Position numbers and translations under genes: made by a program | From: an archaeon | GTDB lineage: Archaea; Nanobdellota; Nanobdellia; Woesearchaeales; GW2011-AR9 | Assembly: GCA_023259115.1 (NCBI GenBank) | Contig: JAHFQW010000014.1 | Span: 1 to 43,730, forward strand | DNA: 43,730 nt | Reading direction: 5' to 3' | Shown here: positions 1-43,730 of the stretch, in pieces | How positions within the stretch are numbered: the stretch's first letter is position 1 | How the letters are laid out: every line of letters begins with the position of its first letter | The notes under the pieces: model-generated | Told to the model about the DNA's origin: nothing | Database searches by the model: none | The model's input: only the letters and a program-made list of their open reading frames with translations

Positions 1-15
1 TAATGACTCATTTTC

Positions 16-151
16 CACAAGACAAAACAGCGATTTTGTCTGTGCACAAATAGGATAGTTTTCCTATTTTGTGTGTACAGAAATGTGATAGCTTTCACAT
101 TTCTTGTAAGCAAATGTGTGAATTAATATTCGAATAGTTAACACATTTGCT
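16..151. repeat. Cluster of four consecutive hairpins
   Basis: Four adjacent inverted repeats fill this stretch downstream of the nucleotidyltransferase gene. Arms are 16-27/34-44, 45-55/62-73, 77-88/95-107 and 109-119/141-151. The first three are each 29-31 nt, with 6-nt loops and one unpaired base in one arm. The second and third share the core GATAGYTTTC around the loop. The fourth is a perfect 11-bp stem (AGCAAATGTGT) with a 21-nt loop and is followed by ATATAATG. Stem sequences differ between hairpins, so these are not copies of one repeat unit. Function is unknown. RNA 3' elements, terminators or a repeat family are all possible, and the window edge may cut the cluster. Confidence 0.7.
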
Positions 152-185
152 ATATAATGAAAAAGAAATAATAATGTTTCTATCA

Positions 186-776
186 TTATCCTAAAATACT
201 CTTTCGTGCAAGTCGGGCAGGGATAATCAGAGGAATATAAATATAGGTTATTTTCCAATAATTGAGAAATGAACGAAATTCTTCTATATGTTCTAATGGA
301 ACGAGCATGACATTATCAGAGAGTTTGATACAATGGATTTTTTGAGCGATACCCTCTTGAGTTCGACCGTTGAGAGCATGATAAAATTTGGTTTTTTGTA
401 ATTTAGTCCAGATGCCAAAAGTGTACTTAAAACAACCAAAAGAAGAAAAACCATATTGTTGGGCAAGATTTTTCCCCGTGAGCAAGCTTATTGCTTCAAA
501 GAGAACACTTTCGCGGGCATCAAAGGCATCATCGAGTACGGTTTTCGTGGTCTTGGATATTACAGAGATATTAGAATAATATTTTTCTAATTCTTTACGA
601 ATGTGATATTCTATTGTTTTATCAATTTTTTCTTGAAATAAAACTAGGATGTCAATATCTTTGGGATCTTTTTTGCCACGAACGGCTGAACCAAAGAGTA
701 CGATGTCGAGAATTTCTTTATTTTTGTGCGATAATTTTTGTAAATTATTCTTTAATGTGGTATTTTTGAATATCAT
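186..776 (-). CDS. Minimal nucleotidyltransferase-fold protein (MNT-like)
   Basis: This protein of 196 residues has a nucleotidyltransferase signature near its N-terminus: GSAVRG followed by DIDILV, the Gly-Ser and two-aspartate pattern of the polymerase-beta/MNT fold. The rest of the protein is not recognised. The ATG at 776 is preferred over an upstream TTG. It overlaps the 3' end of the upstream HEPN-like gene by 32 nt, so the two are probably translationally coupled. HEPN/MNT pairs are known as toxin-antitoxin modules in which the MNT partner modifies (AMPylates) and silences the HEPN ribonuclease. Here that role is inferred from the pairing only. The third catalytic acidic residue was not located. 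Confidence 0.75.
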   Translation of the reverse strand: MIFKNTTLKNNLQKLSHKNKEILDIVLFGSAVRGKKDPKDIDILVLFQEKIDKTIEYHIRKELEKYYSNISVISKTTKTVLDDAFDARESVLFEAISLLTGKNLAQQYGFSSFGCFKYTFGIWTKLQKTKFYHALNGRTQEGIAQKIHCIKLSDNVMLVPLEHIEEFRSFLNYWKITYIYIPLIIPARLARKSILG

Positions 777-1074
777 GATCAACTAATTTTTTAATGCGCA
801 GGCAAGTTTCTTTGTCTATTATTTTAGAATATGTATCGCGATAGGTAGAGAATTCAATATCTAATTCTTTAAGTAATTCAGGATAATTTTGTTCTAAGCT
901 GCGAAAGCGGGAGTTGTGATCTTTAGGAGATTCGCCTATTTTTTCCAATAATAAGAAGTCTTGTATGGCAAAGAGAGTTTTGAAATAGAGAATGGTTGCA
1001 GAGGTATAGTCGCCAGAATGGTAGAGGGTATCAGCTGAGGTGTTGAAAATTACGATTTGCTGCTTAGTGATCAT
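745..1074 (-). CDS. HEPN-domain-like protein, partner of MNT
   Basis: This small all-helical protein of 109 residues fits the HEPN pattern. It has a GDYTSATILYFKTLFAIQDF-type helix, then a KDH segment, then YRDTY. A possible Rx6H motif (RIKKLVDH) near the C-terminus resembles the RNase motif of toxic HEPN proteins. It is followed, with a 32-nt overlap, by a nucleotidyltransferase gene, the usual HEPN-MNT order. In such modules HEPN is the ribonuclease toxin. Non-toxic HEPN proteins also exist, and the Rx6H assignment is tentative. A TATA-like stretch (about 1100-1108) lies upstream on this strand. Confidence 0.65.
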   Translation of the reverse strand: MITKQQIVIFNTSADTLYHSGDYTSATILYFKTLFAIQDFLLLEKIGESPKDHNSRFRSLEQNYPELLKELDIEFSTYRDTYSKIIDKETCLRIKKLVDHDIQKYHIKE

Positions 1075-1155
1075 GTTAGATAGTATAACAAGAGAGGACT
1101 ATTTAAGCTTTTTGGTTAGATTGGCTAACAAGGGATATACAAGCGAAGTTTTGTG

Positions 1156-1587
1156 TTACCTCTTCTCCCGTACATGACTGCCAATGACTAATGCGGCAGC
1201 GATTAAGACGAGATTTTTGATGATATACTGACCTTCGAGAGTGAGGTAGAAGATGTTTTTGGTGTAGACAATACCAGGCAGGATGAGTAGCGGTAAGAAT
1301 GTGCCAAGCATTTGGAGCATCATTAAGAAAATGCCCAGACGAAGAAGTTTTCTGTGCAGAAAGCAGAGACCGATAAGGATTTCCCAGCCACCTAAGAGAG
1401 GGATAAACCAATTTGGATCAAACCAATAGATTGTTTTGGTGATGAGTTGATTTGCGGGGCTTTGGGAGAATATTTTTAGGAGGCCAAACCAAATGAAAAC
1501 AATGCCTAAAGAGAAACGTAGAATTTGCAAACCGTAGCGTTTAAGCCAGCGAACGATGATTAAATCGAGCTGAGTTATGCGAACCAT
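1156..1587 (-). CDS. DoxX-like four-helix membrane protein
   Basis: The product of 143 residues is strongly hydrophobic, with four predicted membrane spans. An early LRFSLGIVFIWFGLLKIF segment and a GGWEILIGLCFL segment match the DoxX/DoxD-like family. These proteins sit in the cytoplasmic membrane, and some family members are linked to quinone or thiosulfate oxidation and to thiol or redox homeostasis. The substrate cannot be read from the sequence. The ATG at 1587 is chosen over a TTG 18 nt upstream. A glutaredoxin gene lies upstream on the same strand, across an intergenic block holding two large hairpins, so a redox link is possible but unproven. Confidence 0.75.
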   Translation of the reverse strand: MVRITQLDLIIVRWLKRYGLQILRFSLGIVFIWFGLLKIFSQSPANQLITKTIYWFDPNWFIPLLGGWEILIGLCFLHRKLLRLGIFLMMLQMLGTFLPLLILPGIVYTKNIFYLTLEGQYIIKNLVLIAAALVIGSHVREKR

Positions 1588-1599
1588 GGTTATAGATAA

Positions 1600-1727
1600 T
1601 AGCAAATCTCATTAATTCAAGTCACTGGCGTTCGTGACTTGCTTAACAGCAAGTATTGAACAATTGTGAGATTTGCTAGAATAGTAAATCACAACTAAAA
1701 TGTTCAAATATCATTGTGATTTACTAT
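1600..1727. repeat. Two adjacent long-stem hairpins of the AGYAAA family
   Basis: The first hairpin pairs 1600-1611 with 1667-1678 (12 bp, TAGCAAATCTCA and its exact complement). The second pairs 1681-1694 with 1714-1727 (14 bp, ATAGTAAATCACAA and its complement, loop 19 nt). Inside the first, 1618-1625 pairs with 1634-1641 (8 bp). The overlapping 1638-1643 could instead pair with 1648-1653, so two inner folds exclude each other. The block lies between the glutaredoxin stop and the DoxX start. It resembles hairpins at 109-151, 29122-29164 and 40926-40965. Function is unknown. Confidence 0.75.
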
Positions 1728-1779
1728 AAGCAGGAATTATGAATTTGTGGAAGCGATAGCTGATGGAGAGATTTGCAAA

Positions 1780-2115
1780 TCAACGACGTTTTTTGACTTC
1801 AACGGTTTTCCAACGTTTTTCGATAATTTTTTTTGGCGCTTTCTTTTTAATTATTTTTTTAGGTTGAGCGGCTTTTTTAATGGGAGTTGCAACTAGAGCT
1901 TTTTCTATCGCTTCTGGGTCGAAACCGATTATTAATGCGCCATTGATGTCGATGACAGGTACACCCATTTGACGAGAACGATTGATCATTTCTTGCCGAG
2001 CGGGCATGTCTTCGAGAACGTTTAATTCGGTATAGGGAATGCGTTTGCTTTTGAAGTATTCTTTGGCTTTAGCGCACCAGGGGCAGGTGGGGGTTGTAAA
2101 AATTCGCACAGTCAT
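1780..2115 (-). CDS. Glutaredoxin-like protein with basic C-terminal tail
   Basis: Residues 1-75 form a glutaredoxin/thioredoxin-fold domain: the CPWC redox pair at 11-14, the cis-proline motif GVPV, and the GFDPEAIEKAL helix. It should reduce disulfides or act as a thiol carrier in the cytoplasm. The last 35 residues are an extra tail in which about half the positions are Lys or Arg (KKK, KKRR), unlike ordinary glutaredoxins of about 80 residues. The tail could bind nucleic acid or ribosomes, which is inference. An AAGGTGA ribosome site precedes the ATG, and a TATATA-like box lies near 2153-2158. Confidence 0.85.
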   Translation of the reverse strand: MTVRIFTTPTCPWCAKAKEYFKSKRIPYTELNVLEDMPARQEMINRSRQMGVPVIDINGALIIGFDPEAIEKALVATPIKKAAQPKKIIKKKAPKKIIEKRWKTVEVKKRR

Positions 2116-2192
2116 CTTTGAATCACCTTTTTTTAGAAGGGGGTAGTTTAGGTATATAATGCTTTTGGTGGGTGGTTACTTTTTGAATAACA

Positions 2193-3251
2193 TTATTTCA
2201 TTTTTTCAATTAAGATATAGCGTGCAGCGCCATATAATCCCACATGATAGTTAGTTATAAGATAGAGGGGAATTTGCTTGAGAAGATGAGACATTTTTTT
2301 GGAGTTGTGAAATTCTTGGGTGAAGTTATATCTGGTGAAGATTTCGGGATGTTTGGCGGCGATGCCACCGGCGATATAGATTCCACCAAACGCAAGAGAA
2401 TCGAGAGCGAGAGTGCGAGCAGCGCGAGCGTAGAATCGGGTGAAGAGTTGTAAAGTATGAGTACATTGGGGGTCGGTGAGATGGTGTTTGGTGATTTGTG
2501 CAGGAGGGTTGGGGGAATTGGTAATGGTTGTTCTGATGTCGCTTGCGGGATAATGAGTATTTAATGAGAGGTAGAGCGCGTGTATGCCACGACCGGAGAG
2601 GACATCACCCCATGTCACTTGAGAGTTTTGGTAATGGGTTTGCAGAGATTGTAACAGGAGAAATTCATCTGGTTGCTCTATGGCAAGAGTGGCATGGCCG
2701 CCTTCGGAGGCAAGGGGGAAGTAGTGTTGTTTTTGGTTGTTCCAAATGAGCATACTTTTGCCTAAATCAGTGCCCGCACCTAGAATGGCACAAGGATGCT
2801 TGGGGAGCGGTTGGCTGTCTTTAATTAGGAGGATATCTTTTGGAGGGAGGGCATCTATACCATAGCCAATTGCTTCAAAGTCGTTGAGGAGAAGAGGTTT
2901 TATGTGGGTGAGAGATTCTATTGCGAGCGTATCAATGTTCCAAGGGAGATTGGTTAGTTGTGAGGTGGTTTTGTTTTCATTAATTGGTCCTGCGATGGCA
3001 AAACAGGCGTGAATGATGGGTGCATTATATTTTTCTTGGAGATGCTGCTGTACGGATTTTATGATATGAGGAAAGTTGGTTATGGTGTTGCTTGCAAGAT
3101 GGAGCGTGAGAAGCAATTCGAGACCCGTAGGAGTTGGTTCAAATATGCCAAATGTGGTGTTTGTACCGCCAATATCGGCGGTGAGAAATATTTTTTGGGG
3201 TGAGGATGTGGGATTATAGATTGTTTGGGTGAAATGTAGAGGAAGGGACAT
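2193..3251 (-). CDS. glk: Glucokinase (Glk/ROK-ASKHA family)
   Basis: This ATP-dependent glucokinase would form glucose-6-phosphate at the head of sugar catabolism. The ADIGGTN phosphate-binding loop lies near residue 26. IAGPI, LLNDFEAIGYG, ILGAGTDLGKS and SEGGHATL follow in the order typical of bacterial-type glucokinases. The start at 3251 gives 352 residues and is supported by an AT-rich TATA-like box (3271-3280) centred 25 nt upstream. The frame stays open to 3515, but that extension reads as the complement of a Lys-rich small gene and is probably not coding. Archaea often use other glucose kinases, so transfer from bacteria is plausible. The neighbouring transketolase operon fits a sugar-phosphate role. 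Confidence 0.88.
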   Translation of the reverse strand: MSLPLHFTQTIYNPTSSPQKIFLTADIGGTNTTFGIFEPTPTGLELLLTLHLASNTITNFPHIIKSVQQHLQEKYNAPIIHACFAIAGPINENKTTSQLTNLPWNIDTLAIESLTHIKPLLLNDFEAIGYGIDALPPKDILLIKDSQPLPKHPCAILGAGTDLGKSMLIWNNQKQHYFPLASEGGHATLAIEQPDEFLLLQSLQTHYQNSQVTWGDVLSGRGIHALYLSLNTHYPASDIRTTITNSPNPPAQITKHHLTDPQCTHTLQLFTRFYARAARTLALDSLAFGGIYIAGGIAAKHPEIFTRYNFTQEFHNSKKMSHLLKQIPLYLITNYHVGLYGAARYILIEKMK

Positions 3252-3480
3252 GGAAAAGGTGATTGAGGGAGGTATTAAATAAGTTTGTGCTATGGGCTCC
3301 ATAAACTTTATTAAGCGTTTTTGTTTTGGTTTGAAGATGGTAGATGGTCGTTCTCGTAGGTTGTTGTATGCCGTAATGGGAGTTTGCGGATGGGTCGCAA
3401 TTGATGGGTGAGCAGACACTGGAAATGCTAGGTGAGAAGTCAGGATGTTTGATTCAACAATGAGAATAATGAGGGAGAAT
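3252..3480. other. Intergenic region upstream of glk
   Basis: No confident gene. A minus-strand frame stays open here but probably lies outside the true glucokinase start. On the plus strand a TTTATTAA box (3307-3314) sits 26 nt before an ATG at 3337 that opens a 24-residue frame ending at 3411. This could be a leaderless micropeptide or chance. The minus-strand promoter of glk is at about 3271-3280. Confidence 0.4.
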
Positions 3481-3573
3481 ATGGCTAAGAAAACAAAGAA
3501 GAAATCAGGCGGCAAGAAGAAGAAGAGTGTGATGAAACCAATGCCTAAGAAGAATGTGTGTACGTATTGTTAA
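3481..3573 (+). CDS. Tiny Lys-rich basic protein (30 residues)
   Basis: An ATG preceded by GAGGGAG at about 7 nt opens a frame of 30 residues that begins MAKKTKKKSGGKKKK and ends in CTYC. Roughly half the residues are lysine. Such short basic proteins are usually nucleic-acid or ribosome associated, but no family is recognised. Its complement explains the apparent Phe-rich hydrophobic 5' extension of the glucokinase frame, so only one of the two can be real. The good ribosome site favours this one. Function is unknown. Confidence 0.5.
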   Translation: MAKKTKKKSGGKKKKSVMKPMPKKNVCTYC

Positions 3574-3816
3574 GGATTGGTTCAATATTACTTACAATAG
3601 GTTAAAGTTAATTGTTGGGTTAGAAGTGGCGGGGATCTACTAGTAATTGTTGCCACAGGGGATGTATTTTATAAGAAAAAGGATAAATTGGCATTAGCTC
3701 TGTTATTGTGCTTCTTGTATTGTTATTCGTCTTAGAGCAATTAGGATGATTAAAGTTCTTTTAAGACTACAAAAGGTTTATTAAGCATAAAACTTTACTC
3801 TAGATGAAAGAGGATT
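3574..3816. other. Intergenic region before the transketolase operon
   Basis: No gene is seen in these 243 nt. The distal part has a TTTATTAA box (3778-3785) that should place a transcription start around 3805-3810, just before the first small gene of the transketolase operon at 3817. A weak GTGGC...GCCAC inverted repeat lies near 3626-3657. No tRNA-like cloverleaf was found. Confidence 0.45.
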
Positions 3817-3930
3817 ATGATGGTTAAGAAAAAAAAAGAGGGATGGATTGTTTGGTTAGCAATTATATTGAGTATTGTAGGGATTGTTGCGGTTATTATC
3901 TTAGCATTACATGCGTTAGGATTGATATAG
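3817..3930 (+). CDS. Micro membrane protein, single span (37 residues)
   Basis: The frame begins MMVKKKKEGW and continues as one hydrophobic helix (IVWLAIILSIVGIVAVIILA) ending at LGLI. The basic N-terminus followed by one span suggests a small membrane protein with a cytoplasmic N-terminus. AGAGGA lies just upstream of the ATG. It ends one base before the next small membrane gene, which in turn overlaps the transketolase gene, so all are probably one operon. No family is recognised. Possible roles are anchoring or regulating a membrane partner. Confidence 0.6.
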   Translation: MMVKKKKEGWIVWLAIILSIVGIVAVIILALHALGLI

Positions 3931-3931
3931 A

Positions 3932-4117
3932 ATGACGCAAACGATTAAAAAAGCAGTAGTATTTTTGAACATGGTTTTATTGGTTATGACTGCTTCTTGG
4001 GTACTCTTTGGGTTATCAAAAGGTATTGATACAGTGGAGTTGATTTATAATTATATTTATGTGATAATTGCACTTGTTAGCGCTTTACTGAATATCAAAG
4101 TTATTACGGAACCATGA
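3932..4117 (+). CDS. Small two-span membrane protein (61 residues)
   Basis: This protein has two hydrophobic segments, about residues 8-27 and 39-55, separated by a short polar loop containing GIDTVE. It starts one base after the stop of the preceding 37-residue membrane protein. Its TGA overlaps the transketolase ATG (ATGA, 4114-4117). That tight coupling argues it is real and co-expressed with transketolase. No family is recognised. It might tether a metabolic enzyme or act in transport, but nothing in the sequence decides. Confidence 0.65.
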   Translation: MTQTIKKAVVFLNMVLLVMTASWVLFGLSKGIDTVELIYNYIYVIIALVSALLNIKVITEP

Positions 4118-5016
4118 AAAAAATTACAAATATCACACAATTAGAATTGATTGCAAATAATATTCGTCGAGATATTATTACGTCACTGGTCTGTGCCGGA
4201 TCAGGACATTCTGGAGGACCACTGGGGATGGCAGATATTTTTACGGCGTTGTATTTTAATGTGCTGACACATAATCCACAGAAGCCGAAGTGGGAAGGAA
4301 GAGATAGATTAGTTTTGAGTAATGGGCATATTTGTCCAGTTCTGTATGCGACGATGGCACAGGCAGGATACTTTTCTCGAGCGGAGTTGAAGACGTTGCG
4401 CAAGCTTGGTTCAAGGTTACAAGGCCATCCACATCGGGAAGCGTTACCTGGCCTTGAGACAACGTCGGGACCATTGGGTTCAGGGTTATCGCAAGCATGT
4501 GGGATGGCGTATGCGCTCAAAATGGATGGACAAGCAAATAAAGTGTTTTGTTTGATGTCGGATGGGGAGCATAATGAGGGGAATACGTGGGAGGCGGTGT
4601 TGTTTGCAGCGAAGTATAAGTTAGGAAATGTAGTTGCGGTATTAGATCGTAATTATATTCAAATTGATGGGCGAACAGAGGATATCATGCCACTGGAGCC
4701 GTTGGCGGCGAAATATAGAGCATTTAATTGGGATGTGGTAACAATTAAAGGGAATGATATGAGGGAAGTTTTGAGAGCGTTGAATGGGGCGAAGAAGCAT
4801 ACAGGAAAGCCATTGATGATTATTGCGCATACAATTCCGGGCAGAGGAGTGTCGTTTATGGAGAATGATTATACGTGGCATGGCAAACCGCCAACAAAAG
4901 AACAAGGAGAGATTGCACTTGCGGAGTTGTGTAAGATTGAATCGAAGTTGCAAGGGAAGAGATGTTTATTATGCCGATCTATACATGAAAAATGTGTGTG
5001 TGTGGAATCACGATGA
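4114..5016 (+). CDS. Transketolase, N-terminal (TPP-binding) subunit
   Basis: This subunit of 300 residues carries the thiamine diphosphate-binding half of a split transketolase, which moves two-carbon units between sugar phosphates in the pentose phosphate pathway. Visible motifs are GHSGGPLGMADI (31-42), TTSGPLGSGLSQACGMA (117-132), and SDGEHNEGNTWEA (149-161), the TPP/metal motif with GDGE read as SDGE. Met1 overlaps the preceding stop, and its own stop overlaps the C-subunit start (ATGA), so the two subunits are coupled. The last 20 residues form an unusual tail with CxxC and CxC (Cys 284, 287, 294, 296), which looks like a small metal site and is not a standard transketolase feature. Confidence 0.93.
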   Translation: MKKITNITQLELIANNIRRDIITSLVCAGSGHSGGPLGMADIFTALYFNVLTHNPQKPKWEGRDRLVLSNGHICPVLYATMAQAGYFSRAELKTLRKLGSRLQGHPHREALPGLETTSGPLGSGLSQACGMAYALKMDGQANKVFCLMSDGEHNEGNTWEAVLFAAKYKLGNVVAVLDRNYIQIDGRTEDIMPLEPLAAKYRAFNWDVVTIKGNDMREVLRALNGAKKHTGKPLMIIAHTIPGRGVSFMENDYTWHGKPPTKEQGEIALAELCKIESKLQGKRCLLCRSIHEKCVCVESR

Positions 5017-6002
5017 CTGAATTGAGCAAGTTGAAGAAATTGAATAAAGCATTGTATCTAGATTTTTCTTTGGAAAAAGTGCCGACACGTAATGGCTATG
5101 GTGATGGGTTACTGGATTTGGGCAAGAAGAATAAAGAAGTGATGGTGTTATGTGCGGATTTAACGGAGTCTACGCGGGTGGAGAAGTTTGCACAGATGTA
5201 TCCAAAACGATTTGTGGAAATTGGCGTGGCGGAGCAGAATTTAGTGACGGTGGCGTCAGGGCTTGCGGCGATGGGGAAAATTCCGTTTGCGTCATCGTAT
5301 GCGTGTTTTTGCCCGGGACGATGCTGGGAGCAGATTCGCACTACAATTTGTTATAATAATGTGAATGTGAAAATTATTGGGGCGCATGCAGGAATTTCGG
5401 TTGGTCCAGATGGAGCGACACATCAGATGCTGGAAGATATTGCGCTGATGAGAGCGTTGCCAAATATGATGGTAATTGTGCCATGTGATTATTGGCAAAC
5501 GCGCAAGGCGACGATGGCATTGGCGGCCTACAAAGGTCCGGGGTATATGCGTTTTGCGCGGGAGAAGACGCCACAGATGACAACAGTTAAGACGCATTTT
5601 GAGATTGGAAAAGCACAGCTGTTGAAAGAGGGAGTGGATGTATGTATTATTGGCGCGGGACCGGTGGTGTTTGAGTGTTTAAAAGCAGCGCAACTTCTGG
5701 AAGAAAAAAATATAAATGCTATGGTGATTAATTGTCATACAATTAAGCCGCTCGATGAGAAGATGATTTTGAATGCGGCTCGGAAATGTAAACGAGTGGT
5801 GACGGTGGAAGAGGCGCAGATTGCAGGAGGATTAGGTGGCGCGGTAGCAGAGTTTTTGTCTGAAGTATATCCTGTACCAATTAAACGTGTTGGGGTGCGA
5901 GATCATTATGGGGAATCGGGCAGTCCAGAGGAATTACTAGAGAAGTTTGGGTTTAGCGCGAAGCATATTACACAAGAGGTTTTACAACTAGTACGGAGGT
6001 GA
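5013..6002 (+). CDS. Transketolase, C-terminal (pyrimidine/C domain) subunit
   Basis: These 329 residues complete the split transketolase. The pyrimidine-binding domain has the catalytic-glutamate motif GVAEQNLV (71-78) and HAGISVGPDGATHQ. The C-terminal domain has TVEEAQIAGGLGGAVAE and RVGVRDHYGESGSPEELL. The start at 5013 overlaps the upstream TGA in an ATGA, matching the previous junction. An in-frame ATG 21 nt upstream is less likely. It works as a heteromer with the upstream subunit. Its stop codon lies inside a strong GGAGGTGA ribosome site for the next tiny gene. Confidence 0.93.
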   Translation: MTELSKLKKLNKALYLDFSLEKVPTRNGYGDGLLDLGKKNKEVMVLCADLTESTRVEKFAQMYPKRFVEIGVAEQNLVTVASGLAAMGKIPFASSYACFCPGRCWEQIRTTICYNNVNVKIIGAHAGISVGPDGATHQMLEDIALMRALPNMMVIVPCDYWQTRKATMALAAYKGPGYMRFAREKTPQMTTVKTHFEIGKAQLLKEGVDVCIIGAGPVVFECLKAAQLLEEKNINAMVINCHTIKPLDEKMILNAARKCKRVVTVEEAQIAGGLGGAVAEFLSEVYPVPIKRVGVRDHYGESGSPEELLEKFGFSAKHITQEVLQLVRR

Positions 6003-6003
6003 A
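5996..6003 (+). promoter_or_regulatory. Ribosome binding site overlapping transketolase stop
   Basis: GGAGGTGA overlaps the TGA of the transketolase C-subunit and lies 4 nt before a GTG that opens the Cys-rich 29-residue frame. It is one of the strongest Shine-Dalgarno matches in the window, and it is the main reason to believe that the short frame is translated. Confidence 0.7.
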
Positions 6004-6007
6004 TAAC

Positions 6008-6097
6008 GTGCAAGAATGTCAAGGCTGCGGTGAAGAGATGAAGAAAGATGAAGCGTGTAGCGGATGCGAGCAGTGTAAGATTTGTTGTGTGTGTTAA
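6008..6097 (+). CDS. Cys-rich micropeptide (29 residues)
   Basis: From a GTG start this frame encodes 29 residues with eight cysteines at positions 4, 7, 17, 20, 23, 26, 27 and 29 (CQGC, then CSGCEQCKICCVC). The spacing suggests a metal cluster or a zinc or iron-sulfur microprotein. It sits 5 nt after the transketolase stop, behind a GGAGGTGA ribosome site, and is followed by T-runs that may end the operon. The transketolase N-subunit also has a Cys-rich tail, so metal handling or redox control of the complex is an attractive inference. No family is recognised. Confidence 0.6.
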   Translation: MQECQGCGEEMKKDEACSGCEQCKICCVC

Positions 6098-6135
6098 ATT
6101 TTTTATTTTTTTGGTTTTGTTTCTTTTGGATTGGT
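6098..6135 (+). terminator. T-rich terminator of the transketolase operon
   Basis: Several T-runs (AATTTTTTATTTTTTTGG and TTTTGTTTCTTTT) follow directly after the last stop of the operon. Archaeal RNA polymerase stops at oligo-T tracts without needing a hairpin. The convergent exonuclease gene ends at 6212. Confidence 0.55.
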
Positions 6136-6211
6136 AGAACTATTTTTTTATTCAATGAAAATGGGCCTAATACCCCACAGCTTTGCGATGGGGATTTTTA
6201 CTAGATTTTTT

Positions 6212-6772
6212 TTATATTCTTCTCCCGGGAGATTTTTCAAATTTTAACACTTCATCTACGTGGGAGATGCCTTTGCTTTGGAGGATGTTGAGCATTTCAT
6301 TGAATACTAATGCGGTGGCGTGTGCGTCACCCATGGCTCTATGTGCTTGTACATTTTGGATGTTGAGGTGTTCGCAGAGGTCAGAGAGACGTTTGCGAGG
6401 CAGCTGAGGGAAGAGACGATTGGCGAGTTTACGGGTGCACAAACGCGGGGCGGTTAACGAATGACCGTGGATTTTGGAATTATGTTCAAGAAAGCCGTAG
6501 TCAAAGGTGGCGTTATGGGCAACGAAGATGTCTGTGCCTAGAAATTGATGAAATGCAGGGAGAACTTTGTTAATTGGGGGAGCGTCTTTGACCATATGGT
6601 TATCGATTCCGGTTAGTTTGGTGATAAAAGAAGGAATGCGTACTTGAGGGTTGATTAATGTTTGATAGCTGTTGGTGATTTTGCCTTGCTGTATTTTAAC
6701 TGCGGCGATTTCGGTGATATGATGATAATTTTTAGAGAGGCCTGTTGTCTCAATATCTACCACCGTGTACAT
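6212..6772 (-). CDS. DnaQ-like 3'-5' exonuclease
   Basis: This DEDDh-family exonuclease has 186 residues. Exo I is VDIETTG near the N-terminus, Exo II is HNATFDYGFL, and Exo III is HRAMGDAHAT, together giving the Asp-Glu, Asp, His and Asp residues for two-metal catalysis. It resembles the epsilon/PolC proofreading domain but stands alone, so it may act in repair or RNA turnover instead. The start at 6772 is supported by a TTTATA-like box centred about 26 nt upstream. The frame stays open further 5' toward the purF-like gene, but that part lacks family resemblance. Confidence 0.87.
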   Translation of the reverse strand: MYTVVDIETTGLSKNYHHITEIAAVKIQQGKITNSYQTLINPQVRIPSFITKLTGIDNHMVKDAPPINKVLPAFHQFLGTDIFVAHNATFDYGFLEHNSKIHGHSLTAPRLCTRKLANRLFPQLPRKRLSDLCEHLNIQNVQAHRAMGDAHATALVFNEMLNILQSKGISHVDEVLKFEKSPGRRI

Positions 6773-6836
6773 GGGGTGTGGAGAAAAATAGGTGTTTATA
6801 ACGTTTTTGTTGGTGAAGTATAATAAAGAGGAGGAG

Positions 6837-8249
6837 TTATTTTTCTTGAAATGGATGCTTGCCGCCGATGCAGTAGGTACATAAATCGTTACGAGCGATG
6901 CCTGCACGTTCAAAACTCTTGAGCATGCCTTCGAGCGAGATGTAATGCACAGGCATACCGACGATTTGAGATATTTCTTCAGAAGTTCGTCCGCGGGCGA
7001 TGAAGTTATCGCTGGGAGGCATGTCTACGCCAAATTCACAGCCTCGAGGGATGTTGTCTTCTCCAATAATACCAATTTGCGGAGTGTAATTGAGAATGAT
7101 TGCTTTTTTTACACCGGCTTGAGTGTATAATAATTCATGAGCACGCCGCAACGTATTGCCTCGAACGGTGCTATCTTCCAAGATGGCGATGGTTTTGTCA
7201 CGTAAGGAAATATTCATGCCAGGGAGCAGATGGAGATTACTATCAATTGATTGAGTACGTTCGGCTTTGGTTGAGCCTTGGAAAGAGCGTTCGCCACGCA
7301 TTTTATAAAAGATGGGAGAAAAAGGGAGGTCTACTTGTTTGGCAAACGAGCGGGCGGCGACTTCAGGACAACGCGGGAGATATGTGATGAAATCGATATC
7401 TTCAATGGGTGTTTCAGATGCGAGGGTTTCGCCTAAGATTTCACGTACGCGACGTACATTGACACCGTTCATGACGCTGTCAACGTCGGCTAAATAGTTA
7501 TATTCAAAAAAGCATTGCTGCAGGTTGGGAGAAATGATTTTCTGCAAACGGTAATTGCCTTCTTTGTCAAAATAATAGATTGTTCCGGGATCAAGGTTGT
7601 CTACGTATTCACCGCGGTTTTTACGAAATGCGATGTCTTCAGAAGCAACACCGTATTTGCCATTTTTTGAACCAAGAATGCCGGGTTTAATACCGGTCTT
7701 ATCGCGAGCGACGATGACTTCTTTACGACGTTTGTCAGCGATAGCTACCAAATAGGCACCAGGAATAGAGTGTACTAATTCGTGTTCACCTTTTTGTTTA
7801 TAATAATGGAGAAGGGCTTGAGTATCACATTCGCTCTCGATACCGTTCGTTTTGAGGCTGGTAAGATATTGTGGGTTTACTTGACCGTTGTGCACACAGG
7901 CCATTTCACAATCACGAATGAAGATATGACTGCCACGATGTTCTATTGTACCGCCTATGGTATGAGGATGAGCATCTTCAAGAATTTTATCTTTGCGTCC
8001 TTGGGAGGCGTAGCGTACATGGGCCATGAATGTGTGATATTCGGGGGCTGAAAAAATTTTATATAAATCGTTTACGTCAAACTGGCTGACGTTACCAGAC
8101 CATTTTAACACGTCGATACTCTTATCACCAATGGCGGCGATGCCGGCGGCTTCTCGGCCTCGATGCTGAAGTGATTGAATCATTTGATAAGCATCGATGA
8201 GAGTATGGACAACGACTAAACCACAGTTATGTTCGAGAACTTCACTCAT
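6837..8249 (-). CDS. purF: Amidophosphoribosyltransferase (PurF-like)
   Basis: PurF makes phosphoribosylamine from PRPP and glutamine, the first step of purine synthesis. The glutamine amidotransferase half has the would-be nucleophile Cys9 after a short propeptide (HNCG), QHRGREAAGIA, HVRYASQG and HNGQV (120-124). The phosphoribosyltransferase half has the PRPP loop ILEDSTVRGNTL (356-367). CTYC at 457-460 matches the C-terminal cysteines of Fe-S type PurF. Several motifs are divergent (CGLVVV for CGVFG, EDSTVRGN for DDSIVRGT), so a related function cannot be excluded. No other purine gene is nearby. The ATG at 8249 lies 27 nt after a TATA box. Confidence 0.85.
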   Translation of the reverse strand: MSEVLEHNCGLVVVHTLIDAYQMIQSLQHRGREAAGIAAIGDKSIDVLKWSGNVSQFDVNDLYKIFSAPEYHTFMAHVRYASQGRKDKILEDAHPHTIGGTIEHRGSHIFIRDCEMACVHNGQVNPQYLTSLKTNGIESECDTQALLHYYKQKGEHELVHSIPGAYLVAIADKRRKEVIVARDKTGIKPGILGSKNGKYGVASEDIAFRKNRGEYVDNLDPGTIYYFDKEGNYRLQKIISPNLQQCFFEYNYLADVDSVMNGVNVRRVREILGETLASETPIEDIDFITYLPRCPEVAARSFAKQVDLPFSPIFYKMRGERSFQGSTKAERTQSIDSNLHLLPGMNISLRDKTIAILEDSTVRGNTLRRAHELLYTQAGVKKAIILNYTPQIGIIGEDNIPRGCEFGVDMPPSDNFIARGRTSEEISQIVGMPVHYISLEGMLKSFERAGIARNDLCTYCIGGKHPFQEK

Positions 8250-8270
8250 ATTGTTTCTAGGGTTAAAAAT

Positions 8271-8280
8271 GATATAAATA
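8271..8280 (-). promoter_or_regulatory. TATA box of purF
   Basis: GATATAAATA on the plus strand gives a TATTTATATC box on the minus strand. It is centred about 27 nt before the purF ATG, which suggests a leaderless or nearly leaderless transcript. Confidence 0.55.
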
Positions 8281-8315
8281 GATTATGGTGTTTGATTAGT
8301 TAGAAGCCAGATTAG

Positions 8316-9686
8316 TTATATTGGAACACTCAATGCGGCGCGTTGCACGACTTCGGATAAGGAGGGATGGACATGGATGGCTTCACGTAAGATGTCTAAT
8401 GCGCGGAAGCGATTGGCTTTCATGGCGATGACTACTTCATGGAGCAATATTGAGGCGTGGGGTCCGAGAATATGGCAGCCGAGGATTTCTTTGGTTTTGG
8501 CATCAACAATTAATTTGACAAAGCCATGTTCTTGGGCTAAGGCGGCACCCATGCCCGTGTTTTTGTATTGATATTTTCCAATGAGATATTTCTGTTTGGG
8601 GGGTTTTTGGGCAAGGACGTCTTGTTCAGTTAGGCCAACACCGGCGATTTGAGGAGATGTGAAGATGGCGTGAGGCATGGGGTAATAATCAACCGATTCT
8701 TTGATGTTCTTTGTTTCAAGAATATTTTTTAAAACGGTTTGGGCTTCTAGGTTGGCGGAGTGTTTGAAGAGGAATTTTCCAGCAATATCACCTAGAGCAT
8801 AAATATCAGATACATTGGTTTCAAGGTATTGATTGACTATGATAAATTCTTTTTCGTTGAGAAGGACGCCGGTTTTTGATAGGTTAAGTAAGTCCGTATT
8901 GGGACGTACGCCGGTGGCAATTAAGAGGGTTTGTGCGTGTAGTTTTTTCTTTGAGGTGTGTACTATGATATCTCTGCCTCTCTTTTCTATGGAGCGGATG
9001 GTGCTATCACAGATGAGATCGTATTTCTTTTTCCAGAGGGCGGTGAATGTGGCAGAGATATCTTTATCTTCGCGGGGGATTAATAGTGGGCCGCGTTGGA
9101 TGATGGTGACTTTGCAGCCTAGTGAGCCGTAGAAATGGCCTAATTCGGCAGCGATGTAGCCACCACCAATGATAATCATACTTTCGGGTAATTTGGTTAA
9201 ACGCAATGCTTGGGTGCTTGTGAGGTAGGGAACGTTTTCTAATCCGGGAATGTTGGGAAGGGAAGGTCGGGCACCTGCAGCTATGACGATTTTTTTTGCG
9301 GTGATTTCTTGTTGGTTGATAAGAAGTTTTTTGAAACCTATGAATTTGGCTGAGGCTTTGAAGAGAGTGAGATTTTTGGTTGCCCTAACTCCCTCTTCGA
9401 TTTCTTTAGCATCGCCATCAACGAGATGAGATGCACGAGTGGTTATTTTTTGGAGATTGGCTTTTTTAATGGTGAACGTGAGACCGATTTTTTTACTGGT
9501 AGATATTTCTTCAATGAGATCGGCGGTATGAATAATCATTTTTGAGGGAATGCAGCCGCGATTTAAACAGGTGCCACCCATTGGACCTGGTTCAATGAGC
9601 GCAACTTTTCGACCTTGAGATGCGGCTTGGACAGCTATATCTAAACCTGAACCTGCACCTATGACTATTAAATCAAATGTGTTCAT
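8316..9686 (-). CDS. Pyridine nucleotide-disulfide oxidoreductase (dihydrolipoamide dehydrogenase-like)
   Basis: This FAD enzyme of 456 residues belongs to the class I disulfide reductase family. It has an N-terminal GAGSG FAD loop, a redox-active pair in CLNRGCIPSK (Cys40/Cys45), an NAD(P)-binding GGGYIAAELG, a second FAD motif IYALGDIAG, and the catalytic HPSLSE near residue 440. It would pass electrons from NAD(P)H to a disulfide. Lipoamide, mycothiol-like or metal substrates are all possible. No 2-oxoacid dehydrogenase genes lie nearby, so the lipoamide role is unsupported. A GAGG ribosome site precedes the ATG. The divergent neighbour is the M1 aminopeptidase. Confidence 0.88.
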   Translation of the reverse strand: MNTFDLIVIGAGSGLDIAVQAASQGRKVALIEPGPMGGTCLNRGCIPSKMIIHTADLIEEISTSKKIGLTFTIKKANLQKITTRASHLVDGDAKEIEEGVRATKNLTLFKASAKFIGFKKLLINQQEITAKKIVIAAGARPSLPNIPGLENVPYLTSTQALRLTKLPESMIIIGGGYIAAELGHFYGSLGCKVTIIQRGPLLIPREDKDISATFTALWKKKYDLICDSTIRSIEKRGRDIIVHTSKKKLHAQTLLIATGVRPNTDLLNLSKTGVLLNEKEFIIVNQYLETNVSDIYALGDIAGKFLFKHSANLEAQTVLKNILETKNIKESVDYYPMPHAIFTSPQIAGVGLTEQDVLAQKPPKQKYLIGKYQYKNTGMGAALAQEHGFVKLIVDAKTKEILGCHILGPHASILLHEVVIAMKANRFRALDILREAIHVHPSLSEVVQRAALSVPI

Positions 9687-9773
9687 GTAGGCCTCTTTTT
9701 TTGATATGGTGCTTTTCCTATAAACTCATTTTTGACTATATCTCCTCTTTACTATATAAACCCCTCCATAATC

Positions 9774-9782
9774 TTTATTAAC
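9774..9782 (+). promoter_or_regulatory. TATA box of the M1 aminopeptidase
   Basis: TTTATTAAC is centred about 26 nt before the ATG at 9804, which lacks a ribosome site, so leaderless translation is likely. A stronger TATATAAA (9753-9760) lies further upstream and could give a short leader. Confidence 0.5.
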
Positions 9783-9803
9783 TCTTAAAATTACCTTCCT
9801 CCT

Positions 9804-12314
9804 ATGCAAAAAGTTCCGCAAACGACACTTAATTTCAATGTGTTCCCAATACATTATAGTCTAGAGTTTGAACCAGATTTCTCGAGTTGGCAGTTTCGAG
9901 GAAAAGTTGTGATTCAGATTGATATTAGAAAGCCGACAAAGTTGATTAAGCTGCATACCAAAGAGCTACAAATCAAGGATGCACAGTTGGTGCAAAATGG
10001 CACGTTTGGCGCGCAAATTCATGTGGATGAGCCAAAACAAGAATTGCAGTTAACGTTTCCAAAAGTGCTTAGAGGAAAAGCGGTGTTGACAATACTTTTT
10101 CAGGGTACGCATAATGAGGGAATGTATGGGTTTTATCGCAGTAGGTATATGTTGAATGGAAAAGAGGAGTCGTTATTGACAACGCAGTTTGAGTCGGCGA
10201 GTGCGCGAGCGTGTTTTCCGTGTTTTGATGAGCCGTTCTTTAAAGCGACATTTGATGTGAGCCTTACAGTGCCACAGCCGTTTACAACGATTTCGAATAT
10301 GCCTATCAAAAAAGAGATTACGATTGCGGGGGGCAAGAAGCAGGTGGTGTTTCAGGTAAGCCCGAAAATGTCAACGTATCTTTTGTATTTGGCAGTGGGG
10401 AATTTTAAGTATGTGGAGACGATGTATCGCAATATTAAAATTCGGGTGTACACAGTTCCAGATAAGATTAAGTATGCTACTTTATCTTTGCATTATACGA
10501 AGACGTTTTTACAGTTTTTTGAGCAATATTTTCAAATCCGCTATCCGCTGCCCAAGTTAGATATGCTGGCTATTCCGGATTTTGCGAGTGGCGCTATGGA
10601 GAATTGGGGGGCGATTACATTTCGAGAAATTGCACTGCTCGGAGATGAGCATACGTCGGTTGTGTACAAACAAAATATTGCGATTACGGTTGCGCATGAG
10701 TTGGCGCATCAGTGGTTTGGTAACTTGGTGACAATGCAGTGGTGGGATGATTTGTGGTTAAATGAGAGTTTTGCAACGTTTATGAGTTACAAGGCGGTGC
10801 ATGATGCGTTTCCAGAGTGGGAGTTGCCACTGCAGTATTTTGAGGATACTATATGTAATGCACTTGGGGCAGATCAGTTGATTTCAACGCATCCTATTAC
10901 GGTGAAGGTAAATACACCGGGGGAAATTGATGAAATTTTTGATTCAATTAGTTATGATAAGGGAGGGAGTGTATTACATATGCTGGAGAGTTTTGTGAGT
11001 GAGAAGATATTTCGCGAGGGATTACATCAGTATTTGCAAAGACATGCGTATAGTAATGCGACGAAGTTTGATTTATGGCAGGCGATACAAGGAGCGTACA
11101 AGAAAACGACGATTACGGCAATGATGCATCGCTGGATTACGCAGCCAGGATATCCTATAGTGATGGTGAGCAAGAGTAAATTGGGATTTTTATTGCAGCA
11201 GCAACGCTTTACACTCAAACAAAAAACGTTTCCTACGATGTGGCATATCCCACTTAATTATGTGACGGCGGATGGGATTGCTAAGACGGCACTGATGACA
11301 CAGAAAACGCTTACACTCAAAGAGCAAAAGGGGTGGATTAAGCTTAATTCTGGACAACATGGGTTTTATCGGGTGAAATATGAGACTAAAGTGCTGCAAC
11401 AATTAGGGGAGGGAATACGAGAGAAGAGAATAGCTCCAGTTGATGCGACGGGGATTGAGAATGATTTATTTTCATTGACAATTCAGGGGAAGTATACGGT
11501 AGATGATTATTTGAAGTTTGTGGAGAACTATTGTGTGGATGCGCAGTATCCTTTGAATTCGAGTGTGTCAGCGCATTTGTCAAGTTTATTTCGGATAACC
11601 TATCGTAAGAAGGCGTTTAGGGAAGTGAGGCGCGTGAGTGTATTATTTCATGGTAATTTGTTGAAACAAGTGGGATGGGAACGTAAACCCAAAGAGAGAA
11701 ATACGACAGCGATGCTGAGGTCAATGAGTATTTACATGCTAGGCATGGCAGGACATGAGGCAACGTTGCGTAAAGCGAGTACTCTGTTTAAGCAGTTGAG
11801 AACAAAGAATACGATTGATCAAAATATCAAAGGAGCTATCTATACTCTTGCGGCATGGCAGGGGGATGAAAAAACATTTGAGTATTTCCTCGAGAGATAT
11901 AAAAATGAAGAGTTGCCAGAAGAACAACGCAAGTTATTGCGATCACTGGCGATGTTCCAAAATGCAGGGTTACAGCAGAGAGCGCTTGAGGTTTCACAAT
12001 CGAAAACGGTTCGGCTGCAAGATTCGATGATGATTCCCATGGCGTTGTCAGCGAATCCGATGTGTACATTGATTTGGCCGTGGACAAAATCAAATTGGGT
12101 CGGTTTGATGAAGAAGTATTCGACGGGTACGCATATGCTGCCACATTTTGTGCATAATTTGGCGGGAGTTGATACGCCGGAGGCGTATAAAGAGATACAG
12201 CATTTTTTTAGTTTGGCGCAGCATAAACGGGATGATATCAAGATGGCGGTTACGCAAACACTTGAGAAGCTGGATGTACTGATGCATTTTTTGGAGAAAA
12301 ATAAGGTTAAATAG
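9804..12314 (+). CDS. M1 family zinc aminopeptidase (tricorn factor F2/F3-like)
   Basis: This cytosolic zinc metallopeptidase of 836 residues removes N-terminal residues from peptides, typically those released by the proteasome. The GAMEN substrate motif is at 263-267. The zinc site HELAHQWFGN begins at 298, with the third ligand in NE about 19 residues later. A long helical C-terminal ERAP1-like domain follows, so the full M1 four-domain layout and length (about 780-850) are present. Archaeal relatives act downstream of the proteasome or tricorn protease. The divergent upstream gene is a disulfide oxidoreductase. The L-2-hydroxyglutarate dehydrogenase-like gene follows by 48 nt with its own TATA-like box. 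Confidence 0.93.
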   Translation: MQKVPQTTLNFNVFPIHYSLEFEPDFSSWQFRGKVVIQIDIRKPTKLIKLHTKELQIKDAQLVQNGTFGAQIHVDEPKQELQLTFPKVLRGKAVLTILFQGTHNEGMYGFYRSRYMLNGKEESLLTTQFESASARACFPCFDEPFFKATFDVSLTVPQPFTTISNMPIKKEITIAGGKKQVVFQVSPKMSTYLLYLAVGNFKYVETMYRNIKIRVYTVPDKIKYATLSLHYTKTFLQFFEQYFQIRYPLPKLDMLAIPDFASGAMENWGAITFREIALLGDEHTSVVYKQNIAITVAHELAHQWFGNLVTMQWWDDLWLNESFATFMSYKAVHDAFPEWELPLQYFEDTICNALGADQLISTHPITVKVNTPGEIDEIFDSISYDKGGSVLHMLESFVSEKIFREGLHQYLQRHAYSNATKFDLWQAIQGAYKKTTITAMMHRWITQPGYPIVMVSKSKLGFLLQQQRFTLKQKTFPTMWHIPLNYVTADGIAKTALMTQKTLTLKEQKGWIKLNSGQHGFYRVKYETKVLQQLGEGIREKRIAPVDATGIENDLFSLTIQGKYTVDDYLKFVENYCVDAQYPLNSSVSAHLSSLFRITYRKKAFREVRRVSVLFHGNLLKQVGWERKPKERNTTAMLRSMSIYMLGMAGHEATLRKASTLFKQLRTKNTIDQNIKGAIYTLAAWQGDEKTFEYFLERYKNEELPEEQRKLLRSLAMFQNAGLQQRALEVSQSKTVRLQDSMMIPMALSANPMCTLIWPWTKSNWVGLMKKYSTGTHMLPHFVHNLAGVDTPEAYKEIQHFFSLAQHKRDDIKMAVTQTLEKLDVLMHFLEKNKVK

Positions 12315-12362
12315 GCCTCTTCTTTCATAATTCTTTTAAATAGGGTTTAAACGGGTTTTTGT

Positions 12363-13505
12363 ATGGATTCTGTGGATTATACGATTGTTGGGGGCGGCGT
12401 GATTGGACTGGCTATAGCATATTATTTGGTACAGAAATATCCCGGGAAAACAACGGTGGTGGTTGAGAAGAATGCGCGATTAGGAGAGGAGCAGTCAACG
12501 CATAATTCAGGGGTGTTACATGCGGGATGGGCGTATCATCCAAGATCGCTTAAAGCGGAGTTGTGTGCTGAGGGGAATAGACTTTTGAAACAGTTTGCGT
12601 TGGAACATAGGGTGAGTTATGCGGAAACAGGAAAATTAGTAGTGGCATGTGGGGACGAGGAATTTGAGATGTTGGATTGGAATTTGCAGCGAGCGATTGA
12701 GAATAGGGTGCCTGTACAGGTGTTGACGCAGAAGCGCCTGAGGGAATTTGAACCAAATGTGAAGGGTATTGCGGGATTATATTTTCCGAGTGCGGGGATT
12801 ATTGATGCGGGACAATATGTTAATATTTTAGAGAAGTTGGTTGAAGAGCAGAACGGGGTTATTCTACGTAAACATGAAGTGAAAGATGTTATTAGTAGAG
12901 AGGAAAAATTTGTGGTGCAGGTTGTGAGTGGGGGGAGAGATTATGAATTTAGTACACATCTATTGATTAATGCGGCGGGGCTGGGGGCAGAGAACATAGG
13001 CAAAATGATTAATGCACGTTTTCCCTATGAAATTATTCCAACAAAAGGGGAGTATATGAGATTTCAACGGGGGATGCGCGATGAGATTGGCATGAGAGGG
13101 ATGTGTGTATATCCACTGCCCCAAGTTATGGAGGGGAGTGTGGATGAGTATGGAGAACCAAAGAGAGTGCTAGGAAATCATTTGACACCAACGTTAGGAT
13201 TAGATGGGGCGTTGAGCGATTGGGTGTTAGTTGGGCCACTGCGAGGAGATATAAATGTTACGGGGCATACGAGGAACAGGAGTGATTTTGTGAGTACGTT
13301 GGAATCATTTTTCCCAGGGATTTGTGAAGAGGATTTGCGATATGATCAGATTGGGATACAAGCAAAGTTGAAAAATAAGAGTGATTTTGTGATTGAGCGA
13401 GATGGATTATATCCACATGCGCTACATGTGTTGGCGGATTCACCTGGACTTACAGCGTCTCTAGCGATAGGAATGTATGTGGTTGAGAGATTGATTGAAG
13501 AATAA
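12363..13505 (+). CDS. FAD-dependent oxidoreductase, L-2-hydroxyglutarate dehydrogenase-like
   Basis: This DAO-family flavoprotein of 380 residues has a GGGVIG FAD loop near residue 9. THNSGVLHAGWAY and a closing DSPGLTASLAIG match L2HGDH/LhgO enzymes, which oxidise L-2-hydroxyglutarate to 2-oxoglutarate. Middle motifs (FPSAGIIDAGQY, INAAGLGAENIG, PTKGEYMRF) also fit. The electron acceptor is unknown. An AT-rich box (12333-12342) sits 25 nt before the ATG, suggesting a separate leaderless transcript. A related substrate such as glycerol-3-phosphate cannot be excluded. Confidence 0.85.
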   Translation: MDSVDYTIVGGGVIGLAIAYYLVQKYPGKTTVVVEKNARLGEEQSTHNSGVLHAGWAYHPRSLKAELCAEGNRLLKQFALEHRVSYAETGKLVVACGDEEFEMLDWNLQRAIENRVPVQVLTQKRLREFEPNVKGIAGLYFPSAGIIDAGQYVNILEKLVEEQNGVILRKHEVKDVISREEKFVVQVVSGGRDYEFSTHLLINAAGLGAENIGKMINARFPYEIIPTKGEYMRFQRGMRDEIGMRGMCVYPLPQVMEGSVDEYGEPKRVLGNHLTPTLGLDGALSDWVLVGPLRGDINVTGHTRNRSDFVSTLESFFPGICEEDLRYDQIGIQAKLKNKSDFVIERDGLYPHALHVLADSPGLTASLAIGMYVVERLIEE

Positions 13506-13514
13506 CTTTTTTTT
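13506..13514 (+). terminator. T-run after the L2HGDH-like gene
   Basis: CTTTTTTTT follows the stop codon directly, in the convergent space before the HAD phosphatase gene. An oligo-T of this length is a typical archaeal terminator. Confidence 0.5.
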
Positions 13515-13564
13515 ATACAATGATTATAGAGGGGGGTGATATATGACATAATGTAGAGTGATGA

Positions 13565-14320
13565 TTACGAATACTTGTTAATGTCTAGGGGAAGATCGCA
13601 GAGGGAGCTGAAGACGAAATCGGCAGCAAGGGTTTCACGAAGCGTGTGATAATTAAATCTTTTTTGCAGCAGAACGACTTTGATTTTGACTTTTTTACAG
13701 GCAATGATATCACTGGTTTTATCTCCTACATAGATTATCTGGGAGGGGTTGAGATGATGTTTTTTGATGATGTGTTTTAAGTTGTCTACTTTAGAGGCGG
13801 GACCGCCGAGAACTTCGTTAAAATAGCGGTGCAACCCGCAGTGTTTTAAGATCTGCAGAACATCGGATTTTTCTTCGAGAGATAAGAGGAATAGGAAGTT
13901 TACTTTTTTTTTTAATTCGGAGAGAATATTCGTGCAGGCAAAGAGAGGGCAGGTACGTAAACTGGTTTCATAGAATTGGGTGAATAATTGATTGATATTT
14001 TTTATTTCTTTTTTTGTGGGAGGACGCTTGAGAAAGTGGTGCATGAGCTGGGTGATTTTTTCTTGCCGGCTAATTCCTTCTTTACTTATTTTTTGATAGA
14101 ATGGCTCTAGGCCGTGATTGATGTTATAGAGATCGTGGAAGATTTTGGCAAATGCTTGGGCTTTGATTTTTTCGGAGAGAATGAGCGTGCCATCAAAATC
14201 GAATCCGACGGCTTGTATTTTTTTATTACGGTTTTTGGTATTGTTTTTAGCAAGGGGTTTATGATTTGGAGTATGAGATGAGATATGATTTGTTATATGA
14301 TGTGGTGTATGATTTTTCAT
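13565..14320 (-). CDS. HAD-superfamily phosphatase with His-rich N-terminus
   Basis: This HAD hydrolase has motif I FDFDGTL, a helical cap, motif II LLSLE, the lysine region GGPASKVDN and motif IV YVGDKTSDI, as in Gph-like phosphoglycolate or other small-phosphate phosphatases. The first 22 residues are His-rich (His 4, 7, 8, 12, 16, 20), encoded by imperfect repeats of AATCAT. No alternative ATG follows before the catalytic domain. It starts 25 nt after the GlpD-like stop, so the two are probably co-transcribed. A triose- or glycerol-phosphate substrate is therefore plausible but inferred. Confidence 0.83.
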   Translation of the reverse strand: MKNHTPHHITNHISSHTPNHKPLAKNNTKNRNKKIQAVGFDFDGTLILSEKIKAQAFAKIFHDLYNINHGLEPFYQKISKEGISRQEKITQLMHHFLKRPPTKKEIKNINQLFTQFYETSLRTCPLFACTNILSELKKKVNFLFLLSLEEKSDVLQILKHCGLHRYFNEVLGGPASKVDNLKHIIKKHHLNPSQIIYVGDKTSDIIACKKVKIKVVLLQKRFNYHTLRETLAADFVFSSLCDLPLDINKYS

Positions 14321-14345
14321 GGGGATGGTTTGGAGAGGCTCATGG

Positions 14346-15980
14346 TTAGTTATGGAGGGTATATCTTATTTTTATTTCTTTTTTGTATTGTTGAATCTGC
14401 TGTTTGGTATGTTGTGCTGTCCAGTTTAATTTTGGAGCCATGATTTTTGCAACGGTTTGAATGCAATCAAGTCCTTGGTTTTCGCCAGAGCCGATACCGG
14501 TGCGGCGCAAGAGAAAATCAGAGAGAGTTTTGACGTGTTCGTGTTCGATGCAATAATAAATCTGGGCGAGAATATCGGGGTGGTATTGAGATATTCTTTT
14601 ATTTAGGCTTTTGTTGTGCTCACAGTATGCGAGAATTTTTTGATGTTCTGTGCCGAACATATCAATGAGGTATTGGGCTTGTTCGCGGTCTAGATGATAT
14701 GTGTTTTCGATTGTTGAGAGATGATCTTTGCTGTATTGCTCAATATTTTTAATGTTGCCGCCAAAGAGAGGAGTACTCTTGGTTTGGGAGCGCTTGATGT
14801 TTTTAACGATGCAGGGAGGTAGTTTAGATTGTAGAGTGTTAATTGTTTCTTGGGCGAGGCTGCGATTGGTGGTGATTTTTCCAGAGATGATTGAGAGGTA
14901 GCCAGTGATGCCGTCTTGTTGGTAGTCGTGAATGATGTGGCTGCGGGGGATGTCACCAGGTGCTTCTTTACGAATACTGGGCAGTGGGCGAACGCCGGCG
15001 TAGGCATGAATTATTTTTTGTGTTGTGAGTTGGGCGTCGGGAAAGAGGCGATTGGTTTCGTCGAGGAAGTATTGCGCTTCTTTTGTGGTGGGATAGACAG
15101 TTTCTAATTTTCCGTGAAAAGGAATGTCGGTTGTGCCAATGAGGATGTATTTGCGCCAGGGGATGATAAAAATAGGGCGACGATCGTGGTATGCTTCAAC
15201 GTAGATGGCGCGTCGGGGGGCGGATTTCCATGGTTTTACTACAATATGGCTGCCTTTGGTGCCGCCAATTTCAAGAGAGAGAGGACCAAGGGATTTTATT
15301 AATTCGTTGGTTTGATCTACCCAGGGACCGGAGGCGTTGATGACAAGAGAGGCGTAGTAGGTTTGTTGTTGTTTTGTGAGGAGATCTTGTGTTTGCACAC
15401 CAATAACAGTTTTATTTTGAGTGAGGATTTTTGTGACGTGATGATAATTTTTGACAATGGCGCCGGCATGCTGGGCGCTTAAGATGTTGGCAAGACAGAG
15501 GCGTTCGGGAAAGTTGACTTGACCGTCATAGTAGGCAACGGCGCCATTTAATTGAGCGGTTTCGATGCCGGGTTCAACGAGTTTGACGAGATTCGCATTT
15601 TTCCAATAGGTATGCCACGGAAGAGATTTGAGGAATGAGAGGAAATCATAGCCAATCATGCCCAGACGCAGATACCATAAATCACGGGTGCTATGGAGAT
15701 AGTTAGGAATGAGAAAATGCAGAGGACGCACGAGATGGGGTGCGGTTTTGAGCAAATATTCTCGTTCCTGCAAGGCTTCAAAAACAAGACCAAATTCGAA
15801 TTGTTCTAGATAGCGCAGACCGCCGTGGATAAGACGGGAAGAATATTGGGTTGTGCCTGAAGCAAAATCGTTTTTTTCGAGTAGAATGACGCGAAGGCCA
15901 CGTGTTTGGGCTTCTCTTGCAATAGCGGCGCCATTGATACCGCCTCCTATAATAATTATGTCAAACTCTTCTGGATTCAT
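14346..15980 (-). CDS. glpD: FAD-dependent glycerol-3-phosphate dehydrogenase (GlpD/GlpA-like)
   Basis: The enzyme oxidises glycerol-3-phosphate to dihydroxyacetone phosphate at the membrane, passing electrons to quinone or another acceptor. Motifs include IIIGGGINGAAIAREA, LLEKNDFASGTTQYSSRLIHGGLRYLE broken across residues 32-58, INASGPWVD, and GTTDIPF with GVRPLP. The length of 544 matches GlpD. The ATG at 15980 is preferred, because a TTTTTATT box is centred 26 nt upstream (about 16006). It is followed by a HAD phosphatase in the same operon. Archaeal lipids use glycerol-1-phosphate, so this enzyme is more likely catabolic. Confidence 0.92.
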   Translation of the reverse strand: MNPEEFDIIIIGGGINGAAIAREAQTRGLRVILLEKNDFASGTTQYSSRLIHGGLRYLEQFEFGLVFEALQEREYLLKTAPHLVRPLHFLIPNYLHSTRDLWYLRLGMIGYDFLSFLKSLPWHTYWKNANLVKLVEPGIETAQLNGAVAYYDGQVNFPERLCLANILSAQHAGAIVKNYHHVTKILTQNKTVIGVQTQDLLTKQQQTYYASLVINASGPWVDQTNELIKSLGPLSLEIGGTKGSHIVVKPWKSAPRRAIYVEAYHDRRPIFIIPWRKYILIGTTDIPFHGKLETVYPTTKEAQYFLDETNRLFPDAQLTTQKIIHAYAGVRPLPSIRKEAPGDIPRSHIIHDYQQDGITGYLSIISGKITTNRSLAQETINTLQSKLPPCIVKNIKRSQTKSTPLFGGNIKNIEQYSKDHLSTIENTYHLDREQAQYLIDMFGTEHQKILAYCEHNKSLNKRISQYHPDILAQIYYCIEHEHVKTLSDFLLRRTGIGSGENQGLDCIQTVAKIMAPKLNWTAQHTKQQIQQYKKEIKIRYTLHN

Positions 15981-16067
15981 GAGTGGTAGAAGATTAATCA
16001 AGAATAAAAAGGTTTTGATTTAAAATTGAGTATTTGAGATATTGAAAAAAAAAGTATAGGGAATGTT

Positions 16068-16092
16068 AAAAAAGAAAATTTAAAAAAAAGAT
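16068..16092 (-). terminator. Oligo-T terminator after the DUF5679-like gene
   Basis: Read on the minus strand, the stretch just past the stop contains T8 and T6 runs (TCTTTTTTTTAAATTTTCTTT), as expected for archaeal termination. It lies 5' of the glpD promoter. Confidence 0.5.
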
Positions 16093-16103
16093 AAAATGAA
16101 TAA

Positions 16104-16277
16104 TTATTTCTTTGCACCAAGAATTCTAAACATAGTTGTACCACATTTAGGGCATTTTCCTTTCATTGCTCTTCGGGTAACGCCGCCTTTGCCTTTCATT
16201 GCTACTTCTTTACCATCAGCCATTTGCCGCTTGGCTTTACACTTAACACAATATCCTTCTACACCTGCTACTGCCAT
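16104..16277 (-). CDS. DUF5679-like zinc-ribbon protein (57 residues)
   Basis: This short gene encodes a 57-residue zinc ribbon: CVKCKAKRQM near the N-terminus and GKCPKCGTTMFRI near the C-terminus, with basic residues between. The pattern, including the closing GT-MFRI segment, matches DUF5679 as remembered. This domain is common in small archaeal proteins and of unknown function, perhaps nucleic-acid binding. A GAGGTG ribosome site lies 7 nt before the ATG. The longer frame on the opposite strand here is its complement. A T-rich stretch follows the stop. Confidence 0.8.
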   Translation of the reverse strand: MAVAGVEGYCVKCKAKRQMADGKEVAMKGKGGVTRRAMKGKCPKCGTTMFRILGAKK

Positions 16278-16474
16278 TTTAACACCTCAATGTTTTCTTT
16301 TTTTAATACGATTTTTCTTTTTCGAATAAGACTTTTCTATTTAACGTGGTTTCTTCTTAAAAAGCTTTCGTAAAATTACTTTAAAATAGATTGAAATGAC
16401 TCTTTTGAAGTAGTATTTTAGACGCTTATCTTAATTGTCATTTGGATTGAATCACTATTTTACTCTATTGATAA

Positions 16475-18895
16475 CTACCTCACTATTCCCACTTTTAACT
16501 TAAATTGTTCTGTTTCTTTGTGTGTCTCGCCAGAGTATACAATCTCTTTGGCGTTTAATACGGCTTTCAAATCGTCTTCAATTAATTTTAACTTACTTTC
16601 AATTTCTTCGCCAACGATCACTAATTGTTTTAATTCTTCTTTCATGGACAATTGATGTTCCGATTTATATTTGCGTACGGTGTTAATGATATCTACTCCT
16701 CTATCGCCGGCATCAGTGGCTTTTATTTCATGTGTTTTTGGCCAGGAAGAAATATGGATACTTTGTTTTTTTTCGTGCTGGGCAAAATATAATTGATAGA
16801 TCTCTTCGGTTATGTGGGGCATGAGAGGAGCGGTGATTTTGAGAATAGAGAGCAGAGAGTGATAGAGAACATATTGAGCGCTCTTTTTGTTTTCGAGACC
16901 ACGAGCTTGGGCGTTGTAGAGGCGATCTTTGACTATTTCGAGATAATGGTCACAAAAAGTGTGCCAGAAGAATTGATCGATTGCGGCTTTGGTTTTGCTG
17001 TATTCATATTCTTCAAAAGAGGAAGTGCTCTGGATGATGACGTTGTTTAATTGATGGAGCATCCAGGCGTCAAATTCGGTGGTTATTTTTATTTTTTCTT
17101 GAGGATCGAAGTCTTCTAAATGGAGGAGAGCGAATTTAGAGGCGTTCCATAATTTTGTTACAAATTTTTGGCCGGTAAGAAGATCTTTTTCCATGAATGG
17201 CAAGTCGTCGCCTAACTTTGAGCCGGCAGCCCAAAATCGCAATGCGTCCGCGGAGAATTTTTCAATCATGAGTTGAGGTTCAACGATATTACCTAATGAT
17301 TTGGACATTTTTCGGCCTTGGGGGTCTTGAGCGTGGCCAGAAATCATGACACGTTTCCAGGGAACTCTAGAGTGGTGGAAGACACTTTTGACAACGCTAT
17401 AAAATAACCAAGTGCGAATAATGTCATGGGCTTGGGGACGCAATGAGAATGGTTTATCTTGATAGGGATAGTTATATTCGCCTTGGTGCTGCCAGTTACT
17501 GGCAATTTCGCATGTGACAGAGGATGTTGCCCAGGTGTCAAAGACGTCTTTTTCACCTTGAAGATTGCTGTTGCCGCAACTGCAGGGTTTATGTGGTTTT
17601 TGCAAAGTGGGGTCACAGGGGAGTTGGTCAAGTGTGGGGAGAATATGTGAACCGCAGGATTCGCAACTCCATACAGGAATAGGAATGCCAAAGTGGCGTT
17701 GCCGAGAGATGCACCAATCCCAATTTAGGTTTTGCACCCAGTGATCATAGCGCACTTTCATGTGAGGTGGATACCAGGTGATTTGATTACCGGCGTCGAG
17801 AAGTTCTTCTTTACGGTCTAAGATTTTAATATACCATTGTTTGGTTTTTAGAAATTCGATTGCGGTTTTACAGCGCTCATGCACATTGACGGCGTGGGTA
17901 ATCTCTTTTTGGTTTAGGAGCAAATTTTGTTCTTTTAATTTATCAATGATGGCTTTACGGGCGTCTTTGATTTTTAAGCCTTGGAATTCTTGGGCGAGGT
18001 TGTTGAGTTTGCCGTATTTTTCAAAGATGACACGCAGAGGAAGGTTGTGACGATACCATTTTTCTACATCTTCTTTATCACCAAATGTGCAGACCATCAT
18101 GAGACCTGTTCCTTTATCTTGATCGACGTTTTCATCGGCAAGAATGGGCACTTCGTAATTGAATAACGGAACTTTTGCACATTTTCCTTTGAGTGATTGA
18201 TAACGAGGATCTTGGGGATTGTAGACGAGAGCGACACAGGCAGGGATTAGCTCAGGCCTGGTAGTTGCAATGATTAATTCTTGAGAACCGCAGTGAAATT
18301 TTATTTCATTGAAATGGCTTGAGAGATCAACGGATTCAAATTCAGCTTGGGCGATGGCGGTTTGGCAGGAAACGCACCACGAGATAGGAGATTCTTGCTG
18401 ATAGATACGACCTTTTTTGTATAAATCCAGAAAGGAGGCTTGCGAGACGATTTGAGAATGTGGATTGATTGTGGAATAGGAGCGTTTAAAGTCGGCGGAC
18501 ATGCCTATACTTTTCCAGCTTTGGATGAAGAGGGGCTTTTCTTCTTTGATGACGTCGTTGCAGATGGTTATGAATTCTTCGCGTGACATTTTGGTTGAGA
18601 GAATTTTCTTTTTTTGTTCGACTAAACGTTCTGTAGGCAGGCCGTTGTCATCTGTGCCAAAAGGGAAGAAGACGTTTTTGCCACGCAGACGTTGATAGCG
18701 CACAATGATGTCTTGCTGGGTATAACTAAATGCATGACCCATATGCATTTTGCCTGAGACAGTGGGAGGCGGGGTGTCGACGCTGTAGGTTTCTAATGCA
18801 GGATTAGGATGATAGGCGTAGATGTCGTTCTCTTCCCAGTATTTTTGCCAGCGGGGTTCGGCAACTTTGGGATTGTAATGTTGTGGAAGTTCCAT
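16475..18895 (-). CDS. valS: Valyl-tRNA synthetase
   Basis: This class Ia synthetase of 806 residues charges tRNA-Val. The HIGH-type motif is HMGH (51-54), followed by FFPFGTDDNGLPTERLVE. The editing CP1 domain carries TTRPELIPACVALVYNP. Zinc-finger-like cysteines (CESCGSH...PCSCGNSN) and KMSKSLGN near residue 527 follow, then the anticodon-binding helical domain. The length is normal for archaeal ValRS. A TATTTAAAAAA box (18918-18928) is centred about 27 nt before the ATG, so it is probably leaderless. Confidence 0.97.
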   Translation of the reverse strand: MELPQHYNPKVAEPRWQKYWEENDIYAYHPNPALETYSVDTPPPTVSGKMHMGHAFSYTQQDIIVRYQRLRGKNVFFPFGTDDNGLPTERLVEQKKKILSTKMSREEFITICNDVIKEEKPLFIQSWKSIGMSADFKRSYSTINPHSQIVSQASFLDLYKKGRIYQQESPISWCVSCQTAIAQAEFESVDLSSHFNEIKFHCGSQELIIATTRPELIPACVALVYNPQDPRYQSLKGKCAKVPLFNYEVPILADENVDQDKGTGLMMVCTFGDKEDVEKWYRHNLPLRVIFEKYGKLNNLAQEFQGLKIKDARKAIIDKLKEQNLLLNQKEITHAVNVHERCKTAIEFLKTKQWYIKILDRKEELLDAGNQITWYPPHMKVRYDHWVQNLNWDWCISRQRHFGIPIPVWSCESCGSHILPTLDQLPCDPTLQKPHKPCSCGNSNLQGEKDVFDTWATSSVTCEIASNWQHQGEYNYPYQDKPFSLRPQAHDIIRTWLFYSVVKSVFHHSRVPWKRVMISGHAQDPQGRKMSKSLGNIVEPQLMIEKFSADALRFWAAGSKLGDDLPFMEKDLLTGQKFVTKLWNASKFALLHLEDFDPQEKIKITTEFDAWMLHQLNNVIIQSTSSFEEYEYSKTKAAIDQFFWHTFCDHYLEIVKDRLYNAQARGLENKKSAQYVLYHSLLSILKITAPLMPHITEEIYQLYFAQHEKKQSIHISSWPKTHEIKATDAGDRGVDIINTVRKYKSEHQLSMKEELKQLVIVGEEIESKLKLIEDDLKAVLNAKEIVYSGETHKETEQFKLKVGIVR

Positions 18896-18917
18896 GTATT
18901 GAATGGGATTGAGGGAG

Positions 18918-18928
18918 TATTTAAAAAA
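18918..18928 (-). promoter_or_regulatory. TATA box of valS
   Basis: The AT-rich box TTTTTTAAATA (minus strand) is centred about 27 nt upstream of the valS ATG at 18895. The rest of 18896-19095 is the divergent promoter space shared with the MazG gene and contains direct repeats of TTAGATAT near 19040-19055. Confidence 0.5.
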
Positions 18929-19095
18929 GTAGTTGTTGGAAATGGTGCAGAGAAGATTTTATATTGAGTGTGTTGAGATATGTGGTTTTGATTATGTCTT
19001 TTTGTTTTTATTTATCTTTAAATACACAACGGTCTTTTATTTAGATATATTTAGATATTGAATTTATTAGAAGAGATTCAAAGAGAGGTGGAAAT

Positions 19096-19413
19096 ATGAC
19101 TTTAGAAGATATTGGGAGAAAAGCAAATGAGTTAGAAACAGAAGTTGGGTTGACAATTGATGATGTGTTACATAAAGTGACACAAGAGGCAGGAGAGTTT
19201 AATGATGCGGTGCAAAAATATAGAGGGAGATATTGTAAAACTAAAGATGGAACAACAACGAAAATAGAACAAGAAGTGGGAGATCTTTTCTTTAATGTGA
19301 TTTCGGTGTGTTATAGATTAGGAATAAACCCAGACAATCTTCCACAATATGCCAGAAATACTCTTGTTAAATTTGAGGAGAGAAAAGAGCTTTATAAACA
19401 AAATCAATGTTAA
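19096..19413 (+). CDS. MazG-like nucleotide pyrophosphohydrolase
   Basis: This all-helical protein of 105 residues has the MazG metal-binding pattern: an EAGEFNDAV helix followed by EQEVGDLFFNV, which supply the EExxE and ExxD acidic ligands. Such enzymes split (d)NTPs or aberrant nucleotides to the monophosphate and pyrophosphate as housecleaning. It is preceded by a GAGGTG ribosome site 7 nt before the ATG. It diverges from valS and has no evident operon partner. Confidence 0.85.
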   Translation: MTLEDIGRKANELETEVGLTIDDVLHKVTQEAGEFNDAVQKYRGRYCKTKDGTTTKIEQEVGDLFFNVISVCYRLGINPDNLPQYARNTLVKFEERKELYKQNQC

Positions 19414-19447
19414 TTGTCTTGTACAGTGAAGAACAATGCCAAAAAGA

Positions 19448-19457
19448 TTTATAAATA
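19448..19457 (+). promoter_or_regulatory. TATA box of the Zn-ribbon/aEF1B operon
   Basis: TTTATAAATA is centred about 26 nt before the ATG of the zinc-ribbon gene at 19478. It is one of the clearest leaderless promoters in the window. Confidence 0.65.
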
Positions 19458-19477
19458 GGCCCTGAATTTAGCTTGGT

Positions 19478-19648
19478 ATGGAAAGCAAAATATGTTTGTC
19501 ATGTAAGAAAAAAGTTGCAAATAATCCGGGAAGTGTGACGTTCTCATGCCCTAGTTGTGGACAGTATGAGTTAGTGAGATGTTCATTCTGTAGAACAAAT
19601 GCAGTGAAGTATAGCTGTCCGGGATGTAAGTTTGTTGGACCGAACTGA
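19478..19648 (+). CDS. Zn-ribbon RNA-binding protein (DUF1610/COG2888 type)
   Basis: This protein of 56 residues has four CxxC pairs: CLSC (6-9), CPSC (24-27), CSFC (35-38) and CPGC (47-50). This is the two-zinc-ribbon layout of the small archaeal translation-associated protein often found directly before the EF-1 beta gene, as here. It probably binds RNA or the ribosome. The clear TATA box 26 nt upstream of the ATG supports the start. The aEF1B gene follows by 23 nt with a GAGG site. Confidence 0.9.
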   Translation: MESKICLSCKKKVANNPGSVTFSCPSCGQYELVRCSFCRTNAVKYSCPGCKFVGPN

Positions 19649-19671
19649 AATTATCTTTTGAGGAATACAAA

Positions 19672-19950
19672 ATGGCCAGAGCAGTTATTACGTTTAAGAT
19701 TATGCCGGAAGATCCGGATGTGGATTTAGAACAGATTAAAATGGAAGCGTTACGTATTGCCAAAGAAAATGGTGCATTAGGAGAAATGCAGTCGAAAATT
19801 GAACCGATTGCGTTTGGCTTGAATGCCGTGTTGATTCTGGCGATGTATACGGTGGAAGGCAGTGATTTTGATGCTATTGCACATAAGATGAGCGAGATTA
19901 CGGGTGTGCAGTCGGCGGAGATTGCGAAGATGGATTTACCGCTAGGGTAG
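19672..19950 (+). CDS. ef1b: Translation elongation factor aEF1B (EF-1 beta)
   Basis: This factor of 92 residues is the small archaeal guanine-nucleotide exchange factor that recharges aEF1A with GTP. The ferredoxin-like fold signature is clear: an ARAVITFKIMPEDPDVDLE opening, then IEPIAFGLNAVLILAMY and EGSDFDAIAHKMSEITGVQS. The length is standard (about 88-92). TGAGGA upstream serves as ribosome site. It is co-transcribed with the preceding zinc-ribbon gene, an arrangement widely conserved in archaea. Confidence 0.96.
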   Translation: MARAVITFKIMPEDPDVDLEQIKMEALRIAKENGALGEMQSKIEPIAFGLNAVLILAMYTVEGSDFDAIAHKMSEITGVQSAEIAKMDLPLG

Positions 19951-19981
19951 ATTTTTATAGTTTGTTGTTTTTTCTTAGTCT

Positions 19982-20545
19982 ATGTTGCGAGAGGTAGGAG
20001 TTTGTGTTTTTGTGCTGTTAATTATAGGTTGTGTTTCTTCAAAACAGATAAATGAGTCTTCAGAACAGATAAAAGAGGTGGCGAATATGAAATTGAGCAG
20101 CCCGGTATTTGATCATGGTGGAAAAATTCCGTCTAAATATACTTGTGATGGCGAGAATGTGAATCCACCGTTGGTTATGAGTGGAATTCCTGCGGGTACA
20201 AAGAGTATGGCGTTACTCATGGATGATCCGGATATTCCTGATGCGGCGAAGAAGAATTATAATATAGAGGTGTGGGATCATTGGGTGATTTTTAACATGC
20301 CGCCCATTCCACAGAGTATTACAGAAGGGAAAGTGCAGGGGATATTAGGACGAAATACTCGAGGTAAGAATGAGTATGGCGGACCGTGTCCACCGGATCG
20401 GGAACATAGATATTTCTTTAAGTTGTATGCGTTAGATATGATGTTGCCGTTGAGCGAGGGGGCGTCAAAGAAAGAAGTGGAGGAGGCAATGAGGGGACAT
20501 ATTATTGCGCAGGCGGAGTTGATGGGGAGGTATGAGAGGACGTAA
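19982..20545 (+). CDS. PEBP/YbhB-family lipoprotein
   Basis: An N-terminal hydrophobic segment ending in the lipobox LIIGC (Cys17) predicts a membrane-anchored lipoprotein facing outside. The rest is a phosphatidylethanolamine-binding-protein fold of the bacterial/archaeal YbhB-YbcL type: PPLVMSGIP, DDPDIPD, DHWVIFNMPP and YGGPCPPDREHRYFFKLYALD. The ligand is unknown. The conserved anion pocket suggests a small phosphorylated or carboxylated molecule. A TTTTTATAG box is centred 26 nt before the ATG, so it is transcribed independently of aEF1B. Confidence 0.9.
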   Translation: MLREVGVCVFVLLIIGCVSSKQINESSEQIKEVANMKLSSPVFDHGGKIPSKYTCDGENVNPPLVMSGIPAGTKSMALLMDDPDIPDAAKKNYNIEVWDHWVIFNMPPIPQSITEGKVQGILGRNTRGKNEYGGPCPPDREHRYFFKLYALDMMLPLSEGASKKEVEEAMRGHIIAQAELMGRYERT

Positions 20546-20578
20546 GAGCGAGAATGGTGGATATAAGAAAAATAAACA

Positions 20579-21451
20579 TCAATCGATCTCGAGAGGAGAA
20601 CGCACCGCGAGATGTTCGTAGTGTTCTAATAAGGAGGGATTTTCTCGAAGTTCTCGTTGAAGATAATCTGAAACCGAGGGGTATACTTGAGCAAGTTGGG
20701 CTATTCTTTCGTTGAGGGTGAGAGGAGTTTGGTGAGAGGGAGTAGTTATTTTTGGGGAGAGAGATTCTGAGGCAGTGATGGCGCTTTGAGGGTTATTGAG
20801 AGGTACACCCCATAATCTTCGTCTACCCCATAAAAGATGGGCTTCAAAATAAGAACTGCCGGAACTTAAACTAGAGGAACATACTATCGGGCCGGGAAGA
20901 GCAATGGTTTGGATGTAGGTTGGATCCATAAGATAAATGTCAGTGCAGTAATACTGCTCAAGAAAAGACATGTTGATTCGTATATCAGAATCGCACCCAT
21001 AAATACATTCAATGAGTTTACGTTCTTCGGGTTGAAGGTTTTTTGCATAGTTTTTTGTATTAATAGTAAGAGATGCGAATGATTTGCTACCCCATTTTTT
21101 TAGACGCAGGAGAGATAAATCAATGATCGTTGTGTTTTCTGCTTTGATGGACGCGTAGGCTTCTTCGAAGTTAGGGTAATGATACTCGTTTCTAAAATTA
21201 GTTAGACTATAGATTTGTGCGCCATGACGTAGGGCTAAGTTTTCGAGTTCAGTGGTAATGGCTAATTTTGGAATGTTGTTATCTAAGAAATAAATAATGC
21301 CATTGGCAGTAGAGACACTTTCGGTTCTATATTCTTGGTTTGTCTGGCGCTCTTTGAGTACTTGATGCGCATGGAGCATTGTTCCGGGTTGAATGGTTCT
21401 ATAGGCGTGGCCTAAAACGCCAGTTATTAATTGGATATTTGCAGAGGGCAT
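20579..21451 (-). CDS. Hypothetical protein (290 residues), Trm1 operon
   Basis: No family is recognised in these 290 residues. There is no signal peptide or membrane span. The centre contains many aromatic and polar residues, including YGCDSDIRINMSFLEQYYCTD and a Ser-rich CSSSLSSGSSYFE stretch. The C-terminal 60 residues look helical (LTLNERIAQLAQVYPSVSDY). It is the third gene of a Trm1, 142-residue protein and 290-residue protein series on the minus strand with gaps of 6 and 23 nt, so a shared transcript is likely. A tRNA-related role would be a guess. Confidence 0.65.
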   Translation of the reverse strand: MPSANIQLITGVLGHAYRTIQPGTMLHAHQVLKERQTNQEYRTESVSTANGIIYFLDNNIPKLAITTELENLALRHGAQIYSLTNFRNEYHYPNFEEAYASIKAENTTIIDLSLLRLKKWGSKSFASLTINTKNYAKNLQPEERKLIECIYGCDSDIRINMSFLEQYYCTDIYLMDPTYIQTIALPGPIVCSSSLSSGSSYFEAHLLWGRRRLWGVPLNNPQSAITASESLSPKITTPSHQTPLTLNERIAQLAQVYPSVSDYLQRELRENPSLLEHYEHLAVRSPLEID

Positions 21452-21474
21452 GGTTTTGATTTAATTGGGTTTAA

Positions 21475-21903
21475 TTATGCAACACGACGTTGTGTGGTTG
21501 GCCAAAAGCTAAAAGATTGGTTTTTGGGTGAATATCCTACCACACGAGGGAATCCGGTTTTGCGGTCGTATTGATATTCCAATTGGTATTCTTTGCCAAA
21601 ATGAATTATGGCGAGGCCAGGGGAGATTATTTCACGCTCAACTTCGGGCTTATTTTTATTTGTTATGTGTATTGTGTCAAATAAGCTAAAATGCCAACGA
21701 TAGTTGGGGGAGAGAGATTGTTGCATCATTTGTCTGGTATCATACCATTTTAATGCTAATTCTATCTCCTCTCTTTGGGGAGCAGGAATTTCTATTTCAT
21801 TGCCGTATCTGTCGTAAGGAACGGTAAGATTTTTTGGTTGATGATGGTTTTGGTAGGCATTGAGGACGTGTTCGAGATTGTGAGGAGTTATTTTGAATGA
21901 CAT
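21475..21903 (-). CDS. Hypothetical protein (142 residues), Trm1 operon
   Basis: A soluble protein of unrecognised family. Its N-terminal half is helical and polar (NLEHVLNAYQNHHQ, REEIELALKWYDTRQ). The C-terminal half looks like beta strands (GLAIIHFGKEYQLEYQYD, GFPRVVGYSPK). It starts 6 nt after the Trm1 stop without its own ribosome site, suggesting translational coupling. The next gene is another unknown 23 nt on. The two unknowns may form a unit. Confidence 0.65.
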   Translation of the reverse strand: MSFKITPHNLEHVLNAYQNHHQPKNLTVPYDRYGNEIEIPAPQREEIELALKWYDTRQMMQQSLSPNYRWHFSLFDTIHITNKNKPEVEREIISPGLAIIHFGKEYQLEYQYDRKTGFPRVVGYSPKNQSFSFWPTTQRRVA

Positions 21904-21909
21904 TGGTTT

Positions 21910-23055
21910 TTATGAAGATAATGACTTTATTAAATTTATGATTTCCGCAAGGGATTTGTTTGTTTTGATTCCCGTAGGTGAGAAATGGGTTCGGGTGATG
22001 TGTGGAAATTTGAGGATATCTTCCATTTTATGAGGGTTTCGTTTAAGAATTCTGGCTATTTCATGCAAATCATAGAAACCGATACTATCCTGTGATGCTT
22101 CTTCTTTGAGGAGCGATACAAATTTCTGCTCTTCAGGAAAAGTATTATTTTCAGATATTTTTTGAATTAAATTTTGGTTGTGAAGTTTGCCTATCCATAA
22201 TGGGCCTGCGTATTGGAATTTGGTTTGGCAAATACAGGTTTCGTTATTGTAGAGGGAGGTTTTGAAGTTGAGGCAGTTGGGGCAGGAGAGGAAGTATTGG
22301 TGTTGTTTGAGGATGTCGTCGCAATGTTCTTTGCCTTTTTCGGATTGCAGGTATATTCTGAAATAATGGTCCTTGTGGTAGGAGAGAAGAGGGGTTAGAG
22401 CTTTATCAAATTGGACACCCAAGAGTTGGATTTTGCGGATGAGAATACGCAAGCCGATCTCGTGCATCATATAATTTTTGAGAGGGGTTGACCAATATTT
22501 GCGTTGGGTGACTTTGGGATATGTGCCGGTTAATGCGGCGGTGTCGGTTGCGGTGATGGCGAGAATACCATGGCGAGAGATTCGAGCAATCGCGGCACTC
22601 AGAAAAGGATTGGGAGAACCAAAAGGGTCTAACTCGATATAATCGGCATAGCCACAAAAATCACTGGGCTTTACGTTGTCATTAATACGATTGAGAAGGA
22701 AGAGAGAGGCTTCTTGGTTTCCAAGAGTGATTTTTTTTTGCAGAGGTTTTGATATTTTATTGAGGGTGAGATGCTGCTTAAAGACTTTTTTGAAGCGGGG
22801 ATTTTTGTCGTTGATGAAGAGGTGATTGATTTTATCTGGTTGTAATTCTTTGAGAAAACGCAGAGAACGAACACCGGAGCCGGCGAGATGGTCAACGATG
22901 TTCAGGTTGGTGTTTTCTATGCTGTTGAGCAGTAGAATTGCGAGGTTACGATTGGAGACCATGAGAGGATTGTAGAATGTTTCCATTTTGGCGTGGACGT
23001 CTCCTCTAGGTAAGGTGATGTTGAGTTTAATGGAATGTTCATGGATGAGGGGCAT
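21910..23055 (-). CDS. trm1: tRNA (guanine26-N2)-dimethyltransferase Trm1
   Basis: This SAM-dependent methyltransferase of 381 residues modifies G26 of tRNAs. The SAM site is LAGSGVRSLRFLKE near residue 58. The catalytic DPFGSPNPFL motif lies near residue 142. The C-terminal Trm1-specific domain holds CPNC...CICQ zinc-ligand-like cysteines and YAGPLWIGKL. The length is normal for archaeal Trm1. It diverges from aIF5B across about 50 nt and leads an operon with two unknown genes. Confidence 0.95.
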   Translation of the reverse strand: MPLIHEHSIKLNITLPRGDVHAKMETFYNPLMVSNRNLAILLLNSIENTNLNIVDHLAGSGVRSLRFLKELQPDKINHLFINDKNPRFKKVFKQHLTLNKISKPLQKKITLGNQEASLFLLNRINDNVKPSDFCGYADYIELDPFGSPNPFLSAAIARISRHGILAITATDTAALTGTYPKVTQRKYWSTPLKNYMMHEIGLRILIRKIQLLGVQFDKALTPLLSYHKDHYFRIYLQSEKGKEHCDDILKQHQYFLSCPNCLNFKTSLYNNETCICQTKFQYAGPLWIGKLHNQNLIQKISENNTFPEEQKFVSLLKEEASQDSIGFYDLHEIARILKRNPHKMEDILKFPHITRTHFSPTGIKTNKSLAEIINLIKSLSS

Positions 23056-23076
23056 AGAAGCATAATAGAGGAAAGG

Positions 23077-23086
23077 TTTAAAAAAA
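23077..23086 (+). promoter_or_regulatory. TATA box of aIF5B
   Basis: TTTAAAAAAA is centred about 26 nt before the ATG at 23107. This supports that start over the in-frame ATG at 23092 and other upstream starts, which would run into the divergent trm1 gene. Confidence 0.5.
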
Positions 23087-23106
23087 CTTTGATGGATTTA
23101 GTAAAT

Positions 23107-24894
23107 ATGGCTTTACGCAAGGTTCTGGTAACGGTTGTGGGACATGTTGATCATGGAAAGACGTCGCTTCTCGATAGGATACGAAATTCAGTGGTGACGG
23201 CAGGGGAAGTGGGAGGAATTACACAAGCAATTGGAGTGTCCATTATCCCCATTGAGGTGATTCAAAAAATTTGCGGGAAGCTGATGAATGTATTTGCGGG
23301 AAAAGTAACCGTGCCGGGATTATTGACCATTGATACGCCAGGACACGCGGCATTTACTTCATTGCGCAAACGGGGAGGGAGTTTGGCAGATATTGCAATT
23401 TTAGTGGTTGATATCAATGAAGGATTTAAACCGCAGACACTTGAGAGTATTGAGATTCTACGAGCACATAAAGTGCCTTTTATTGTTGCGGCAAATAAGA
23501 TTGATTTGATTGATGGGTGGGGTTATGATACAAGCACATTTTTGATTGATAATATTAATGGATTGGATTATAAGACACAAGGACTATTTGAGGGGAAGAT
23601 GTATGAGTTAGTGGCAAAGTTTGGTGAGTTGGGGCTAGAAGCGGAACGATTTGATCGGGTGGGGGATTATACAAAACAGTTGGCATTGGTGCCGTTATCG
23701 GCGAAAACGGGACAAGGTATTCCTGAATTGCTCTTAGTGCTCACGGCACTCGCGCAAAAATATATGGGGAAGCAGTTGATGATTGAAGAGGAGGGAAATG
23801 CCAAAGGAACGATTCTGGAAGTCAAAGAGGAGAAAGGTTTGGGCACAACGATTGATACGATTCTCTATAATGGTAAATTGAAGGTAAATGAGACGTTAGT
23901 TATTGGAGGTATTGATATGCCTCTGGTTGTGAAAGTGCGAGCGTTGCTTGAACCAATGGAACTCTCGGAGATGAGAGATAAGAAGAGCAAGTTTAAGAAT
24001 GTAAAAGAGGCGTATGCGGCAACAGGTGTGAAGATTGTGGCACCGGGATTGGATGGAGCAATTGCGGGGATGCCGATTCGGTCATGTTCGGGCACGACGG
24101 AAGAAATCAAAAAACTGAGTGAGGAAGTGCAAGCGGAAGTGAAGGAAGTTGTTTCGGAAGATAGCGCAGAGATAGGTGTGCTCATTAAAGCGGATACGAT
24201 TGGCGGGCTTGAGGCACTGCGACATTTGTTACATGAGCGGCAGATTCCGATTTCTTCGGCATCACTAGGCGAGGTTACAAAGCGAGATATTTCGCAACTT
24301 GAAACGATGAAGAATAAAGATGAGTTTTATGGTGTGATTTTAGGTTTTAATACTAAGATTCCAGCAGATGTGGTGGAACTGGTGAAGAATAAAGAGTTGA
24401 AGATTATTACGCATGAAATTATTTACAAAACAATTGAGGAGTATGAAGCGTATAAAGAGAAATTGAAGAAAGATATTGAGCTGCGGGAGTTGAATACTCT
24501 TGTTCGCCCTTGCAAGTTTATGATTATGAAAGGATATGTGTTTCGACAGAATAATCCGGCGGTTGTCGGGGTTGAGATTGAGATTGGACGAGTACGATCA
24601 GGCGATCCTATTATGAAGAGTGATGGGCAAAAGCTGACAAATGTGAAGAGTTTGCAAGAGAATCAGGAAGCGGTTGCCGTTGCGGAGCAAGGTAGACAGT
24701 TGGCAATGAGTATGGATCATGTGACGGTGGGAAGACAGATCAATGAAGGGGATTTTTTGTATACGGATATCCCCGAAGAGCATTTTAAGAAGTTGAAAGA
24801 GCTTAAGAAGAATTTAACGAAGAATGAGATTGAGGTGTTAAAAGAGATTGCAGAGATTAAGAGGAGGAATAATCCGGTGTGGGGGGTTGGGTGA
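23107..24894 (+). CDS. infB: Translation initiation factor aIF5B (archaeal IF2)
   Basis: This GTPase of 595 residues promotes subunit joining and initiator tRNA positioning. Motifs: G1 GHVDHGKTS near residue 13, a GGITQAIG switch I, G3 DTPGH, G4 NKIDL, G5 SAKTG. Domain II, a Rossmann-like domain III (VLIKADTIGGLEAL) and the beta-barrel domain IV follow. The length matches archaeal aIF5B, with no intein in the G domain. The start MALRKV fits the family and the TATA position. Its stop overlaps the ATG of the PUA gene by one base (TGATG). Confidence 0.96.
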   Translation: MALRKVLVTVVGHVDHGKTSLLDRIRNSVVTAGEVGGITQAIGVSIIPIEVIQKICGKLMNVFAGKVTVPGLLTIDTPGHAAFTSLRKRGGSLADIAILVVDINEGFKPQTLESIEILRAHKVPFIVAANKIDLIDGWGYDTSTFLIDNINGLDYKTQGLFEGKMYELVAKFGELGLEAERFDRVGDYTKQLALVPLSAKTGQGIPELLLVLTALAQKYMGKQLMIEEEGNAKGTILEVKEEKGLGTTIDTILYNGKLKVNETLVIGGIDMPLVVKVRALLEPMELSEMRDKKSKFKNVKEAYAATGVKIVAPGLDGAIAGMPIRSCSGTTEEIKKLSEEVQAEVKEVVSEDSAEIGVLIKADTIGGLEALRHLLHERQIPISSASLGEVTKRDISQLETMKNKDEFYGVILGFNTKIPADVVELVKNKELKIITHEIIYKTIEEYEAYKEKLKKDIELRELNTLVRPCKFMIMKGYVFRQNNPAVVGVEIEIGRVRSGDPIMKSDGQKLTNVKSLQENQEAVAVAEQGRQLAMSMDHVTVGRQINEGDFLYTDIPEEHFKKLKELKKNLTKNEIEVLKEIAEIKRRNNPVWGVG

Positions 24895-25370
24895 TGCAGC
24901 AATTAACAATTCTTAATACACGAGATGTGAAGAGATTGCGAGAGCTTGTGGAGAAGCAATTTGGCTATTTTCCGCAGGAGGATTATGCTTATTTTAAAGG
25001 AGAGAATGAAAAGATTTCAATTGTGAGTAAAGATATTGTACAGGTTGATTTTAAGAAGTTAATTGTGGATAAGATTGGTTTGTATTTTGCAGAGGATATG
25101 GGCAGTGAGATACGTCTGAGTAAGGAAGGAGCGCAGTTATTGGGCCGAGAGGCGTTTGCGAAGGGGGAAGAGTTATGTAATGTGGTGGATTTGTCTGAGG
25201 AGGAGTTGAGAACATATTTTCAAGGACAGGAATTGAAGAGAGATTTAGGAGCAGAGAAAAAGCTGGTGTTGCTGCGCTATGGAGGAGATATTATTGGATG
25301 TGCGAAGTATAAAGAGGGAATGATTTTGAATTTTATGCCCAAACAGCATCGAGGGGAAGTGATTGTGTGA
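24894..25370 (+). CDS. PUA-like RNA-binding protein (RsmF C-domain/COG3270-like)
   Basis: A protein of 158 residues translated from an ATG that overlaps the aIF5B stop. The C-terminal motif LLRYGGDIIGCAKYKEG...LNFMPKQHRGE resembles the PUA-like domain found at the C-terminus of RsmF/NOP2-type rRNA methyltransferases and as a stand-alone archaeal RNA-binding protein. The methyltransferase domain itself is absent. Coupling with aIF5B supports a role on rRNA or the ribosome. The function of the stand-alone protein is not established. Confidence 0.78.
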   Translation: MQQLTILNTRDVKRLRELVEKQFGYFPQEDYAYFKGENEKISIVSKDIVQVDFKKLIVDKIGLYFAEDMGSEIRLSKEGAQLLGREAFAKGEELCNVVDLSEEELRTYFQGQELKRDLGAEKKLVLLRYGGDIIGCAKYKEGMILNFMPKQHRGEVIV

Positions 25371-25390
25371 GAAATTGGTATCTTAGATAA

Positions 25391-25400
25391 TTTTATATAT
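25391..25400 (+). promoter_or_regulatory. TATA box of the DUF1697 gene
   Basis: TTTTATATAT is centred 26 nt before the ATG at 25422, which has no ribosome site. Leaderless expression is likely. Confidence 0.6.
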
Positions 25401-25421
25401 TCTGTTTTTGTTGTAATAATT

Positions 25422-25961
25422 ATGGTTAGATATATTTCTTTATTGCGGGGCGTGAATGTGAGCGGACAGAAGAAGATAAAAATGGATGTACTTGGAAAAC
25501 TCTATGGGGGGTTAGGTTTGAGTTGTGTTCAAACATATATCCAAAGTGGAAATGTACTATTTGATTGTGAGGAGAACACGGTGAGATTGAGTGAAAAGAT
25601 TAAAGAGGGCATTCGGAAATCTTTTGGATTTGAAGTTGAGGTGATACTGCGAACAAAACAGGAGTGGCAGAAGATTCAAGGGAATACTTTGTTTCAAAAT
25701 AAAGATTCAACTCAGATTTATGTGGTGTTTTTAGCGCGAAAACCTGAAATGAAGAGGGATTTGAATAAAGCGAATAAAGTTAAAGATGCGCAAGAGGAAT
25801 TTGTGATTTCGGGTAGAGAGGTATATCTTTTTTTGCCAAATGGCATGGGGCGAACCAAGTTGTCAAATACTTTTTGGGAGAATATGTTGAACGTACCCGC
25901 AACGACGCGAAATTGGAATACGGTGAGGAAGTTAGGAGAGTTGATGGAACATATTTTGTGA
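25422..25961 (+). CDS. DUF1697 family protein
   Basis: This protein of 179 residues begins with the family hallmark YISLLRGVNVSGQKKIKMD, continues with YIQSGNVLFD, and ends with LPNGMGRTKLSN and ATTRNWNTVRKL, covering the whole domain. The family is widespread in bacteria and its biochemical role is unknown. Presence in an archaeon suggests lateral transfer. The gene is transcribed alone from a TATA box 26 nt upstream. Confidence 0.9.
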   Translation: MVRYISLLRGVNVSGQKKIKMDVLGKLYGGLGLSCVQTYIQSGNVLFDCEENTVRLSEKIKEGIRKSFGFEVEVILRTKQEWQKIQGNTLFQNKDSTQIYVVFLARKPEMKRDLNKANKVKDAQEEFVISGREVYLFLPNGMGRTKLSNTFWENMLNVPATTRNWNTVRKLGELMEHIL

Positions 25962-26033
25962 ATACGAGTTGATAAGTGAAATTATTTTTTTGCTTTAGAA
26001 AGATTTTTAAGTATGTTAATATCTGTAAGAATT

Positions 26034-26297
26034 ATGGCATTAGAATTTGTTGGTTATCTGGGAGGATTTCTTATTGCTATCGCTTTAATTCCACAATTAA
26101 TTAAAACATGGAAGACCAAATCAGCAAAAGATTTGTCTTTATTATGGACAACTATATCATTAATAGGATTAATACTTTACGGAATTTATGCAGAAATAAA
26201 TTCTATTTACCCATTATTTACATTTGCAACAATAGAATCAGTTATGATTGTCGTATTAATCCTTCTCAAGATAAAGTATGATCGGGCAAAAAACTAA
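26034..26297 (+). CDS. SemiSWEET/MtN3-like sugar transporter
   Basis: This small membrane protein of 87 residues has three spans and a PQ-loop in the first (IALIPQLIKTWKTKSAKDLS), the layout of prokaryotic SemiSWEETs, which dimerise to pass sugars down a gradient. The start at 26034 is supported by a TTTTTAA box centred 27 nt upstream. An ATG 21 nt earlier is in frame. The sugar is unknown. Glucokinase in the same window would be a sensible partner in glucose uptake, but this is only inference. Confidence 0.85.
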   Translation: MALEFVGYLGGFLIAIALIPQLIKTWKTKSAKDLSLLWTTISLIGLILYGIYAEINSIYPLFTFATIESVMIVVLILLKIKYDRAKN

Positions 26298-26321
26298 CTT
26301 CTTCGGATTTCTTTGAAATCT

Positions 26322-26390
26322 TCGACCCCGCTGCGCTCTCACTTCGTTCGGGACAGATAACAGCGCATATGATTGCCTCAATTTACTATA
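26322..26390. other. GC-rich palindromic patch between convergent genes
   Basis: A GC-rich stretch stands out in AT-rich surroundings between the SemiSWEET and TrmB 3' ends. CCCG (about 26330) pairs with CGGG about 22 nt later, and TGCGCT pairs with AGCGCA further right. It ends in TTTACTATA (26382-26390), the same 3' end as several intergenic hairpins here, though no full-length left arm is present. It may be a degenerate element or a bidirectional terminator. Confidence 0.4.
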
Positions 26391-26393
26391 AGT

Positions 26394-27143
26394 TTATTTT
26401 TCTTCCTCACAACTGTCCCACATGCATTGGAAGAATTTTCTGTAGCCATCTGCGAGCACTTTACTTTTAAGAACAAATTGCAACGGCTCTTCATATAATT
26501 CTCCGGGTTTGACGCCAACAAAAGTGACAACATAATCGCCAAAGATATCAACGGCGGTGGCGGAGGAATATTTTTTAGGGAGGAAACGGTAGGGTTTGCC
26601 GACAAATTTGAGAATTTCTGGCTTTTGTTCTTTGATTTCGTAATCAAATAAATGGATGAATTTGATGCCAAGCTGTTTTCTTTCTTGATCGAAATGGCGC
26701 AGATAGTGCTGCAGGCGAGGATCTAACCAAAAGGCTTTGGCACCGATGAAGTAGACTGGTTGTTTTTCTTGTAAAATCAATTGAAGATAGTTTTTGAAGC
26801 CTTCAATGCCTTTAAAAAAATAGGCTTGGGCGTTGGGCTGAATGGATGAGTATAGTTTTTTCATGTCAGGCAAGAATGATTCTAGGGCAATTTCTCTTTC
26901 TTTGATTATTTCTTGGAGACGTTGGGGGTCAATTGGTTTAAAGAGTTTCTCGCTTTTGACAAATGTTTCTGAGGCGAGGCCTTTCTCGATGAGTTTGTTG
27001 AGGGAGTCATAGACATTGCGGCGATGTACTTTTGATTTGATGGAGATACTATTTACATTGGCTTCACCAAGGTAGAGGAGTGCTTCGTAGACGCGTGCTT
27101 CGTTGAGAGATAGTCCAATTTGTTGTAAGAGTTCTTGGTACAT
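26394..27143 (-). CDS. TrmB-family transcriptional regulator
   Basis: The 249-residue protein has an N-terminal winged helix (IGLSLNEARVYEALLYLG, then RRNVYDSLNKLIEKGL, residues about 8-65), a coiled linker and a C-terminal sensor-like domain (GFKNYLQLILQEKQPVYFIGAKAFWL). This is the TrmB layout, which in archaea controls sugar or metabolic genes. The ATG at 27143 is preferred to a TTG upstream. The gap to the preceding small gene is only 2 nt, so it is the last gene of the nucleotidyltransferase/small-protein operon and may regulate it. Confidence 0.87.
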   Translation of the reverse strand: MYQELLQQIGLSLNEARVYEALLYLGEANVNSISIKSKVHRRNVYDSLNKLIEKGLASETFVKSEKLFKPIDPQRLQEIIKEREIALESFLPDMKKLYSSIQPNAQAYFFKGIEGFKNYLQLILQEKQPVYFIGAKAFWLDPRLQHYLRHFDQERKQLGIKFIHLFDYEIKEQKPEILKFVGKPYRFLPKKYSSATAVDIFGDYVVTFVGVKPGELYEEPLQFVLKSKVLADGYRKFFQCMWDSCEEEK

Positions 27144-27145
27144 GG

Positions 27146-27481
27146 TTAACAAGTGTAGCTATCTTTCTTTAATCCTAATTTCTTTTGGAGTATATCATAA
27201 TAGAGATGATCCGCTAAGTGAAATTCTTTGAATTCACCATTGGCTATTTTTACAACGATGCATCGATTAGAAAAACCAATCTTTTTAATAAAAATAATAC
27301 ATTCACGCATGGCTGGTGCTGGTTCAAATTTAATCTCTCTATTCTTCAATCTAAGGCACCATTCAATTAAATTATCCTCAATATTTTTGATGGTCTTGGC
27401 ATAATCATCAAACTCTTTATTGAAAATAATGTTTTGACCTAAAATTTCTTTGATTTTTTGTTTAAGCTCTTCTACATTCAT
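27146..27481 (-). CDS. Small protein in nucleotidyltransferase operon (possible toxin-like partner)
   Basis: This protein of 111 residues has a helical N-terminus and a compact C-terminal region: SNRCIVVKIANGEFKEFHLA followed by DHLYYDILQKKLGLKKDS. The short strand-rich end with Lys, Tyr and His residues is reminiscent of RelE-like or other small TA proteins. No family is firmly recognised. The ATG at 27481 overlaps the nucleotidyltransferase stop by 20 nt, and TrmB follows 2 nt later. The tight overlap suggests a two-protein module. Confidence 0.6.
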   Translation of the reverse strand: MNVEELKQKIKEILGQNIIFNKEFDDYAKTIKNIEDNLIEWCLRLKNREIKFEPAPAMRECIIFIKKIGFSNRCIVVKIANGEFKEFHLADHLYYDILQKKLGLKKDSYTC

Positions 27482-28337
27482 TTTTAATTTCACCAAATAA
27501 TTTGATATAAATAGGTAGATTATCGTGGAGGGGATATTCTATCCTAGTTTTTTCTAAATCTTTAATAAATTTAAGGAGGGCTTGGTAAATGTATTGCAGG
27601 GAATATTTTTTTAAGAAGAGTTCTTTGGCTAGATCGTTGATTAATTCAATTTTTTTGCTTATAGGCATTTTTTTGACTTCCTCAAATTTACAAGAAAGAG
27701 AATATGCATCCAACAAATTATTGTGAATTAATAATTCGGAGTAGAAAAGTAATTCTCTAACTGTTTTCTGGTCTTCGTTTTCTAAAATCTCATTAATAGC
27801 CATTTCGTAGGTTACAACTAAATCATTATATGTTGGCCTTTTTATGAGAGGGAGGGGGGTTACTAATGGAAAATTGGCAATGCTGTATTTTGCTACAGAA
27901 TTGAATATAGGTTTTTTCAAATCGTTAGGGGTAATAAAAATAAAATGTTTCTCTTTAATGTCATCCTCATTTGATGGTTGATGATATTGTTTTCTTTTAG
28001 TAGAAATAACATAAATATCAATATCATTATACTCTTTCTTGTAGAGAAACGAGCCGGAGATAAATGCATTTTCGTAGGATAGTTCTTTAAGAATTTTTTT
28101 GGCTTGTTCTACACGTTGCGGAATCATATTACTGCCCTGCACATAATACTCTTCTTTGAGAGAAGAAAGAGCAGCAATTTTCTGTTTTATCTTGGAATAG
28201 AAGTAAGTCTTTTCTGTTGGTGTTAATGGCTGGCGGCGTAAATACTTCTCGATGAGTTGAACTTGTCTGCGTGTAAAGAGGGATGGGACAAACTGCGTCT
28301 GTTGTTGTACGAGGGTTTTACATATTTCTAGGTTCAT
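27462..28337 (-). CDS. Nucleotidyltransferase-fold protein with N-terminal helical domain
   Basis: The 291-residue protein carries an N-terminal segment FTRRQVQLIEKYLRRQPLTP followed by TEKTYFYSKIKQK. This is a helical motif seen in archaeal nucleotidyltransferase-type proteins of TA-like loci. A pol-beta-type site follows (GSFLYKKEYNDIDIYVIS, about 94-111), then a helical C-terminal half. The GS and DxD residues are present. The first gene of a three-gene operon, it overlaps a small protein gene. A TTTATAAATA box (28361-28370) is about 28 nt before the ATG. Function as antitoxin or AMP-transferase is inferred. Confidence 0.7.
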   Translation of the reverse strand: MNLEICKTLVQQQTQFVPSLFTRRQVQLIEKYLRRQPLTPTEKTYFYSKIKQKIAALSSLKEEYYVQGSNMIPQRVEQAKKILKELSYENAFISGSFLYKKEYNDIDIYVISTKRKQYHQPSNEDDIKEKHFIFITPNDLKKPIFNSVAKYSIANFPLVTPLPLIKRPTYNDLVVTYEMAINEILENEDQKTVRELLFYSELLIHNNLLDAYSLSCKFEEVKKMPISKKIELINDLAKELFLKKYSLQYIYQALLKFIKDLEKTRIEYPLHDNLPIYIKLFGEIKNECRRA

Positions 28338-28444
28338 ATATATTCAAACATATATCTTTATTTATAAATACTTCTATTTTTAAGTAATATCTTCTGGTGT
28401 TTTAGGTTAATATAATTTAAATGTATTTTAATCTTTCGTGTTGA

Positions 28445-28460
28445 GGTGGTGTTTACCACC
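28445..28460. promoter_or_regulatory. GGTGGT-ACCACC inverted repeat near a promoter
   Basis: GGTGGT and ACCACC are separated by GTTT, a perfect 6-bp GC-rich palindrome in an AT-rich divergent intergenic region (28338-28538). It lies 8 nt upstream of a CTTATATAG box (28467-28475) for the gene at 28539. The position fits a regulator operator next to the BRE/TATA. The nearby TrmB proteins are candidate binders, but no evidence links them. Confidence 0.45.
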
Positions 28461-28538
28461 GCTAATGCTTATATAGTTCATTAGTTATTACTCATAAATA
28501 ACAAACATTAAAAAACGAAATGAAGAGGTACATACAAT

Positions 28539-29090
28539 ATGATAACACGCAGAATTTTATCGGAAGAAATAGGAGAACGACACTTTATATCACTAGATAA
28601 AAAGTATTCCGACCGCAATCCAGAATTTAATTTGGAGTATCGAGTAATCATTAGCGATGTTGGTGATTATCAGGTGATGAGGAAGGGTGGATTTTCAGCC
28701 CCTACAACCGAGGTATATAGATATGAGATAGGCGGTGAAATCCTCTTCAAGCCACTTCAAGATGATGCAAGTATAAATGACGAGTGGATGAATTATGCGC
28801 TTAAGGTCGAATATCAGCAAGGAGAACCTAATGGAACTGGCGTAAAACCATCTGAGACAGAGGGTACAGTTTTTCATTTAGGAAAATCGGAGTTAGAATC
28901 ACTGTGTGGCACATATTTTCCCTATTTAGGACTTCAAGGAAAGTTAGTCTTGGCAACTCTAAAACCTCTGCCTGGAGACACACCCAGGGGGGCTATCGTT
29001 GAATTAGTGAAAAAAGCAATGGAGAGAAGTGAGATACAAAAAATATCTAAAGCCCATCACTCTTTTTTGCAAGTATACTCACTCGCATAA
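28539..29090 (+). CDS. Hypothetical protein (183 residues)
   Basis: A soluble protein of unrecognised family, with mixed strand and helix content and several glycine turns (GGEILFKPLQDD, EGTVFHLGKSELESLCGTY). No signal peptide, membrane span or obvious catalytic motif is seen. A GAAGAGGT ribosome site precedes the ATG, and a TATA-like box lies about 65 nt upstream, so the transcript has a leader. A GC palindrome sits by the promoter, and a hairpin element starts at its stop codon. The ClpX-like gene shares the same 13-nt word AATAATTGATCAA at its stop. Confidence 0.7.
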   Translation: MITRRILSEEIGERHFISLDKKYSDRNPEFNLEYRVIISDVGDYQVMRKGGFSAPTTEVYRYEIGGEILFKPLQDDASINDEWMNYALKVEYQQGEPNGTGVKPSETEGTVFHLGKSELESLCGTYFPYLGLQGKLVLATLKPLPGDTPRGAIVELVKKAMERSEIQKISKAHHSFLQVYSLA

Positions 29091-29170
29091 ATAATTGATC
29101 AATACCTGCTCGTTCGTAATAAGCAAAGAACAGATTTATTGCTCAATTATTTGTGTTCTTTGCTATATAT
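29089..29170. repeat. Crossing inverted repeats at gene 3' end (hairpin family member)
   Basis: A perfect 11-bp stem pairs 29122-29132 (AGCAAAGAACA) with 29154-29164, loop 21 nt. A second perfect 10-bp pairing, 29089-29098 (AAATAATTGA) with 29143-29152, crosses it, so the two form a pseudoknot-like or alternative structure. The left arm overlaps the stop codon of the preceding gene. The right end is TTTGCTATATAT. The same layout recurs after the ClpX-like gene. Function is unknown. Confidence 0.7.
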
Positions 29171-29273
29171 GGATTAAAAATGGAAGAGGAATAAAAAAAG
29201 TAGGGCTAAGTTTCAATTCAGAGGCAATTTTTGAACCGTAAACCATAAAAAGCCACCCTCATTTTTGCTTAGT

Positions 29274-30581
29274 ATGGCACGAACACTGATTAAAGATTTA
29301 CGAGAGAAGTTGAATACGCAAGTGGTGATACAAGGCTGGATTCAAGAGATTCGGAACTTGAGCAAAGTGAAGTTTATTATTCTACGCGATCGATCGGGAG
29401 ATATGCAAATGATTGCTTTCAAAGGTGATACGGAAGAAGAGACGTTTACGTTGATTCCAACTTTACAAAAAGAATCGGTTATTGAGATTGTGGGAATGCC
29501 TAAAGAGAATAAAGAGTCTCGCTGGGGAATTGAAGTGCTCATTAAGAAGATTAATCTGATTTCACTTGCGGCAACGCCATTGCCTATTGATAATAGTGAT
29601 AAAGGACTGACGTCGTTAGATAAGCGAATTGATCATCGGTTTTTGGATACGCGGAATTTAAAGACACAGGCAATTTTTAAAGTTCGCAGCAAAATTGTGC
29701 ATATTCTAACTAATTTTTTTGATGGGCAGGGATTTACAAATATTAATACGCCCAAAATGACAAAAATAGGGGTGGAATCGGGAGCGGAGCTGTTTTCTGT
29801 GAATTATTTTGGCAAACCAATGTATTTAGCGCAGTCGCCACAGGTGTACAAACAGATGTTTGTGGCAGGCGGGTTTGAGCGGGTGTATGAAATTGCGCCG
29901 GTGTTTCGAGCAGAAAAGTCACATACGATGCGGCATTTGACAGAGTTTACAGGAGTAGATATGGAAATGGGATTTATATCTGATTATACGGAAGTGATGG
30001 ATTTTATTGAAATGATGTTTATTGATTTGCTTACGCATTTGCAGATTGAGGCGGTAACAGAGTTGAAGATGTTAGGCATAGAACATACCATTCCGGCAAA
30101 AATTCCTCGACTGACACTGGATGATGCGAAGAAGTTGTTGAGTTTGAGAGGAAAGATGTATGCGACGGAGGAAGATTTAGATTCAGAGGGGGAGAAGTTA
30201 TTGTGTGAGATGGTGAAAGAGAAGTATGGAACAGAATTTGTGTTTGTGACGCATTTTCCTTGGGCAGTGAAGCCATTTTATCAGATGAAAGATGAGAAAA
30301 ATCCAAACGTGACACTGTCGTTTGATTTGTTATTTAATGGCGTGGAGATTTGTTCAGGATCGCAGCGAGAGCATCGATATGATGTGTGGTGTGCGCAAGC
30401 TCAGGAAAAAGGGTTGAATCCGGAACAGATGGTGGAATATAGTGAATTGTTTTTGTATGGTATGCCACCGCATGGCGGCGCGGGATTTGGGCTGGATAGA
30501 ATTACGCAGAGGCTACTTTTGTTGGATAATGTACGAGAAGCGGTGTTGTTGCCGCGAGATCCGGAGAGAGAGAGACCGTAG
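29274..30581 (+). CDS. aspS: Aspartyl-tRNA synthetase (archaeal type)
   Basis: This class IIb synthetase of 435 residues has an N-terminal OB-fold anticodon-binding domain (VVIQGWIQEIRNLSKVKFIILRD split over residues 17-40). The catalytic core has SPQVYKQMFVAGGFERVYEI, motif 2 FRAEKSHTMRHLTEFTGVD, and motif 3 GGAGFGLDRITQRLL near the end. The length fits archaeal AspRS. Whether it is discriminating for tRNA-Asp was not determined. The ATG is 26 nt after a CATAAAAAG box, so it is probably leaderless. Confidence 0.96.
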   Translation: MARTLIKDLREKLNTQVVIQGWIQEIRNLSKVKFIILRDRSGDMQMIAFKGDTEEETFTLIPTLQKESVIEIVGMPKENKESRWGIEVLIKKINLISLAATPLPIDNSDKGLTSLDKRIDHRFLDTRNLKTQAIFKVRSKIVHILTNFFDGQGFTNINTPKMTKIGVESGAELFSVNYFGKPMYLAQSPQVYKQMFVAGGFERVYEIAPVFRAEKSHTMRHLTEFTGVDMEMGFISDYTEVMDFIEMMFIDLLTHLQIEAVTELKMLGIEHTIPAKIPRLTLDDAKKLLSLRGKMYATEEDLDSEGEKLLCEMVKEKYGTEFVFVTHFPWAVKPFYQMKDEKNPNVTLSFDLLFNGVEICSGSQREHRYDVWCAQAQEKGLNPEQMVEYSELFLYGMPPHGGAGFGLDRITQRLLLLDNVREAVLLPRDPERERP

Positions 30582-30610
30582 ATTTCATCTGTTTACGTTT
30601 TGTTAATTTA

Positions 30611-31162
30611 TCATTTTTGTGGATGAAGTTTTGTGATTTTTTTGAGGACATTTTGAATGAATTTTTCTTTATATCGACGGTATTTCTGACCATCACCTTG
30701 GGCATATTGTACAGCTTCTTTTTTGATTTGGGTGTATTTTTTTACTGTTTCTTTATTTTTTTGAAGATAATTCCGAAATGCTATCATTTCTATCCACTCT
30801 TTTTGTTCAAATTGGACGACATGGATGTGTACTCTGCGAACTCTGTTTCTATACGTATAATCTTGGCGAAAAAATAAGCGCGTGGGGGTGCTTGCGATAT
30901 CTCTAAATTCATATCCTGCTTTTTCCAATTGTGTTCTTATTGATTTTATTTTCTCTTTAGGGATGCCTAGAGCGATGTCGATGATGCCTTTTCCCCCTAA
31001 TTTCTTAACAGAAGTGGAACCAATATGTTCAATAGAGAGTGGAGGGTTAAGAGAAAGAGCGGCTTTGATTTTTCTTTTTTCTTGTTGAAAATAACGATTG
31101 TAGTTTTGGTTATAGTTGTGAAAGAGGTATTTTTGCATTTTTAAAATAGAAACTTTAACCAT
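30611..31162 (-). CDS. GrpB/UPF0157 family protein
   Basis: The 183-residue protein has the UPF0157 signature IEHIGSTSVKKLGGKGIIDI, a nucleotidyltransferase-like fold, followed by the HIHVVQFEQKEW and IAFRNYLQKN segments of GrpB-family proteins. The family is related to dephospho-CoA kinase C-terminal extensions and aminoglycoside-type nucleotidyltransferases, and its function is unclear. It converges with aspS across 29 nt. Confidence 0.9.
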   Translation of the reverse strand: MVKVSILKMQKYLFHNYNQNYNRYFQQEKRKIKAALSLNPPLSIEHIGSTSVKKLGGKGIIDIALGIPKEKIKSIRTQLEKAGYEFRDIASTPTRLFFRQDYTYRNRVRRVHIHVVQFEQKEWIEMIAFRNYLQKNKETVKKYTQIKKEAVQYAQGDGQKYRRYKEKFIQNVLKKITKLHPQK

Positions 31163-31282
31163 ATATTAATTGTTGTACTCATTTTCTTTCAACCAAATTA
31201 GAAGAATGCTCTTTGTTATGTTATTTAGGATATGACTTGTTGCGTTGCCAACTGTTTCCATGTAAATGAGGGATGAGAAAAA

Positions 31283-31290
31283 TTTATATA
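31283..31290 (+). promoter_or_regulatory. TATA box of the gene at 31314
   Basis: TTTATATA is centred 27 nt before the ATG at 31314. This position favours that start over an in-frame start at 31266, which would lie before the box. Confidence 0.6.
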
Positions 31291-31313
31291 GCTCCACTTA
31301 TGGATGTTATATT

Positions 31314-31952
31314 ATGTCATTATTTCAAAAAAAGAGTGCTGAGCAATGGTTAAGAGAAGAAGATAAGAATCTAGATGAGATGATTGCGCAACTTAGTTTG
31401 TTTAATTCTCAGTTAATGGAATTAGGGGCAGCATTGAAAGTATTAAAAAAACAAAAGAAAGAGAGTTTAGGAACAAATGTTCAGGCGAGAATTGAGGCGG
31501 TAATGGGCTCGATAGAACGACTATTTGGTCATTCACCAGAGATTGTCAAAAAAGCAAAAAAAGTTGAAGAGGACGCAAGGCATGCACCAACATCTTGGGA
31601 TGTGAATGTTTATGATTATAGTTCTAATTTGGTGTATCAAGGAATTTTAATTCAGGCAGTTCCTTTCATTCTTGGTAAAACAGAGTTGGGTGGCACACTT
31701 AATTCAAAATATATCTCCACAGAGTACTTACGTCTCTTCATGCCATCACCCTCTGATGCTGTTCGTAAGAAGGAGTTAAATTGCACCGTTCTAGATAAAA
31801 AAATAGAAACAGTAATATCCATTGAAAAGTTTCACGTTTTACCCCTGAACTTGAGAATTCCAAAAAACAGATATGAACTTGTCTTAAATCAAATTTATCA
31901 GGTCTATGTTTCTAATCAGTTTATATTCTCTTTTCAAGTAGTTTATCTATGA
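31314..31952 (+). CDS. Hypothetical protein (212 residues)
   Basis: No family is recognised. The N-terminal 80 residues are charged and helical, probably coiled (AEQWLREEDKNLDEMIAQLS, LKVLKKQKKES). The C-terminal half is strand-rich with many aromatic and hydrophobic residues (NVYDYSSNLVYQGILIQAVP). No signal peptide or membrane span is present. The start is set by a TATA box 27 nt upstream. It stands alone between GrpB and a zinc-ribbon gene. Confidence 0.65.
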   Translation: MSLFQKKSAEQWLREEDKNLDEMIAQLSLFNSQLMELGAALKVLKKQKKESLGTNVQARIEAVMGSIERLFGHSPEIVKKAKKVEEDARHAPTSWDVNVYDYSSNLVYQGILIQAVPFILGKTELGGTLNSKYISTEYLRLFMPSPSDAVRKKELNCTVLDKKIETVISIEKFHVLPLNLRIPKNRYELVLNQIYQVYVSNQFIFSFQVVYL

Positions 31953-32032
31953 TTAATTAATTCATATTTTTAGTAAAATTGCTCTTTAGAAATGGACTGG
32001 GCCGATTTTGGTTCTAAACAAATATCTTTTTC

Positions 32033-32407
32033 TCAATTAATCTTCAATGCTCGCATGATTTTATCCAACTTGTTGTTGATGTCGGCTAAGTCACTAGAAG
32101 AGTGGGAAGACTGTTGGTGAGGGTAGGATGGGCGTTGATATTCTGAGGAATCGTTTTTTCTAAAGCAGTCACTGCAGTAGACGGGTTTATTGTTACTAGG
32201 ACGAAAAGGAACGGTGCATACTTTACCGCAGCGTGCACAGATGGTCTGGGTTTCTTCTTTTCGAGTGGGACGAAATTCATCACGTTCGAAACGGGGTTCA
32301 TCCCTATTAGGACGGCCGGTTTGAGTGCGACGATTGGGTTTGAAGTCGCTGTGAAATTCAGGGTCATTGCGGCGTTGAGTACCATGCATGCGTTTAAAGT
32401 TAGCCAT
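32033..32407 (-). CDS. CxxC-x(n)-CxxC zinc-ribbon protein
   Basis: The product of 124 residues has a disordered, Arg- and Asn-rich N-terminus, then one zinc ribbon (CARCGKVCTVPFRPSN, then PVYCSDCF), a Ser/Gln/His-rich linker, and a short coiled helix (DLADINNKLDKIMRAL). The ribbon pattern is the one seen in many CPR and DPANN proteins of unknown function. Nucleic-acid binding with oligomerisation through the C-terminal helix is a reasonable guess. A TTTATAAA box lies 26 nt upstream of the ATG. Confidence 0.83.
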   Translation of the reverse strand: MANFKRMHGTQRRNDPEFHSDFKPNRRTQTGRPNRDEPRFERDEFRPTRKEETQTICARCGKVCTVPFRPSNNKPVYCSDCFRKNDSSEYQRPSYPHQQSSHSSSDLADINNKLDKIMRALKIN

Positions 32408-32429
32408 GAGGAATAAAAATAATATGCTA

Positions 32430-32437
32430 TTTATAAA
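32430..32437 (-). promoter_or_regulatory. TATA box of the zinc-ribbon gene
   Basis: The palindromic box TTTATAAA is centred about 26 nt upstream of the ATG at 32407 on the minus strand, consistent with leaderless transcription. Confidence 0.6.
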
Positions 32438-32552
32438 GTTATAGCAGGAAAAAAGCGAAAAGGGATATTCAATAAGAACAGAAAAAAGAGAGTTTAGAAT
32501 GGGTTTGAATCATTGATTAAATTGATGGTTTATTCAAAGTCCTCTATACTCT

Positions 32553-33290
32553 TTACTTAATCCCGTAATCTACGTTTATTTGGATGTTGACTTTGACGCT
32601 TTTAGGATTGAGAGTGGGTTCCATAGCATTTTCTGGAGCGGCAGATTTGGTGTATGCGCCATAATAGATTGGAGGAGTGTAACTGCTTAGGCTGACACTT
32701 AAGACTTTGCCTAATGTGACATCGAGATTTTTGGCAAGGGTTTGGGCTTTTTGTTTGGCTTTGAGGCTTGCTTGGGCAACTAATTGGTCTCGAACGCTTG
32801 CTTCGGCATCATCAGATAAGGTGAAGTAGACGCCGTCTACGGTATTCACACCATTCTTGACGGCAAGATCAAGAAGTTTTCCGGTGTTTTTGACGTCTTT
32901 ACTTTTCACTTGGAGGGTGTTTTGCAAACGGTAGCCTTTGTCTTGCATGCTTTGAGTTTTGGCATCCCATTCTTGCCAGGGATTGAGATTGTAATTGATT
33001 GTCTCAATTTCTTTATCGAGAACACCGGCATCTTTGAGTGCTTGCAAAACCGTGTTCATTTTTTTACTGTTGTCTTCTTGAACAGTTTGAGCATCTTGGC
33101 CTTGCGTTACAACGGTTAGAGTTAGCACGGCTAAATCAGGCATAACATCAGTTTGGGCGTCGCCGGTTACAGTTATGCGAGCGGTATCAGCGGGGCTTGT
33201 GAGAATGATTTGTTTTGTTTGGAAGAATAAGAGAGCGATGATAATAATAACTCCTCCTAAGATTATCCAGTGAATATTTTTTTCGTTCAT
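32553..33290 (-). CDS. SIMPL (DUF541) domain protein, membrane anchored
   Basis: The 245-residue protein has an N-terminal membrane helix (WIILGGVIIIIALLFF) and an external SIMPL domain: ITVTGDAQTDVMPDLAVLTL, the NYNLNPWQEWD strand and ASLKAKQKAQTLAKNLDVTLG. SIMPL proteins such as BP26 and YggE form ring oligomers, some linked to oxidative-stress tolerance. The ATG at 33290 is preferred over an upstream start. It is followed by nothing on this strand for 140 nt. SpeD lies upstream. Confidence 0.9.
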   Translation of the reverse strand: MNEKNIHWIILGGVIIIIALLFFQTKQIILTSPADTARITVTGDAQTDVMPDLAVLTLTVVTQGQDAQTVQEDNSKKMNTVLQALKDAGVLDKEIETINYNLNPWQEWDAKTQSMQDKGYRLQNTLQVKSKDVKNTGKLLDLAVKNGVNTVDGVYFTLSDDAEASVRDQLVAQASLKAKQKAQTLAKNLDVTLGKVLSVSLSSYTPPIYYGAYTKSAAPENAMEPTLNPKSVKVNIQINVDYGIK

Positions 33291-33366
33291 GTTGGTCACT
33301 TATTTGATGTCTTTGTTATTTGTTTTCTTTGAGATATTATCTTTTATGATTTATTATTCTATTTTC

Positions 33367-33762
33367 TCATTCTTTATTAGAGAAATAATGAATTCCCCGC
33401 TCGACGTATTGTTTCTCGATTTTACGAGGGTTGAAATATTTTTTAATGAAGGCCACGGCAACTTTGGGATCTAATTTACCACAGGTGTAGACATCGATGG
33501 AGATGAAGTTGCGTTTGGAGAGGGTATGAATGACAATGGATGATTCGACTAATGCGACCCAGCCACTCAGACCAGCTTTATCGGGGTACAATTTATGGTC
33601 GGTGCGGAATATTTGGGGTGGCGCTTGTTTTTTCATGCCAATGGCATCGACCATTTTATCTAAAAAGCTGTAACAATGTTCAAGATCACCACACACACCG
33701 GGTTTGCAGTCGTAACAATCTAAGAGAAGTTCGTGCCCAAATACATGCCTCTTTTTTTTCAT
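33367..33762 (-). CDS. speD: S-adenosylmethionine decarboxylase-like pyruvoyl enzyme (SpeD family)
   Basis: The 131-residue proenzyme has the SpeD opening VFGHELLLDCYDC. The self-cleavage site is in VESSIVIHT (Glu73-Ser74, giving the pyruvoyl group, with His79), and SIDVYTCG carries the conserved Cys94. It would make decarboxylated SAM for polyamines. Many SpeD homologues in small-genome archaea and bacteria instead decarboxylate arginine or ornithine, so substrate is uncertain. Oddly, Cys16, 19, 24 and 30 form a Cys-rich segment not usual in SpeD. A TTTATATAT box lies 27 nt upstream. Confidence 0.87.
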   Translation of the reverse strand: MKKKRHVFGHELLLDCYDCKPGVCGDLEHCYSFLDKMVDAIGMKKQAPPQIFRTDHKLYPDKAGLSGWVALVESSIVIHTLSKRNFISIDVYTCGKLDPKVAVAFIKKYFNPRKIEKQYVERGIHYFSNKE

Positions 33763-33891
33763 GAGATTGTGTCTTCTTCTCTGGATTTATATATCTTGTG
33801 GCGGGTGGGGTTGTGAGAAAATTCTTTGATTAGAGAAATGAGGTTGTGCTTGAGTTTTACTTAGAAATGCAAAAGGGAGGTTGTGATAATG

Positions 33892-33899
33892 TTTAAATA
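33892..33899 (+). promoter_or_regulatory. TATA box of the SDR gene
   Basis: TTTAAATA is centred 26 nt before the ATG at 33922, favouring that start over an in-frame ATT/ATG region 9 nt earlier and suggesting a leaderless message. Confidence 0.55.
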
Positions 33900-33921
33900 A
33901 TACACTCTGTTTATGATTGTT

Positions 33922-34611
33922 ATGCAGCTGCAGGATAAAGTGGTTCTTATCACGGGTTCGAGTACAGGGATTGGCAAAGAGACGGCGATAGCACTGGCAA
34001 AAGCGGGATGTCGAGTGGTTATTACGTATCACAATACGAAGAAAGAGGGAGAGGCAGTGTTGAGAGAGTGTTCGAAATATACGCCGGCTTTACTTTTACA
34101 TTTGGATGTTACTTATGAGAAATCGATTCAAGAGGGTGTGGCTAAGATTAGGGAGAAATTTGGCCAAATTGATGTGTTGATTAACAATTCAGGGTTATTT
34201 ATGTATAAACGGTTAGAGAAACAAACGGCAGCAGAGATTAGGGCACAAATTAATGTGAATTTGATTGGAGCAATACATATGACACAGGCGTGTTTGTCAC
34301 AGTTGGTGTTGCGACCAGAAGTAGTGATTGTGAATGTGGCAAGTGCGCTTTCTAAAGAGCCGATTGCAAATGCGACGACGTATTGCGCGTCAAAATATGG
34401 TCTGCGAGGGTTTACGCAAGCTTTAGCGTTGGAGCTGCCACAGAATGTGCGAGTGTATTGTGTGAATCCAGGGTTGACGGCAACAAAGATGACGGGATTT
34501 CAAGGAATTGGAGCTGGACAGGTGGCGGATGTGATTGTGGCAAGTGTGCAAGAACGATTAGGTAAGAAGTCGGGTGAGGATGTGGATGTGAAAGATTTTG
34601 TGCCAAAATGA
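33922..34611 (+). CDS. Short-chain dehydrogenase/reductase
   Basis: This classical SDR of 229 residues has the TGSSTGIG cofactor loop near residue 12, LDVTY, NNSGLF, the catalytic Ser in NVASALS and YCASK (Tyr-x3-Lys), then VNPGLTATKM. It uses NAD(P)H to reduce or oxidise a carbonyl or alcohol. The substrate cannot be told. FabG-like roles are possible, but fatty-acid synthesis is unlikely in an archaeon. The chorismate mutase-like gene follows by 33 nt and may share the transcript. Confidence 0.9.
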   Translation: MQLQDKVVLITGSSTGIGKETAIALAKAGCRVVITYHNTKKEGEAVLRECSKYTPALLLHLDVTYEKSIQEGVAKIREKFGQIDVLINNSGLFMYKRLEKQTAAEIRAQINVNLIGAIHMTQACLSQLVLRPEVVIVNVASALSKEPIANATTYCASKYGLRGFTQALALELPQNVRVYCVNPGLTATKMTGFQGIGAGQVADVIVASVQERLGKKSGEDVDVKDFVPK

Positions 34612-34644
34612 GTTTATTTTACTTTTGAGAGAGAGATGTGGATT

Positions 34645-34926
34645 ATGGAGAAATTGCAATCATTACGCAGGAAAATTGAGAAGATAGATTTGAGATTGCT
34701 TGATTTAATTGTGGCAAGACTGAGATTAGCTCCCCAATTTGCGAGGGTTAAATATAACCAAAGATTGCCGCTGCGACAAATCGGAAGAGAGCGAGAACTG
34801 TTAGAACGATATAAACTGAGAGCGAAACGGAAGCAGATGGATGAAAAAATGGTTGAACGGATATTCAAGATCTTAATGCATGCTTCATTAAAAGAACAAG
34901 AGAAATTTCTAAAAAAGAAGATTTAA
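34645..34926 (+). CDS. aroQ: Chorismate mutase (AroQ class, stand-alone)
   Basis: The helical protein of 93 residues matches the AroQ fold: LRRKIEKIDLRLLDLIVARL, the ARVKY lysine region, and LRQIGRERELLERY. It would convert chorismate to prephenate for Phe and Tyr synthesis. Conserved Arg and Lys positions are present, but the usual Asp before the RE motif reads as Gln-Ile-Gly, so activity should be treated as probable rather than certain. No other shikimate gene is in the window. The start at 34645 gives the family length. Confidence 0.8.
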   Translation: MEKLQSLRRKIEKIDLRLLDLIVARLRLAPQFARVKYNQRLPLRQIGRERELLERYKLRAKRKQMDEKMVERIFKILMHASLKEQEKFLKKKI

Positions 34927-34944
34927 ATACATTCTTTCTTTTAT

Positions 34945-34973
34945 CTAGACCATTTGTATCAAAAGAGGTCTAG
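34945..34973 (+). promoter_or_regulatory. Inverted repeat covering the PfkB ribosome site
   Basis: CTAGACC (34945-34951) and GGTCTAG (34967-34973) are a perfect 7-bp inverted repeat with a 15-nt spacer. The right arm includes the GAGG ribosome site just before the PfkB ATG at 34978. It could be a hairpin that hides the site or an operator. An upstream ATTTAAATA box (34920-34928) would put the transcript start near the left arm. Confidence 0.45.
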
Positions 34974-34977
34974 GGCT

Positions 34978-36009
34978 ATGCTTGATTTATTATCGATTGG
35001 TGATGTGACAGAGGATGTTTTTTTGCAGTTAGATGATGTGGCAACGGTTGTATGTGATGTGAAACATCATTGTGATTTACATATTCCGTTTGGTACAAAG
35101 TTAGGTGTTTCTCGAGTGGATAAATTGCTGGGAGGCAATGCGGGGAATATGGGAATCGGAGCCGCTCGGTTAGGAATGAGATCGGCGTTGTATGCAGAAG
35201 TGGGGGATGATACACAAGGGGAATTGATCTATCAATCACTAAAGCAGAATAGGGTTTCTACCAAATATTTTTTTCGCAAGAGGGGAGAGAAAACGAATTA
35301 TAGCGTGGTGTTGGATTATGAGGCGGAGCGAACGATTCTTGTGCATCATGAGCCACGACAATATAAGATGCCGGGGTTTTCATCGGCTAGATGGATGTAT
35401 TTAACATCAATGGCGAGAGGATGTGAGAAGATATTTCCACGGGTGGCGGATTATGTGCAGAAAAATAAAGTGAAGTTGGGGTTTAATCCGGGAACGTATC
35501 AGTTGCAGTTGGGAGTTGAGAGATTGCGGTCGATGTTGAAGTTGACAGAAGTATTACTGATTAATACAGAAGAAGCGCAATTGCTATTGAAAACGCAGAA
35601 AAGAGATTTTCCTTTTTTGTTAGAATCGTTGCATAAGATAGGAGCAAAGATTGTGGTGATTACGGATGGGGAAAATGGGGCGTATTGTTTTGATGGTGTG
35701 CAGAGGTTTTATTGTCCGATTTTTCAAGTGCCAATTGTTGAGCGAACGGGAAGCGGGGATGCATTTTCTGTGGGGTTTTTAGCGGCGTTATTTTATGGCC
35801 AAACCGTTATGGAAGCACTGCGGTGGGGAACGATTAATTCTGCTGCGGTGTTACAGCATATAGGGCCGCAAGCGGGCTTGTTGAATTTGATGAAGATGAA
35901 GAAAATTTTGCAGGGCAATCCGATGTTTCAGGCAAGGGTATTTACAGAGAAAGAAGTGATGAGGGGTAAAGTGTATGTGCCGAAGAAGAAAATAAAATTT
36001 GAGCGGTGA
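34978..36009 (+). CDS. PfkB-family carbohydrate/nucleoside kinase
   Basis: The ribokinase-fold kinase of 343 residues has LSIGDVTEDVFL at the N-terminus, GGNAGNMGIGAARLG, the NTEEAQLLL lid region, VITDGENGAY and the catalytic RTGSGDAFSVGFLAAL (Asp near residue 261). Ribokinase, fructokinase, adenosine kinase and ADP-dependent sugar kinases share this fold, and the substrate is not evident. A 7-bp inverted repeat overlaps its ribosome site, suggesting regulation. It converges tightly (2 nt) with the solenoid gene. Confidence 0.9.
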   Translation: MLDLLSIGDVTEDVFLQLDDVATVVCDVKHHCDLHIPFGTKLGVSRVDKLLGGNAGNMGIGAARLGMRSALYAEVGDDTQGELIYQSLKQNRVSTKYFFRKRGEKTNYSVVLDYEAERTILVHHEPRQYKMPGFSSARWMYLTSMARGCEKIFPRVADYVQKNKVKLGFNPGTYQLQLGVERLRSMLKLTEVLLINTEEAQLLLKTQKRDFPFLLESLHKIGAKIVVITDGENGAYCFDGVQRFYCPIFQVPIVERTGSGDAFSVGFLAALFYGQTVMEALRWGTINSAAVLQHIGPQAGLLNLMKMKKILQGNPMFQARVFTEKEVMRGKVYVPKKKIKFER

Positions 36010-36011
36010 TT

Positions 36012-37205
36012 TCATTCTTCATCACTTAATAATTTATGCAATCCGCTCAATGCTTCGGCTCTTGCCATCATTCCTGCTTCTTGGGCAATCTCTGCTGCTT
36101 TTTTTAAACTTGGTGTACAACAACTGCAGCTAGATATTCCCTTACTTTCATATTCATCAATGGCTTTGGTATACATTAGTTGCGCTTCTGTTTCTTTGCC
36201 AAAACGACGTAAGATACGTGCGGCAATTTCAGGTTTTTTTTGTGAATACGTATCAATGGCTCTGGGAAATAACTGTTGGACTTTCTCTCCCATTTTTTCT
36301 CTTTGAGCAATCTGTAATGCACTATCTAAATGACCTGCTCTTTCATATAATTCTAGGGCCCAATCACACATGCCAATTTTATCTGCGATTTCTGCGGCTT
36401 TGTCTAATTTGTTGTCTGTTTCATATTCTCCTATTACTTTGAAACTAATGCGTTTCGCTCTTTCTGTTAATCCTGCTTTAGTTGCTACTATAATTGCTTT
36501 TTCAAAATCTTTTGCTCGCTCATAATTGGAAATGGCTTTTTCAAACTCCCCTACTTCTTCGGCAATTTCTGCAACTGCTCTGAACCATTCTGCTTTTTCA
36601 TAATACTGCATTGCTTCTTTGTTCATTCCTAATCTGCGGGCGATATGTCCTGCCCTTCCATATTCTCTCTTTTGTTCCTGTTCTTTCATTTGTACTATTT
36701 CTTGTTCTCTTTTTTTCTCTTGTAATTGAGAGATTTCTTCGGTCATGCCTTGTTCTTGTGCAAAGTGGAGTGCAGAGGTGATATTTGTTTCTTTTTCTAA
36801 ATATTTCTTAAAATATTCCTGCGCTTTTTTTTGATTTCCTGCAGCCTTTGCCAGAAGTCCTCGTGTTTGGAGATTATGTGCTTCACTGACGTAATGCTCA
36901 TAAATGGGTTCATGTTTTTCTTTATATTCAAATACCAACACATACAATTGCTGTGCTTTGTCTTTCATGCCTGCAATTCCTGCAATCCCTGCAGCAGAAT
37001 TTACATAATTGATATTATTTTCTGTTTTGCTTTTTTGTATATATGATTCTATGGTGGTATCTATATATCTCTGAGGGATTGGAACTGTTCTTGCAAGTAA
37101 TTCAATACTCTTAATTCTGTTTTCATCTGAGTTTAGATTATCTAATATTTTTTCTAAATCGGTTGTGGGTATATCGTATTTTTTATTAGGTATTTTATTA
37201 GGCAT
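36012..37205 (-). CDS. TPR-like alpha-solenoid repeat protein
   Basis: The 397-residue protein consists of repeated helix pairs of about 30-38 residues with the pattern A-x-IA-x-x-x-G-x-x-x-x-A-x-x-YE-x-A (for example AEIAEEVGEFEKAISNYERA and AAEIADKIGMCDWALELYER). A Glu/Lys-rich coiled stretch lies near residues 155-185. Such solenoids mediate protein contacts, and DPANN genomes often encode several. A CSCC cluster near residue 359 is unusual. No partner is suggested by context, as it is transcribed alone. Confidence 0.85.
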   Translation of the reverse strand: MPNKIPNKKYDIPTTDLEKILDNLNSDENRIKSIELLARTVPIPQRYIDTTIESYIQKSKTENNINYVNSAAGIAGIAGMKDKAQQLYVLVFEYKEKHEPIYEHYVSEAHNLQTRGLLAKAAGNQKKAQEYFKKYLEKETNITSALHFAQEQGMTEEISQLQEKKREQEIVQMKEQEQKREYGRAGHIARRLGMNKEAMQYYEKAEWFRAVAEIAEEVGEFEKAISNYERAKDFEKAIIVATKAGLTERAKRISFKVIGEYETDNKLDKAAEIADKIGMCDWALELYERAGHLDSALQIAQREKMGEKVQQLFPRAIDTYSQKKPEIAARILRRFGKETEAQLMYTKAIDEYESKGISSCSCCTPSLKKAAEIAQEAGMMARAEALSGLHKLLSDEE

Positions 37206-37324
37206 AGGGGAAACCTTTTTTAGTTATTACTTTTTAGGAGTTTCATTAAACTATATTAATCTTGTCTCCCCCTTAGTAGGTTACCATCATAAGTTTAATA
37301 AAGTAAACCAAATTTATGTACAGT

Positions 37325-38077
37325 ATGAACACGCAATTGCTGGAAAAAATTGGCTTGACACAAGGTGAGATTAAAGTGTATTTGGCGTTAACGAAGCTGG
37401 GACAAGTTACGGTTGGGCCTATTGGTAAAGAGAGTAAGGTATCTAAGTCAAAAATATATGACATTTTGGATAAACTTATTGCCAAAAGCTTAGTGGGCTA
37501 TATCACAAAGGAGGGTACGAAATATTTCACGGCAAGTGAGCCGCATGTGCTCTTAGATTATATTGAGAAACAAGAGAAAGAGTTAAAGATCACAAAACAA
37601 GAAGTGACAGACTTTATCCCACAATTGTTACTGCAGCGTTCTTTACATTCTTCACAAAAGCTGGCGGAGATATATGAAGGATTTCGTTCTCTAAAAATAA
37701 TTCGTGAAGAGTTACTTTATGCGATGAAGAGAAATGATGAATTGATGGTATTGGGTGCACCAAAAATTGCGAATGAGAAATGGGAAGCATGGTTTTTAGC
37801 GTTTCATCGCAAACGAGTTTTGCGCCATATCCCTCTGCGGATTATTTACAATAGCAATGCTCGATTGTATGGCAACATTCGTCAAAAAATGCCTCTGACA
37901 CGTGTTAGATATTTGCCAAATAAGATGGTTAGTCCGAACTGGATCGATGTGTTTTCAGATGCGGTCTTGTTTGTGTTTGTGCTCAGAGAACCACTCGCGA
38001 TTGTTATTCGAGATGCGACACTTGCTCAGAGTTTTCGGTTGTATTTTGACATGATGTGGCAGGTTAGTAGAGAGTGA
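37325..38077 (+). CDS. TrmB-family transcriptional regulator
   Basis: The second TrmB-type protein of the window (250 residues) has an N-terminal winged helix (KIGLTQGEIKVYLALTKLGQ, then SKSKIYDILDKLIAKSLV), a coiled linker (KQEKELKITKQEV) and a C-terminal domain (DELMVLGAPKIANEKWEAWF) resembling the first one at 26394. The ATG at 37325 fits the TTTAATAA box (37292-37299) better than the ATG 9 nt earlier. Target genes are unknown. It diverges from the solenoid gene. Confidence 0.85.
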   Translation: MNTQLLEKIGLTQGEIKVYLALTKLGQVTVGPIGKESKVSKSKIYDILDKLIAKSLVGYITKEGTKYFTASEPHVLLDYIEKQEKELKITKQEVTDFIPQLLLQRSLHSSQKLAEIYEGFRSLKIIREELLYAMKRNDELMVLGAPKIANEKWEAWFLAFHRKRVLRHIPLRIIYNSNARLYGNIRQKMPLTRVRYLPNKMVSPNWIDVFSDAVLFVFVLREPLAIVIRDATLAQSFRLYFDMMWQVSRE

Positions 38078-38139
38078 AAGAAAAAGAACTATAAAAACTT
38101 GATTGGAGGGGTTAAATAGGTTCAGAGAAAATAGATTAT

Positions 38140-38736
38140 TTATTGCCACTCAAATTTGCCATCCCAATTGACAAATTCGTTGACTTCTTTTCTTGAGCTG
38201 GGCACTTCTTTTTCACGCATCTCTTTTGGTAAGATGCTTTTTTTGGCAAACTTACCAATGGCAAACATGGCTTCGATAGTGTAATTGTTTGGGATTTGGA
38301 GTGTTTGTTTTACTTTGTCATACTCAAATCCCTGCATGCCATGCACGACGAGATTTCTTCGAGCACCTTCGAGAGCGACAGACATCCAAGCGGCACCAGT
38401 GTCAAATGAATGAGTGATGGCGGGCTGACCATTATGAGTGAAGTTGTTGGCGGAGCAGACGACAACTAACGCTGCAGCATTTTTGCACCACTGTTTGTTG
38501 AAATCGCCTAAGAAGTCCATGAATTTTTCTTTTTGTTCTGCAGTTGCGATGATGAAACGCCAAGGTTGGTTGTTGTAGGATGAAGGAGCCCAACGGGCGG
38601 CTTCAAATAAGGGAAGTAGTTCTTCTCTTGTGAGTGATTCACCGGTCATGGCTCTAGGAGACCAGCGAGTATAAAATAGTGGACTAATATCTGTTGTGGG
38701 TTTACGTATTTTTTTTGCTTGAGCGGTTAATTTCAT
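38140..38736 (-). CDS. Nitroreductase-family flavoprotein
   Basis: The FMN-dependent oxidoreductase of 198 residues has RWSPRAMTGESLTREELLPL, the FEAARWAPSSYNNQPWRF motif and a C-terminal MFAIGKFAKKS. It should reduce nitro compounds, quinones or flavins with NAD(P)H. The start at 38736 is fixed by a GGAGGT ribosome site about 9 nt upstream. An in-frame extension toward 38811 runs into the racemase remnant and lacks resemblance to the family. Confidence 0.9.
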   Translation of the reverse strand: MKLTAQAKKIRKPTTDISPLFYTRWSPRAMTGESLTREELLPLFEAARWAPSSYNNQPWRFIIATAEQKEKFMDFLGDFNKQWCKNAAALVVVCSANNFTHNGQPAITHSFDTGAAWMSVALEGARRNLVVHGMQGFEYDKVKQTLQIPNNYTIEAMFAIGKFAKKSILPKEMREKEVPSSRKEVNEFVNWDGKFEWQ

Positions 38737-38782
38737 TGTAGATGTACCTCCGAGGGACATACTGAATGAGAAAGAAGGAGGT

Positions 38783-39082
38783 TTAAGAAGGTTGTGGTGG
38801 TGCAAAGACATAGTCTACTGTGGCTTTTGCTAAAATATGTAATGAATCAAAGAGAGGAATTTTAATATCTTTTTGGGTAATGGCTAGAGGCAACTCAGTA
38901 CACCCAAGTACTACGGCTTGTACTTCCTCAAATGTATTAGCGTAGCTTGCGACATCATTTTTTGTTTTTTGTTGAATTGTACCACCCATTACTTGTTCAA
39001 TGAGCAGGGTAATTTTTTTTTGTTCGTGAGGTGAGGTTCTCTTCTTTATATTTACTTCAGAGGAGTAATCTTTTGGAAATGT
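38783..39082 (-). pseudogene. Truncated aspartate/glutamate racemase remnant
   Basis: This frame keeps the C-terminal third of an Asp/Glu racemase: AVVLGCTELPLAITQ with the second catalytic Cys, then IPLFDSLHILAKATVDYVF. It stays open 5' as far as 39082 (SPHEQKKITLLIEQVMGG), where a stop interrupts it. The N-terminal domain with the first catalytic Cys is absent. The break falls at the promoter of the ClpX-like gene, so insertion or recombination probably destroyed the racemase. A short expressed fragment from the ATG at 38989 is possible but would not be active. Confidence 0.75.
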
Positions 39083-39089
39083 TTATAAA
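39082..39089 (+). promoter_or_regulatory. TATA box of the ClpX-like gene
   Basis: TTTATAAA is centred 27 nt before the ATG at 39113. A GAGGAG ribosome site also lies 6-11 nt before the ATG. The box coincides with the break of the racemase remnant. Confidence 0.6.
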
Positions 39090-39112
39090 CAAATGAATAT
39101 GAGAGGAGCATA

Positions 39113-40891
39113 ATGGACTTGTTTACATCTAGGGATAAGAGACAGAAATCTGAATTAGAGAGAGTGCTCCATTCCCTTCCTCTCAGCGAGATCGAACTGT
39201 CATATGATGGGTATAGAGACGCACGCTTAGAAAAAGCTCATTCTAAAGTATATGTACTTCGGATAAATGATAGCTTAGACGCATATATTCCTCTTGGTGA
39301 AAATCAACTAACGATTTCGATAGGATTGAGCTACAAATCACTCTTTTTTTCAACGACATATGGCTTGCGAATAACTATTCCTACAGAAAATTTAGAGGTA
39401 TTGGAACATGTAGTAAACTTACAAAACTTACAAAAAGAGAAAAAGCATAAAAGTAAAATCTATCTCCCTCTCCAGCTGTCCAATTTTGTCGTGAGCCTTA
39501 GTGATAGTAATGATATCCCTTTGATAGGTACTCCTTTTCCGGCAATGGGTATTGAAGGATCGCAAGGAGTTTATCCACTCCTTCTGGTTCATACTTCTAT
39601 CTCTAACAAAAATAGGGGTTATGGTATCGATCTTCAAGACAAAAGTATAAAACTCTACAAACATACTCTTGCACCCACAGAGATGCGTTCTGTGATGCAG
39701 AGTTTGCAGAGGAAAACAAATCGTTCAACAGATCAGACCAAGACAGGGGAAATAACTATAGAAGGAGCGGTTAAAGAAGATGGAGAGAAAAGAGTAGAAT
39801 CTGCCGAAAATGCGTCTCAAAGGATTGTAGTTGTACCATGGCAAATAAAGAATTCCCCCACAGATCAAGAGATCAACTGGCGAGAACCAACATCAATTGT
39901 GTCGTATCTTGATGAGTATGTTGTGGGACAGCGTGATGCCAAGAGATTGATTGCCGTGGCGTTCTCAAATTATATGACAAAAGTTCAAACGAAAAATGAA
40001 GATATATACAAAGAGAATGTATTACTCATTGGGCCGTCGGGTGTGGGAAAAACATATATGATTTCGCTGTTGGCAAAAAAAGCAGCTCTACCAATGGTTC
40101 AAACAAAATTAACCGGGAAATCAAATGAGGGATACAAAGGCGAGAATCTATCGACAGTGTTTGAACAAATGAGAGCTATGACCAAAGAGGAAGCACCATA
40201 CGGAGTAATATTTTTGGATGAGATTGATAAATTAGCTCGTGATGAATCGGGGAGTGGAAATGCGTTTGGCCCACGATTGCAAGATGAATTGATTGGCTGG
40301 CTTGAGGATGCTACTATTATGGTTGAGACTAAAAAAGAAAATAAACCATTGAATACGCGAAATATTTTATTTGTGACCGCAGGGGCTTTTGGGCATTCTA
40401 CCAAAGATGATGGATTAACAGAGATTATTCAGAAGAGATTAGGATACGGACAGAAAATAGGATTTGGCATACAACAAGAAAGAAAAGATGGACAGGAGGA
40501 GTATGTGCTCTCAAAAGTGCGTCCAGAAGATTTAATTATGTATGGATTAAAAACGGAATTGGTGGGAAGATTACCTTCTTTGGGAGTACTTCATCCACTC
40601 ACGCTTGAGGATAAAGTGAGAATTTTAACTCAGACCAAAAAGTCTGTTCTTAGAAATTATACTCAATTGCTTTCGTTGAAAGGATATGAAGTGCAAATAG
40701 GCCAGGCAGTGCCGGAAGTGATTGCAGGATGTTGCCCCGCAGAGACGGGAGCGAGAGCACTACATGCAGTGTGTAATGATTTTTTTACAAAGATATTATT
40801 TGAACCAGCACGTTATGCGGATGATAAAAAGGTAATTAAATTAACGGCAGAATTGGCACGAGAACTGATAACGTTGTATAGAGGAGTTTGA
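39113..40891 (+). CDS. ClpX-like AAA+ unfoldase with novel N-terminal domain
   Basis: Residues 255-592 form a ClpX/HslU-class AAA+ module. It has YVVGQRDAKRLIAVA (269-283), Walker A GPSGVGKT (307-314), pore loop GYKG (340-343) in place of GYVG, Walker B VIFLDEIDK (365-373), TAGAF (422-426), IGFG (449-452, the ClpX loop that docks on ClpP), ELVGRLP (482-488) and sensor 2 TGAR (545-548). The zinc-binding N-domain and RKH loop of ClpX are missing. Instead about 250 residues of unknown, strand-rich sequence and an acidic linker precede the module. ClpX is bacterial and rare in archaea. No ClpP gene is in the window. The gene abuts a broken racemase, suggesting acquisition. Confidence 0.88.
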   Translation: MDLFTSRDKRQKSELERVLHSLPLSEIELSYDGYRDARLEKAHSKVYVLRINDSLDAYIPLGENQLTISIGLSYKSLFFSTTYGLRITIPTENLEVLEHVVNLQNLQKEKKHKSKIYLPLQLSNFVVSLSDSNDIPLIGTPFPAMGIEGSQGVYPLLLVHTSISNKNRGYGIDLQDKSIKLYKHTLAPTEMRSVMQSLQRKTNRSTDQTKTGEITIEGAVKEDGEKRVESAENASQRIVVVPWQIKNSPTDQEINWREPTSIVSYLDEYVVGQRDAKRLIAVAFSNYMTKVQTKNEDIYKENVLLIGPSGVGKTYMISLLAKKAALPMVQTKLTGKSNEGYKGENLSTVFEQMRAMTKEEAPYGVIFLDEIDKLARDESGSGNAFGPRLQDELIGWLEDATIMVETKKENKPLNTRNILFVTAGAFGHSTKDDGLTEIIQKRLGYGQKIGFGIQQERKDGQEEYVLSKVRPEDLIMYGLKTELVGRLPSLGVLHPLTLEDKVRILTQTKKSVLRNYTQLLSLKGYEVQIGQAVPEVIAGCCPAETGARALHAVCNDFFTKILFEPARYADDKKVIKLTAELARELITLYRGV

Positions 40892-41007
40892 ATAATTGAT
40901 CAAAATAAGGTTATTCAAGGTTCTTTATAGATAACTGCGTGCATAAAGTAACGCAGTTTACTATAAATATGTAGGTTACTATTCGATTATTTCACCTATT
41001 TACTATA
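40890..41007. repeat. Compound hairpin element after the ClpX-like gene
   Basis: The stop codon overlaps AATAATTGATCAA (40891-40903), the same 13-nt word found at the stop of the gene ending at 29090. A stem pairs 40926-40940 with 40951-40965 (13 of 15 bp, right end TTTACTATA). A second copy of the right end, TCGATTATTT (40983-40992) followed by CACCTATTTACTATATAT, matches the layout at 29143-29170, and TCGATTATTT can pair with 40890-40899 through one G-T wobble. The element runs into the 3' end of the small minus-strand frame. Confidence 0.6.
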
Positions 41008-41210
41008 TATTTATGAGTGATATCTGTTGGATCGTCATCGGGTTCGTTGCTAATGGGCTGAGGGATATATTCTGAATAAGAAGGAGGGAAATTATAAGGA
41101 CTTCCAGGAGAGATAGGAATATAATTACCCCCTCTACGCCATTGGTCTTTTGTTCTTTCATGTTCAATTATTAGAGGTAGGATGACAGTATCCAAAGGGG
41201 GATTGACCAT
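40992..41210 (-). CDS. Small Pro-rich hypothetical protein (72 residues)
   Basis: A short polar frame with a Pro-rich centre (PISPGSPYNFPPSYSEYIPQ) and an acidic C-terminal part (SNEPDDDP), probably disordered. No family is recognised. A TTTATATA box (41232-41239) is centred about 25 nt before the ATG at 41210, which supports expression. An alternative ATG lies at 41219. Its last codons overlap the hairpin element after the ClpX-like gene, which weakens the case for a conserved protein end. Confidence 0.4.
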   Translation of the reverse strand: MVNPPLDTVILPLIIEHERTKDQWRRGGNYIPISPGSPYNFPPSYSEYIPQPISNEPDDDPTDITHKYIVNR

Positions 41211-41291
41211 ATGAAGCATATACTCTTAGAAGTATATAAAGAATGTGACATAAAAAGGGGTTTTTTAAGAAAGGTCTGGTATACATTTGAA

Positions 41292-41831
41292 TCAAATGTC
41301 CAGAATTGATTTCCAGTTATCCCAATTTAGGCGTTTTTTAGAAGTGATATGTTTATTATAAGGTTGGTTAAATAGGATATGTTCCCAAGTGGGTGTTTCG
41401 AGACCTGTGATATTAGGTTTATCATCAATGAGAATGTCTCCACGAACAAGGGTTTTGTCGTTTGTGACAATGATTTTTTTTACCCATTCTGCCCCAAGAT
41501 ATTGATCTACCCATTGATATTTTTCTAACACACAATGTTCATATTGTGGAAGAGGAGCGGTGCAGATGAAGAGGTTATGACCGCGTTGTGTCATCTCAGA
41601 TAGTGCTTCTACTGCGCCATTGATGATAGGAAGGGATTGGTAAAATCCAGGGGTTAAATAGATTGATTCGACGAGGGATTGTAACTCAGAGGGATATTGT
41701 TCTTTCACATAAAAAGTGGTTCGTTCATCTAGGGGAATGAAGGGTTTGGTTGGGTGCAGAGATTGATAGGTATCTAAAACACTTTTTTCAAAGTTGGCGA
41801 TAACACCATCCATATCAATGAGTATTTTCAT
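41292..41831 (-). CDS. 5'(3')-deoxyribonucleotidase (NT5C family)
   Basis: This HAD-fold phosphatase of 179 residues dephosphorylates nucleoside monophosphates. Motif I is LIDMDGVIANFE, the cap has YLTPGFYQSLP, motif II is ICTAPLP, and motif III/IV is NDKTLVRGDILIDDKP, all typical of the NT5C/YqfW group. It probably trims excess dNMPs. A palindromic TTTTAAATAA box is upstream. A short palindrome, ACATTTGA-A-TCAAATGT (41283-41299), overlaps its stop codon. Confidence 0.9.
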   Translation of the reverse strand: MKILIDMDGVIANFEKSVLDTYQSLHPTKPFIPLDERTTFYVKEQYPSELQSLVESIYLTPGFYQSLPIINGAVEALSEMTQRGHNLFICTAPLPQYEHCVLEKYQWVDQYLGAEWVKKIIVTNDKTLVRGDILIDDKPNITGLETPTWEHILFNQPYNKHITSKKRLNWDNWKSILDI

Positions 41832-41841
41832 GAGTGATTAA

Positions 41842-41862
41842 TTTTAAATAAGTTATTTAAAA
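41842..41862 (-). promoter_or_regulatory. Palindromic AT-rich promoter of the NT5C gene
   Basis: TTTTAAATAA and TTATTTAAAA flank a single G, a perfect 10-bp palindrome. Its distal half is centred 26 nt before the ATG at 41831 and serves as the TATA box. The symmetry could also let a regulator bind. Confidence 0.5.
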
Positions 41863-41897
41863 GAGTTGTGAAAATTCATTCTTAGAGTTTATATTTT

Positions 41898-42176
41898 TTA
41901 AGGGATGATGGCAGAACATTGCTTGTTTATACACTGCACTTTGCCTTGCGAGCAGTCAAGAGTTTTTGGTTCGCAATCCATGCTACAGAGAGTACTTTTA
42001 CAGTTAGGGGCGTACTTTGAGTTGAGACTGTCATTGGCGTGGCAACAGGCGGCGGGAACACAGTCGGAGTCTTGGATGCAGGATTTTTCGGAGTTAATTG
42101 TTTGAGAGGGAGAACAAGCAATGAGGAAAAGAGTAAAGGTGAGGATACCTATGATAAGTAGTAGAGGGGATTTCAT
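41898..42176 (-). CDS. Cys-rich lipoprotein (92 residues)
   Basis: The N-terminal hydrophobic segment ends in the lipobox LIAC, with the lipid-bearing Cys at 21. The mature part holds ten further cysteines (33, 39, 44, 45, 59, 64, 68, 75, 82, 87) in a pattern beginning CIQDSDCVPAACC. The even number suggests five disulfides in an extracytoplasmic domain. It overlaps the gatD stop by 4 nt (ATGA), so it is co-translated with an unrelated tRNA enzyme. No function is recognised; a surface or inhibitor-like domain is possible. Confidence 0.75.
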   Translation of the reverse strand: MKSPLLLIIGILTFTLFLIACSPSQTINSEKSCIQDSDCVPAACCHANDSLNSKYAPNCKSTLCSMDCEPKTLDCSQGKVQCINKQCSAIIP

Positions 42177-43507
42177 TTTGGGATGAACTGAGATTCGTAT
42201 TGGTGTTGAGTGTTTATTTCGCCGCGAAGATTTTGAGTGATTAGTTTTTTGGCGTCAAGAGGTTTATAATTCCCCAAGAGCCAGGCGAGTTTAACAAATG
42301 CCGTGTTGGCGAGCATGTCTTCACCAGGAATAACGCCTAACGAGAGGAGGTCACGGCCTTTGTCGTAGACATTGAGGTTTACGGTACCATAGATACACTG
42401 CGTTGTCATAACGATGATGCAACCGGAGTTGATGAGGGATTTGAGAGCGGGATAGAATTTTTTGTGGATGGCACATTCGGGATTGGGCACTTGACCGGGT
42501 GTGTGTCCTAACCCCGTGCCTTCGATGATGAGGCCTTTGTAGCCTTGGAAGAAGGAAAATTGTTCTGGGAACATGTTGAGATGGATTTTGAGGAGGCCAA
42601 CTTTTTCTTGCATTTTTGGTTTGATGATGGGTTTATCATTGGTGCGCGTAGGATAGTCTTTTTGCAGGAATTGAATGGTTTTTGTTTGGTAATGTACTAT
42701 GGCGATAGGAGTAGTGTTGATGGGTTGGAAGGCGTCTCTTCTTGAGGAGTGGAGTTTGTAGGTTTTGGTTGCGGGGAGGATGTTACAATTATTATCGTTT
42801 TCATTTTCGTGCATACAAATAGCGACGCCGGCAAAGTCGGATTTGGTTATGAATTCGGCGGCGCATATTAAATTCATGCCACCATCACTGCTGCCTCGAT
42901 CTGAGGAGCGTTGGGAGCCGACGAGAATTATAGGAACGGGAGTGTGTTCTACAATAAAGGCAAGTGCGGCGGCGGCGACGGCTAGATTATCTGTACCCAT
43001 GCCAATGATGATGCCTGTTGCGCCAGATCTGATGTGTTGCTCTATTTTTTTAGCGAGTAATTCGAAGTGTTTGAATCGCAGATCATCTGACCACATTTTT
43101 GCGACAAGTTCTGAATTGATGTTGGCGATTGATTTTAATTCAGGGTAGAGCGCGAGGAGTTCTTCGGGTGAGAAGTTGGCGACAACGCCGCCGGTGCGAT
43201 AGTCCACTTTTGAGGCAATGGTGCCGCCGGTGTGGAGAACAGAGATGGTGGGAAGAGCAGGGTTGTGAAAGATTTTTTGTTTGGTCTCTTTAGTTTCTTT
43301 ATGTTCTTTTTTTTGGTTGAGATTTTTAGATGGCGGGTTGGCTTTTTCTATTACGGTTATTTTTTGTACATCTTTTTTGTTGAAGCCGATGTTATATCCT
43401 GTGTCTAATTTAATTAAAATTATGTCTTTGTCAAAACTAGGCATAAGCAGGCCTTCTATGGTTTCTTTTTTGGTTTTGAGCTGGACTTTGTCTGAGGGAT
43501 TTGGCAT
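42173..43507 (-). CDS. gatD: Glutamyl-tRNA(Gln) amidotransferase subunit D
   Basis: GatD is the asparaginase-like glutaminase that feeds ammonia to GatE for making Gln-tRNA(Gln), an archaeal-only route. The N-terminal barrel domain (about residues 5-55: EGLLMPSFDKDIILIKLDTG) sets it apart from plain asparaginases. The catalytic residues are kept: Thr in HTGGTIAS, Thr-Asp in MGTDN, and Lys in KLHSSRRDAF. The usual HGTDTM reads MGTDNL, an odd change at the active site. GatE is not adjacent. A TTTATATA box is 28 nt upstream, and the lipoprotein gene is coupled downstream. Confidence 0.93.
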   Translation of the reverse strand: MPNPSDKVQLKTKKETIEGLLMPSFDKDIILIKLDTGYNIGFNKKDVQKITVIEKANPPSKNLNQKKEHKETKETKQKIFHNPALPTISVLHTGGTIASKVDYRTGGVVANFSPEELLALYPELKSIANINSELVAKMWSDDLRFKHFELLAKKIEQHIRSGATGIIIGMGTDNLAVAAAALAFIVEHTPVPIILVGSQRSSDRGSSDGGMNLICAAEFITKSDFAGVAICMHENENDNNCNILPATKTYKLHSSRRDAFQPINTTPIAIVHYQTKTIQFLQKDYPTRTNDKPIIKPKMQEKVGLLKIHLNMFPEQFSFFQGYKGLIIEGTGLGHTPGQVPNPECAIHKKFYPALKSLINSGCIIVMTTQCIYGTVNLNVYDKGRDLLSLGVIPGEDMLANTAFVKLAWLLGNYKPLDAKKLITQNLRGEINTQHQYESQFIPK

Positions 43508-43530
43508 AGAGGAGATATAACGAAGAGGGA

Positions 43531-43538
43531 TTTATATA
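43531..43538 (-). promoter_or_regulatory. TATA box of gatD
   Basis: TTTATATA (plus-strand reading) is centred about 28 nt before the gatD ATG at 43507, suggesting a leaderless start. Confidence 0.55.
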
Positions 43539-43570
43539 GGTTTTGATGGGGGGATGGTTAAGCCGTAAAC

Positions 43571-43578
43571 TTAATATA
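43571..43578 (+). promoter_or_regulatory. TATA box of the gene at 43601
   Basis: TTAATATA is centred 26 nt before the ATG at 43601, matching the leaderless spacing of many genes in the window. Confidence 0.5.
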
Positions 43579-43600
43579 GTGCTTTCTCTAATGATAGATC

Positions 43601-43730
43601 ATGCCAATTCATTATTCTCTTACTGAATCATTGGAACTGCTCGCCACGCGCTTGGATGAGGATCAAAGGCAGCGTGACTATGAAGAAAAACCATGTATAC
43701 CCATTATTTCTAAATCTTTACGAATAGAAC
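43601..43730 (+). CDS. Start of an unknown gene, cut by the window end
   Basis: An ATG 26 nt after a TATA-like box opens a frame of 43 codons to the window edge. The start MPIHYSLTESLELLATRLDE is helical and acidic. The part seen is too short to assign a family. The correct promoter spacing and the divergent arrangement with gatD support a real gene. Confidence 0.55.
   Translation, partial: MPIHYSLTESLELLATRLDEDQRQRDYEEKPCIPIISKSLRIE

Follow-up and report, generated by a model that had tools for sequence, protein, structure and literature searches.

The question raised by this locus is whether a handful of intergenic hairpins with conserved ends and changing stems belong to an RNA, a mobile repeat or a protein-binding DNA site. 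The window, that is the whole stretch of DNA analysed (43,730 nucleotides), makes up the entire contig C30 of an archaeal genome (G000) in 54 contigs. Perfect stems were found at 109-151 (11 bp), 1600-1678 (12 bp), 1681-1727 (14 bp) and 29122-29164 (11 bp), with a near-perfect one at 40926-40965, and the loops of three copies carry the motif TCRAWTA, all as given in the preliminary description. Counting palindromes with arms of at least 11 and loops of at most 60 in intergenic sequence (ORFs of 100 aa or more removed), the window held three in 27 segments (5,898 bases), compared to a mean of 0.14 (maximum 1) in 100 dinucleotide shuffles. In a five-contig sample covering 397,845 of the 1,574,476 bases (25%) of the genome, 65 were present in 262 intergenic segments (49,926 bases) as against 1.44 (maximum 5) after shuffling. 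The window hairpins are real and far above chance.

Dispersed repeats were first found by searching the genome with the window's own hairpins, and the anatomy common to the dispersed copies is TATAG-HP1-CTAATAAG-HP2-CTATA. The unit is an inverted pair of hairpins of ~94 nt, TA-TAG[HP1, ~41 nt]CT-AATA-AG[HP2, ~43 nt]CTA-TA, in which each hairpin measures ~41-44 nt, with a stem of 11-13 bp and a loop of ~17-21 nt, and a linker of 3-5 nt joins the two. Among 59 distinct elements the start is TATAG in 41, AATAG in six and TATAC in six, and 51 end in CTATA. The single hairpin, at first taken as the unit, did not hold up as such; the element is the inverted pair and the window hairpins are its halves. 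Those at 1600-1678 and 1681-1727 form the two halves of one element, and those at 109-151, 29122-29164 and 40926-40965 are one half each of elements at 76-154, 29074-29167 and 40926-41007. The window thus contains the following features:

1-154, plus strand: composite element cut by the contig start, with a hairpin array in the linker (21-40, 45-73, 79-104), followed by HP2 at 109-151 and a CTATA end.
1598-1728, minus strand: double-hairpin element with HP1 at 1681-1727 and HP2 at 1600-1678, the HP2 loop holding another hairpin array (about 1618-1653).
29074-29167, plus strand: double-hairpin element whose HP1 (about 29074-29118) has decayed, HP2 at 29122-29164 being intact.
40926-41007, plus strand: probable double-hairpin element with HP1 at 40926-40965 and a poorly paired HP2 at about 40968-41007.

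The first of these has copies 95-99% identical elsewhere in the genome, and its part at 76-154 was matched by a covariance model at E 1.2e-7. For the element at 1598-1728 the model gave E 1.5e-4 and folding a z of -7.9, and a 94% copy lies at C48:62178-62318. The values were E 7.6e-4 and z -2.1 for 29074-29167, and E 0.02, a weak match, with z -4.5 for 40926-41007. When five elements were folded as single-stranded DNA, four formed separate hairpins (z -4.5 to -9.2), and in the fifth, 29074-29167, the two loops are mutually complementary and pair with each other instead, which resembles the two alternative folds described for REPINs in the account cited (PMC3116915).

The alignment behind the covariance model comprises 15 elements from this genome and its relatives. 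In it 95.7% of 326 cells pair, and sliding the partner by 1-3 columns brings pairing down to 32-40%. Both sides have changed in 12 of the 22 pairs (29 cells, against a shuffled mean of 5.5), and stems that differ between copies yet still pair support the selection on structure that had been proposed. For arms and loops, 71 elements were collected, 59 of them distinct and 58 usable, one being dropped because in one of its hairpins fewer than 9 of 12 positions paired; the usable ones gave 17 arm families, separated by differences at more than 3 of the 24 arm positions. Across these families agreement between arms is seen at 153 of 170 positions within HP1 (shuffled 72), at 154 of 170 within HP2 (shuffled 90), and at 104 of 170 between HP1 and HP2 (shuffled 75; maximum of 2000 shuffles 98), figures whose significance is overstated in that the shuffles leave relatedness among families in place. 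Within an element, loop 1 is similar to loop 2 once the latter is reverse-complemented (score 133, shuffled 102, 5/5000), and uninverted the two show no likeness (87 against 85 shuffled). One relative's element (G079) carries TATAGCCTA in both loops and CTGCG in all its arms. Since arms and loops co-vary, HP2 is HP1 turned round and the two change together, the sequence changes of a lineage reaching both hairpins. In one subgroup (elements L196, L199, L200, L203, L211 and L188 of genomes G105, G045, G101 and G021) HP1 is mismatched two to three places into the stem (ACTC../..TCGT and similar) and HP2 is fully paired; the mismatches kept there could be a recognition feature.

The covariance model found 59 places in the window's genome at E<=0.01, in 53 clusters. 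These places are distinct, opposite-strand rows having been removed from a full list of 98 rows at E<=10 on both strands, and they include four of the five hairpins described at the outset, the fifth being matched weakly. Within the order, 44 of 145 genomes, this one included, had element matches. The preliminary description had named a genome without further copies, or equal palindrome counts in shuffled sequence, as outcomes that would speak against a family of hairpins; neither holds, because further copies exist and the shuffles fall short of the count. Using the HP1 pattern on one genome per species, we obtained 25 stretches, by title 22 from Woesearchaeota and one each from Nanoarchaeota, an "archaeon" and Flavivirga, the last being a self-palindrome without HP2. 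HP2 comes directly after HP1 in 21 of the 24 archaeal stretches; two others have a hairpin array in the linker and one an interrupted HP2 arm. Judged by this shared element, and by its genes for archaeal-type tRNA synthetase and GatD, the window's organism probably belongs to the Woesearchaeota. Two element patterns gave no stretches in viral_contigs, and a viral carrier sought through the small-hairpin pattern was set aside, the single viral_contigs stretch being apparently coding sequence and taken as chance. Genomes were termed "element-free" if they had no R1 match under strict filters; three of them (G012, G015 and G017) nonetheless gave short blast matches to the composite element.

Several lines of evidence bear on mobility. 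The window's genome holds a composite of ~328 bases, an element whose linker is occupied by a hairpin array, in copies 95-98.5% identical, and in the relative G021 five unrelated sites each carry a copy, all five being identical over 94 nt. A sister genome, G062, in which long flank matches to G021 are 83-91% identical, was searched with the joined flanks of four of these sites (L186 excluded). An orthologous flank was recovered for three, and the element was absent at all three: both flanks surround an AT-rich spacer at L187 and an unrelated stretch of some hundred bases at L185, and one flank only was present at L183. The joined-flank search did not find the L184 site in G062. The L187 and L183 sites were compared by reading the sequences, computed alignments being uninformative, and the comparison of the two genomes yielded no base-exact empty site for the 94-nt element. 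A target was exposed in nested insertions. The host linker CAAAG-TN-CTTCTTAGA is empty in nine forms (N being A in six, T in two and C in one) and filled in five, as CAAAG-TA-[TACC..GGTA]-TA-CTTC in three and CAAAG-TC-[TACC..GGTA]-TC-CTTC in two, and the linker array of the main element reads CTAA-TA-[CAAG..CTTG]-TA-AG compared to the empty CTAATAAG. This suggests a two-base duplication, with independent events perhaps as few as three. The ends of the 94-nt element are TA-rich, and TA as duplicated target is there indistinguishable from TA as part of the element. Support for the earlier proposal of a non-autonomous mobile repeat comes from the identical copies at scattered sites, from the sister species, which lacks the element where sites could be compared, and from nested insertions in which a dinucleotide is duplicated.

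Other repeat structures were also observed in this genome. At C24:10365-12303 a single flavoprotein-like gene lies between two composite elements that are nearly identical and point the same way, an arrangement reminiscent of a composite transposon. A separate repeat of 229 bases (C48:79632-79859 and C53:93774-94002, 94% identical), whose ends resemble inverted repeats (GTATGTATT..AATACATAC), is another miniature element. Contigs start or end inside copies of the composite element at window position 1, at position 1 of C47 and at the ends of C34, C21 and C5; the composite repeats probably break the assembly there and may explain some contig breaks.

It had been stated that all the hairpins lie 3' of genes. 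Of 70 strong hairpins 64 are outside ORFs of 100 aa or more, non-ORF sequence making up 10-18% of each contig. Where an intergenic hairpin has two flanking genes (60 cases), these are codirectional in 41, convergent in 8 and divergent in 11, a split much like that of the 220 intergenic gaps over 60 bases (131, 32 and 57), and as a family the hairpins are not characterised by a position 3' of genes. The orientation of 56 copies to their genes is likewise mixed, with 11 same, 19 opposite, 10 convergent, 10 divergent and 6 undecided. Beside the element at 1-154, positions 186-1074 of the minus strand encode a nucleotidyltransferase (weak MntA-like match) together with a small ORF, perhaps an MntA/HepT-type toxin-antitoxin pair.

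A structured RNA in transcripts, such as a terminator, stability element or processing site under selection for RNA folding, would fit the compensatory changes, the fixed length and the intergenic position. A 3' RNA element, one of the possibilities initially raised, is unlikely because the copies are intergenic in any orientation to genes, and it was rejected on orientation and placement. Copies also lie between divergent genes, five are identical at unrelated loci, elements are nested inside each other, and Rfam gave no match above the gathering score in 8 sources (64,317 bases), which leaves the RNA reading in any of these forms highly improbable. The palindromes might instead arise and spread with no enzyme, by template switching and snap-back synthesis at replication forks. 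In G021 one truncated copy (L219:1485-1539, contig C11 near 50817) consists of the first 33 nt of the element followed by an inverted copy of its own upstream flank, much as would be expected had synthesis turned back on itself at the loop. However, the fixed 94-nt length, TATAG and CTATA ends conserved across genera, and identical complete copies at unrelated sites all argue against an enzyme-free origin, which is very unlikely.

A further explanation places the element in the REP/REPIN class, its mobiliser being a Y1 (RAYT/IS200-like) transposase that acts on hairpins in single-stranded DNA. The plan is the same, an inverted doublet of tagged hairpins with covarying stems, and Y1 genes were found in 9 of 16 element-rich genomes compared to 2 of 16 others. 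However, 7 of the 16 element-rich genomes have no Y1 match, including the window's own genome and G021, both with recent copies, and no element lies within about 1.5 kb of any of 20 Y1 loci of relatives. Y1 transposase insertion is not known to make such target duplications, whereas the nested insertions look like two-base duplications. Y1/RAYT as sole mobiliser was not supported by the Y1 matches and loci, and we regard this explanation as unlikely on the whole. The window's genome had no match to PF01797 (Y1), PF13358 (DDE_3) or PF01609 (DDE_Tnp_1), so that IS630-type and DDE_Tnp_1 enzymes were also set aside as mobilisers; DDE_Tnp_1 occurs in 8 of the 16 element-rich and 5 of the 16 other genomes, and one of 12 DDE loci has an element, about 1 kb off and not at the locus end. 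No multicopy transposase was seen in the five-contig sample, because its other long repeats are diverged pairs and the 229-base repeat, and no autonomous copy was seen in that sample or at the G021 half-matches, where L219 and L220 are truncated elements beside ordinary genes. Twelve pairs of matching hairpins that might enclose a gene were listed in the sample, and the three spans opened held ordinary genes, which from their sequence we take to be flavoprotein-like, aminotransferase-like and YrdC/Sua5-like, with small ORFs. The mobilising enzyme may be too diverged for these models, lost, or supplied by a plasmid, virus or partner cell.

We consider it probable that the hairpins belong to a miniature transposon of Woesearchaeota that is non-autonomous and REPIN- or PATE-like, a lineage-specific enzyme recognising its two hairpin ends in trans. 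The element sits in intergenic sequence and in the linkers or loops of other such elements, and TA or TC is found duplicated in the clearest nested cases. The trans-acting enzyme would bind both hairpin ends, using folded rather than duplex DNA; the enzyme, this use of folded ends and the order of steps are what we infer, beside the structure, covariation, dispersal, recent copies and nested insertion described above. Each lineage has its own stem and loop sequence, and the joint change of all four stem arms and the two loops suggests co-evolution with a recombinase reading sequence as well as shape. The protein-binding DNA hairpin of the preliminary description is compatible with this miniature transposon, as a transposase end. 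More tentatively, and doubtfully, the elements might be a prokaryotic counterpart of mitochondrial hairpin elements: mini-transposons of fixed double-hairpin geometry with a lineage-specific stem and loop code, nesting in themselves across an archaeal order with a two-base target duplication, and moved by an enzyme that either belongs to a family with no known role in DNA movement or is supplied by a plasmid, virus or partner cell.

Hairpins that move with no transposase in sight have long been a puzzle in mitochondria and haloarchaea. Small archaeal genomes offer a large natural series, with recent identical copies and nested insertions that expose the target, and from the way the two ends change in step one can predict which features the missing enzyme has to read. 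Annotation of such intergenic hairpins as terminators or regulatory RNAs should be avoided.

Among the open-licence papers searched we found none on hairpin repeats in Woesearchaeota, and the element was compared with known systems as described in the parts of the papers cited here. Like REPINs and GTAG-tagged REPs with RAYT (PMC3116915, PMC3733652), it is a short intergenic palindrome in inverted doublets with a constant foot tag, with lineage-specific sequences, stems that differ between families yet remain complementary, and two alternative folds. Its tag, however, is TAG/TATAG, whereas that of REPs is GTAG (or CGTC), its stems and loops are longer (11-13 bp and 17-21 nt, with the linker of 3-5 nt), and its host is archaeal, with no RAYT or Y1 match in the window's genome and two-base duplications in nested cases; GTAG repeats have been reported in bacterial phyla (PMC3733652). 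Of the features that define REPs and REPINs, the inverted doublet is present, and the GTAG/CGTC tag and a repeat-flanked RAYT/Y1 gene are lacking. The PATEs and SMRs of Haloquadratum walsbyi (PMC3119063) are likewise archaeal, transposase-free, short and inserted into each other; SMR-A is about 110 bp, and PATEs have near-terminal palindromes. In that account PATEs have no terminal inverted repeats and are of IS605-type origin, no duplications are given for IS605-type elements and PATEs, and SMRs have no target duplication. In contrast, the terminal repeats here are hairpins, both co-varying, and no parent transposon was found; ends that are inverted repeats and a genome with no Y1 match do not agree with a PATE.

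Mitochondrial GC clusters and repetitive or double hairpin elements (PMC4478555, PMC2800124) are also hairpins of ~42 nt, single or double, which merge and shuffle, have flanking repeats of two or three bases (AG, ACT in yeast) and, in these accounts, no known enzyme. The present element differs in its archaeal chromosome, fixed ~94-nt inverted doublet and coordinated change, and the likeness is one of plan only. Prokaryotic MITEs (reviewed in PMC10969869) are non-autonomous and mostly intergenic with inverted ends, and the element is indeed short, non-coding and dispersed with inverted ends; it differs in that each end is a near-perfect hairpin and no parent insertion sequence was found, the five-contig sample and the G021 half-matches having shown no autonomous transposon that shares its ends. 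Target duplication, a MITE feature, may account for the TA..TA or TC..TC at all five filled nested sites, perhaps from few independent events, and is ambiguous at the TA-ended 94-nt elements. Because defining features of each are lacking, the element is set apart from REP/REPINs and PATEs. It is a mobile, structure-conserved double hairpin that belongs in kind with REPINs, PATEs/SMRs and mitochondrial hairpin elements, and in the way it works it resembles a REPIN or a MITE.

Follow-up and report, generated by a model that had tools for sequence, protein, structure and literature searches.

HslU docks through its C-terminus, and a C-terminal hydrophobic-Tyr-X (HbYX) tail is the signature of docking on the proteasome, being also the textbook tail of PAN and Cdc48. 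Yeast Mcx1 is a ClpX motor located in a compartment without ClpP; it has no ClpP partner, lacks the IGF motif, and is thought to act only as an unfoldase (PMC10886707). No previous description of ClpX in DPANN or Woesearchaeota was found in the open-access literature.

The window analyzed in the present study, i.e., the whole stretch of 43,730 nucleotides, carries a gene that an initial annotation had read as a ClpX-like unfoldase with a new N-terminus, possibly transferred and re-tooled. According to the explanation that we consider probable, its product belongs to a separate archaeal clade, the ClpX-type AAA+ unfoldases of which function independently of ClpP and select their substrates through the N-domain. 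Its anatomy, the tree, and the gene content of the host genomes provide good support for a ClpP-independent unfoldase bearing an N-domain specific to its clade.

Anatomy of the unfoldase gene

The ClpX-type large and small AAA+ domains, Walker A, Walker B, and sensor 2 are all present in the unfoldase (Table 1), the ELVGRLP motif lies at residues 482–488, and the catalytic motifs are retained in nearly all members of the family. The ClpX-class, re-tooled AAA+ module of the initial annotation was borne out, with its motifs correctly read and with ClpX providing the best curated matches. Among the curated profiles, those for ClpX scored 212 and 191 bits, that for HslU scored 120 bits, and the remainder scored at most 26 bits; the ClpX scores are far under the curated cut-offs of 359 and 371 bits (TIGR00382 and NF003745), reaching approximately half of them.

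Table 1 Coordinates of the unfoldase gene and its parts in the window
Feature	Residues	Positions	Strand	Remark
TATA-box-like TTTATAAA, putative, archaeal type		39082..39089	+	~28 nt upstream of the ATG; read by eye
Whole gene (ClpX-type AAA+ unfoldase carrying the clade-specific N-domain)		39113..40891	+	592 aa + stop
N-domain	1–204	39113..39724	+	conserved only inside its own family
Variable linker	205–250	39725..39862	+	pLDDT <50
ClpX-type AAA+ module	251–587	39863..40873	+	
Walker A GPSGVGKT	307–314	40031..40054	+	
Pore-1 loop GYKG	340–343	40130..40141	+	GYVG in ClpX
Walker B VIFLDE	365–370	40205..40222	+	
IGFG	449–452	40457..40468	+	corresponds in position to the IGF loop of ClpX
Sensor-2 motif TGAR	545–548	40745..40756	+	
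C-terminal tail LYRGV	588–592	40874..40888	+	strict HbYX in close relatives

In the phmmer alignment with ClpX 6wr2, the IGFG of the unfoldase pairs with the IGFG of the ClpX docking loop; the motif had correctly been described as intact. The AF2 model of the motor gave TM values of 0.65–0.81 (normalized to the target) against ClpX structures, and it placed IGFG between two short strands with moderate confidence (block means of 76 and 63). In the same alignment, the RKH-loop stretch (GGRKHPQQE in 6wr2) was replaced by a shorter, unrelated stretch, and no match to the zinc-binding domain was detected in Pfam, a different, family-conserved N-domain standing in its place; the absence of both elements had already been claimed, and it holds.

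The N-terminal 250 residues, previously called unrecognized, indeed gave no match in Pfam and no family match in the PDB, where the best hit (E = 0.31) was to antibody chains. The N-domain profile (A2) matched in 20 of the 353 genomes of the host order, once in each, and always in the same open frame as the motor (529–615 aa); within these 353 genomes, the N-domain is only ever fused to this motor. Identity between the window protein and its close family members was 20–26% in the N-domain versus 59–73% in the motor, and this much faster divergence is as expected for a part that selects substrates. We infer that the N-domain replaces the zinc domain and RKH loop of ClpX as the chooser of substrates or adaptors. 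Structure prediction, which had been proposed for this region, returned models of low confidence, with a mean pLDDT of 39 for the N-domain modeled alone and block means of 26–59 in the full AF2 model, the viral ClpX rows of which do not cover the N-domain.

Two other origins or roles were considered and rejected. A viral origin was dismissed, as ClpX proteins of phages and of IMG/VR match the motor, not the N-domain; a tblastn search of phages and plasmids with the N-domain of the relative L057 returned nothing, and the N-domains of relatives had no match among phages, plasmids, or viral contigs. A role as a defence gene was likewise discarded, the PADLOC matches being to generic AAA+ proteins at 32 bits at most.

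Full-length homologues in 24 other genomes, together with the putative archaeal-type TATA box upstream, argue that the open reading frame is not a chance one. Both flanking genes lie on the opposite strand, and no conserved neighbour gene was found among family members, so an operon partner was rejected; this lack of neighbours, combined with the promoter-like sequence of its own, is consistent with a free-standing machine. In a genus-mate, gatD and its small neighbour are kept in synteny and the unfoldase region is not; the gene is absent from the genus-mate G001 (96% complete).

Some other features of the window deserve mention in their own right. A 68-residue Asp/Glu racemase-like fragment, perhaps a decayed gene, lies between the unfoldase and nitroreductase genes (38783–38989, minus strand), and a 397-residue TPR-type protein, with the IF140/IFT172 TPR domain as its best Pfam match (E = 2e-07), is encoded at 36012–37205 (minus strand). 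Transketolase is present as two adjoining ORFs corresponding to its N-terminal and C-terminal halves (4114–6002, plus strand).

Distribution and phylogeny of the family

Homologues were sought in the host order (353 genomes), in its phylum (a sample of 371 genomes), and in a second order (103 genomes). The family comprises 25 full-length members, the window protein included, spread over 25 genomes that all belong to a single archaeal class; a further member (L073 in G041) is cut by a contig end and is not counted among the 25. In the tree rooted with a ClpB outgroup, the members group together (100/100) at the end of a stem of 1.27 changes per column, located beside and not inside bacterial and phage ClpX; the tree leaves the deepest branchings among HslU, ClpX, and the family unsettled. 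A larger tree agreed, and in it the family clade also took in L073, which is truncated, and L077, a tandem protein. The AAA+ tree called for by the initial annotation places the protein in its own clade beside ClpX, neither with HslU nor inside the bacterial ClpX clade. Other ClpX-like proteins of the class (L087, L089, L092, L175, L080, L081, L076, and L077) carry differing long N-terminal extensions, and L077 contains two motor domains in tandem.

The gene tree is unrelated to the taxonomy of the hosts. The proteins closest to the window protein come from other taxonomic families (L057 in f80 and L059 in f79), clustering by host family on the gene tree does not exceed that seen after shuffling (f1: 8 changes against a shuffled mean of 8.4), and the family is patchily distributed within the archaeal class. 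This mismatch could be explained by transfer among archaea, or by old paralogy followed by many losses. The word "transferred" in the initial annotation is thus partly apt, in that the gene tree ignores host taxonomy inside the class; a bacterial donor is not demonstrated, because the AAA+ module forms its own clade and is not nested in bacterial or phage ClpX.

The host genome (1.57 Mb, 96% complete) is archaeal, as indicated by GatD and TrmB in the window and by two 20S subunit genes (at G000:C33 and C22) and PAN- and Cdc48-like ATPases elsewhere; its small size would fit a DPANN-type lineage. Bacterial contamination of the assembly, or recent transfer of a bacterial ClpX, was considered as an alternative, and contamination does exist in the data set: contig C24 of the G069 bin (L045) carries ClpP with a zinc-finger ClpX and a T9SS-sorted protein, a locus that is probably of bacterial origin. 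However, the window contig also encodes TRM1 and a factor of the IF2 type that contains EF-Tu domain 4, in addition to the archaeal GatD and TrmB, the family clade stands outside bacterial and phage ClpX, and near-complete archaeal genomes (G065 and G029) carry other members on large contigs, so this account is very improbable.

Missing ClpP, retained IGF loops and proteasome-type tails

True ClpP, as defined by TIGR00493, was found only in G069 and G031, both of which lack the N-domain; in G031, the gene adjoins a trigger-factor-like ORF (identified by reading). Among the family genomes to which the same profile was applied, none yielded a ClpP. No ClpP was detected by PF00574 in 26 genomes (those of the 25 members and G041), the matches being only proteins of ~300–360 aa at 19–28 bits, and the match in the host genome looks like an SppA-type protease with an N-terminal membrane segment, judging by a reading of its sequence. 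Near-complete genomes are among those without ClpP, namely, G065 (3 contigs, 100%) and G386 (100%); several others are draft bins, and the absence is therefore strong only in aggregate. The ClpP-like partner encoded elsewhere, one of the two options raised in the initial annotation beside docking on something else, is not supported. Since ClpP was found in no genome with the unfoldase, the motor would act alone or with another partner, possibly the archaeal proteasome.

The IGF loop is nevertheless a conserved island: entropy at G450 and F451 is 0.53 bits versus mostly 2.5–3.6 bits at the surrounding positions. An IGF-like triplet occurs in 19 of the 25 members; the other six have changed or lost it, the tree requiring five or more such changes. 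This conservation speaks against the favoured explanation, since it suggests that docking on a partner of some kind persists in most members; selection seems to maintain a contact at the IGF face of the ring in the majority of them, despite the lack of ClpP. L068 (G322) has lost the IGF loop by deletion but ends in RIGF at its C-terminus, possibly by coincidence.

A ClpP-fold protease missed by the profiles could be the partner that these retained loops hold. The retention of IGF amid variable surroundings points in this direction, as does its lack in Mcx1, which has no ClpP partner (PMC10886707), but PF00574 and TIGR00493 gave nothing beyond the SppA-like proteins, no neighbour gene is conserved, and the IGF loop was repeatedly changed within the family itself, which makes such a protease improbable.

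The proteasome is the other candidate. The 20S proteasome is present in all 24 family genomes tested (24/24), and strict hydrophobic-Tyr-X ends occur in 7 of the 25 members (LYG, LYG, LYA, MYA, LYK, LYN, and LYK). The background frequency of strict HbYX ends is 0.93% of archaeal proteins (PMC11475706), and locally it was 8 of 237 ORFs; at this local rate, the chance of 7 in 25 is ~1e-5 by hand arithmetic, a value that exaggerates the evidence because all seven members belong to one subclade. The window protein (P0001) belongs to the same subclade, and its tail, LYRGV, is not strict HbYX; in L036 (LYVS) and L068, LY is likewise followed by extra residues. The HbYX-type tails of close relatives and the repeated loss of IGF are both invisible in the window alone.

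These tails allow the supposition that the subclade of the window protein moved its motor from ClpP to the 20S proteasome by means of the HbYX tail, so that 20S would have a third ATPase in addition to PAN and Cdc48, with the IGF loops perhaps as a second contact. This proposal, which refines the favoured explanation rather than replacing it, is possible but somewhat unlikely. Related tails are carried by the other ATPases of the same genomes: in this lineage (L180–L209), PAN mostly ends in hydrophobic-Phe-Gly (LFG, MFG, FFG, and IFG) and Cdc48 in YFG, YYG, or similar, unlike the textbook HbYX. Moreover, no PAN was detected in two genomes with HbYX-tailed members, G386 and G236. On the other hand, the seven strict tails are not independent, LY may be structural given the extra residues in P0001, L036, and L068, there is little linker separating the last helix from the tail, and tails of this kind are lacking in most of the family at large. 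The fuller version, in which a ClpX motor unrelated to PAN and Cdc48 is re-docked on 20S by HbYX with its own recruiting N-domain and with IGF as a second contact, is rather unlikely.

Proposed action and comparison with known systems

For the favoured ClpP-independent unfoldase, the family to which the motor belongs suggests that the protein would assemble as a hexamer and hydrolyze ATP, with the GYKG pore loop gripping the substrate and pulling it through the central pore, and that the clade-specific N-domain would pick substrates or adaptors. The hexamer might then act alone as a remodeler, in the manner supposed for Mcx1, or it might serve as a cap feeding the 20S proteasome. We lean slightly towards stand-alone remodeling for the family as a whole and keep the proteasome cap in consideration for the HbYX subclade; hand-over of the chain to 20S is, overall, a tentative possibility. 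If the motor docks on 20S, it would exemplify an unfoldase that has changed its protease, and if it works alone, it would provide a natural test of the role of the IGF loop without ClpP. Either reading brings a putative substrate-selection domain that matches no Pfam or PDB family and was found only with this motor.

With bacterial and mitochondrial ClpX, the unfoldase shares the AAA+ module, Walker A and B, the pore loop, sensor 2, the IGF position, and the fold; it differs in lacking the zinc domain and the RKH loop, in its 250-residue new N-terminus, in its separate clade, and in host genomes without detected ClpP. HslU is a sister AAA+ family matching the motor at the above-mentioned 120 bits, but the tree does not group the family with HslU, and the long HslU I-domain is absent from the unfoldase. 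PAN and Cdc48 of the same archaea co-occur with 20S and have C-terminal docking tails resembling the HbYX tails of the subclade, whereas the unfoldase belongs to a different AAA+ lineage and their tails mostly end in Phe-Gly. Mcx1 offers the likeness of a ClpX motor that is likewise found where ClpP is lacking, but it has no IGF motif, which most members of the archaeal family retain.
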